From assembly GCA_949740745.1 (NCBI GenBank), contig CATJIW010000219.1, forward strand, positions 1-36,934: a DNA stretch of 36,934 nucleotides, written 5' to 3'. The translations under genes and the position numbers were made by a program. The notes under the pieces are model-generated. The model was not told where the DNA came from. It saw only the letters and a program-made list of their open reading frames with translations, and searched no databases. The number at the start of each line of letters is the position of its first letter. Position 1 is the stretch's first letter. The stretch is from an uncultured Lachnospiraceae bacterium. GTDB lineage: Bacteria; Bacillota; Clostridia; Lachnospirales; Lachnospiraceae. Positions 1 to 36,934 of this stretch are shown here, piece by piece.

Positions 1-133
1 ATCTTTTTGTGAGGTTATGATAAAAACTGAGGCAGGAAACAGAGAAAATCAGCCAAACTTAACAAATAAGGAGACAAAAGTGTGGGGCTGGCAAATACCT
101 GCCATCATTATTACAGTAAGGAGGAAGAAACTT

Positions 134-1375
134 ATGAAAAGGATAGCAGCATGGATGCTGTCGGTAATCATGGTCTTTGGCCTGGCGGCATGCGGAGGAA
201 GTGCTTCCGGGGACGAGGAGACCGATGCGGCGGTAAAGAATGATGCGGGGGCAGACGCATCGCAGAGCGAAGGAGAAATTCCTGAAGTGATCAAGATTGG
301 CGTTGTTTGTGCAATTTCCGGTACCTATGCCCAGGAAGGGGAGTATGTGAAGGAAGCCATTGATCTTTTGAAGGAAGAGCTGGATGCGCAGGGCGGGGTG
401 GAATGGAACGGAACAAAGATCCCGGTTGAGTTTATTTATGAGGATAACGAAGGAGATGCAGAGACTTCCGTAAACTGTTTCAATAAATTAATTGATAATG
501 AAGGAGTTATGGCCATTATCGGACCGCCGATGAGCGGATGCCTGATTGCGGCAGGGCCGATTGCCCAGGAAAATCAGGTTCCCGCCATCGGAACAATGAC
601 GACAAATATCAAGTGTACTCAAATTGGAGACTACATTTTCCGTGCATGCTTTATTGATAATTTCCAGGCAAAGGTAGCCGCCAACTGGATGATATCAGAA
701 GGCTATACGGAGGTGGCGGTGCTTTCCAACAATGCAGACGATTACAGCACCGGAATGGGAGATGAATTCGTAACGCAGTTTGAAGCTCTTGGGGGGACGG
801 TCTTAGACCGTGAGACATATGCGGATGCCGGAGGCGGTGATGTAAAGGACTTCAGCGTACAGCTTACGAAATTAAAAAATGTGGAGCCCCAGGCAATTTT
901 TGCACCGGCTTATTATATGAATGTACCGGATATTTTGGCTCAGGCCACTCAGATTGGATTGGATGTGCCTATTCTCGGCACAGATTCCTGGGATACTCCG
1001 GATGTGCTGAGCCTGATTGATCCGGCGAATAAAAGCGACGTATATTACATTTCTGCATATTCGGCTCTGAATCCGGACGAAAAGGTTCAGGAGTTTTCCA
1101 AAAAGTTCAATGACGCTTATGGAAAGACCCCTAACTCCAACGGGACCTTCGCCTACGATGCGGCGGCCCTGGTCGTTCAGGCCATTCATGAGGCCGAGAG
1201 TCTGGACGGGCCCGGCATCCGGGAGGCGATGGCGACAATTGATTACAACGGTGTGACTGGCTCCACGACCTTTGATGAAAACCGAAATCCGATTAAGGAT
1301 GCAAATATCCTGAAATTTGTCGGAAATGAGGTGGAGTTTGTTACGACTGTGAAGGCTTCCGATCTGGCAGAATGA
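134..1375 (+). CDS. ABC transporter substrate-binding lipoprotein, branched-chain amino acid type (LivK-like, module 1)
   Basis: Extracytoplasmic receptor that should deliver an amino-acid-like ligand to the LivHMGF transporter encoded just downstream. The first 20 residues form a lipoprotein signal peptide with lipobox LAAC, followed by an acidic low-complexity linker and a periplasmic-binding-protein type I fold that starts near IKIGVVCAISG. At 413 aa it fits the family. The ORF track begins at 17, but the start at 134 has a good AAGGAGG site at 118-124 and places the signal peptide at the N-terminus; the 39 extra residues are hydrophilic and implausible. It heads module 1 and is separated from livH by a strong hairpin. 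The ligand is unknown. The paralogue at 12524 is clearly related, while the one at 24984 is more distant. Confidence 0.93.
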   Translation: MKRIAAWMLSVIMVFGLAACGGSASGDEETDAAVKNDAGADASQSEGEIPEVIKIGVVCAISGTYAQEGEYVKEAIDLLKEELDAQGGVEWNGTKIPVEFIYEDNEGDAETSVNCFNKLIDNEGVMAIIGPPMSGCLIAAGPIAQENQVPAIGTMTTNIKCTQIGDYIFRACFIDNFQAKVAANWMISEGYTEVAVLSNNADDYSTGMGDEFVTQFEALGGTVLDRETYADAGGGDVKDFSVQLTKLKNVEPQAIFAPAYYMNVPDILAQATQIGLDVPILGTDSWDTPDVLSLIDPANKSDVYYISAYSALNPDEKVQEFSKKFNDAYGKTPNSNGTFAYDAAALVVQAIHEAESLDGPGIREAMATIDYNGVTGSTTFDENRNPIKDANILKFVGNEVEFVTTVKASDLAE

Positions 1376-1415
1376 AAATTTCGTAAAACGGAGGAATTGA
1401 TTTGTATTTGACGGT

Positions 1416-1458
1416 GCAGGGCACAAAGGAGTGTTTTCCTGTGTGCCCTGCGCTTTTT
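1416..1458 (+). terminator. Hairpin with U-tract between livK and livH (intrinsic terminator or attenuator)
   Basis: GCAGGGCACA pairs with TGTGCCCTGC (1442-1451) as a perfect 10-bp stem, extended inward by AGGA/TCCT and followed by TTTTT. Because livH follows within 30 bp and has no visible promoter of its own, this probably terminates only part of the transcripts, giving more binding protein than permease. Confidence 0.75.
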
Positions 1459-1483
1459 ATGTAAGGAGGAGGAAGTACTTTTC

Positions 1484-2383
1484 ATGACAATGATGCTGCA
1501 GATTTTGGTATACGGACTTCAGCTTGGGAGTACCTATGCGCTTCTTGCCCTGGGGTATTCCATGGTATACGGGATTGTCGGGATGATCAATTTTGCTCAT
1601 GGCGATCTTCTGATGGTCGGCGCATACGTGGCATTCTTTATTTTTGCGGCTTTTGAGACGCCGCCGGCCAGTATGCTGATCATTATAGGCGTGATTCTGC
1701 TGACGATGGCGGTCGTGGGTGCGCTTGGGGCCTTGATCGAGAAGGTAGCTTATAAGCCGCTCAGAAATAAAGCGCGCCTGAGCGCACTTATCACTGCCAT
1801 TGGCGTTTCCATGTTTATCGAGAATTTTCCCAGGGCGCTGCCGTTTATCGGCCCGAATGCGAGAAGCTTTCCGGCGATTATTCCCGTTAAGGTGCTTAGG
1901 ATGGGGGCGGTCAATGTGACTACCATCCAGCTGATTACCATAGGGGCGGCGGTGGCGCTTATGCTGGTGCTGTATCTTTTTGTCAATAAAACCGTTTATG
2001 GGAAACAGATGCGGGCTGTTCAGCAGAATAAAGATGCGTCTGCCCTTATGGGAATCAATGTAAACGGAATTATTTCCCTGACATTTTTCCTTGGGGCGGC
2101 CCTGGCGGCCGTCAGCGGGATCCTCTATGCCAGTACTTATCCGACGATTACGCTGACCATGGGCTCTACGCTTGGAATGAAGGCGTTTATCTGTGCGGTG
2201 CTGGGAGGGATCGGCGATATCCGCGGCGCCATGCTGGGAGGCTTTGTCCTGGGAATCGCAGAAATGTATGCAAATTATATCAATGCGGATTTTAGCTACG
2301 GTATTTCTTTTATCATTCTGATTTTGGTGCTTATTTTGCGGCCTCAGGGACTGGTGGGAAAAGAAACCGTAGAGAAAGTATGA
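1484..2383 (+). CDS. Branched-chain amino acid ABC transporter permease, LivH family (module 1)
   Basis: Integral membrane permease of a Liv/HAAT-type importer. The protein (299 aa) is hydrophobic throughout, with about eight membrane segments. It shows the LivH hallmarks GSTYALLALGYSMVYGI near the N-terminus, INFAHGDL, and the cytoplasmic coupling region with KDASALMGINV around residue 185, which docks to the ATPases. The C-terminus ends in the typical LRPQGLVGKE sequence. The start has an AAGGAGG site 14 bases upstream, somewhat far; ATGs at 1490 and 1493 are worse placed. livM follows after 10 bases, so the two permeases should be co-translated as a heterodimer. Confidence 0.93.
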   Translation: MTMMLQILVYGLQLGSTYALLALGYSMVYGIVGMINFAHGDLLMVGAYVAFFIFAAFETPPASMLIIIGVILLTMAVVGALGALIEKVAYKPLRNKARLSALITAIGVSMFIENFPRALPFIGPNARSFPAIIPVKVLRMGAVNVTTIQLITIGAAVALMLVLYLFVNKTVYGKQMRAVQQNKDASALMGINVNGIISLTFFLGAALAAVSGILYASTYPTITLTMGSTLGMKAFICAVLGGIGDIRGAMLGGFVLGIAEMYANYINADFSYGISFIILILVLILRPQGLVGKETVEKV

Positions 2384-2393
2384 GGTATGAAGT

Positions 2394-3395
2394 ATGAAGA
2401 AAAAGGCAAGGAAAGGGAATGCTGCTGCGCTTGCTGCGGCTGCTGCATTTTATCTGCTCATTTCCCTGTTCAACCGGATGGGGCTTGTTACTTCCTATTA
2501 TCTACAGCTGATCATGGTGTCCTGCATCAATGTCTGCATGACGGTCAGCCTGAACCTGGTCAACGGCTTTACAGGACAATTTTCCGTAGGCCATGCAGGA
2601 TTCATGGCGATCGGCTCTTATGTATCCGGCTGTATTACCACGCAGGTGATCCCCTCCGGAAGCATTCCGGGAGCACTTCAGATTCCGGTATTTTTACTGG
2701 CACTTCTGGCAGGCGGCATGGCTTCCGGTCTGGCAGGGGCGCTGATTGGGCTTCCTACGTTACGGCTCCGCGGGGATTATCTGGCCATTGTCACTCTGGG
2801 CTTCGGAGAGGTGATCCGAGCCGTTATCCGGCTGATCCCTGCGGTGGGAGGGGCGAGAGGAATGTCAGGAATCCCAAAGTATTCCAGCTTTTTTCTGGTG
2901 TTTGTGATTACGGCGCTGATCGTGCTCCTGTGCCGGAATATGGTGAATTCTGCTTCTGGAAGGGCCTGTGTTTCTATTCGTGAAAATGAAATTGCGGCGA
3001 GCTGTCTTGGCGTCAATACATTTAAATATAAAATGATGGTATTTATTGTGGCAGCGATAATGGCCGGCGTGGCGGGAGGGCTGTATTCCCATGCACTGTG
3101 CTATACTCAGCCGGATCTTTATTCCTTTCAGAAATCCTGTGATTACCTGGTGTTTTTGTATGCGGGCGGTACCGCCAGTCTGACCGGCTCCGTACTCAGC
3201 GCATTTCTCCTGACTTTTTTGCCGGAGGTTCTGCGTTTTCTGTCGGATTGGAGAATGGCTATCTATGCTCTTTTGCTTATCGTGATTATGCTGCGGCTTC
3301 CTAACGGCCTCTTTGGAGGAAAGGAGATTTCTTTCATGCGGCGCAGGAATTATGTCCTTAAGGAAGAAACGGCAGAGCGTGGACAGGCAAATTAA
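2394..3395 (+). CDS. Branched-chain amino acid ABC transporter permease, LivM family (module 1)
   Basis: Second membrane permease of the module 1 importer (333 aa). It has a basic N-terminus (MKKKARK) then about eight to ten membrane helices. Family signatures are LVNGFTGQFSVGHAGFMAIG near residue 50, the LRGDYLAIVTLGFGE loop near 125, and the ATPase-contacting segment AASCLGVNTFKYK near 205. The C-terminus LPNGLFGGKE is typical. The ribosome binding site is weak (GAGG inside the livH stop region), consistent with translational coupling to livH. The long ORF at 2387 in another frame is a shadow. Confidence 0.93.
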   Translation: MKKKARKGNAAALAAAAAFYLLISLFNRMGLVTSYYLQLIMVSCINVCMTVSLNLVNGFTGQFSVGHAGFMAIGSYVSGCITTQVIPSGSIPGALQIPVFLLALLAGGMASGLAGALIGLPTLRLRGDYLAIVTLGFGEVIRAVIRLIPAVGGARGMSGIPKYSSFFLVFVITALIVLLCRNMVNSASGRACVSIRENEIAASCLGVNTFKYKMMVFIVAAIMAGVAGGLYSHALCYTQPDLYSFQKSCDYLVFLYAGGTASLTGSVLSAFLLTFLPEVLRFLSDWRMAIYALLLIVIMLRLPNGLFGGKEISFMRRRNYVLKEETAERGQAN

Positions 3396-3415
3396 AAAGA
3401 AAGGAGGAGGAGGAT

Positions 3416-4201
3416 TTGGCAATTCTTGAAATTGATAATATAACGATGCAGTTTGGCGGACTGGTAGCTGTGAAGGATTTTTCTCTGAGACTGGGTGATG
3501 AAGAGATTGTTGCCATTATTGGTCCTAACGGCGCCGGAAAAACGACGGTGTTCAATATGATCACGGGCATTTATCAGCCGACGAAAGGGATGATTATCCT
3601 GGATGGGATGGATATGCGGGGGAAAAAGCCGAATCAGTTTTCCATGCAGGGGATTTCCCGAACGTTCCAGAATATCCGGCTTTTTGGGAATGTGTCTGTG
3701 ATCGACAACCTGATGATTGCGCAGACCGGCAGTGTAAAATACGGGCTGGCGGCGGGGCTTTTGCGCACGCCTAAATTTATGCAGGAGGAACAGCGGCTGG
3801 CTGAGAAGGCGTATGAGACGCTGAAGATTTTTCGCCTGGAAGATAAAAAGGATATTCTTGCACAAAATCTTCCTTACGGGGATCAGAGAAGGCTGGAGAT
3901 TGCCCGTGCGCTGATTACGGATCCAAAGGTGCTTTTGCTGGATGAGCCCTGTGCCGGAATGGTGCAGAGCGAAATGGACGACCTGAAGGAAATGATTATG
4001 TTTGTACGGGACCATTTCCATATTGCGGTCATTTTGATTGAGCATCACATGAGCTTTGTGATGTCTGTTGCGGACAGAATCAAGGTGCTTGATTTTGGCG
4101 AAACGATTGCGGAGGGGGCGGCCCCGCAGATACAGACGGATCCAAAGGTAATTGAAGCTTATCTGGGAGGTGACTATCATGCCGATGCTGAAAGTGAATG
4201 A
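3416..4201 (+). CDS. Branched-chain amino acid ABC transporter ATP-binding protein, LivG family (module 1)
   Basis: Cytoplasmic ATPase of the importer (261 aa). Walker A is GPNGAGKTT at residues 36-44. The C-loop has the LivG-type form LPYGDQRRLEIARAL instead of LSGGQ. Walker B is VLLLDEP, and the switch histidine lies in LIEHHMSFV. The start is TTG: no ATG occurs until residue 11, and a long AAGGAGGAGGAGGA purine tract ends just upstream, so TTG is well supported. The residue after Walker B is Cys in CAGM, where many relatives have AAGM, and the usual NP that follows is replaced by VQ; neither should abolish activity. It overlaps livF by 23 bases. Confidence 0.92.
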   Translation: MAILEIDNITMQFGGLVAVKDFSLRLGDEEIVAIIGPNGAGKTTVFNMITGIYQPTKGMIILDGMDMRGKKPNQFSMQGISRTFQNIRLFGNVSVIDNLMIAQTGSVKYGLAAGLLRTPKFMQEEQRLAEKAYETLKIFRLEDKKDILAQNLPYGDQRRLEIARALITDPKVLLLDEPCAGMVQSEMDDLKEMIMFVRDHFHIAVILIEHHMSFVMSVADRIKVLDFGETIAEGAAPQIQTDPKVIEAYLGGDYHADAESE

Positions 4202-4892
4202 GTTGCAGGTGGCCTATGGGATGATTGAGGCGGTCAGGGGGATCAGCTTTGAGGTGAATGAAGGGGAGATCGTGACACTGATCGGTTCTAACGGTGCCGG
4301 AAAGACAACGACTCTCCGGGCAATTTCCCATCTTGAAAAGGCGAAGGGCGGAACGATTGAATTTATGGGGGAAAACATTTCGGACCGGCCGGCTTATGAG
4401 ATCGTGAAACGGGGAATTGCCCATGTGCCGGAGGGGCGGCAGGTGTTTCCAGGGCTGAATGTTGAAGATAATCTGTTTATGGGAGCGCTGACCAGACGGA
4501 GCGGCCAGAAAGGCGTTTCAGAAGACCTGGCGAGGATTTATGAGATATTTCCCAGGCTCAGGGAACGCAGAAAGCAGCCGGCAGGAACTCTGTCCGGCGG
4601 CGAGCAGCAGATGCTTGCGGTGGGAAGGGCCATGATGACGAAAGGGAAGCTGATGCTTTTGGACGAGCCATCCATGGGACTGGCCCCAATGATCGTAGAC
4701 GAGATTTTTGAGACGATCCAGTTGATTCGCAAGGAGGGCACGACGGTGCTTTTGGTAGAGCAGAACGCCTTTAAATCCTTAAAGATTGCGGATCATGCCT
4801 ATATTCTGGAGAACGGGCAGATCACCATGAAGGGGAGCGGAAAGGAACTGATTGCGGATCCGAAGGTGAAAGCAGCTTATCTGGGCGTATAA
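4179..4892 (+). CDS. Branched-chain amino acid ABC transporter ATP-binding protein, LivF family (module 1)
   Basis: Partner ATPase to LivG (237 aa). Walker A is GSNGAGKTTT, the C-loop is canonical LSGGEQQ, and Walker B is LMLLDEPSMGLAP, the classic LivF sequence, followed by LLVEQNA with the LivF-type switch region. The track start (4152) would add nine residues lying inside livG; the ATG at 4179 has GGGAGG eight bases upstream and gives MPMLKVNELQVAYG, matching the family N-terminus. The overlap with the end of livG implies translational coupling. No terminator is visible before the aminotransferase gene 68 bases downstream. Confidence 0.93.
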   Translation: MPMLKVNELQVAYGMIEAVRGISFEVNEGEIVTLIGSNGAGKTTTLRAISHLEKAKGGTIEFMGENISDRPAYEIVKRGIAHVPEGRQVFPGLNVEDNLFMGALTRRSGQKGVSEDLARIYEIFPRLRERRKQPAGTLSGGEQQMLAVGRAMMTKGKLMLLDEPSMGLAPMIVDEIFETIQLIRKEGTTVLLVEQNAFKSLKIADHAYILENGQITMKGSGKELIADPKVKAAYLGV

Positions 4893-4960
4893 AGCGGAAA
4901 AGCAGATCAGGTAAAGAACGGGTAGAAAAACAGACAGGAAAAGACGGGAAGGAGAATGAT

Positions 4961-6130
4961 ATGCAGATTTCGGAATTGGCTCAAAGTATCACCAAGTCAA
5001 AAATACGGGTGATGTACGATCTGGCGGGAAAGAAGGAAAACGTACTGAGTTTTACGGTGGGGGAGCCGGATTTTATGACTCCGAAGCCGATTATTGACAA
5101 GGCAAATGAATACTTGAGTAAAGGCTATACAAAATACACGCCGAATCCCGGCATTTTGGAACTTCGGGAAGCGATTGCGGAGAAATTCGGCCCGGAGCTA
5201 AAGCGCAGGATCGATCCGGAGACAGAGATCATTGTTACCGTGGGGGCGACGGAGGCAATCCTGGTGGCAATGCAGACGGTGATGAATCCGGGAGACAATA
5301 TCATCCTGGCAGATCCTTATTTTACCAGCTACATCAATCAGATCAAAATCTGCCATTGCAGCGCCAATCTGGTGCCGGCGAGGGAGGAGAATGCGTTCTG
5401 CATGACGGCAGAGGATATCGAGGCGGCGGTCAATGGGCGGACGAGGATGCTGCTGCTTAATTCCCCCTGCAATCCGACCGGTGCGGAGTATTCAGCGGAG
5501 GAACTGGAGCAGATTGCAAGGATTGCGGTGAAATATGATCTCGTGGTGATTTCGGATGAGGTTTACAATACTATCCGTTTTGGGGACGAGCCTTATGTGA
5601 GCATCGCTGCCATGCCGGGGATGGCGGAACGAACGATAGTCGTGAACGCTTTTTCTAAAAGCTACGCCATGCCCGGCTGGCGTTTGGGATACGCCATCGG
5701 TCCGGCGGAACTGATTACCATGATGCCGAAAACTCATGATGTGACTGTGGCCTGCGTGAATGCACCCCACCAGTATGCGGGCGCCTGGGCTTTGAGAAAT
5801 TGTGACGGGGAAGTGGCCGGCATGCGGGAAATCTTTCGGAAAAGGAGGGATCTGATCGTGGAAGGCGTGAATGCGATTCCGGGGCTTAAGTGCTTTAAAC
5901 CGAAAGGAGCGTTTTATCTGTGGATCAATATAAAGGAATTTGGTGCGTCTTCGGAAGAGTTCTGCTTTGATTTGCTGGAAGAACAGAATATGGCAATTGT
6001 ACCGGGATCCGGCTTTGGAGCATATGGAGAAGGATATGTGCGGATGACGTATGCGGCTGACGAGGAGACGATCCGGGAAGGGATTCGGCGATTGAGTGTT
6101 TTTGTAAATAATCTGCAGCGAAGAAGATGA
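4961..6130 (+). CDS. PLP-dependent aminotransferase, class I/II (module 1)
   Basis: Fold-type I aminotransferase (389 aa) expected to move the amino group of an amino acid to a 2-oxo acid in the cytoplasm. Visible active-site elements are GEPDF near 34-38, PCNPTG at 169-174 (Asn contacting PLP), SDEVY at 198-202 (Asp to the pyridine nitrogen, Tyr to the PLP oxygen), the Schiff-base lysine K233 in FSKSYAMPGWRLGY, and a substrate-carboxylate arginine near the C-terminus (YVRMTYA). It resembles aspartate aminotransferase subgroup I-gamma, but specificity cannot be read. It lies 68 bases after livF, probably in the same transcript, suggesting it acts on the imported compound. Closest relative in the window is the gene at 17335. 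Confidence 0.92.
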   Translation: MQISELAQSITKSKIRVMYDLAGKKENVLSFTVGEPDFMTPKPIIDKANEYLSKGYTKYTPNPGILELREAIAEKFGPELKRRIDPETEIIVTVGATEAILVAMQTVMNPGDNIILADPYFTSYINQIKICHCSANLVPAREENAFCMTAEDIEAAVNGRTRMLLLNSPCNPTGAEYSAEELEQIARIAVKYDLVVISDEVYNTIRFGDEPYVSIAAMPGMAERTIVVNAFSKSYAMPGWRLGYAIGPAELITMMPKTHDVTVACVNAPHQYAGAWALRNCDGEVAGMREIFRKRRDLIVEGVNAIPGLKCFKPKGAFYLWINIKEFGASSEEFCFDLLEEQNMAIVPGSGFGAYGEGYVRMTYAADEETIREGIRRLSVFVNNLQRRR

Positions 6131-6147
6131 ATAAAAAATTTTTTATT
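6130..6147. promoter_or_regulatory. AT-rich palindrome upstream of the dapA1 promoter (candidate operator)
   Basis: AATAAAAAATTTTTTATT is a perfect 18-bp palindrome beginning at the last base of the aminotransferase gene, seven bases before the -35 box. A closely similar sequence lies downstream of the -10. It could also act as a weak hairpin end for the upstream transcript, but it has no GC in the stem. Confidence 0.4.
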
Positions 6148-6153
6148 TTTTTA

Positions 6154-6182
6154 TTGACAAAATAAAAAGTGGATGATACAAT
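6154..6182 (+). promoter_or_regulatory. Sigma-A promoter of the first DapA-family gene
   Basis: TTGACA at 6154-6159, 17-bp spacer, TACAAT at 6177-6182. This is a near-consensus promoter, so the lyase gene can be expressed independently of the transporter operon upstream. Confidence 0.75.
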
Positions 6183-6188
6183 TCATAT

Positions 6189-6215
6189 AAATTAAAAATA
6201 AAAAATTTTTAATTT
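6189..6215. promoter_or_regulatory. AT-rich inverted repeat at the dapA1 transcription start (candidate operator)
   Basis: AAATTAAAAAT (6189-6199) is inverted perfectly as ATTTTTAATTT (6205-6215). The core AATAAAAAATTTTT is shared with the palindrome at 6130. The site covers the expected +1, a position typical of a repressor. Base composition makes chance palindromes more likely here, hence the limited confidence. Confidence 0.4.
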
Positions 6216-6259
6216 AAAAAAGAGGAATGTATTGAGGATAAGGAAAGGAGAAACACAAC

Positions 6260-7171
6260 ATGGAAGTCAACAAAAATCTGAAAAAGGGCTATGGCATTAC
6301 GCCTGCGGCGAGGACCATCTGGAATGCAGACGAGACCTACAATAAGAAGGGGATGGAAGCGTACCTGACCTGGCTGCTGGATAATGGGGCCCAGTCCCTG
6401 TCGATCGTAGGATCCACCGGCGAGAACATGGCTATGAATGAGGAAACGCAGAAGGAGGTGCTTGGGCATGTGGCCAGCTTTATTGACGGCCAGGTCCCGC
6501 TGATCGGAGGAACGGGAAAATACGATACCTGCACGACTCTGGAACTGAGCAGGTTTGCGGAGAATGCCGGATACGATGCGCTGCTGGTGCTGCTTCCTTT
6601 TTATTACACTCCCCATAAGACGGCGGTGCTGCAGCACTACCGGAATCTGAGAAAAGAACTGAGCGTGCAGATGTATATTTATAACAATCCCTGGTTTGCG
6701 GGATACGAGCTGAATACCCCTGAGGTTCAGGAACTGATCGAGGACGGTACCATTCAGGGAATTAAGGCGGCGCATGGCGATCCCAACCGGGTTCACGATC
6801 TTAAGTATTACATGGGAGACAAAATTACGGTATTTTACGGACATGATTACTGCGGCCTGGAAGCTTACTGCGCAGGTGCAGACGGCTGGCTGTCAGGGCT
6901 TCCCGCAATCCTCCCGAAACAGTGCCGGGCCATTCAGGATGCTGTGGAGGCGAAGGATCTGGAAGCTGCCAGGAAAGCTCAGAACAACATTATTCCGTTC
7001 CTGAATTATTTCCTGTATGACAAGAAAAACGGTGTCCCTCACTGGCTGGAGATCTGCAACTATACTTTGACGGCCCAGGGTCTGAACGTGGGACTTCCCA
7101 GACGGCCTGCGGGAGATCTGGACGAGGCCAACAAAAAGAAAATTGAGAAACTGCTGGCAGATATGGATTAA
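6260..7171 (+). CDS. DapA-family (dihydrodipicolinate synthase / N-acetylneuraminate lyase) class I aldolase or dehydratase
   Basis: TIM-barrel enzyme (303 aa) of the pyruvate-type Schiff-base family. Visible motifs are GSTGENMAM at 51-59 (oxo-acid carboxylate loop), Tyr141 in YIYNNP, and the Schiff-base lysine K169 in QGIKAAHGD. A true lysine-biosynthesis DapA is unlikely: the gene sits with amino acid uptake and transamination genes, and there are three divergent members in 7 kb. A pyruvate aldolase or 2-oxo acid dehydratase role is inferred. The start at 6260 has AAAGGAG 8-14 bases upstream. It has its own promoter with flanking palindromes and ends at a strong terminator. Confidence 0.88.
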   Translation: MEVNKNLKKGYGITPAARTIWNADETYNKKGMEAYLTWLLDNGAQSLSIVGSTGENMAMNEETQKEVLGHVASFIDGQVPLIGGTGKYDTCTTLELSRFAENAGYDALLVLLPFYYTPHKTAVLQHYRNLRKELSVQMYIYNNPWFAGYELNTPEVQELIEDGTIQGIKAAHGDPNRVHDLKYYMGDKITVFYGHDYCGLEAYCAGADGWLSGLPAILPKQCRAIQDAVEAKDLEAARKAQNNIIPFLNYFLYDKKNGVPHWLEICNYTLTAQGLNVGLPRRPAGDLDEANKKKIEKLLADMD

Positions 7172-7196
7172 TTTCATACTGCGGCAGAACGATCAG

Positions 7197-7225
7197 GAGG
7201 CTGCCGGTTATGGCAGCCTCTTTTT
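7197..7225 (+). terminator. Intrinsic terminator after the first DapA-family gene
   Basis: GAGGCTGCC (7197-7205), a 6-base loop, then GGCAGCCTC (7212-7220) form a perfect 9-bp stem followed by TTTTT. It closes module 1 transcription 26 bases after the stop codon. Confidence 0.9.
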
Positions 7226-7231
7226 CTGCTC

Positions 7232-7336
7232 CGGCTTAGCAGAGAAAGCAGGGGGACTCTTTCCCGAAAGGCTTCTGCGGTTCTGGGCCTGCCGGAACGC
7301 CTGGCGTAGCAGGCTTTGGACGGACATATTGTCAGA
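7232..7336 (+). repeat. Intergenic repeat family, copy A (truncated)
   Basis: Matches the internal and right part of copy B at 29663: both contain CTTTCCCGA, then TTCTGGGC, GAACGCCTGGCG, AGCAGGCTTTG and ACGGACATATTG. The left arm and right terminal repeat seen in copy B are missing. The copy ends directly at the malic enzyme stop codon. The inner hairpin pairs GCCTGC with GCAGGC; in copy B the second base pair is a T:G instead of C:G. The small ORFs predicted across this stretch lie in the repeat and are not genes. Confidence 0.7.
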
Positions 7337-8521
7337 CTAATTCTGCAGAATTCTTGCGACGCCGGTTTCCCTGGCGGCCTTTGCTACGGCGGCGGCCACG
7401 GCTTTTCCTACCCTGGGATCGAAAGCCCTGGGAATGATGTAGTCTGCCGACAGCTCCTCGTCGGAGATCAGACCGGCCAGGGCGTAGGCGGCGGCAAGCT
7501 TCATTTCGTCATTGATGTCGCTGGCACGTACGTCGAAGGCGCCCCGGAACACACCGGGGAAAGCCAGCACGTTGTTGATCTGGTTGGGAAAATCGCTCCT
7601 GCCGGTGGAGACTACCCTGGCGCCGCCGGCTTTTGCGTCATCCGGGAAGATTTCGGGGGTCGGGTTCGCACAGGCAAATACCACGGCATCCCGGTTCATG
7701 GTCTTTACCATGTCCGTTGTGACCACGCCGGGGGCGCTTACGCCGATGAACACATCTGCGCCTTCCAGCAGGTCGGCCAGGCTTCCGGCCTTCTTATCCA
7801 GATTGGTGACCCTGGCCATCTCGTTCTTGATGGCGTTCATGCCTTCCTTCCGGCCCTCGTAAATGGCGCCGTGCCGGTCGCAGAGGGTGATATTCCGGAT
7901 GCCGTCTTTTAAAAGGAGACGGGCGATGGAGACGGCGGCGGCTCCTGCTCCGTTCATGATTACCTTAATGTCTTCTTTCTTTTTGTTCACGACCCGGAGT
8001 GCGTTGGTAAGCCCGGCCAGAGTGATGATGGCCGTACCGTGCTGATCGTCGTGGAAAATCGGAATGTCGCATTTTTCTTTTAATTTTTTCTCGATTTCAA
8101 AACAGCGGGGGGCGGAAATGTCCTCCAGATTGACCCCGCCGAAGGAGCCGGAGATCAGGTAGATGGTGTTTACGATTTCGTCCACATCCTTGCTCTTGAT
8201 GCAGAGCGGGAAGGCGTCCACGTCTCCGAATGCCTTAAACAGCACGCATTTTCCCTCCATGACCGGCATGCCGGCTTCCGGGCCGATATCGCCGAGGCCC
8301 AAAACGGCTGTTCCGTCGGTCACCACCAGGCACATGTTGTGGCGGCGGGTCAGATCATAGCTTTTTTCTATATCCTTCTGAATTTCCAGACAGGGTTCCG
8401 CCACGCCGGGGGTATAGGCCAGAGACAGGTCGTCCTTTGTCTTCACCGGAACCGAAGCGATTACTTCGATTTTACCTTTCCATTCGCCGTGAAGGCGCAG
8501 AGACTCTTTTGCGTAATCCAT
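7337..8521 (-). CDS. Malic enzyme, NAD(P)-dependent, short bacterial type
   Basis: Oxidative decarboxylation of malate to pyruvate and CO2 (394 aa, the usual length for bacterial malic enzymes lacking the C-terminal phosphotransacetylase-like domain). Motifs: LAYTPGVAEPC near 34-44 with the catalytic tyrosine, GDIGPEAGMPVMEGK with the catalytic lysine region, FKAFGDVDAFP, the divalent-metal segment HDDQHGTA, the Rossmann loop MNGAGAAAVSIARLLL, and FACANPTPEI. The ATG at 8521 has AGGAGG-like AAGGAGGATC just upstream. It is transcribed alone from a consensus promoter carrying a palindrome related to the GntR operators. Its location among pyruvate-producing lyases suggests it links pyruvate and C4 acids. 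Confidence 0.94.
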   Translation of the reverse strand: MDYAKESLRLHGEWKGKIEVIASVPVKTKDDLSLAYTPGVAEPCLEIQKDIEKSYDLTRRHNMCLVVTDGTAVLGLGDIGPEAGMPVMEGKCVLFKAFGDVDAFPLCIKSKDVDEIVNTIYLISGSFGGVNLEDISAPRCFEIEKKLKEKCDIPIFHDDQHGTAIITLAGLTNALRVVNKKKEDIKVIMNGAGAAAVSIARLLLKDGIRNITLCDRHGAIYEGRKEGMNAIKNEMARVTNLDKKAGSLADLLEGADVFIGVSAPGVVTTDMVKTMNRDAVVFACANPTPEIFPDDAKAGGARVVSTGRSDFPNQINNVLAFPGVFRGAFDVRASDINDEMKLAAAYALAGLISDEELSADYIIPRAFDPRVGKAVAAAVAKAARETGVARILQN

Positions 8522-8556
8522 AAGAAGATCCTCCTTGAAATAGAGTTGATATCATA

Positions 8557-8570
8557 TTGTCTGGTGCCAA
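8557..8570. promoter_or_regulatory. Candidate GntR/FadR-type operator at the malic enzyme promoter
   Basis: TTGTCTGGTGCCAA is a quasi-palindrome with TTG and CAA ends, touching the -10 of the malic enzyme promoter and covering the expected +1. It matches the TTGTATGATGTCA operator at 11581 at 10 of 13 positions and the palindrome at 8700 at 10 of 14. Confidence 0.45.
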
Positions 8571-8598
8571 TGATAAAAGATGAAATCATTTTTGTCAA
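8570..8598 (-). promoter_or_regulatory. Sigma-A promoter of the malic enzyme gene
   Basis: On the minus strand, TTGACA (8598-8593), a 17-bp spacer and TATCAT (8575-8570). Predicted start lies about 40 bases upstream of the ATG. Confidence 0.75.
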
Positions 8599-8699
8599 TC
8601 GGAAATAGTTTGACTTTTAAGGATTAAAAAATTCTGTGCAGAAAAAATTTTCGATGTCTGTCTGGCAGTAATTTCACAAATTCCGGCGGATATGGGAGA

Positions 8700-8713
8700 T
8701 TGACTCCTGTCAA
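8700..8713. promoter_or_regulatory. Palindrome over the -35 of the first GntR gene (candidate autoregulatory site)
   Basis: TTGACTCCTGTCAA: inverted TTGAC/GTCAA with a 4-base centre, overlapping the -35 box. It shares TTGnCTnnTGnCAA with the malic enzyme site at 8557. Confidence 0.4.
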
Positions 8714-8728
8714 AGGGTAAGTTATAAT
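8700..8728 (+). promoter_or_regulatory. Sigma-A promoter of the first GntR gene
   Basis: TTGACT (8700-8705), 17-bp spacer, TATAAT (8723-8728). It is divergent from the malic enzyme promoter. Confidence 0.75.
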
Positions 8729-8776
8729 TATTAGTATTATATCTTAAGTCTTGAAAGGATCTCACAGGGAAAGCAT

Positions 8777-9472
8777 ATGAAAGAGATACAGCGGATATCG
8801 ATTACGGACGCAGTTGTGGAAAGCATGAAGGAATTAATTGAATCGGGAGAGTATGAGGCAGGGCAGAAGCTTCCTACGGAAGCGAAGCTTTGCGAGATGC
8901 TTAAAGTAAGCCGCACCAGTGTGAGAGAAGCCTTTCGGGTACTTCAGGCCTTGGGATATGTGGTTATCAAAGCCGGCAAGGGAGCCTTTGTGGCGGAAAA
9001 AAAGCCGGAGCAGAGGGAAAAGGATCCCTGGTATGAAGCGGATAACGTCCAATTTTCGGATTTCATGGAGGTTCGCTGTGCAGTAGAGCCCCTGGGGGTC
9101 CGTCTGGCCGTGGAGAGGGCGTCGGAAAAGCAGATTGCGGAGCTTTCTGAAATCCATGCTTCCTTTGTGGAAGCAAATACGGGACACGATATGGCGAAGC
9201 TGATTATGCTGGACGAGCTGTTTCATACGAAAATCATGTCCTGTACCAAAAATCCTCTGCTGATCAATATTAACAAACAGCTTCTGGACAGCTTCCGGGT
9301 ATACCGGGGGGAATCGTTCATGAATACGGAAGTATATGGAAATGCCGTGATCCCCCATGAACGGATTTTGGAATGCTTTAAAAACCATGATGCAGAGCAG
9401 GCGGTGCTGGAAATGCAGCGCCATCTGGAGATTACCGGTGAGGATATGCGGCATTTACATAAAATGAAGTGA
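8777..9472 (+). CDS. GntR-family transcriptional regulator, FadR subfamily (FCD domain), GntR1
   Basis: DNA-binding regulator of 231 aa. The N-terminal winged helix-turn-helix spans about residues 8-75, with the recognition segment SRTSVREAF at 45-53 and the wing around KAGKGAFV. The C-terminal helical FCD domain (about 85-225) has the DELFHTKIM motif and a later PHERI...EMQRHLEI pattern, the Asp/His set that binds a metal and an organic-acid ligand in this family. It is a close paralogue of the gene at 10821, identical at most recognition-helix positions, so the two probably bind related sequences. Likely targets are itself, the divergent malic enzyme gene and perhaps module 1. It converges on the second DapA-family gene across a shared terminator. 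Confidence 0.93.
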   Translation: MKEIQRISITDAVVESMKELIESGEYEAGQKLPTEAKLCEMLKVSRTSVREAFRVLQALGYVVIKAGKGAFVAEKKPEQREKDPWYEADNVQFSDFMEVRCAVEPLGVRLAVERASEKQIAELSEIHASFVEANTGHDMAKLIMLDELFHTKIMSCTKNPLLININKQLLDSFRVYRGESFMNTEVYGNAVIPHERILECFKNHDAEQAVLEMQRHLEITGEDMRHLHKMK

Positions 9473-9485
9473 GAAGGAAAAAGCC

Positions 9486-9519
9486 AAAGGCTGAAGTCGG
9501 AGAAGGACTTCAGCCTTTT
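9486..9519. terminator. Bidirectional intrinsic terminator between convergent genes
   Basis: AAAGGCTGAAGTC (9486-9498) and GACTTCAGCCTTT (9506-9518) give a perfect 13-bp stem with a 7-base loop. A U-tract follows on the plus strand and the opening AAA supplies one on the minus strand, so it serves both gntR1 and the second DapA-family gene. Confidence 0.88.
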
Positions 9520-9547
9520 ACTGTACAGGGCCGCCAGGGGCCGCAAT

Positions 9548-10468
9548 TTACAGCTTGCCCTGCTTTTTCAGAATGCCGAGAGTGACTTCCATTTCCGCAT
9601 CGGTGGCAGGGGCAAGGGGAGACCTTGCCGGCCCAAGCTTTACGCCCGTAACGGCTTCGATTGCGGGACGCAGGATCGAGTTGGGAAGGATTCTTCCATT
9701 TTGGCCGGTGCTCTTGCAGAATTCATACATGGGTACGAAAAGCTCCTTTGCCTTTTCATTTTCACCCTTTGCAAAGGCATCGAACATGGCGCGGATCTCA
9801 TGACCATAGATGTGAGCGCCGCCGCTGACAATGCCCATGGCGCCCTGTACGATGGTGGGAAGCAGCATCACGTCATCGCCGTTATAGAGGGCGAAATCCG
9901 GATCCACATCCTTTGTCGCCAGATAGAAATCGGTGATCTGGGTGGGATTCACGCCGGCTTCGTCTTTTACGCCCACAATATTTTTAATGGCCGCCAGCTT
10001 TCCGACAGTCTCTGCTTCCATATTGATGCCGACAAAGATCGGGATGTTGTACAGCAGGATGTCAGCCTTTGTACTTTCGGCAACGGCCTTGAAATGGCTG
10101 TATACGCCTTCCTGGGTAGGCTTGTTATAGAAGGGGCATACGATCAGGCAGAGCTCGATGCCGCATTCTTCTGCTTTTTTCGTCAGAGCGATGGTTTCCT
10201 TTGTGGAAGCGCAGCCGGTCCCGGCGATTACGGGCTTCCTTCCGGCAGCGGCCCTGACGGCAGTTTCAAATAATCTGGCTCTCTCGTCAAAGGAAAGCAG
10301 GGAAGCTTCGCCGGTGGTTCCCGTTACGATCAGAGAATCGCAGACATCTTTCTCAATGACATAATTGATCAGTTCTTCATATTTGTCGTAATCGACATTT
10401 TCATTCTCGTCATAGGGTGTGATCAGAGGAAGCAGAATTCTTCCGTATTTTTTTACAACAGGATTCAT
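9548..10468 (-). CDS. DapA-family class I aldolase or dehydratase, second copy
   Basis: Schiff-base TIM-barrel enzyme of 306 aa. Motifs: GTTGEASLLS at 50-59 (the most DapA-like of the three), Tyr140 in LLYNIP, and the lysine K168 in VGVKDEAG. The DHDPS-like catalytic environment is complete, but no other lysine-pathway genes are nearby, so function as a pyruvate aldolase or dehydratase is inferred. The track start at 10489 is TTG; the ATG at 10468 has AAGGAA nine bases upstream and gives a family-like N-terminus (MNPVVKKYGRILLPLITPYD). It is transcribed divergently from gntR2 from a promoter with an operator at +1, through a leader that contains repeat copy D. Confidence 0.88.
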   Translation of the reverse strand: MNPVVKKYGRILLPLITPYDENENVDYDKYEELINYVIEKDVCDSLIVTGTTGEASLLSFDERARLFETAVRAAAGRKPVIAGTGCASTKETIALTKKAEECGIELCLIVCPFYNKPTQEGVYSHFKAVAESTKADILLYNIPIFVGINMEAETVGKLAAIKNIVGVKDEAGVNPTQITDFYLATKDVDPDFALYNGDDVMLLPTIVQGAMGIVSGGAHIYGHEIRAMFDAFAKGENEKAKELFVPMYEFCKSTGQNGRILPNSILRPAIEAVTGVKLGPARSPLAPATDAEMEVTLGILKKQGKL

Positions 10469-10489
10469 GGTTATTGGTTCCTTTCTCAA

Positions 10490-10583
10490 ATAGATTTTCT
10501 GGTCCTGTTTCCGCAGCGAAAAGGGCTTTTCCCGGAAATAGTGCCAGAATATTCAATGGATTTTTGGGTTTCGCAAACGCCTG
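10490..10583 (-). repeat. Intergenic repeat family, copy D (reverse orientation, short)
   Basis: The reverse complement reproduces the left arm of copies B and C: CAGGCGTTTGCG, GAATATTCTGGCAC..., TATTTCCGGGAAAAGCCCT (10523-10583 on the plus strand). The left part (GATTTTCTGG...TTTCCG) resembles the opposing arm, so the copy is itself an imperfect palindrome lacking the apical segment. It lies in the 5' leader of the second DapA-family mRNA, between its promoter and its ribosome binding site. The left boundary is approximate. Confidence 0.65.
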
Positions 10584-10615
10584 ACAGATTATATATGATT
10601 GTGTGCCCTCGATAA

Positions 10616-10632
10616 TTGTATGATGTCGTATA
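10616..10632. promoter_or_regulatory. GntR2 candidate operator O1 (second DapA-family promoter)
   Basis: TTGTATGATGTCGTATA begins the same way as the sites at 10739 and 11581 and sits at the expected start point of the minus-strand promoter. A further half-site, CGTATGATA, continues into the -10 box. Confidence 0.65.
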
Positions 10633-10636
10633 TCGT

Positions 10637-10665
10637 ATGATAAATGCTTTTTATGGATTTGTCAA
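10637..10665 (-). promoter_or_regulatory. Sigma-A promoter of the second DapA-family gene
   Basis: On the minus strand, TTGACA (10665-10660), a 17-bp spacer and TATCAT (10642-10637). The leader to the ATG is about 160 bases. Confidence 0.75.
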
Positions 10666-10708
10666 GAGGATTTGGAAAAGAAACTTCAAATTGCCGTAAT
10701 TTTAAAAC

Positions 10709-10737
10709 TTTACAAGTATAGATTGTTCACATATAAT
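10709..10737 (+). promoter_or_regulatory. Sigma-A promoter of the second GntR gene
   Basis: TTTACA (10709-10714), 17-bp spacer, TATAAT (10732-10737), with operator O2 starting two bases after the -10. Confidence 0.75.
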
Positions 10738-10738
10738 A

Positions 10739-10754
10739 TTGTATGATGACATAA
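10739..10754. promoter_or_regulatory. GntR2 candidate operator O2 (gntR2 promoter)
   Basis: TTGTATGATGACATAA covers the transcription start of gntR2, with the TATGA-NN-TCATA-like dyad expected for a dimeric GntR protein (here TATGATGACATA). The position implies autorepression. Confidence 0.65.
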
Positions 10755-10820
10755 CACGGCGCTTGTAAAGGAAAAGGGCTGTCTGCTGCATATATCTCAA
10801 ATACAGGGGGGAATCCATTT

Positions 10821-11555
10821 ATGAGAGAAATTCAAAAGATATCCATTACAAATATGGTTGCGGAGAATATTCGGGAACTGATCGAGACAGAACAGTATAT
10901 TCCGGGGCAGAAGCTGCCGACGGAAGCAGGATTTTGCCAGATGTGGGGAGTCAGCCGTACCAGCGTCCGGGAGGCGCTGCGGATTCTCCAGGCATTAGGA
11001 TGGGTGGACATCAGACCGGGAAAAGGGTCGTTTGTCCCGGACCGGCCTTTTCCGCCAAAATCGCAGAAAAACTGGTATGATTCAGAGAATGCACAGTTTT
11101 CGGATTTCATGGAGGTGCGCTTTGCCATTGAGCCGCTGGCGGTCCGTCTGTCCGTGAAACGTGCTGAGCCGAAGGAGGTTGCGGAGCTTTTCGAGATTCA
11201 CCAGTCTTTTATTCGCGCAAATGAAGCTCACGACCTGACAAAAATGATTATGCTGGATGAGCTCTTCCATACGAAGATTATGTCTTATAGTAAAAATCCT
11301 TTGTTAATCAATATCAATAAGCAGCTGCTGAACAGCTTTCGTATTTATCGGGGGGAGTCTTTCACCGACAGCTGCGTATATCATAACGCAGTGCAGCCTC
11401 ACGAACAGATCCTGCAATGCTTTTATGTAAAGGATGCGGAAAAAGCGGTGCTGGAAATGCAGCGCCACCTGGAGATTACGGAGGCCGATATGAGGCAGAT
11501 TCACGGAAATCAGGGGGAGAAGAAAAAATTTTCGGGAATAGTTGACAAAATCTGA
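10821..11555 (+). CDS. GntR-family transcriptional regulator, FadR subfamily (FCD domain), GntR2
   Basis: Regulator of 244 aa. The winged helix-turn-helix includes SRTSVREAL at 45-53 and the wing RPGKGSFVPD. The FCD domain has DELFHTKIM and PHEQI...EMQRHLEI, predicted to bind a metal and a small carboxylate effector, possibly a substrate or product of the neighbouring lyases. It is the close paralogue of the gene at 8777. Three copies of one operator-like sequence lie on its own promoter and on the promoters of the DapA-family genes either side, so it probably controls the divergent lyase, itself, and the downstream lyase-transporter-aminotransferase operon. Its last codons contain the -35 of the next promoter. 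A tail of about ten lysine-rich residues extends beyond GntR1. Confidence 0.94.
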   Translation: MREIQKISITNMVAENIRELIETEQYIPGQKLPTEAGFCQMWGVSRTSVREALRILQALGWVDIRPGKGSFVPDRPFPPKSQKNWYDSENAQFSDFMEVRFAIEPLAVRLSVKRAEPKEVAELFEIHQSFIRANEAHDLTKMIMLDELFHTKIMSYSKNPLLININKQLLNSFRIYRGESFTDSCVYHNAVQPHEQILQCFYVKDAEKAVLEMQRHLEITEADMRQIHGNQGEKKKFSGIVDKI

Positions 11556-11570
11556 GTAGTGTGATACTCT
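11542..11570 (+). promoter_or_regulatory. Sigma-A promoter of the module 2 operon
   Basis: TTGACA (11542-11547) inside the end of gntR2, 17-bp spacer, TACTCT (11565-11570). It drives the third DapA-family gene and probably livKHMGF and the aminotransferase. Confidence 0.65.
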
Positions 11571-11580
11571 TGAGATATGA

Positions 11581-11598
11581 TTGTATGATGTCATATAA
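11581..11598. promoter_or_regulatory. GntR2 candidate operator O3 (module 2 promoter)
   Basis: TTGTATGATGTCATATAA contains the dyad TATGA-TG-TCATA and lies just downstream of the predicted +1, where bound repressor would block initiation or early elongation. Confidence 0.68.
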
Positions 11599-11626
11599 TA
11601 CTGAGATTCATTAGTGGAGGGAATTT

Positions 11627-12502
11627 ATGTACAGCAAGAAGTTGGAAGGAATCATTCCGCCTATTGTTACACCCTTTGATGAACATGGAAATATTGCCGG
11701 AAAATTGATGGAGAAGGAGATGAAGCTGGCAATAGATTCCGGAGTACATGGCCTGAGTGTCAGTGGAAGTACCGGAGAAGGGCCGACGCTGCGGGATGAG
11801 GAATTAAAAGAGCTCATTTCCATTGCAAAGGATTTTGTAAAGGAGGATCAGCCAATTGTATGCGGGATCATGAGGACCTGCACGAGGGATGCGGTAAAAG
11901 CCGGACTGGCGGCAAAGGAAGCCGGTGCGGATGCCCTGATGGTTACCCCCACCGCTTACAATGTTCTGGTGCCGGATGAAGACGGTATGTTTGATTTTTA
12001 CAATACGATCTCCAAAGAGTGTCAGATGCCCGTCATTATCTACAATGTGATTCCTCAGAACACGGTTACCCCCGGTTTATTCAAACGGCTGGTGGAGGGA
12101 ACGGAGTTTGTACGGGGAATCAAGCAGAGCGTAGGAGGCGTTCCTGCCCTGTATGCCATGAAGATGATGTGCGGGGACAAGGCCCAAATTTTTGCGGCCA
12201 CGGACGACATGCTCTATACCTGCTATGATCTGGGGGCTGACGGGGCGATTTCTGCGATCCTTTCGGTTTTTCCGAAACTGTGTGTGGAAATGTGGGAATG
12301 TTCCCAAAATGGGCAGAAGGAACGTGCCCTGGAAATCCAGAACCGGCTGTATTACCGCTGGCAGTGCATTGCGGGAAACCAGTTCCCGATCCGCTTAAAG
12401 TATGCGCTGAAGGTCATGGGCAGGGATGCCGGCTTCTGCCGCAGTCCGATCACTCATTTGTCGGAAGAGGAGAAACGTCAGATCGAAAAAGCCTTTGCCT
12501 GA
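11627..12502 (+). CDS. DapA-family class I aldolase or dehydratase, third copy
   Basis: Schiff-base TIM-barrel enzyme of 291 aa. GSTGEGPTL at 47-55, Tyr139 in IIYNVIP and the lysine K165 in RGIKQSVGG are all present. VTPTAYN replaces the usual VTPYYN, so the substrate pocket differs from biosynthetic DapA. It is the first gene of the module 2 operon, 21 bases before the binding-protein gene, which ties it directly to what that transporter imports. The ATG has a GGAGGG site at 11615-11620. It is about as divergent from the other two DapA-family genes here as from the family at large, so this is probably not a recent tandem duplication. Confidence 0.88.
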   Translation: MYSKKLEGIIPPIVTPFDEHGNIAGKLMEKEMKLAIDSGVHGLSVSGSTGEGPTLRDEELKELISIAKDFVKEDQPIVCGIMRTCTRDAVKAGLAAKEAGADALMVTPTAYNVLVPDEDGMFDFYNTISKECQMPVIIYNVIPQNTVTPGLFKRLVEGTEFVRGIKQSVGGVPALYAMKMMCGDKAQIFAATDDMLYTCYDLGADGAISAILSVFPKLCVEMWECSQNGQKERALEIQNRLYYRWQCIAGNQFPIRLKYALKVMGRDAGFCRSPITHLSEEEKRQIEKAFA

Positions 12503-12523
12503 ATAAAAGGAGGAAACAGGAAT

Positions 12524-13783
12524 ATGAAAAAAATTTGTGCAATTTTTTTGGCTGCAGCAATGCTGACAGGTCTGCTGGCAGGCTGCGGCGGAGATAAGAA
12601 AGAGGACTCTAAGGGAGACGGTACGAAGGCGGAAACCCAGGCGAAAGCAGAGGATGGAGGGAAAACAGAGACAGAGGGCGGTTCCGGGGATGGGGCCGCC
12701 GAGGTTCCGGATGAGATTACGATCGGATTTGTGGCAAGCATTTCCGGTGAGAATGCACAGGCCGGGCAGTATAAGAAGGATGCCTGGGCAGTAATCCAGA
12801 AGGAACTGGAGGCCACAAACGGCTGCATTACCATTATGGGAAAGCAGGTAAAATTAAACGTGGAGTTCGTTGACACCGATTCCAAGGCGGACGTGGCAGC
12901 CAATGCGTATTCCAAATGCATCAACGATATGGGCGTGGTGGCCATTGTCGGACCGGATGAAAGCTCCCTGGCCCTGGCAGGGGCGCCGCTGGCTCAGGAG
13001 GCAGGCGTGCCGAATATCCCCACCTTTGCGACCAATGAAAAGGTGACGCAGATCGGCGACTGTATTTTCCGGGCGTGCTATATCGATCCCTTTCAGGGGC
13101 AGGTAGCGGCCAAGTATGCTTATGACGAGCTGGGAGCAAAGACGGCGGCGGTTCTTTACTCCAATGCTGACGCATATGCGACCGGCCTGATGGAGTCCTT
13201 CACGGAGAACTTTGAGGCCCTTGGCGGAGAGGTTGTCGTGACGGAAACCTATGCAGGCGCAGACGTGAAGGATTTTAATGCTCAGTTATCGAATATTTAC
13301 GCCAAACAGCCGGACATCCTGTGGCTGCCCAATCAGGCCAGCGAGATTCCGCTTCAGATTCAGCAGGCCCATGCCATGGGAATTACCTCTACCATGCTGG
13401 GGCCGGATTCCTGGGACGTGACTACGGTTCCGGAAACGGCGGGTGCGGAGGCACTGGAAGGTTCTTATTACATTTCCTGTTTCAGTGCAGAGAGCGACAG
13501 TCCCATTGCGCAGGAATGGGTAAAGAAATTTGAAGAAGTGAATGGCTATAAGCCTGCTTCCCATGCAACGCTGGCATATGAGGCGCTGCAGATCGTGATC
13601 CATGCCCTGGAGGATCTGGATACCTTCAGCGAGGAAGCGCTTCGGGACAATATTGCGGCTACGGATCTGGAGCTTCCGTCCGGACGGGTGACGTTCGATG
13701 AAAACAACAATCCCAATAAGGCGGCGGTAATCATGTCTTATAAAGACGGAGTCGGAACCTATGTGACGACGGTACAGCCATAA
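12524..13783 (+). CDS. ABC transporter substrate-binding lipoprotein, branched-chain amino acid type (LivK-like, module 2)
   Basis: Extracytoplasmic receptor (419 aa). A lipoprotein signal peptide ends at lipobox LLAGC, then a long charged Gly/Glu/Lys linker (about residues 24-60) precedes the type I binding-protein fold, beginning near ITIGFVASISGENAQAG. It is clearly related to the module 1 protein (shared IGDxIFRACxIDxFQxxVAA, DxxDxSWD and TFDENxNPxK stretches), so the ligands may be similar. It follows the third DapA-family gene by 21 bases with an AAAGGAGGAAA ribosome binding site, in the same operon, and is separated from livH by a GC-rich hairpin. Confidence 0.93.
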   Translation: MKKICAIFLAAAMLTGLLAGCGGDKKEDSKGDGTKAETQAKAEDGGKTETEGGSGDGAAEVPDEITIGFVASISGENAQAGQYKKDAWAVIQKELEATNGCITIMGKQVKLNVEFVDTDSKADVAANAYSKCINDMGVVAIVGPDESSLALAGAPLAQEAGVPNIPTFATNEKVTQIGDCIFRACYIDPFQGQVAAKYAYDELGAKTAAVLYSNADAYATGLMESFTENFEALGGEVVVTETYAGADVKDFNAQLSNIYAKQPDILWLPNQASEIPLQIQQAHAMGITSTMLGPDSWDVTTVPETAGAEALEGSYYISCFSAESDSPIAQEWVKKFEEVNGYKPASHATLAYEALQIVIHALEDLDTFSEEALRDNIAATDLELPSGRVTFDENNNPNKAAVIMSYKDGVGTYVTTVQP

Positions 13784-13813
13784 AGGAATTAAAAAACACT
13801 GTAAACAAACAGG

Positions 13814-13847
13814 TCAGGCGCCGGCTGTTTTCGCCGGCGCCTGATTT
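13814..13847 (+). terminator. GC-rich hairpin between livK and livH of module 2
   Basis: TCAGGCGCCGGC (13814-13825) pairs perfectly with GCCGGCGCCTGA (13833-13844), a 12-bp stem with a 7-base loop. Only three Ts follow, so it may protect the 3' end of the upstream message or terminate weakly, not stop transcription fully. It has the same gene position as the hairpin at 1416. Confidence 0.6.
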
Positions 13848-13877
13848 AAAAACCAGTATAATTTAGGAGTGAAATTC

Positions 13878-14780
13878 ATGGGCCATGTGTTACAGCTTTT
13901 CATTTACGGTCTGCAGCTTGGAAGCTTATACGCCTTGCTGGCAATGGGATACACACTGGTCTTCGGCATCATCAAGATGATTAATCTGGCACATGCGGAT
14001 CTGATGATGCTGGGAGCCTTTGCAGCGTATTTTTTATTCCAGTGGTTTGGCGGAAGCGGAAATTCTGCAGCGCTTGTTGTCCTGATCATGATCGGCACGA
14101 TGTTATTCGGTGCGCTGGTGGGTTTTTTGATCGAACGGTTTGCTTATAAACCGCTGCGGGGGAGAACGACGGTAGCCTCCCTGGTAGCGGCCATCGGCGT
14201 ACAGCTTTTTATCGAAAATCTGATGCGCTGCATTCCCGGAGTCGGGGCATTGCCGAAAAATTTTCCGACGCTGCTTCCGAAAACCAATATTTCCGTAGGC
14301 GGTTATCAGATTTCATCTACGCAGATTATCGTAATCGCCATTGCCGCGGTGCTGCTTATTTTTATGCAGTGGCTTTGTTATCACACGAGCCTGGGGAAAC
14401 AGATGCAGGCGGTGTCCGTGGACAAGGACGCGTCTTCCCTGATGGGAATCAATGTAAACAGGGTGATCTCCATTACGTTTTCCATAGGAGCGGCACTGGC
14501 GGCCGTCTGCGGCATTTTATATGGAAGCCTGTATCCTACCATTTATGTATATATGGCCGGGAGTATAGGGAACAAGGCCTTTATATCTGCGGTTATCGGA
14601 GGAATAGGCAATATTAAAGGGGCCATGCTGGGCGGATTGATCATCGGTATTATGGAAGTGTTCCTGCAGTCTTTTGCGGCAGATATTTCTTACGGACTTT
14701 GTTTTGCGATCCTGATCCTGGTCCTTCTTTACAAACCGACCGGACTGCTGGGCGGTAAGGCTGTCAGGGAAAAAGTATAG
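13878..14780 (+). CDS. Branched-chain amino acid ABC transporter permease, LivH family (module 2)
   Basis: Membrane permease of 300 aa with about eight helices. Shared LivH signatures are YGLQLGSLYALLAMGYTLVFGI, INLAHADL, DKDASSLMGINVNRV (ATPase-coupling loop) and YKPTGLLGGK at the C-terminus. The track begins at a GTG (13869); the ATG at 13878 has AGGAG eight bases upstream and matches the module 1 protein N-terminus. A slightly longer inter-helix segment near residues 95-105 distinguishes it from module 1. livM follows after 10 bases. Confidence 0.93.
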   Translation: MGHVLQLFIYGLQLGSLYALLAMGYTLVFGIIKMINLAHADLMMLGAFAAYFLFQWFGGSGNSAALVVLIMIGTMLFGALVGFLIERFAYKPLRGRTTVASLVAAIGVQLFIENLMRCIPGVGALPKNFPTLLPKTNISVGGYQISSTQIIVIAIAAVLLIFMQWLCYHTSLGKQMQAVSVDKDASSLMGINVNRVISITFSIGAALAAVCGILYGSLYPTIYVYMAGSIGNKAFISAVIGGIGNIKGAMLGGLIIGIMEVFLQSFAADISYGLCFAILILVLLYKPTGLLGGKAVREKV

Positions 14781-14790
14781 GAGGGACAGG

Positions 14791-15822
14791 ATGAAAACAG
14801 TACGAAAAATATGCAGGCCGGAGTATTTGGCGTTTTTACTGATCTATCTTACTTTGACGCTGCTCCACCGGATGGGAGTGATTAATTCCTATTTATTTCA
14901 GGTGATTACTATTGCCGGCATTAATGTTATTATGACCATCAGCTTAAATATGGTCATCGGCGTCACGGGGCAGTTTTCCATGGGACATGCGGGATTTATG
15001 TCCATCGGAGCTTACATCAGCGCAATGATTTCGCGTCTGGCCTTCCAGTCCTTTGAGCGGACGGCCCTGACCGGAAATTTTGTCCTTTTGGCCGCAATCC
15101 TGTGCGGCGGGATCGCGGCGGCTGTTTTTGGCTTTATTATTGCGATGCCTACCTTAAAGGTCAAGGGTGATTATCTGGCGATCGTGACCCTGGGATTTGG
15201 AGAGATTATCCGCGCCGTATGGCGTGTGGTGGATTATACGGGGGGAGCCCTTGGATTTAACGGAATTCCGAAGCTGACAAACTTTACCTGGGTGTTTGCG
15301 GTGATCCTGATCGTTGTATACGCAAGCAGGAATTTTATCCGGTCGTCCTTTGGCCGAAGCTGTCTTGCCGTCAGGGACAATGACATTGCGGCGGAGGCAA
15401 TGGGAGTAAACTGCAGGAATTATAAGGTTTTGGCATTTGTATTTGCGGCATTTTTCGCAGGGGCGGCCGGCGGCCTTTATGCGCATCTGATCCAGTTTAT
15501 TCAGCCGGATAATTTTGCGGCGGCGAAATCAACAGATTATATTGTCTATCTGTATGCCGGCGGCGTAGGGACGATCAGCGGGTCGATCCTGGGAGCGGTA
15601 GCGCTTACGATCCTGCCGGAGCTTCTGCGTTTCCTGGCAGACTGGCGTCTGGTCATCTATGCATTGCTGCTTCTGTATATCATCATTTGGAAGCCTTACG
15701 GATTATTCGGTGGAAGAGAGTTTAGATTCTTAGGACTGGAAACCATTGCCGCCACAGAATCCAGATTTGGAAAGTGGCTGCGGCAAAGAGTCAAAGGGTC
15801 CGGGAAGAAGGTGGAATCATGA
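14791..15822 (+). CDS. Branched-chain amino acid ABC transporter permease, LivM family (module 2)
   Basis: Second permease of the module 2 importer (343 aa). It carries MVIGVTGQFSMGHAGFMSIG near 50, LKVKGDYLAIVTLGFGEIIRA near 130, and the coupling segment AAEAMGVNCRNYKVLAF near 210, with a C-terminal cytoplasmic tail (about 25 residues) that is basic and longer than in module 1. The stop codon overlaps the livG start by ATGA, a typical translational coupling junction. Confidence 0.93.
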   Translation: MKTVRKICRPEYLAFLLIYLTLTLLHRMGVINSYLFQVITIAGINVIMTISLNMVIGVTGQFSMGHAGFMSIGAYISAMISRLAFQSFERTALTGNFVLLAAILCGGIAAAVFGFIIAMPTLKVKGDYLAIVTLGFGEIIRAVWRVVDYTGGALGFNGIPKLTNFTWVFAVILIVVYASRNFIRSSFGRSCLAVRDNDIAAEAMGVNCRNYKVLAFVFAAFFAGAAGGLYAHLIQFIQPDNFAAAKSTDYIVYLYAGGVGTISGSILGAVALTILPELLRFLADWRLVIYALLLLYIIIWKPYGLFGGREFRFLGLETIAATESRFGKWLRQRVKGSGKKVES

Positions 15823-16598
15823 GTACGCTGTCAGCAAAACATCTGGGGATTCGTTTTGGCGGGCTGCAGGCAGTCAGGGATTTTAATCTTACCATGGGGA
15901 CGGGAGAGCTGGTTGCCATTATCGGCCCCAACGGCGCAGGAAAAACGACTACGTTTAACATGCTTACGGGGATGTATGTCCCTACGGAGGGAGAACTGGA
16001 ACTGGACGGAGAGTCCATGATCGGAAAAGCGCCTTACAGGATCAACGATATGGGACTGTCCAGGACCTTCCAGAATATCCGCCTGTTCAGCAGTCTGAGC
16101 GTTATGGAAAATATCCGGATCGCCATGAAACGGGAAGCGGATTATTCTCTGTTTGATGCCATGTTCCGGACGAAAAAATACCGGCTGGCGGAGAAAAAGA
16201 TCGACGAGGAGGCAAAGGAGCTGCTCCGGCTGTTTGAGATGGAAGACGCAGCGCATCTGCAGGCGAAGAATCTGCCTTATGGCGAGCAGAGACGGCTGGA
16301 GATCATACGAGCCCTGGCGGGCAGGCCGAAGATCCTTCTTCTGGACGAACCGGCAGCCGGCATGAACCCTACGGAGATTGAGAATGTGATGGAGATCATT
16401 GCAAAAGTACGGAAGATGTATGACATTTCCATTCTTCTGATTGAGCATCACATGAGCATGGTTATGAAGATTGCAGACCGGATCCTTGTCCTTGATTTCG
16501 GAGAAACCATTGCGGAGGGCACGGCGGAAGAAATACAGGGTGATCCGAAGGTGATTGAAGCGTATCTGGGAAAAGGAGGGGATGAAGAGGATGAGTGA
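15819..16598 (+). CDS. Branched-chain amino acid ABC transporter ATP-binding protein, LivG family (module 2)
   Basis: ATPase of 259 aa. Walker A GPNGAGKTT is near residue 35, the LivG-type C-loop is LPYGEQRRLEIIRAL, Walker B is ILLLDEPAAGMNP (complete, unlike module 1), and LIEHHMSMV carries the switch histidine. The track start at 15774 lies within livM; the ATG at 15819 forms the ATGA overlap with the livM stop and has AAGAAGGTGG upstream. It overlaps livF by eight bases. Confidence 0.93.
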   Translation: MSTLSAKHLGIRFGGLQAVRDFNLTMGTGELVAIIGPNGAGKTTTFNMLTGMYVPTEGELELDGESMIGKAPYRINDMGLSRTFQNIRLFSSLSVMENIRIAMKREADYSLFDAMFRTKKYRLAEKKIDEEAKELLRLFEMEDAAHLQAKNLPYGEQRRLEIIRALAGRPKILLLDEPAAGMNPTEIENVMEIIAKVRKMYDISILLIEHHMSMVMKIADRILVLDFGETIAEGTAEEIQGDPKVIEAYLGKGGDEEDE

Positions 16599-17301
16599 TC
16601 TGTCAGTGAAAAATCTCCATGTTTCGTATGGTACGGTCAATGCCGTCAGGGGGGTCAGCTTTGAAGTACATGAGGGAGAGATCGTCTCTCTGATCGGAGC
16701 GAACGGAGCGGGAAAAACTACGCTTCTGCGGGCGATTTCTGGTTTGGAGAAGGCAAAAAACGGTTCGATCGCATTTGACGGCACGGATTTGGTCAAACTG
16801 CCGGCCCATAAAATCGTGGAACAGGGAATCGTGCACATTCCGGAGGGGCGGCGGATTTTTCCGAATTTGAGCGTATATGATAATTTGATGATGGGAGCGC
16901 ATCTGCGCAAAGATCCCAAAGGGATCCGGGAAGACCTGGAGGACTGCTTTGAGATCTTTCCCCGTTTGAAGGAGCGGTCTTCTCAGCCTGGAGGAACGCT
17001 TTCCGGCGGGGAGCAGCAGATGCTTGCCATTGCCCGCGGGATTATGACCCATGGGAATACCATGCTGCTGGACGAGCCGTCCATGGGGCTGGCGCCGATC
17101 GTGGTGGATGAGATTTTCGAGGTCATTAAACGGATCAATAAAAAGGGAACGACGGTTCTTCTGGTGGAACAAAACGCCAACATCGCCCTGAAAAATGCGG
17201 ACAGGGCTTATGTTCTGGAGACGGGAACCATTGTCAAGGAGGGAAATGCGAAGGACCTGCTCCATGACCCGGCAATCCGGGCGGCTTATCTGGGCTGTTA
17301 A
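16591..17301 (+). CDS. Branched-chain amino acid ABC transporter ATP-binding protein, LivF family (module 2)
   Basis: ATPase of 236 aa with Walker A GANGAGKTT, C-loop LSGGEQQMLAIARG, Walker B MLLDEPSMGLAP and LLVEQNA. The start at 16591 (MSDLSVKNLHVSYG) is chosen over 16582 because AAGGAGG ends at 16579, only two bases before the earlier ATG but eleven before this one. The aminotransferase gene follows after 33 bases with its own AAAGAGG site, so the operon continues. Confidence 0.92.
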   Translation: MSDLSVKNLHVSYGTVNAVRGVSFEVHEGEIVSLIGANGAGKTTLLRAISGLEKAKNGSIAFDGTDLVKLPAHKIVEQGIVHIPEGRRIFPNLSVYDNLMMGAHLRKDPKGIREDLEDCFEIFPRLKERSSQPGGTLSGGEQQMLAIARGIMTHGNTMLLDEPSMGLAPIVVDEIFEVIKRINKKGTTVLLVEQNANIALKNADRAYVLETGTIVKEGNAKDLLHDPAIRAAYLGC

Positions 17302-17334
17302 AATCAATTTTGAAAAGGAAAGAGGAATAAGGAA

Positions 17335-18504
17335 ATGGCTACAGGATTGAATCCTTTTGTGACTTCGGCTCCGAATTCAAAGATCAGAGCCGTATTTAAT
17401 AAGGTAGACGGACGGGACGATCTGGTGAAATTTGTTTTAGGAGAGCCTGATTTTGATACGGCTCCCAATATTATCGCGGCTGCCAAAAAGGCGATGGACA
17501 GCGGACACACACATTATGTGACCAATGCGGGGCTTTGGGAGCTTCGCCAGGCCATCGCTGACAAAATGCAGAGGGAAAACCAGGTCTCTTATGATCCGAA
17601 AACGGAGATTATGGTGACGAACGGCGGAACGGAGGCGATCTGGCTGGCGATGCAGACCGTATTGGAACCGGGAGATGAAGTCATTGTTCCGGGACCCTAC
17701 TGGTCGCCTTACCCGTCCCTTGTCACATTGATGCATGCGGTTCCGGTGGTGGTTCCCATGCTGGAGGAAGACGGTTTTATGTATCATATCGAAAACTTGA
17801 AAAAAGCGGTGTCGCCGAAGACGAAAATGCTGATCCTCAACACACCCTGCAATCCGACCGGCGGAATGGCTGACCTGCAGCTTTTGAAGGACATTGCGGA
17901 TCTGGCAAAGGAACGGGACTTTTATGTCATGTCGGACGAGGTGTATGAGCGGCTGGTATATGACGACAACCGGCACGTCAGTCTTGCGTCTCTGCCGGGA
18001 ATGAAGGAGCGGACGATCACGATCAACAGCTTTTCAAAATCTTATGCGATGACGGGATGGAGGGTCGGCTATGTGATGGCGGATGCGGGCATTATCCGGT
18101 ATTGCAATAAACTGCACGAACTGGAAGCCTCCTGTACCAATGTTCCGGCTCAGTGGGGAGCCGTGGAGGCGCTGACGGGAGATCAGGCCAATGTGAACTA
18201 TATGGTTGGGGAATATACCAGACGCCGCCGGATGATCGTGGACGGATTAAATGCAATCAAAGGAATCAGCTGTGTGGCTCCCAAAGGCACCTTTTATGCC
18301 TTTGCCAATATGAAGGGGGCCGGCATGAGCTCCGATGAATTCTGTAACCGTCTGATTGACGAAGCGGGCCTTGTGGTGATTCCGGGCGATTCTTTCGGGG
18401 AATACGGCGAGGGATATGTGCGGATGTCCTTTGCCGTGTCTGACGAAACCATTACGGAGGGCTTAAACCGTCTGGATATGTTTATGAACAGACTGAGTAT
18501 CTGA
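17335..18504 (+). CDS. PLP-dependent aminotransferase, class I/II (module 2)
   Basis: Fold-type I aminotransferase of 389 aa, aspartate-aminotransferase-like. Visible are GEPDFDT at 36-42, PCNPTGG at 171-177, SDEVY at 200-204, the Schiff-base lysine K235 in FSKSYAMTGWRVGY, and the carboxylate-binding arginine in YVRMSFA. It has the same length as the module 1 enzyme and shares the same layout, so they look like diverged duplicates working on related amino acids. Position at the end of the dapA3-livKHMGF operon predicts conversion of the imported amino acid to a 2-oxo acid for the lyase encoded at the operon start. Confidence 0.92.
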   Translation: MATGLNPFVTSAPNSKIRAVFNKVDGRDDLVKFVLGEPDFDTAPNIIAAAKKAMDSGHTHYVTNAGLWELRQAIADKMQRENQVSYDPKTEIMVTNGGTEAIWLAMQTVLEPGDEVIVPGPYWSPYPSLVTLMHAVPVVVPMLEEDGFMYHIENLKKAVSPKTKMLILNTPCNPTGGMADLQLLKDIADLAKERDFYVMSDEVYERLVYDDNRHVSLASLPGMKERTITINSFSKSYAMTGWRVGYVMADAGIIRYCNKLHELEASCTNVPAQWGAVEALTGDQANVNYMVGEYTRRRRMIVDGLNAIKGISCVAPKGTFYAFANMKGAGMSSDEFCNRLIDEAGLVVIPGDSFGEYGEGYVRMSFAVSDETITEGLNRLDMFMNRLSI

Positions 18505-18538
18505 GACGTTGTATCGGCCGGTAAATGATTGTGAACAG

Positions 18539-18575
18539 AGGGTTCCTGACAGGCTTTTTTGGGAACTTTGTTTTT
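18539..18575 (+). terminator. Weak hairpin before the EamA gene (possible terminator)
   Basis: GTTCC (18542-18546) and GGAAC (18562-18566), extended by two G:T pairs and one A:T, with a 15-base loop, followed by TTTGTTTTT. The stem is short; partial read-through into the transporter gene is plausible. Confidence 0.3.
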
Positions 18576-18585
18576 GAAGGAAGAG

Positions 18586-19500
18586 ATGAACGGAAATTTA
18601 ATTGGTGAATTATGTGCGGTTGGAGTCGCCCTTTGCAATGCGGCCGCCTGCTCCTGCTTTAACCGGGCGGAAAAGCGGATCCGTGCATTTACGGTAAATT
18701 TGGTAAAGACAGTGGCGGCGTTAGTGAGTGTGACGGCGCTCCGGCTGGTTTTGTACGGTTCGTCCGGCCTGTCCGGAATTCCTTTAGAGGCGTGGATTTA
18801 TTTGAGTCTGTCCGGTCTGGCAGGCTTTGCATTCGGCGATTTCTTTTATTTTGCTTCTTTTCTGTATCTTCCATACCGAATTTCCATGATGATTTATAAC
18901 TGCAGCACGATCGTAACGGCGCTTGCGGCATGGGGATTATACGGACAGACGCTGGCATGGAGCTCCTGGATTGGAATTGTTTTGGTAGTGACGGGGCTTG
19001 GAATTGTTTTGCTCGCAGGAAAGGGGCAGGAGGCAAATGTTCCGGAAAAAAGGAATATGACAAAAGGCGTCCTGCTGGCTGTCCTGGGAATGCTTGGACA
19101 GGCGGGAGGGGTGTTGTTCAGCAGCCGGGGCCTGCAGCTGATTGACATGGAGGGCGGGAGCATGGCGGCCAGCCAGGCCCGGATCCTTGCAGGCACTCTG
19201 GGGCTGCTCGTTCTCACGCTGGCGGGAAGGAAAACGGCAGCGGTACGGAAGGACCTGAAGCAGCCGGGGGCGGTATTGCTGACGGCGGCCGGCGGCCTGA
19301 TTGGCTGTGCGGTCGGGACGACGCTGACACTGCAGTCCCTGTATTATATTCCGGCGGGGATTTCTTCCGCGCTTTCTTCCGTTTCTCCGGTTATGGTTTT
19401 ACTCACTGCCGTGTTTGTATTTCATGAAAAGGTGAAATGGACAGAAGCCGCAGGGGCGCTTTTGTGTGTTTTGGGCATTGTATTGTTATCTGCTGCATAA
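18586..19500 (+). CDS. EamA/DMT-family transporter, ten membrane segments
   Basis: Drug/metabolite-type permease of 304 aa with two EamA repeats of five helices each (about residues 5-140 and 160-300). The second repeat ends in the typical GISSALSSVSPVMVLLTAVFVFHEKVKWTEAAGALLCVLGIVLL pattern, partly visible as SPVMVLL and HEKVKW. The family exports amino acids and other metabolites; the substrate here is unknown. The track start (18559) is a TTG inside the putative hairpin; the ATG at 18586 gives a normal N-terminus, although its AAGGA site is only 4 bases away. It may serve as an overflow exporter for module 2. Confidence 0.85.
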   Translation: MNGNLIGELCAVGVALCNAAACSCFNRAEKRIRAFTVNLVKTVAALVSVTALRLVLYGSSGLSGIPLEAWIYLSLSGLAGFAFGDFFYFASFLYLPYRISMMIYNCSTIVTALAAWGLYGQTLAWSSWIGIVLVVTGLGIVLLAGKGQEANVPEKRNMTKGVLLAVLGMLGQAGGVLFSSRGLQLIDMEGGSMAASQARILAGTLGLLVLTLAGRKTAAVRKDLKQPGAVLLTAAGGLIGCAVGTTLTLQSLYYIPAGISSALSSVSPVMVLLTAVFVFHEKVKWTEAAGALLCVLGIVLLSAA

Positions 19501-19569
19501 GGAAGGGGAAAGGAAGATGATGGATCTTTAATAAAAAGAACCAGGAAAACAGGATACGGCGCAATAAAG

Positions 19570-19593
19570 ACTCTCCCGGACCGGAGAGTTTTT
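19570..19593 (+). terminator. Intrinsic terminator after the EamA gene
   Basis: ACTCTCC (19570-19576), a 6-base loop, then GGAGAGT (19583-19589) followed by TTTT. It ends module 2 about 70 bases after the EamA stop. Confidence 0.82.
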
Positions 19594-19713
19594 ATTATTA
19601 TAAAAGCCCTCTATATGTTACTCGAAATTTCGTATTGGTATTTTAAGACGGGGGATGTTAGGATGAAAAAAATATAGTTCCGACGGGAAGCGGCGGAGAA
19701 GGAGGAGAGAGCT

Positions 19714-20691
19714 ATGAGCCAGACAACGAAAGAAATGCCGGCGGGAATCCGGAACCTGTTCACATCCATCACCCATTACAAAAAGGGGGAAAGGATTCTG
19801 ATTATCACGGACGACAACAAGCTGGAGATTGGACAGATGGTGTATCAATATGCGAAGCAGGTGGCAAAGGATGTGGCGATGGCCGTCATGGAGCCCAGGA
19901 AGGGGCATGGGTCCGAGCCGCCGGAGGCGATTGCGGAAGCGATGCTGTCCTGTGATATCTGCCTGGGAGCGACTACCATGTCCCTGTACCATTCCCAGGC
20001 GCGGAACATTGCGTGTAAAGAGAAGGGCATGCGCTGGGTCGGCCTGCAGGACTTCGTGCCGGAAATGTTTGAAAAGGGCGGAATGACGGCGGATTTTGAT
20101 GAAATCCACAGGGAGATTGATCGGGTTGCCCATTTGTACCAGGGAAAACAGTTCCGTTTAACGGCTTCCGGCGGGACCGACATGACCTGCAGCGTGGAAG
20201 GCAGGAAGGTGGTGGTGGACTATGGGACAGCCATTACTCCCGGCGCAGCCTGCGGTACGCCCAATGCGGAGATTGCGCTGGGACCGGTGGAGGGAACGGC
20301 GGAGGGCATTCTGGTGATAGACGGGAGCATTCCCCATCCGCTGCTCAATGTCATTGAGGAACCGATTACCTGTAAAGTGGAGCGGGGCTGTATCAGGGAG
20401 ATTACGGGGGGACGCCAGGCGGAAATTTTGAAACAGGTGCTGGAAGAGTATCACGATTCGACAGTTTATAACGTGGCGGAACTGGGCCTGGGGATGAATC
20501 CTCTCAATGAGATTATCGGACATATGGCGCCGGACGAGGGCTCCTACGGCAACATTCATGTGGGGATCGGAAAGAATACCGGGTTTGGCGGACATGTGAT
20601 GTCGCCGCTTCATCTGGACATGGTGGTGCGGAAGATCACGGCTGAAATCGACGGAAAGTATTTTATGAAAGATGGGGTTTTGATGGTATGA
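19714..20691 (+). CDS. M29 aminopeptidase-like / NicX-like metalloprotein
   Basis: Cytoplasmic metal-dependent protein of 325 aa related to aminopeptidase T (peptidase family M29, COG2309) and to NicX-type ring-cleaving dioxygenases of that fold. Residues matching the M29 metal ligands are Glu186 (NAEIALGP), Glu256 (AELGLG), His282 (GNIHVG), His300 and Asp302 (PLHLDM). It is shorter than typical M29 peptidases (about 400 aa), closer to the NicX-like branch, so peptidase activity should not be assumed. The start has a strong AAGGAGGAG site. It overlaps the glycerate kinase start by ATGA, so the two are translationally coupled, which argues for a metabolic instead of a housekeeping peptidase role. 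Confidence 0.75.
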   Translation: MSQTTKEMPAGIRNLFTSITHYKKGERILIITDDNKLEIGQMVYQYAKQVAKDVAMAVMEPRKGHGSEPPEAIAEAMLSCDICLGATTMSLYHSQARNIACKEKGMRWVGLQDFVPEMFEKGGMTADFDEIHREIDRVAHLYQGKQFRLTASGGTDMTCSVEGRKVVVDYGTAITPGAACGTPNAEIALGPVEGTAEGILVIDGSIPHPLLNVIEEPITCKVERGCIREITGGRQAEILKQVLEEYHDSTVYNVAELGLGMNPLNEIIGHMAPDEGSYGNIHVGIGKNTGFGGHVMSPLHLDMVVRKITAEIDGKYFMKDGVLMV

Positions 20692-21821
20692 AAAAATGCG
20701 TGGTGATTTCAGATTCCTTTAAAGGAACCCTGTCCAGCATGGAGATCTGCGCCATTGCGAAAGAAAGCATTCCCAGGTTTTTTCCCGAATGCGAGGTGGA
20801 GGCGGTCCCGGTGGCAGACGGCGGAGAAGGGACGGCGGCGTGCTTTGCCGAGGCGCTTAAGGCAGAGTTTGTCAAGGTGACGGTGAGCGGCCCGTACCGG
20901 GAAAAGATACCGGTCTTTTATGCTAGGAGCGGTTCCAGAGCCTTTATTGAGACGGCGGCCGCAGCCGGGCTGCCTCTGGTGGGAAACAGAAAAAATCCGG
21001 CGGTGACTACCACTTACGGCGCGGGAGAGCTGATCCGCCATGCGGTGGAAGGCGGCTGTAAAGAGATCTTTCTGGGGATCGGCGGCAGTGCGACCAATGA
21101 CGGTGGCTGCGGATGTGCGGCGGCTCTGGGCGTTCGTTTTTTCGACCGGGAGGGAAAAGAGTTTCTGCCGGCGGGTGGGAGCCTTTCCAGGATCAGCCGG
21201 ATTGATACCGCAGGCTCCGAACAACTTCTGGAACAGGTGAATATTACGGTCATGTGTGACGTGACCAATCCCCTTTACGGGGAGAACGGAGCGGCTTTTG
21301 TCTTTGGGCCCCAGAAGGGGGCGGATCCGGATATGGTGCTTATGCTGGACAGTGAACTCCGGGCCTTTGGCCGGGCGGTTCAGGAGAATCTTCAAAAGGA
21401 TATTTCCTTTCTCCCCGGTGCAGGAGCGGCCGGCGGAATGGGAGGTGGGATGGCGGCTTTTTTTGAGGCGGAGCTTAAATCCGGCATTGAGGTGATCCTG
21501 GATGCGGTTGATTTTGACAGGAAGCTTTCCGGCGCTGATCTGGTTATTACAGGAGAAGGCCGGATTGACAGCCAGAGTATGCAGGGGAAGGTGGTCTCAG
21601 GCGTCGCAAAGCGCACCCAAAAGGCGGGAGTACCTTTGGTGGTGATTGCAGGCGGGATCGGGGACGGCGCTGAAGCGGCTTATGAGATGGGCGTGACTGC
21701 CATGTTCGGCATTGACCGCCCAGCGGCGGCCTTTGAGGAATACAGGAGAGACACCAGGCGGCATTATCAGGCGGTCCTGGAGGATCTTCTGCGTTTTGCG
21801 GGGGCGGCAGGGAAATGGTGA
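20688..21821 (+). CDS. Glycerate 2-kinase, GarK/GlxK family
   Basis: Phosphorylates D-glycerate with ATP to 2-phosphoglycerate (377 aa, typical length). Family hallmarks are the N-terminal ISDSFKGTLSS, the VADGGEGT motif near 44-51, FIETAAAAGLPLV, GGSATNDGGCG near 130-140, CDVTNPLYGENGAAFVFGPQKGA near 195-215, GAAGGMGGG, and the late TGEGRIDSQSMQGK. It is translated with the M29-like protein. The tartronate semialdehyde reductase-like and HpaI aldolase genes that could supply glycerate lie 9 kb downstream. No terminator is visible in the 20 bases before the convergent LysR gene. Confidence 0.95.
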   Translation: MKKCVVISDSFKGTLSSMEICAIAKESIPRFFPECEVEAVPVADGGEGTAACFAEALKAEFVKVTVSGPYREKIPVFYARSGSRAFIETAAAAGLPLVGNRKNPAVTTTYGAGELIRHAVEGGCKEIFLGIGGSATNDGGCGCAAALGVRFFDREGKEFLPAGGSLSRISRIDTAGSEQLLEQVNITVMCDVTNPLYGENGAAFVFGPQKGADPDMVLMLDSELRAFGRAVQENLQKDISFLPGAGAAGGMGGGMAAFFEAELKSGIEVILDAVDFDRKLSGADLVITGEGRIDSQSMQGKVVSGVAKRTQKAGVPLVVIAGGIGDGAEAAYEMGVTAMFGIDRPAAAFEEYRRDTRRHYQAVLEDLLRFAGAAGKW

Positions 21822-21841
21822 AGAAAATTTGCGCGGAAACT

Positions 21842-22738
21842 TCAGAGATATTTCGTGAGATCAGAGTGCAGGATAAACTGGTAAAAGGCTTCGCTGGGTC
21901 TGGACAGTTTTTTGTTCCTGGCTTTTACCAGATAGAGCTTCCTGTCCTGATGGATGTCGGAGAGGGGAATGCGCTTTACCGGACTGTGGTTTAAAATGGA
22001 AACCTCCGGGACAATGGCCACGGCCTGGCTGCCCTCCAGCATGGCGGCAATGGAGGATTCCTCTTCAAATTCATAAATAATGTTGGCTTTTACATTGGCG
22101 CCGGAGATGATCTCATCTACCAGGCGCCTGCTTTCTCCGGTAAAAGAATTATAGGTAATCAGTGGATAGGACAAGGCCTCCCTGGCCGAAACAGAAGGAC
22201 GGGAAGCCAGTGGGTGGTCTTGAGAGACAATGAGGATCAGCCTCTGCTTGATGATCGGAACGAACTCAATCTCGTATTCCTCCCGGACGAAGGCGCAGAT
22301 GCCCAGGTCGTAATTCCCGTTTTTGATCCCTTCAATGATAATGCGGCTGTGGGCCTGACCGAAGATAAAATGATATTTGCTGTGTTTTGGCAGCTCAATA
22401 AAACTGTTCACCAGCCGGGGGACCAGAGAATGGCCGAGAATGTACAGGTAGGCGAAATGAATGATATCCGGCGTTTCGGAAGATATTTGCTTTAAAAGCT
22501 CCACGCCGGAATTGATCTGTCCCAGGGCAGGGGCGACATGGTCATAAAAAATCTGCCCGTACTGGGTGAGCTTCACGTTCCGGCCGTTTTTCATGAACAA
22601 GGGAACACCCAGCTCTTCCTCTAGCTTCGCAATGGCATAGCTCAGGCTGGGCTGGGAGATATACAAGGCTTCCGAAGCCTGGGTATAATGCTCCAGTTGG
22701 GCAAGCTTTACAAAATATGAAAGAAAATTGTAAGTCAT
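21842..22738 (-). CDS. LysR-family transcriptional regulator (module 3)
   Basis: Regulator of 298 aa. The N-terminal helix-turn-helix covers about residues 1-60, with YTQASEALYISQPSLSYAIAKLEEELGVPLF being the standard LysR DNA-binding sequence. The effector domain (about 90-290) is a type II periplasmic-binding-like fold. It is transcribed divergently from the LUD gene, the classic LysR arrangement, and its promoter region contains an ATAG-N5-CTAT box that recurs before the aminotransferase at 23766. It therefore probably activates both the LUD gene and the module 3 transport operon in response to an unknown small molecule. Confidence 0.93.
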   Translation of the reverse strand: MTYNFLSYFVKLAQLEHYTQASEALYISQPSLSYAIAKLEEELGVPLFMKNGRNVKLTQYGQIFYDHVAPALGQINSGVELLKQISSETPDIIHFAYLYILGHSLVPRLVNSFIELPKHSKYHFIFGQAHSRIIIEGIKNGNYDLGICAFVREEYEIEFVPIIKQRLILIVSQDHPLASRPSVSAREALSYPLITYNSFTGESRRLVDEIISGANVKANIIYEFEEESSIAAMLEGSQAVAIVPEVSILNHSPVKRIPLSDIHQDRKLYLVKARNKKLSRPSEAFYQFILHSDLTKYL

Positions 22739-22783
22739 CAGTCACTGTACCTCGTCTAAATATGGATTGATCGGGATGTTCTC

Positions 22784-22812
22784 ATTATACCATAAAAAAA
22801 GAAAGGGATTCA
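22784..22812 (-). promoter_or_regulatory. Probable LysR gene promoter
   Basis: On the minus strand, TATAAT at 22789-22784 with a poor -35 (TGAATC, 22812-22807) at 17 bp. The -35 abuts the LysR box at 22811, so the regulator may control its own gene. Confidence 0.45.
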
Positions 22813-22828
22813 TATAGTTTCTCTATGG
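22811..22828. promoter_or_regulatory. LysR box 1 (lysR / LUD intergenic region)
   Basis: CATATAGTTTCTCTATGG contains ATAG-N5-CTAT, with TATAGnnTCTCTATG identical to box 2 at 23655. Preceded by GGATTC, again as in box 2. Confidence 0.6.
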
Positions 22829-22895
22829 CTTTCCGGAAAAAATGTATCGGTGACGGGAGAGGTACGGAAATTCAGTCAGGAAAGGAGAATCAGAA

Positions 22896-23639
22896 ATGGA
22901 ACAGGAAAAATGGAAACGGCATTTGCTTCCCCTTCAGGCAGTAACACATGATGTAAGGGAAATCCGGGGAGAATATTACAGAAAAAAAGCGGAAACAGCT
23001 ATTAAAAATTTGAAAAGGAATCAGTTTGAAGCCCATTATGCGGCTTCCTTGACAGGGGCGGAAGCGTTGCTGCTTGACCTGATTCCGGACGGAGCGGTTA
23101 TCGGCTGCGGGGATTCCCATACGCTTTTCGCCATGGATCTGGAAAAGAGACTTTCAGAAAAAGGCTGTACGGTCATTCCACATATTTGCGTCAATCGTCC
23201 CTATATGGAAGAAAACGGAAGATTTCGAAATAAAGAGGAAGCAAAGCGGGTGACGAGGGAGATGATAAAGAATTACCTGGCCAGCGATGTGTTTCTTTTG
23301 GGAGCCAACGCCATTACCATGGACGGGCAGATTGTGAATGTAGACGGAAGAGGAAACCGAATCGCAGGAAGTCTTTACGGCCCGGAGCGGATCATTGTCC
23401 TGGCAGGGGCCAACAAGCTGGTGCCCGACGTGCCGGCCGGCAGACAGAGGGCGGGCTTTGTCTCTGCTTCCATGAACCATGTCAAATACGGAAAACAGGA
23501 GATGCCCTGTATGAAAGCCGGGTTATGCTTGGACTGCCGCCATCCGGAACGCTCCTGCAGCATTACGACGGTCATACATCGGAAGCCCCATGATGCGGAT
23601 TTTCACGTGATCCTGGTGGGGGAAGAGCTGGGATTTTGA
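22896..23639 (+). CDS. LUD-domain protein (LutC/YkgG-like, DUF162)
   Basis: Cytoplasmic protein of 247 aa with an N-terminal LUD domain (about 15-190). Features are the IGCGDSHTLF segment at 69-78, LLGANAITMDGQIVNVDGRGNR at 134-155 and the AGANKLVPD loop. The C-terminal cysteine cluster Cys205, Cys211, Cys214, Cys221 (C-x5-C-x2-C-x6-C) could bind metal or an iron-sulfur cluster. LUD proteins with LutA and LutB act in lactate oxidation, but neither partner is present here, so lactate use cannot be claimed. Solo LUD proteins of this type are common in Clostridia. The AAAGGAG site lies at 22881-22887. Probably controlled by the divergent LysR protein. Confidence 0.8.
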   Translation: MEQEKWKRHLLPLQAVTHDVREIRGEYYRKKAETAIKNLKRNQFEAHYAASLTGAEALLLDLIPDGAVIGCGDSHTLFAMDLEKRLSEKGCTVIPHICVNRPYMEENGRFRNKEEAKRVTREMIKNYLASDVFLLGANAITMDGQIVNVDGRGNRIAGSLYGPERIIVLAGANKLVPDVPAGRQRAGFVSASMNHVKYGKQEMPCMKAGLCLDCRHPERSCSITTVIHRKPHDADFHVILVGEELGF

Positions 23640-23652
23640 TGGATGTAAAGAG

Positions 23653-23679
23653 GATTTATATAGAATCTCTATGAATCCT
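23653..23679. promoter_or_regulatory. LysR box 2 (upstream of module 3 operon)
   Basis: A 27-bp interrupted palindrome centred on 23666: GGATT, ATA and AGA on the left mirror TCT, TAT and AATCC on the right (11 of 13 arm positions pair). The core ATAG-N5-CTAT matches box 1. The centre is about 70 bases before the predicted +1, the normal place for a LysR recognition site. Confidence 0.62.
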
Positions 23680-23699
23680 TTGTAAGATATGTATTGGAA

Positions 23700-23728
23700 T
23701 TTTGGAAAAAGAGCGGGTAAACTATAAA
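23700..23728 (+). promoter_or_regulatory. Probable LysR-dependent promoter of module 3
   Basis: TATAAA at 23723-23728 with a weak -35 (TTTTGG, 23700-23705) at 17 bp. A poor -35 plus an upstream LysR box fits an activator-dependent promoter. Confidence 0.45.
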
Positions 23729-23765
23729 AAACAACCAAAAGCGATGAGGGAATCAGGAGGAAGCG

Positions 23766-24962
23766 ATGATGAAAGATTTGTATAAGGCAGCCCGCAGGCT
23801 GGACCAGGTACAGTTCTCTCCGGTCCGCAAGGTATTGGAGCGGGCCAATGAGCTGGCGGCGGAGGGGCGGGATATCCTGCACGTGGAGATCGGAGAACCG
23901 GACTTTGACACTCCGTCCGATATCGTGGAGGCGACGGTACAGGCGCTCTGCGTGGGGAAAAAGACCCATTATCCGCCGAACAGGGGAGTATTGAGGCTGA
24001 GAAATGCCATTTCGGACATGCTGAAGGAACAGTATCAGGCGGAATATGACGGAGCTTCGGAGATCCTGGTGACCTGCGGAGCGGCAGAAGCGATTTTCGA
24101 TACCATTACGGCGCTGACAGGCGATGGGGACGAAGTGATCGTTATGACTCCGGCCTATATGAATTATGAAAACTGTATTCGTATGGCCGGAGCAGAATGT
24201 GTCAAGGTGGAGCTTTCGGAAAGTGACGGATACCAGGTGAACAAATCCGTGCTGGCGGCGGCGGTGACGAAGCGGACCCGTATGATCGTCCTTACCAACC
24301 CCAATAATCCCACCGGTACGGTTATGAACCGGGAAAGTCTTCAAAAGATCGCGGCGGTGGCGAAGGCACATGATTTGATCGTGCTGTCAGACGAGATTTA
24401 CGCGGCCATGCATTACGGCGTGGAATATGTGTCTTTTGCTTCTCTTCCCGGTATGAAAGAACGCACGATTCTTGTCAGCGGTTTTTCCAAGTGCTTTGCC
24501 ATGACCGGATGGAGGATCGGTTATGTAGCCTGCGACGTGAGGTTTTACTCTCCGATCCTGAAAGTCCATCAGTATGCCACCAACTGTATCCCTACCTTTA
24601 TCCAGGAGGGGCTGGCTGACGGCATGAAAACGGAAAAGACGGCAATGGACGTGAAGGCTATGGTACTTACCTTTGACGAAAGGCGGAGGATGGTGCTGGA
24701 AATGCTTTCGCAGGTGCCGGGAGTGACCTGCAGCGGGGCGGACGGAGCTTTCTATATTTTTGTCAATGTTTCCGGGACCGGCCTGGACGGAACAGAATTT
24801 GCCGAACGGCTCCTGGAAGAGCACGGGGTAGCTCTGGTGCCGGGAGCAGCTTTCGGGGAAAGCTGCCAAAACTGCGTCAGGATCTCCTACGGGATGTCCA
24901 TTGACGTGCTTGACCAAGCATTGCAGCGGATCCGGGAATTTACCAGGACGCTTTGCAAATAA
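23766..24962 (+). CDS. PLP-dependent aminotransferase, class I/II (module 3)
   Basis: Fold-type I aminotransferase of 398 aa. Motifs: EIGEPDFDTP at 41-50, TNPNNPTGTV at 177-186, LSDEIY at 207-212, the Schiff-base lysine K242 in GFSKCFAMTGWRIGY, and the carboxylate arginine in CVRISYG. It is more divergent from the other two aminotransferases than they are from each other (NPNNPTG instead of PCNPTG, Cys after the lysine). Either of two adjacent ATGs (23766, 23769) may start; AGGAGG at 23755-23760 slightly favours the second. First gene of the module 3 operon, 21 bases before the binding protein. Confidence 0.92.
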   Translation: MMKDLYKAARRLDQVQFSPVRKVLERANELAAEGRDILHVEIGEPDFDTPSDIVEATVQALCVGKKTHYPPNRGVLRLRNAISDMLKEQYQAEYDGASEILVTCGAAEAIFDTITALTGDGDEVIVMTPAYMNYENCIRMAGAECVKVELSESDGYQVNKSVLAAAVTKRTRMIVLTNPNNPTGTVMNRESLQKIAAVAKAHDLIVLSDEIYAAMHYGVEYVSFASLPGMKERTILVSGFSKCFAMTGWRIGYVACDVRFYSPILKVHQYATNCIPTFIQEGLADGMKTEKTAMDVKAMVLTFDERRRMVLEMLSQVPGVTCSGADGAFYIFVNVSGTGLDGTEFAERLLEEHGVALVPGAAFGESCQNCVRISYGMSIDVLDQALQRIREFTRTLCK

Positions 24963-24983
24963 AAAAACAAAGGAGGATACACA

Positions 24984-26315
24984 ATGAAAAGGGTACTTGC
25001 AGGATTGCTGGCGGTGGCCATGACGTTTTCTCTCGTCGGCTGCGGCGGCGCAGGAGAAGAAGGAAACGGGACAGAGAAAAAAACGGAAAGCGCAAAGACA
25101 GAGGCGGCAAAGGTGTCGGAAGCGGAACCCTCCGGAAAAAAGGATGGAGAAACGATCCGGGTGGGCGTTCTCTATCCTTTGACGGGAAACAATGCGACTG
25201 CCGGTACGGAATCTGTCAAATGTCTGGAAACGGCGGCGGAACTAATCAACGGCTCTTATGACATTGATTTTCCGGGGGCAAAAACAGAAGGAATCCAGAG
25301 TATGGGCGGCGCGAAGATCGAGATCATTGCAGCGGATTCCCAGGCCAGTGCAGAAGTCTCTGCCACGGAAGCGGAACGGCTGATCACCGAAGAGCATGTG
25401 GACGCCCTGATCGGCTGTGACATTTCCAGTTGCACCAAGACCGCCAGCGCGGTGGCGGAACGGTATGGGGTTCCTTTTATCAACGGCGAGTCATCCTCTG
25501 ACAGCCTTGTCGGACGGGGATTGGAATATTTCTTCCATGTGGGGCCGAACGACAGCCTTCTGGTTGCTTCTTCCTTTGATTATCTGGACAAGATCCGGGA
25601 ATCGGCTGGGATCGAGTCCGTGGCGATCTGCGGGGCCGACGACGATTCCGGTACAAATTTCGTTAATTTCTGTGAGAAGGAGGCAAAAGAGAGAGGGTAT
25701 ACGATTGCAACGCAGTTTACTTACACTCAGGATGCGGCGACGCTTTCCTCAGAATGCATGAAGCTGAAAGCGTCCGAGGCGGATGCGCTGATGATTTTTG
25801 CTCTGACAGGACCTGCCATTTTGTTCCTTCAGACCATGCAGGATATGGATATCAACTTTAAGACCATGATCACGGCTCGGGGAGGCTTTATTGCGACAGA
25901 GTTTTTTGACACGGTGGGGGATGCTTCCGAGTATATTATGACGGAAAATACCTGGAGCCTGGACAGCGTGTCGGACAAGGCTTATTCGACCGCCATCAAC
26001 GACCTTTGTATCAAGAAAGCAGGATGCGGCATGAACGGAAATTATGCCAGGGCCATGCAGGCGTTCTTTGTTCTCTGCGACGCCCTTGAGCGAGCCGGAA
26101 GCAAGGACGGAGAGGCGCTTAAGGACGCGCTCTGGGCTACGGATATGGACGGCTCTTCTCTGATCTGTCCCTGGGACGGCGTGAAATTTGACGAGGACGG
26201 ACAGAATATTTATGCGGGCGGTATTATGACCCAGGTCCAGAACGGACAGTATGTGACCATTGATCCGGAGGTAGAAAAAGCCGTGGTACCGGCGCCTGCC
26301 TGGAAGGAGCGCTGA
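24984..26315 (+). CDS. ABC transporter substrate-binding lipoprotein, branched-chain amino acid type (LivK-like, module 3)
   Basis: Extracytoplasmic receptor (443 aa) with lipoprotein signal peptide and lipobox LVGC near residue 20, a Lys/Glu/Ala-rich linker (about 22-52), then the type I binding fold beginning at IRVGVLYPLTGNNA. It differs clearly from the two other binding proteins: they share VASISG/CAISG openings and an IFRACxID segment, whereas this one has GVPFINGESSSDSL and FFHVGPNDS in the equivalent region. A different ligand is therefore likely. The AAAGGAGGA site lies at 24969-24977. livH follows after 25 bases without the hairpin seen in modules 1 and 2. Confidence 0.93.
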   Translation: MKRVLAGLLAVAMTFSLVGCGGAGEEGNGTEKKTESAKTEAAKVSEAEPSGKKDGETIRVGVLYPLTGNNATAGTESVKCLETAAELINGSYDIDFPGAKTEGIQSMGGAKIEIIAADSQASAEVSATEAERLITEEHVDALIGCDISSCTKTASAVAERYGVPFINGESSSDSLVGRGLEYFFHVGPNDSLLVASSFDYLDKIRESAGIESVAICGADDDSGTNFVNFCEKEAKERGYTIATQFTYTQDAATLSSECMKLKASEADALMIFALTGPAILFLQTMQDMDINFKTMITARGGFIATEFFDTVGDASEYIMTENTWSLDSVSDKAYSTAINDLCIKKAGCGMNGNYARAMQAFFVLCDALERAGSKDGEALKDALWATDMDGSSLICPWDGVKFDEDGQNIYAGGIMTQVQNGQYVTIDPEVEKAVVPAPAWKER

Positions 26316-26340
26316 ACGCAGACGAAAGGACGGTTAAAGA

Positions 26341-27201
26341 ATGTTAGCATTATTGCCACAGGTGCTTCTTGAGGGGATATTTACGGGTATGATCATTGCA
26401 CTCATCGCCATGAGCGTATCTCTCACATGGGGCGTCATGTACATTATCAATTTTGCCCAGGGTGAGATTTTGATGATGGGAATGTTCTTTTCCTACTATT
26501 TCACCCTGGCTACGGGCCTGGACCCGCTCATCTGCCTGCCGGTCTGCGCAGTGGTCATGTACTGTTTCGGCGTACTGATCTATAAACTGCTGATCCGGCG
26601 GGTCATGAAGTCCAGTACTTTAAGCCAGCTTCTGGTAACCTATGCGCTCAGTATCGTGCTGGTAAATGTTGCGCAGATCGCATTCGGGCCGGCTTACAAG
26701 ACGGTGGATACGCAGGCGTTTAAAGGCGCCATCCAGGTGGGGAGCCTGCTGATCGCATGGTCCAGGCTGGTGCCGCTTCTTATCTGCATTTTCACGGCAG
26801 CAGTGCTCTATATTGTGATCAATAAGACTAACATCGGACGTTCCATTAAGGCGACCGCCTTAAACAGAGACGCGGCCTCCCTGGTCGGCGTCAATGCGGA
26901 GCGGGCCTACACCACTTGCATGGGACTTGCGACAGCGGCTTCCGGCATCGGCGGAGTGGCGCTTACCTATTACTTCTCCATCTACCCAAGCGTGGGCTCC
27001 GTGTTTATGAATTTCGGATTTACGGCCTGCTGTATCGGCGGGATGGGAAGCATTCCGGGCGCAGTGATCGGAGGGATCCTGATGGGGTTAATTGACAGCA
27101 TCGTAGGAACGTTTTTCAACGTGTCGCTTAAATATGTGGCGGTGTTCGCACTGTTTATCCTTGTGGTTTACAAACGTCCCAAAGGGCTGTTTGGATGGTG
27201 A
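26341..27201 (+). CDS. Branched-chain amino acid ABC transporter permease, LivH family (module 3)
   Basis: Permease of 286 aa with about eight helices. Family elements are LTWGVMYIINFAQGEILMMGMF near 28-50 (FAQGE where modules 1 and 2 have FAHGD/LAHAD), the coupling loop NRDAASLVGVNAERA near 180, and YKRPKGLFGW at the very C-terminus. The upstream site is weak (AAAGGA about 15 bases before). livM starts six bases after the stop. Confidence 0.92.
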   Translation: MLALLPQVLLEGIFTGMIIALIAMSVSLTWGVMYIINFAQGEILMMGMFFSYYFTLATGLDPLICLPVCAVVMYCFGVLIYKLLIRRVMKSSTLSQLLVTYALSIVLVNVAQIAFGPAYKTVDTQAFKGAIQVGSLLIAWSRLVPLLICIFTAAVLYIVINKTNIGRSIKATALNRDAASLVGVNAERAYTTCMGLATAASGIGGVALTYYFSIYPSVGSVFMNFGFTACCIGGMGSIPGAVIGGILMGLIDSIVGTFFNVSLKYVAVFALFILVVYKRPKGLFGW

Positions 27202-27207
27202 TGAGAG

Positions 27208-28236
27208 ATGAATAAATTTATGAAAAAAATGAAGGGAAGCCTGAAAGCGAGCAGGGTGTCGCCGGCTGCTCTGGCTGTCTGCCTGGCAGTGATCCTGGCA
27301 TACCCTTATGTGTTTTCCTCGCCGTTTCAGAGAAATCTGGGAATCCTGATTTTAATGTGGGGATGCCTTGGCAGTGCGTGGAACATTTTCGGGGGATATA
27401 CTGGGCAGGTCTGCCTGGGAACGGCCATGTTTTTCGGAATGGGGGCTTACGGCGTGGTGCTTCCGTATTATTATTGGAACATCACTCCCTGGCTCGGCAT
27501 CCTGATCGGCATGATCCTGGCGGTGCTCCTGGCGCTTTTAGTGGCTGTCCCGATCTTTAAGCTGAGCGCCCAGTATTTTTCCATTGCAACCATGGCCCTC
27601 GGAGAGACGGTTCGGATCATCATGGTGAACCTGCCGTTTACCAGGGGAATGCAGGGAATCGACTTCCTGAATATGAAGGACAGCTTCTGGTATACCCTGC
27701 AGTCGAGCAGCAAGATCCCGTATTATTATATGTTTGCGGTTTTAACGGCGGGCGTGTTCGTGCTGATGTGCTGGATCAACACGTCCAAACTGGGCTATTA
27801 CTTCCGTACCATCAAGGCGAATCCGGTTTCTGCGGAGAGCATCGGCATCAATGTGAGGAAATATAAAACTTGTGCGCTGATCCTCTGTGCAGTAATTGCC
27901 TCGCTGTGCGGCTCGGTCTATGTGGTCTATCAGGCATATGTAGATCCGGCCACCGTACTCCTTGGCGCACTCTCCACCAGGATGATTATCATGGCGGTTA
28001 TCGGGGGGATCGGCACCGTGTACGGCCCTATGGCCGGGGCGCTGATCCTGGTGCCCCTCGGCGAGTATATCCGGGCGGCCAACAGCGGTTCCCTGCCGGG
28101 GATTGATCTGGTGATTTACGGCGTACTGATTATACTTGTAATTATGTTTCAGCCGGACGGAGTCGTGGCCATGATAAAAAAGGCGGTGGAACGGATCAGA
28201 AAGAAAGTCTGGAAACAGGGGAAGGAGGCCGCCTGA
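27208..28236 (+). CDS. Branched-chain amino acid ABC transporter permease, LivM family (module 3)
   Basis: Permease of 342 aa with a basic N-terminal extension (MNKFMKKMKGSLK), about ten helices, NIFGGYTGQVCLGTAMFFGMGAY near 65, the LSAQYFSIATMALGE segment near 120, and the coupling loop SAESIGINVRKYK near 210. It ends with the typical FQPDGVVAMIKK and a basic tail. The stop shares one base with the livG start (TGATG). YFSIATMALGE replaces the DYLAIVTLGFGE of modules 1 and 2, again marking module 3 as a separate lineage. Confidence 0.92.
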   Translation: MNKFMKKMKGSLKASRVSPAALAVCLAVILAYPYVFSSPFQRNLGILILMWGCLGSAWNIFGGYTGQVCLGTAMFFGMGAYGVVLPYYYWNITPWLGILIGMILAVLLALLVAVPIFKLSAQYFSIATMALGETVRIIMVNLPFTRGMQGIDFLNMKDSFWYTLQSSSKIPYYYMFAVLTAGVFVLMCWINTSKLGYYFRTIKANPVSAESIGINVRKYKTCALILCAVIASLCGSVYVVYQAYVDPATVLLGALSTRMIIMAVIGGIGTVYGPMAGALILVPLGEYIRAANSGSLPGIDLVIYGVLIILVIMFQPDGVVAMIKKAVERIRKKVWKQGKEAA

Positions 28237-28946
28237 TGGGGATTCTTGAGGTGAAAAACGTGACAAAGAAGTTCGGAGGGCTGGTGGCCAACAGCGACGT
28301 GACCTTTTCTGTGGAGCAGGGACAGGTTTACGGAATCGTCGGGCCAAACGGCGCCGGGAAGACGACCATGTTTAACATGATCAGCGGCGCCTTCCATCCC
28401 ACGTCGGGACAGATCCTGTTTAAAGGCGAGGACATTACAAAGAAGCCGGCTTATGAGATCTGTAAGCGTCACATCGGCAGGACCTTCCAGATTCCGCTGG
28501 CCCTGGATAAGATGACGGTGTTGGAAAACGTGACTGTGGGCGCCATGGTGCATACGCCGAAGACAGAGGCGGCAAAGGAATTTGCCGCCGAGATCCTGGC
28601 CTATGTGGGCATGGAGAAGCAGCAGGATTTGATGGCGGAGTCTTTGAGCGTGATCCAGAAAAAAAGGCTGGAGATCGCAAGGGCTTTAAGCACGAAACCG
28701 GAGATGATCCTTCTTGACGAGTCCATGGCAGGCTTAAACGGCCAGGAACGGGATGATGCGATCGCACTGATCAAAAAGATCAACCACGATGGGATCACGG
28801 TCCTGATGATCGAACACGTCATGCGGGTGGTCATGAGTGTCTGTGACCAGGTGCTGGTGCTGCAGAACGGGATGAGGATTGCGGAAGGGACACCGGAAGA
28901 GATTACACAGGACGAAAAAGTCATAGCGGCGTATTTGGGGGATTGA
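28236..28946 (+). CDS. Branched-chain amino acid ABC transporter ATP-binding protein, LivG family (module 3)
   Basis: ATPase of 236 aa, at the short end for LivG. Walker A is GPNGAGKTT near 34-42. The C-loop is degenerate (LSVIQKKRLEIARAL), and Walker B reads MILLDESMAGLN, with Ser where most ABC proteins have Pro after the catalytic Glu, which is kept. The switch histidine is in MIEHVM. Degenerate C-loops are normal for LivG-like subunits because the LivF partner supplies a canonical LSGGEQQ. It has an AAGGAGG site 7 bases upstream and couples to livM and livF on either side. Confidence 0.9.
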   Translation: MGILEVKNVTKKFGGLVANSDVTFSVEQGQVYGIVGPNGAGKTTMFNMISGAFHPTSGQILFKGEDITKKPAYEICKRHIGRTFQIPLALDKMTVLENVTVGAMVHTPKTEAAKEFAAEILAYVGMEKQQDLMAESLSVIQKKRLEIARALSTKPEMILLDESMAGLNGQERDDAIALIKKINHDGITVLMIEHVMRVVMSVCDQVLVLQNGMRIAEGTPEEITQDEKVIAAYLGD

Positions 28947-28948
28947 TC

Positions 28949-29656
28949 ATGTTAAAAGTATCAGATATAGTGACCGGCTACAGCAGTTCCCTGGCCGTGT
29001 TAAACGGGATCAGCTTTGATATGAAAGAAGGGGAAATTGTGGCGATCCTGGGGGCCAACGGAGCGGGAAAGTCGACGACCCTCAGGACGGTAGCGGGACT
29101 TATGAAGCCCTGGAAAGGAAGCGTGAAATTCCTCGGAGAAGACATTTCCGGGGTGCCGGCCCACGAGGTGGTGCGGAAAGGACTTTCTCTGGTGCCGGAG
29201 GGACGGCTGCTGTTCGGAAAGCTTACCGTCCACGAAAACCTTACCATGGGGGCATTTACGAGAAAAGATAAGGCGGAGATCCACGACTCTCTGGATATGG
29301 TTTACTCGCTGTTTCCCAGGGTAAAGGAGCGGATGAACCAGAAGGCCAACACTCTTTCCGGCGGGGAGCAGCAGATGGTGGCCATTGCAAGAGGGCTGAT
29401 GTCGAAACCAAGTCTTCTGATCCTGGACGAGCCCTCCCTGGGACTTGCGCCAAAACTGGTAAAAGAGGTATTTGCCTTTGTAAAAGAAATCAACCAGAAA
29501 GGCATTTCCATTTTGATCGTGGAACAGAATGTGAAGGAGACTTTGCAGCTTTCCGATCGGGCGTTTATCATCCAGGAGGGAAAAACTACGTTTAGCGGAA
29601 AATCGGAGGAACTGATGGACGACGACAACGTGCGTAAGGCGTATTTGGGAATGTGA
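28949..29656 (+). CDS. Branched-chain amino acid ABC transporter ATP-binding protein, LivF family (module 3)
   Basis: ATPase of 235 aa. Walker A GANGAGKST, C-loop LSGGEQQMVAIARG, Walker B LLILDEPSLGLAP and LIVEQNV are intact. The track start (28943) is a TTG overlapping the livG stop; the ATG at 28949 (MLKVSDIVTGY) fits the family and has GGGGGA 6-12 bases upstream. It is the last transporter gene of module 3; downstream lies repeat copy B, not a clear terminator, so the dehydrogenase gene may still be co-transcribed. Confidence 0.92.
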   Translation: MLKVSDIVTGYSSSLAVLNGISFDMKEGEIVAILGANGAGKSTTLRTVAGLMKPWKGSVKFLGEDISGVPAHEVVRKGLSLVPEGRLLFGKLTVHENLTMGAFTRKDKAEIHDSLDMVYSLFPRVKERMNQKANTLSGGEQQMVAIARGLMSKPSLLILDEPSLGLAPKLVKEVFAFVKEINQKGISILIVEQNVKETLQLSDRAFIIQEGKTTFSGKSEELMDDDNVRKAYLGM

Positions 29657-29662
29657 ATACAA

Positions 29663-29877
29663 CAGGCAATTGCGTGACTCAAAAATTCATTGAATATTCT
29701 GGTAATATTTCCGGGAAAACCCCTTTGCGCCGTGGAAGCAAGACTAGAGAAGGCAGGAGGGACCCTTTCCCGAGTGACTTCTGTGGTTCTGGGCTTGCTG
29801 GAACGCCTGGCGCCAGCAGGCTTTGAACGGACATATTGCCAGAATGCTTCCACAATTTCACGTTTCGCAATTGCCTG
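29663..29877 (+). repeat. Intergenic repeat family, copy B (full length, 215 bp)
   Basis: The most complete copy. It has perfect 12-bp terminal inverted repeats, CAGGCAATTGCG (29663-29674) and CGCAATTGCCTG (29866-29877). Longer imperfect arms follow: TATTCTGGTAATATTTCCG on the left mirrors CGGACATATTGCCAGAAT on the right. A central hairpin pairs GCTTGCTGG with CCAGCAGGC. It sits between livF and the dehydrogenase gene and ends 28 bases before that start codon. The predicted ORFs at 29690 and 29679 fall inside it and are not genes. Confidence 0.75.
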
Positions 29878-29905
29878 GTGAATACAAGTTTGAAAGGAGA
29901 ATGAA

Positions 29906-30787
29906 ATGAAGATCGGATTTATTGGACTGGGGATTATGGGGACTCCCATGGCAAAGAACCTGCTTGGGGCAGGACATGAGCTGGTGGTATATGACCGGTC
30001 TGCGGAAAAGATGGAAGAGCTTGTGCAGGCGGGGGCAAAGGGAGCCGCTTCTTCGAAGGAAGCAGCGGAGGAATGCCGTCTGGTGATCACCATGGTTCCC
30101 AATTCGCCTCACGTGAAAGCAGCGGTCATGGGAAAAGACGGCGTGCTGGAGGGGGCAAAGGAAGGAGATATCCTTGTCGATATGAGCTCGATCGCGCCTC
30201 TGGCTTCCCAGGAGGTTTATAAGGCCTGCAAAGAGAAGGGGGTCCGCATGATCGATGCGCCGGTGTCCGGCGGGGAACCGAAGGCCATTGACGGAAGCCT
30301 TTCAATTATGGTGGGCGGAGACAGGGAAACTTTTGACGAGGTATATGACATCCTTATGGTCATGGGCGGCAGCGCCGTATACTGCGGGGACAGCGGAGCC
30401 GGAAACATGACCAAGCTGGCGAATCAGATCATTGTGGCCGTGAACATTGCGGCTGTCTCGGAAGCCTTTATGCTGGCATCTAAAGCCGGAGTGGACCCGA
30501 AGAAAGTGTTCGACGCCATCAAGGGAGGTCTGGCGGGCTCCACGGTTATGAATGCGAAGGTTCCCAAAATTCTGGGAAGAGATTTCGCTCCGGGCTTCCG
30601 CATTGACTTACATATCAAGGATCTGAACAATGCCGTTGAGACGGGCCACAGCGTAGGCGCGCCCCTGTTTTTAACCACGCAGGTACAGGAAATGCTGGAA
30701 CGGCTTCATTTTGACGGCTGCGGCTCTGATGACCACAGTGCCATTGCCAAATACTATGAAAAGATTTCCGGGAGCGAGATTAAATAA
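29906..30787 (+). CDS. Beta-hydroxyacid dehydrogenase family, 2-hydroxy-3-oxopropionate (tartronate semialdehyde) reductase-like
   Basis: NAD(P)-dependent reductase/dehydrogenase of 293 aa. The N-terminal Rossmann domain has GFIGLGIMGTPMAKNL at 4-19; the substrate motif DAPVSGGEPKA is at 118-128; the catalytic lysine is K170 in GAGNMTKLANQ; the helical C-terminal domain carries KDLNNAVETG. This pattern fits GarR/GlxR and 3-hydroxyisobutyrate dehydrogenases; the GarR assignment is favoured by the HpaI aldolase next door and glycerate kinase elsewhere in the window. The residue after the glycine-rich loop (YDRS) has Arg, which suggests NADP(H), as an inference. The AAAGGAG site is at 29892-29898. 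It is bracketed by repeat copies B and C in the same orientation. Confidence 0.82.
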   Translation: MKIGFIGLGIMGTPMAKNLLGAGHELVVYDRSAEKMEELVQAGAKGAASSKEAAEECRLVITMVPNSPHVKAAVMGKDGVLEGAKEGDILVDMSSIAPLASQEVYKACKEKGVRMIDAPVSGGEPKAIDGSLSIMVGGDRETFDEVYDILMVMGGSAVYCGDSGAGNMTKLANQIIVAVNIAAVSEAFMLASKAGVDPKKVFDAIKGGLAGSTVMNAKVPKILGRDFAPGFRIDLHIKDLNNAVETGHSVGAPLFLTTQVQEMLERLHFDGCGSDDHSAIAKYYEKISGSEIK

Positions 30788-30940
30788 ATAAGCGTTTGTG
30801 AAACTCAAAAATTCATTTAATATTCTGGTAATATTTCCGGGAAAAGCCCTCTGGGCTTGCTGGAACGCCTGGTGCAGCAGGCGTTGAACGGACATGTTGC
30901 CAGAATATTCCGATAATTTCATGTTTTGCAAATACCTGTT
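30788..30940 (+). repeat. Intergenic repeat family, copy C (about 150 bp)
   Basis: Left arm nearly identical to copy B (ACTCAAAAATTCATT, then AATATTCTGGTAATATTTCC) and right half equally close (GGGCTTGCTGGAACGCCTGG, TTGAACGGACATGTTGCCAG). The roughly 63-bp internal segment of copy B is absent. Arms AATATTCTGGTAA and TTGCCAGAATATT pair at 12 of 13 positions plus one G:T. The terminal repeat is decayed (CAGGTATTTGC on one side only). It ends 26 bases before the aldolase start. Confidence 0.75.
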
Positions 30941-30966
30941 AAATAAAGACTGAGAAGGTGGATGGA

Positions 30967-31761
30967 ATGTTAAAAAAAGATGAAGTTCTGTATAATAAAG
31001 TGAAGTGGATGTTAAAGGAGGGGAAGCGGACGGTCGGCTCCTGGCTGCAGCTTGGAAGTCCTGTTTCTGCGGAGATTCTGGCAAAAGCCGGTCCGGACTG
31101 GCTGATGGTCGACTGCGAACACGGCCCTTATGACATCCCGACTCTTACGAGCCAGCTGCAGGCCATTGCCAAATATGATGTGGTCCCGTTGGCGAGGGCG
31201 CCCTGGAATGATTTTGTGATGATCAAGCAGATTCTGGACACGGGAGTCATGGGGATCCTGGTGCCTTATGTGAGCACGAAGGAGGAAGCCTGCCGGGCTG
31301 TGAGTGCCTGCAAATATCCCACCCTTGGCATCCGGGGCGTGGCGGGGAGCCCCAGGGGATCCGGCTATGGGATGGATGGAAAACGGTATCTGGAGAAGGC
31401 CGACGATCAAATCCTAGTCATGACCCAGGTGGAAACTCCGGAGGCAGTAAAGAACATTGAGGAGCTGGTGACGGTAGAAGGGCTGGACGGCATCTTTATC
31501 GGGCCCATGGATTTAAGCTGCTCCATGGGACATTTCGCTGATCTCGGCGCGCCTGAAGTACAGGAGGCGATCCGGCATGTGGAGGAAGTCGTTTTTGCCA
31601 GTGATAAGTTCCTGGGGACGGTGGCGGCAGATATGGAAGCGGCGGAAAAGCTCTATGACAGAGGCTACGGCCTGGTGGTGCCCATGTCCGACAGCACGGC
31701 TCTTGGCAGATTGGCGAGAAATACCTTTGACCGGTTCCAGGAACTGTACCCGGAACGGTAG
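30967..31761 (+). CDS. HpcH/HpaI-family class II (metal-dependent) aldolase
   Basis: Pyruvate-dependent aldolase of 264 aa, cleaving 2-oxo-4-hydroxy acids to pyruvate (or a close analogue) and an aldehyde. Family residues are visible: His52 in VDCEHGPYD, Arg77 in LARAPWND, metal ligands Glu156 (TQVETPEAV) and Asp182 (GPMDLS), plus GIRGVAGSPRGSGYG at 121-135. Members include GarL (5-keto-4-deoxyglucarate aldolase), HpaI and RhmA; which one applies is not resolved. The track start at 30958 is GTG; the ATG at 30967 has AAGG eight bases upstream. The upstream reductase gene suggests that the aldehyde product is reduced, as in GarL-GarR. Confidence 0.88.
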   Translation: MLKKDEVLYNKVKWMLKEGKRTVGSWLQLGSPVSAEILAKAGPDWLMVDCEHGPYDIPTLTSQLQAIAKYDVVPLARAPWNDFVMIKQILDTGVMGILVPYVSTKEEACRAVSACKYPTLGIRGVAGSPRGSGYGMDGKRYLEKADDQILVMTQVETPEAVKNIEELVTVEGLDGIFIGPMDLSCSMGHFADLGAPEVQEAIRHVEEVVFASDKFLGTVAADMEAAEKLYDRGYGLVVPMSDSTALGRLARNTFDRFQELYPER

Positions 31762-31885
31762 AAACAGATTTACATAAAAGAAAGACATGGGACAGCCGGG
31801 AAATAGACAGCCCTGTACAGCTGGCCTTCAGTATATGATCGACGGCATCGCTCGCAGCGGATTCGGGAAAAGTGCCGGCAGGGGC

Positions 31886-33241
31886 TCAGGAGGCCCTGCG
31901 GAAAAATTTCCTGGAGGTAAAGAAAAACAGGATCATGGTCACGGCGACGGAAGTAAAATCGGCCGCCGGCTCAGCCAGATAAATTCCCTCCACGCCCATA
32001 AACATAGGAAGCAGGATGGCAAGGGGGATCAGGAGGATCACCTTTCGCAGCAATGCGATGATCAGGGACACTTTGGCCTGTCCCAGCGCCAGGAAGGTAA
32101 ACTGGCAGCTGGTCTGGATTCCGAAAATGGTAATTCCCAGGAAATAGACCGGCATGTGCTTACAGGCCAGAGCGACCAGCTCGCCGTTGCTGCTGAAGAG
32201 TCCTGCATAAAGCTGCGGCCGCAGCACCGCGATCCCGCCAAAGAGGAGGGTTCCGGCCAGGGACACGAAGACCATGCGGAAAAAGGCCGCCCTGACCCGT
32301 TCCGGTTTTCCGGCGCCGTAATTATAGCTCATAATCGGCTGAACGCCCTGGGAGATCCCCTGCACCGGAACGACGATGAGCTGCATGACGCTGCTCATAA
32401 TGGACATGGTGCCCACATACAGGTCGCCGCCGTACTTTTGCAGGCCGGAATTTAAGGTGATCATGACGAGGCTTTCCGTACTCTGCATGATGAAGGGTGA
32501 GACGCCCAGTGCAGCGATTTTTGCAATGATCTTTTTGTCCAGGCGGATGTATTTCCTGCGGATTCGTATGACGCTTTTGGAGGAGGCCAGAAAATGAATG
32601 ACCCATACGGCGCTTAGGGCCTGGGAAATAATCGTGGCCAGGGCAGCGCCCCGCACGCCCATGCCGAAGCCGAAGATCAGGATCGGATCCAGGATGATAT
32701 TGGTCACTGCGCCTAAAAGGACGGAAAGCATGGCGACCTTCGCATTCCCCTGCCCGCTGATATAGGTATTCAGGCCGAGGGCAAGCTGGACGAACACGGT
32801 TCCGCTCAGGTAGATGGTAATATATTGTTCGGCGTAAGGGATGGTGTTGTCGCTGGCGCCGAACAGGTAAAGGATCGGAAGCTTAAATACCTGGAACAGG
32901 ACCGTCAGGGTGACGGAAAAGGCCAGAAGCATTGCGATGCTGCTTCCCAGGATCCGTTCTGCCTGTTCGTAATTTTTCTTTCCCAGCTGAATGGAAGCCT
33001 GCGGGGCCCCGCCCATTCCGGCAAATGCGCTGAAGGCGGAGATGACCATCAGAATCGGAGCGGTGAGTCCCACTCCGGTCAGCGCCAGCTCGCCGTATTC
33101 TGCGATATGACCGATATAGATCCGGTCTACGATATTATAAAGCACGTTGATAACCTGTGCGGCCACCGCCGGAAGTGCCATGCCTGCCATCAGCCTCCCA
33201 AGAGGGGCCGTTCCCAGTCTTTCTTCTTTGTTCTGTTCCAT
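31886..33241 (-). CDS. MATE-family efflux transporter
   Basis: Cation-coupled multidrug/metabolite exporter of 451 aa with the expected twelve helices in two halves. The N-terminal half has VINVLYNIVDRIYIGHI and GVGLTAPI; the second half has MSYNYGAGKPERV. The ORF track begins 57 residues too early; the ATG at 33241 (MEQNKEERLGTAPLGRLMAGMALPA) has an AGGAAGG site about ten bases upstream and gives the usual MATE N-terminus. It is transcribed alone from a consensus promoter. It has no evident link with the catabolic modules. The last residues (KFFRRAS) are basic, as usual. Confidence 0.93.
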   Translation of the reverse strand: MEQNKEERLGTAPLGRLMAGMALPAVAAQVINVLYNIVDRIYIGHIAEYGELALTGVGLTAPILMVISAFSAFAGMGGAPQASIQLGKKNYEQAERILGSSIAMLLAFSVTLTVLFQVFKLPILYLFGASDNTIPYAEQYITIYLSGTVFVQLALGLNTYISGQGNAKVAMLSVLLGAVTNIILDPILIFGFGMGVRGAALATIISQALSAVWVIHFLASSKSVIRIRRKYIRLDKKIIAKIAALGVSPFIMQSTESLVMITLNSGLQKYGGDLYVGTMSIMSSVMQLIVVPVQGISQGVQPIMSYNYGAGKPERVRAAFFRMVFVSLAGTLLFGGIAVLRPQLYAGLFSSNGELVALACKHMPVYFLGITIFGIQTSCQFTFLALGQAKVSLIIALLRKVILLIPLAILLPMFMGVEGIYLAEPAADFTSVAVTMILFFFTSRKFFRRAS

Positions 33242-33269
33242 TTTATAGCTGCCTTCCTGTCTTTTTTCT

Positions 33270-33296
33270 GTCCGGTTCGGACGATTTCCATGGAAA
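33270..33296. promoter_or_regulatory. Two palindromes in the MATE gene leader (candidate operator)
   Basis: GTCCG-gtt-CGGAC (33270-33282) and the perfect 12-mer TTTCCATGGAAA (33285-33296) lie just downstream of the predicted +1 of the MATE promoter. No regulator gene is adjacent. Confidence 0.3.
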
Positions 33297-33304
33297 ATAA
33301 GTTC

Positions 33305-33333
33305 ATTATAGAACAAAAACAGACGAGAGTCAA
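33305..33333 (-). promoter_or_regulatory. Sigma-A promoter of the MATE gene
   Basis: On the minus strand, TTGACT (33333-33328), a 17-bp spacer and TATAAT (33310-33305). Confidence 0.75.
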
Positions 33334-33492
33334 TGGCCTTCAGCCGCAGTCCCCTGCATGACCGCCGGAAATTTTTCGGCGGCTTGTATGATGCTCTGTT
33401 CTCTTGCGGCATCGGGGAAATACGGAAAGCCCTGCAGTTCCATGGCTTTGCTTAATGGGAATTCTTGTCCGGAACCGGGATGTCGTGCTGTA

Positions 33493-33547
33493 AACATGAG
33501 ATAAAATAATGTTAATAACATGAAAGCAAGTAATGGTATTAACATGA
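33493..33547. repeat. Short 24-bp-period direct repeats
   Basis: AACATGA occurs at 33493, 33517 and 33541, exactly 24 bases apart, with partial conservation between (TAATG-T). An inverted pair ATGTTAATA (33509) / TATTAACAT (33537) is embedded. The function is unknown; the repeats lie just upstream of the uvrB fragment. Confidence 0.35.
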
Positions 33548-33564
33548 ATTAATAGCAGGGAGAT

Positions 33565-33805
33565 TTGGAACGAAGAAGTGCCGTGTTCAGTGAGCGGGTA
33601 TGGAATGCCACAGGCGGCCGGCCGCAGGCCATCGCCGGGCTGGTCCATGGCTTCAAGGAGGGCAATCAATTCCAGACTTTACTGGGGGGCGGGATCCGGC
33701 AAGACATTTACGATGGCGAATGTTATTCAGGAATTGCAGAAACTGACGCTCGTTATTGCTTACATCAAAACGCTTGCGGTACAGTTTTACGGAGAATTCT
33801 TGTAG
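33565..33805 (+). pseudogene. uvrB: uvrB N-terminal fragment, frameshifted pseudogene
   Basis: Two overlapping frames together spell the start of excinuclease ABC subunit B. The first (33565 frame) gives [22 protein letters not shown]; after a run of six Gs (33684-33689) the reading continues in the second frame as [22 protein letters not shown] and [12 protein letters not shown], then a stop. In intact UvrB this is contiguous (QPQAI...[17 protein letters not shown]...AHNKTLAAQLYGEF), covering roughly residues 10-62 of about 660. Conserved positions are altered (the AHNKT histidine and asparagine are Tyr and Ile) and everything beyond is absent. It cannot make a functional repair protein; a complete uvrB presumably exists elsewhere in the genome. 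Confidence 0.88.
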
Positions 33806-34160
33806 ATTTTTAATTGTTAAAAAAATTCGAATAAGGTGTATAAAACCTGAAGTTGAGGTTAAACTATAAATATCAAAAGCAATCGACAATAAAAAGTCCC
33901 CGAAATCGACAGCAGGATTTTACATATCAGACTCTTATCAGAGGAATTTCACTTCCCATAGATACAGAATTTTTTACGCCCTCGAGAATGCTCTCCGATT
34001 CGGGCTGCATTTTTAGCTGCAGTTTTCTTTCCGTTACGGATCCTCACCTGGATAGTGTCGAAGACCCGGCTGCCCTGCGAGACGAGGATGCTGCGGCGGA
34101 ATCGAAACATATCGCTAAAGCAGCCTCTGCTCCGGTCGGCACTCAACCGCGTTCCATCGC
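33806..34160. other. Non-coding stretch with no recognisable gene
   Basis: About 350 bases between the uvrB fragment and the operator pair. ORFs on both strands (33853 plus, 33949 minus) have no recognisable domain and no ribosome binding site. The minus strand contains a second short readable segment (KLQLKMQPESESILEGVKNS) in a different frame from the ORF track entry. This might be a decayed gene, but I cannot name it. Confidence 0.4.
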
Positions 34161-34164
34161 TACA

Positions 34165-34180
34165 ATTACACAATCGTTTG
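34165..34180. promoter_or_regulatory. LacI-type operator, upstream copy (half of a direct repeat)
   Basis: ATTACACAATCGTTTG is repeated exactly at 34222. It contains the CAA-N-CG-N-TTG core of LacI-family sites, but the right arm is not completed into the full palindrome here. Confidence 0.5.
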
Positions 34181-34222
34181 CCTTATATAAAAGAGGAAAT
34201 ACAGGAACAAAATCGAAGAATA

Positions 34223-34242
34223 TTACACAATCGTTTGTGTAA
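34223..34242. promoter_or_regulatory. LacI-type operator at the transketolase promoter
   Basis: TTACACAA-TCGT-TTGTGTAA is a perfect 8-4-8 palindrome with a central CG, the layout of LacI/GalR-family operators. It ends seven bases before the -35. No LacI-family gene is present in the window; it could lie beyond the right end. Confidence 0.65.
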
Positions 34243-34249
34243 ATGGCGG

Positions 34250-34278
34250 TTGAAAAATATCATAAAAATAGATATTAT
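34250..34278 (+). promoter_or_regulatory. Sigma-A promoter of the transketolase operon
   Basis: TTGAAA (34250-34255), 17-bp spacer, TATTAT (34273-34278), about 120 bases before the start codon. The leader is AT-rich. Confidence 0.65.
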
Positions 34279-34406
34279 TAAAATATAAGGATACATAATT
34301 GTATTATTTATACAAAAAACAGATGATATTAAGCGCCAGACTAAGCAATAGAGGAAGAAAAGAACTCAACTTTTTTCTTATTTTTTTCCTCGAAAGGAGA
34401 AAATCT

Positions 34407-35231
34407 ATGAGACTTCATTGCTCCAAAGAAGAATTGGAAAAGGCGGCCCATGATATACGTGTCGATATCGTGGAGAGTCTGCACTGTGCGGGTTCCGGAC
34501 ATCCGGGCGGCTCACTGTCGGCGGCAGAAATCCTGAGCGTGCTGTATTTTCATGAAATGGACGTGGACCCGGAAAATCCTGGGTGGGCGGACAGAGACCG
34601 CTTTGTGTTATCGAAGGGACATGCGGCGCCCGTGTATTATTCTGCGCTGGCGGAGCGGGGATTTTTCCCGAAGGAGCAGCTAAAGACGCTGAGGCAGATT
34701 GACAGCCCCCTGCAGGGGCATCCGGACAGGAAAAAGGTTCCGGGAGTGGATATGTCGACCGGTTCTCTGGGCCAGGGAATTTCAGCGGCGGCAGGGATGG
34801 CCTGTTATGCCAGGAGAGAGGGAAAGGATTTCCGGGTCTACTGTGTGCTGGGTGACGGTGAAATGCAGGAGGGCGAGGTCTGGGAGGCGTTTATGGCTTC
34901 CGCCCATTATGGGCTTTCCAATCTTACAGTGCTCCTTGACAACAATAATCTGCAGATTGACGGGGCGGTGAAGGACGTCATGTCCGTCTATCCAATTCGG
35001 GAGAAGGCGGAGGCCTTTGGCTGGCAGGCGATAGAAGTCGACGGACATGACGTGGAGGAGCTGGTCTGCGCCCTGGAGGAGGCACGGCAAAACCAGGAGA
35101 CTCCGACGCTTATCATCTGCAGAACCGTGAAGGGGAAAGGGGTCTCCTTCATGGAAAATCAGGCGGGCTGGCATGGTGCGGCAATTGACGATGAACATTA
35201 TGAGCAGGCGATGAGAGATTTGAAAGCATAA
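34407..35231 (+). CDS. Transketolase, N-terminal (pyrophosphate-binding) subunit
   Basis: First half of a split transketolase (274 aa). It binds thiamine diphosphate through GDG...NN: GDGEMQEGEVWEAF at 149-162 and LLDNNNLQID at 177-186. Other family elements are AGSGHPGGSLSAAEILSVLYF at 28-48, RDRFVLSKGHAAPVYYSALAERG at 63-85 and STGSLGQGISAAAGMA. Together with the next gene it transfers two-carbon units between sugar phosphates. The track start at 34299 is too early: the ATG at 34407 has AAAGGAG 7 bases upstream and gives the usual N-terminus. First gene of an operon with a LacI-type operator upstream, suggesting induction by a particular sugar and not a housekeeping role. Confidence 0.94.
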   Translation: MRLHCSKEELEKAAHDIRVDIVESLHCAGSGHPGGSLSAAEILSVLYFHEMDVDPENPGWADRDRFVLSKGHAAPVYYSALAERGFFPKEQLKTLRQIDSPLQGHPDRKKVPGVDMSTGSLGQGISAAAGMACYARREGKDFRVYCVLGDGEMQEGEVWEAFMASAHYGLSNLTVLLDNNNLQIDGAVKDVMSVYPIREKAEAFGWQAIEVDGHDVEELVCALEEARQNQETPTLIICRTVKGKGVSFMENQAGWHGAAIDDEHYEQAMRDLKA

Positions 35232-35245
35232 GGAGGGCTCCGGAA

Positions 35246-36178
35246 ATGTTATCTACGAGAGAGGCTTACGGCCTGGCGCTGGCCGAATTTGGCGGTCAAT
35301 ATGATTTTTATGTTCTGGACGCGGACCTTGCAAAGGCGACTCAGACCATAAAATTTAAAGAAAAATATCCGGAACGTTTTCTGGACATGGGAATTGCGGA
35401 ATCCAACATGATGAATTTTGCAGCGGGGATGTCTGCCTGCGGCACGCCGGTATTTGCCAGCACCTTTGCGGCCTTTGCCGCCGGGCGGGCGTACGACCAA
35501 ATCCGAAACGGGATTGCATATCCAAACTGCAATGTGAAGATTGGAGCTACCCATGGGGGTGTTTTAATAGGAGCTGACGGTGGAAGCCATCAGTGCATCG
35601 AAGACATTTCTCTGATGCGCACCATCCCCAACATGACGGTACTCAGTCCCTGCGACACAGAGGAGACTTTCGCCTGCGTCAGGGCAGCGCTGGAATGGGA
35701 AGGCCCGGTTTATCTGAGGTTTGGCCGTCTCGGCACGCCGGATATCTATGAAAAGGGAGCGCTGAAATTTGAGATCGGAAAGGGACAGGTGGTCCTGGAC
35801 GGAGGGGATGCGGCGATTATCGCCGTGGGAGACATGGTCTTTAAAAGCCTGGAGGCGGCGGGGCGGCTGAGAGCGGCAGGAATCCATGCGGCGGTCATTG
35901 ACATGGCGTCGATTAAGCCCATTGATGCCGACCTTGTTTGTACATACGCCAGAAAGACGGGCTGCGTCGTTACGGCGGAGGACCACAATGTGATGGGCGG
36001 ACTCGGCGGTGCGGTGGCGGAGGTTCTGGCGGGAGCCTGCCCGACGCCGATGGAATTTGTGGGAGTAAAAGATCAGTTCGGACGTTCCGGGGCGCCACAG
36101 GAGCTGGCTATGCTTTACGGCCTGACGGTGGAGGCGATCGAGGAGGCAGTAAAAAAGGCAGTTGGGAGAAAGAGATAA
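35246..36178 (+). CDS. Transketolase, C-terminal (pyrimidine-binding) subunit
   Basis: Second half of the split transketolase (310 aa). The catalytic glutamate that activates thiamine diphosphate is Glu52 in MGIAESNMMNFAAG. The Pyr domain continues with FASTFAAFAAGRAYDQIRN and GATHGGVLIGADGGSHQ; the C-terminal transketolase domain begins near residue 185 (GKGQVVLDGGDAAIIAVGDM) and contains TAEDHNVMGGLGGAVAE. The length fits stand-alone C-subunits. It follows the N-subunit after 14 bases with an AAGGAGG site, and the isomerase-like gene follows after 21 bases. Confidence 0.94.
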   Translation: MLSTREAYGLALAEFGGQYDFYVLDADLAKATQTIKFKEKYPERFLDMGIAESNMMNFAAGMSACGTPVFASTFAAFAAGRAYDQIRNGIAYPNCNVKIGATHGGVLIGADGGSHQCIEDISLMRTIPNMTVLSPCDTEETFACVRAALEWEGPVYLRFGRLGTPDIYEKGALKFEIGKGQVVLDGGDAAIIAVGDMVFKSLEAAGRLRAAGIHAAVIDMASIKPIDADLVCTYARKTGCVVTAEDHNVMGGLGGAVAEVLAGACPTPMEFVGVKDQFGRSGAPQELAMLYGLTVEAIEEAVKKAVGRKR

Positions 36179-36199
36179 ATTTTCTGAGCGGAGGTATAG

Positions 36200-36934
36200 A
36201 TGAAACATATTTTTCTAAATCTGAAACGCTTTGACGTTCCGGCAGAGCTTGGCGGCGTCAACCGGATTGCTTCCATCCAGGCTTGGGGAGGTTGCATCGT
36301 GGCACGGACGCAGGAGGGATTGAAAAAATATGACCCCGGGGAGGTGGAATTTGTCCAGTATTATCCGGAGGCGCATATTATGAATGCCGTCTCGGCGAGA
36401 TGCGGCGGCAGCCCTGTGAGGATCGGCTGCCAGGGCGTTTACCGCATGGATGCGGGAAGCCACGGGTTCGGCGCATTTACTGCCAATCGTCCTGCGGCGG
36501 CCATGGATGCCATGGGGGTGGAGTCGGTCCTGATCGGCCACTGCGAGGAGCGAAACGACAAGGCCGGTATTCTGGCGGAGGCGGGGGTGAAGGATTCTGC
36601 GGCGGTGAACCGCATCTTGAACCAGGAGATTCGGCTGGCGGCGGCCCGGGGCATGAGCGTTCTCTACTGTGTCGGAGAAAAAAGCGAGGAGCAGGAGCGG
36701 TGGAGAGAGGTTCTCGGGGAACAGCTGCGGGTCGGCCTTCAGGACGTGGACCTGTCAAAGGTGGTCATCGCCTATGAGCCGGTCTGGTCCATCGGCCCGG
36801 GGAAGACTCCGGCAGACAAGCCGTACATTACAAAGATTGCCAAATACATCAAAGAGGTTACCGGAGGGACGGACGTGGTCTACGGGGGCGGGCTGAAAAC
36901 GGATAATGCCGAGATGCTTGCATCCATCGAGGAG
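36200..36934 (+). CDS. Triosephosphate isomerase family protein (TpiA paralogue), 3' end outside window
   Basis: Open reading frame of 245 codons running off the right edge; it is absent from the ORF track because the stop is not in the window. The start is ATG at 36200 with GGAGG five bases upstream. TIM catalytic residues are all present: Lys9 in NLKRF, His114 in IGHCEERND and Glu193 in AYEPVWSIGPGKTP, plus GGG near 234. It departs from housekeeping TIM at the N-terminus (NLKRFDVP for GNWKMN) and in GHCEERN for GHSERR. Such paralogues act on other sugar phosphates (for example erythrulose phosphate isomerases); linkage to transketolase and a LacI-type operator supports a role in pentose, tetrose or polyol use. 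Confidence 0.87.
   Translation, partial: MKHIFLNLKRFDVPAELGGVNRIASIQAWGGCIVARTQEGLKKYDPGEVEFVQYYPEAHIMNAVSARCGGSPVRIGCQGVYRMDAGSHGFGAFTANRPAAAMDAMGVESVLIGHCEERNDKAGILAEAGVKDSAAVNRILNQEIRLAAARGMSVLYCVGEKSEEQERWREVLGEQLRVGLQDVDLSKVVIAYEPVWSIGPGKTPADKPYITKIAKYIKEVTGGTDVVYGGGLKTDNAEMLASIEE

Follow-up and report, generated by a model that had tools for sequence, protein, structure and literature searches.

As reported by Suvorova et al. (2015, PMC4494728), regulators of the FadR subfamily combine a GntR HTH with an FCD domain and act on local targets through operators placed near promoters. Their consensus is given there as TKGT/ACMA, GT and AC being 2-3 nt apart. Other described systems are close to the locus presented here in different respects. 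LutR of Bacillus subtilis is a GntR-family repressor of hydroxy-acid metabolism genes with an operator downstream of the promoter (PMC11734750). In Corynebacterium glutamicum, the paralogous pair GntR1/GntR2 resides in one genome and has overlapping function (PMC2230225). NanR (NCBIfam NF003011) binds GGTATA repeats (PMC8012715).

The window analysed here is an entire contig of 36,934 bases, belonging to a Lachnospiraceae assembly of 2.9 Mb (G000) that is ~80% complete. It encodes two GntR-FCD regulators, GntR1 and GntR2, in a region of DapA-superfamily genes, branched-chain-amino-acid-type ABC transporters, aminotransferases and a malic enzyme gene; a gap of 255 bp separates the latter from gntR1 (Table 1). 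Both regulators scored above the Pfam gathering score for GntR (68.3 and 65.1 bits) and FCD (87.3 and 79.5 bits). The operator described below, ATTGTMTGATGTCA(T), has a full-dyad spacing of 10 nt and falls outside the 2-3 nt that is typical, though not universal, in the FadR subfamily. Membership nevertheless stands by domain, and atypical operators have precedent (NanR, BioR). NanR was the best-scoring family for both proteins, but the scores of 109.3 and 92.4 bits were far under its curated cut-off of 260 bits. The recognition helix, VSRTSVREA, is identical in GntR1 and GntR2 and contains the SRTSVREA string already pointed out in a preliminary description of this DNA. Overall, the two proteins share 65% identity, and in the tree they form separate clades within one family.

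Table 1. Positions of the genes, promoter elements and operator-like sites discussed in the text.
Feature	Position	Strand	Remarks
Malic enzyme	7337..8521	-	394 aa; Pfam malic + Malic_M; divergent from gntR1
Extended malic operator region	8549..8570	-	From alignment of four malic promoters
Degenerate family operator ATTGTCTGGTGCCA	8556..8569	+	Consensus ATTGTMTGATGTCA; two core substitutions; PWM from relatives
Malic -10 box TATCAT	8570..8575	-	Operator abuts, no gap (0 nt)
Malic -35 box TTGACA	8593..8598	-	17-nt spacer
TTGACTCCTGTCAA	8700..8713	+	gntR1 promoter; -35 box TTGACT + conserved CCTGTCAA
gntR1 -10 box TATAAT	8723..8728	+	17-nt spacer from TTGACT
Second conserved block TTAGTATTATATCTTAA	8731..8747	+	Expected gntR1 transcription start; kept in G005 and G010; missed by the preliminary description
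gntR1, FCD-type GntR regulator	8777..9472	+	231 aa; Pfam GntR + FCD; tree clade with G005 and G004 proteins
DapA-like gene	9548-10489	-	Family operator in front
Family operator ATTGTATGATGTCG	10615..10628	+	8 nt downstream of -10 of DapA-like gene 9548-10489
Family operator ATTGTATGATGACA	10738..10751	+	Abuts gntR2 -10 directly; same site in G005
gntR2, FCD-type GntR regulator	10821..11555	+	244 aa; Pfam GntR + FCD
Family operator ATTGTATGATGTCA	11580..11593	+	9 nt downstream of -10 of DapA-like gene 11627-12502
DapA-like gene	11627-12502		Family operator in front

Clusters encoding FCD-type GntR regulators repeatedly carried the operator ATTGTMTGATGTCA(T) in different Lachnospiraceae. Most homologous clusters of relatives contained 2-5 good matches, and the reversed control pattern had none in any locus scanned. 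We must note that the seed was picked by eye from upstream regions, which makes this a curated motif, not a blind de novo one; independent support comes from the reversed pattern, which had zero counts, and from G151, G261 and G387, genomes added afterwards in which the motif recurred. In the consensus of 27 relatives' sites, the core A-T-T-G-T-M-T-G-A-T-G-T-C was nearly invariant and the right half weaker. In other genera the site is a full dyad, e.g. TTGTATGTTGTCATACAA. Two more genera (loci L145 and L146, from G151 and G261) carried about three operators each, in the A form (TTGTATG), around a regulator that is 68-69% identical. A literature string search returned no paper with ATTGTATGATGTCA, nor one with the 18-mer together with GntR; RegPrecise lay outside that search.

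Within the window, the three top PWM sites, at 11580, 10615 and 10738, reached 22-25 bits, and they were the only matches in the whole genome at ≤1 mismatch. At four window promoters, that of the malic enzyme included, the operator started 0-9 nt after the -10 box, a position that fits repression through polymerase blockage. We propose that this clade of FCD-type GntR regulators acts as repressors in Lachnospiraceae, binding ATTGTMTGATGTCA(T) as a half-strong dyad just downstream of -10, where the bound dimer would block RNA polymerase. A different element, AAAATAAAAAATTTTT, was present as two inverted exact copies, 6134-6149 (-) and 6195-6210 (+), flanking the promoter of a DapA-like gene at 6260. 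In G005, the same DapA-like gene has a similar element, and AAATTTAAAATTTTTTATTTTTTATT lay upstream of the malic enzyme genes of G007 and G008; these are probably operators of some other regulator.

The preliminary description placed diverged versions of one operator at the malic enzyme and gntR1 promoters. Its strings lie where it put them, TTGTCTGGTGCCAA at 8557-8570 and TTGACTCCTGTCAA at 8700-8713, the former abutting the malic -10 box and the latter beginning at the gntR1 -35 box. Both predicted promoters, TTGACA-17-TATCAT and TTGACT-17-TATAAT, are of textbook sigma-A type. The string common to both sites, TTGNCTNNTGNCAA, was found at no other place in the 2.9 Mb assembly (two matches in all), and the reversed control pattern gave counts of 1 and 2. 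However, a consensus of two strings from one intergenic region fits both by construction, so this count is no evidence of relatedness; relatives alone separated an inherited operator from a promoter element. The shared string is not a shared palindrome either, since the 14-mers are weak dyads, in which 4/7 and 5/7 of the pairs are complementary, and the family dyad is centred 2 bp away from the assumed point; that reading was dropped.

The malic half of the claim held. As had been proposed, TTGTNTGNTGNCA links the malic site to the GntR2 sites, with three window matches (8557, 10739 and 11581) against 0.10 expected. With the 14-bp model, the malic site ranked fourth in the window at 11.3-12.9 bits, and a score this high would arise by chance somewhere in the 255-bp gap with a probability of ~0.01. 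An operator occupied the orthologous position, just downstream of -10, in G001, G004 and G006, all of the same genus. In the alignment of the four species' malic promoters, the sense-strand columns CAnCAGACAATAyGAyrTC were kept, and beyond them, on the far side, lies a box resembling TGAYRTC that reads TGATATC in the window. The G004 promoter matches the operator perfectly and has flanks resembling those of the window, which differs at two core bases. The orthologous promoters scored 24.2 (G004), 19.7 (G006) and 17.8 bits (G001) versus 12.7 in the window, although they belong to the PWM training sites and their scores are thus somewhat favoured. Relatives' sites as a whole spanned 16.9-25 bits (minimum 16.9-20.1), and the window site lies outside this range. 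No family operator preceded the examined malic genes of G005, G010 and G002. On these comparisons, the malic site is a real operator position, an inherited copy of a putative repressor site. The two core substitutions, together with a score under that of every relative's site, indicate that it is weakened or decaying.

Which regulator such a site would have served is suggested by a third protein, GntR3. This regulator is present in G001, G004 and G006, with a family operator in each gntR3 promoter region. A search with the G004 protein in G000, G005 and G010 retrieved only GntR1/GntR2 and distant homologues of ≤37% identity; G005 encodes a distant GntR (33-37%) of unsure placement in the tree. 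For G000, an assembly gap is a possible alternative to true loss. Core position 6 was C in 11/12 sites of the GntR3 genomes versus 3/23 elsewhere, by counts entered by hand, and the window malic site (TTGTCTG) is among those three. The Fisher p of ~1e-5 is inflated by kinship, as the three genomes are close relatives and the association is phylogenetically confounded. GntR1 is thus not the obvious owner of the malic site, because GntR3 and the C variant, which the malic site also carries, are both features of the relatives that keep the operator. Most simply, a former GntR3 site would have been inherited and have lost two core bases, probably following the loss of GntR3, and today it would be a relic or a weak site of GntR1/GntR2. 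In G004 (L035:12935-16946), we also observed the operator in the interval that separates GntR3 from a divergently oriented malate/L-lactate dehydrogenase (Ldh_2) gene. Malic enzyme there has a divergent neighbour whose product shows weak Lar_N/DUF362 similarity; this neighbourhood suggests a hydroxy-acid pathway.

The same observations bear on the proposal that GntR1 owns both sites and that they moved away from the GntR2 operator once the regulators had duplicated. Malic enzyme and gntR1 form a divergent pair, and in divergons of the FadR subfamily each operon often has one site (PMC4494728). The gntR1 element, moreover, resembles the operator to the degree given below and is kept in G005 and G010. 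However, the malic operator is found in G001 and G006, neither of which has a GntR1-clade member in the tree, and it is missing before the malic genes examined in G005 and G010. The gntR1 element is in turn absent at the G004 gene, despite a GntR1 that is 82% identical to that of the window and whose gene lies closely behind an upstream gene. The two sites also differ in placement relative to the promoter. As for a drift of GntR1 and GntR2 in operator preference, the identical helices speak against it, and the C variant tracks the presence of GntR3. We regard the proposal as improbable.

Identical helices would rather imply similar specificity and hence cross-talk, which the preliminary description had also considered. 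GntR1 and GntR2 may thus be redundant or cross-talking regulators of one shared specificity, with both binding at the three strong sites and only weakly at the malic site. The conserved helix and overall similarity of the two proteins point this way, and the functionally equivalent GntR1/GntR2 paralogues of C. glutamicum provide a precedent (PMC2230225). Nevertheless, proteins of 60-70% identity may have distinct motifs (PMC4494728), and the blocks in the gntR1 promoter are poor family operators (7.9 and 1.7 bits), so that autoregulation would need something else. This reading, possible though held tentatively, is compatible with decay of an inherited malic operator; it concerns which protein acts.

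The gntR1 site did not follow the malic one. It starts at the -35 box and not just downstream of -10 as the other window sites do, and its 6.6-7.9 bits lie outside the score range of relatives. In the 8699-8712 register, 11/14 positions match the family operator, with three near-invariant ones broken. Chance would give such a likeness with a probability of 0.003 if the register is fixed, 0.011 if any position within 20 bp of a -35 box is allowed and 0.067 over the 255-bp gap. The 11/14 match may reflect a shared origin, but the similarity is marginal and the geometry different, and this part of the earlier claim was not supported.

The element is conserved in two relatives all the same: it is identical in G005 and has one change in G010, while G004 lacks it. 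The CCTGTCAA part is unchanged in G005 although the adjoining spacer has diverged, and reads CTTGTCAA in G010, which makes it probably functional. A block at the presumed start site, TTAGTATTRTAYCTTAA (8731-8747), is conserved as well. Use of both in autoregulation is plausible; the first covers the -35 box and the second the start site. We found no exact copy of the element beyond the gntR1 promoter in G000, G005 or G010 (one per genome). A regulon around it was rejected, as the numbers of matches at ≤2 mismatches were close to those of the reversed control; G005 was the exception (43 vs 24). The start-site block was likewise discarded as a canonical operator, with a PWM score of ≤1.7 and no copies elsewhere in the clusters. 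We also note that the G010 regulator (L041:9156-9845) resembles GntR1 of G004 in the type of small gene upstream and has a gntR1-type promoter, but that by coding sequence it falls among the GntR2-like proteins of G004 and G006; gene conversion between paralogues is possible.

The palindrome at the gntR1 promoter could instead be a -35 box whose palindromic partner is unrelated, or the site of another regulator (e.g. MarR-, TetR- or FNR/HcpR-like, TTGAC-N4-GTCAA). In 397 Lachnospiraceae genomes, -35 boxes of this form (≤2 mismatches) preceded a TATAAT-like box at ~60 places, and the downstream ORFs recovered from 20 loci included no GntR homologue. Scattered as it is before non-GntR genes, the form is not diagnostic alone. 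Its excess over the reversed control was not taken as a GntR signal, since real promoters alone suffice and the checked loci had no GntR gene. TTGACnnnnGTCAA is a published HcpR/FNR-type consensus (PMC1274295). Yet TTGACNNNNGTCAA occurs at just two sites in this genome, where several, at hcp-type genes, would be expected of such an operator; this gives no sign of an HcpR regulon, and an HcpR/FNR site seemed doubtful on this count. An unrelated palindrome would also leave the persistence of the element with this regulator in three species unexplained. We consider it a somewhat unlikely origin.

Taken together, the reading that we hold with moderate confidence is that an inherited malic operator has decayed in this genome, and that the gntR1 element is separate and not demonstrably the same operator. 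The weak malic site may still be bound by GntR1 and GntR2. A bolder scheme, which we rate as very unlikely, is that recently multiplied FCD-GntR repressors are splitting one operator, TTGTCTG in the GntR3 genomes, TTGTATG in the GntR2 genomes and the -35-overlapping TTGACTCYTGTCAA for GntR1, with the helix unchanged; specificity would then be set outside the recognition helix. The change at the malic site is regulatory evolution of a fairly ordinary sort: at an orthologous promoter, one operator is weakening where a regulator has apparently been lost. Moreover, ATTGTMTGATGTCA(T) provides a concrete candidate operator for an uncharacterised FCD-GntR clade that, in Lachnospiraceae, is tied to DapA-like aldolases, amino-acid-type transporters and malic enzyme.

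In terms of known systems, both the regulators and the layout belong to a familiar type. With the FadR subfamily (PMC4494728), this locus shares the domain architecture, the TTGT box, the operators near promoters and the local targets; the operator departs from the published spacing, as its full dyad, TTGTATGATGTCATACAA, has 10 nt from GT to AC, with a strong left and a weak right half. The likeness to NanR extends to the DapA-superfamily genes nearby, but not to the repeats it binds. LutR agrees in its kind of genes and in operator placement, whereas its operator, TCATC-N1-GATGA, is another string with another symmetry (PMC11734750). The C. glutamicum regulators also form a paralogous pair, but their operators follow TNGTNNNACNA and serve other genes in another lineage (PMC2230225).
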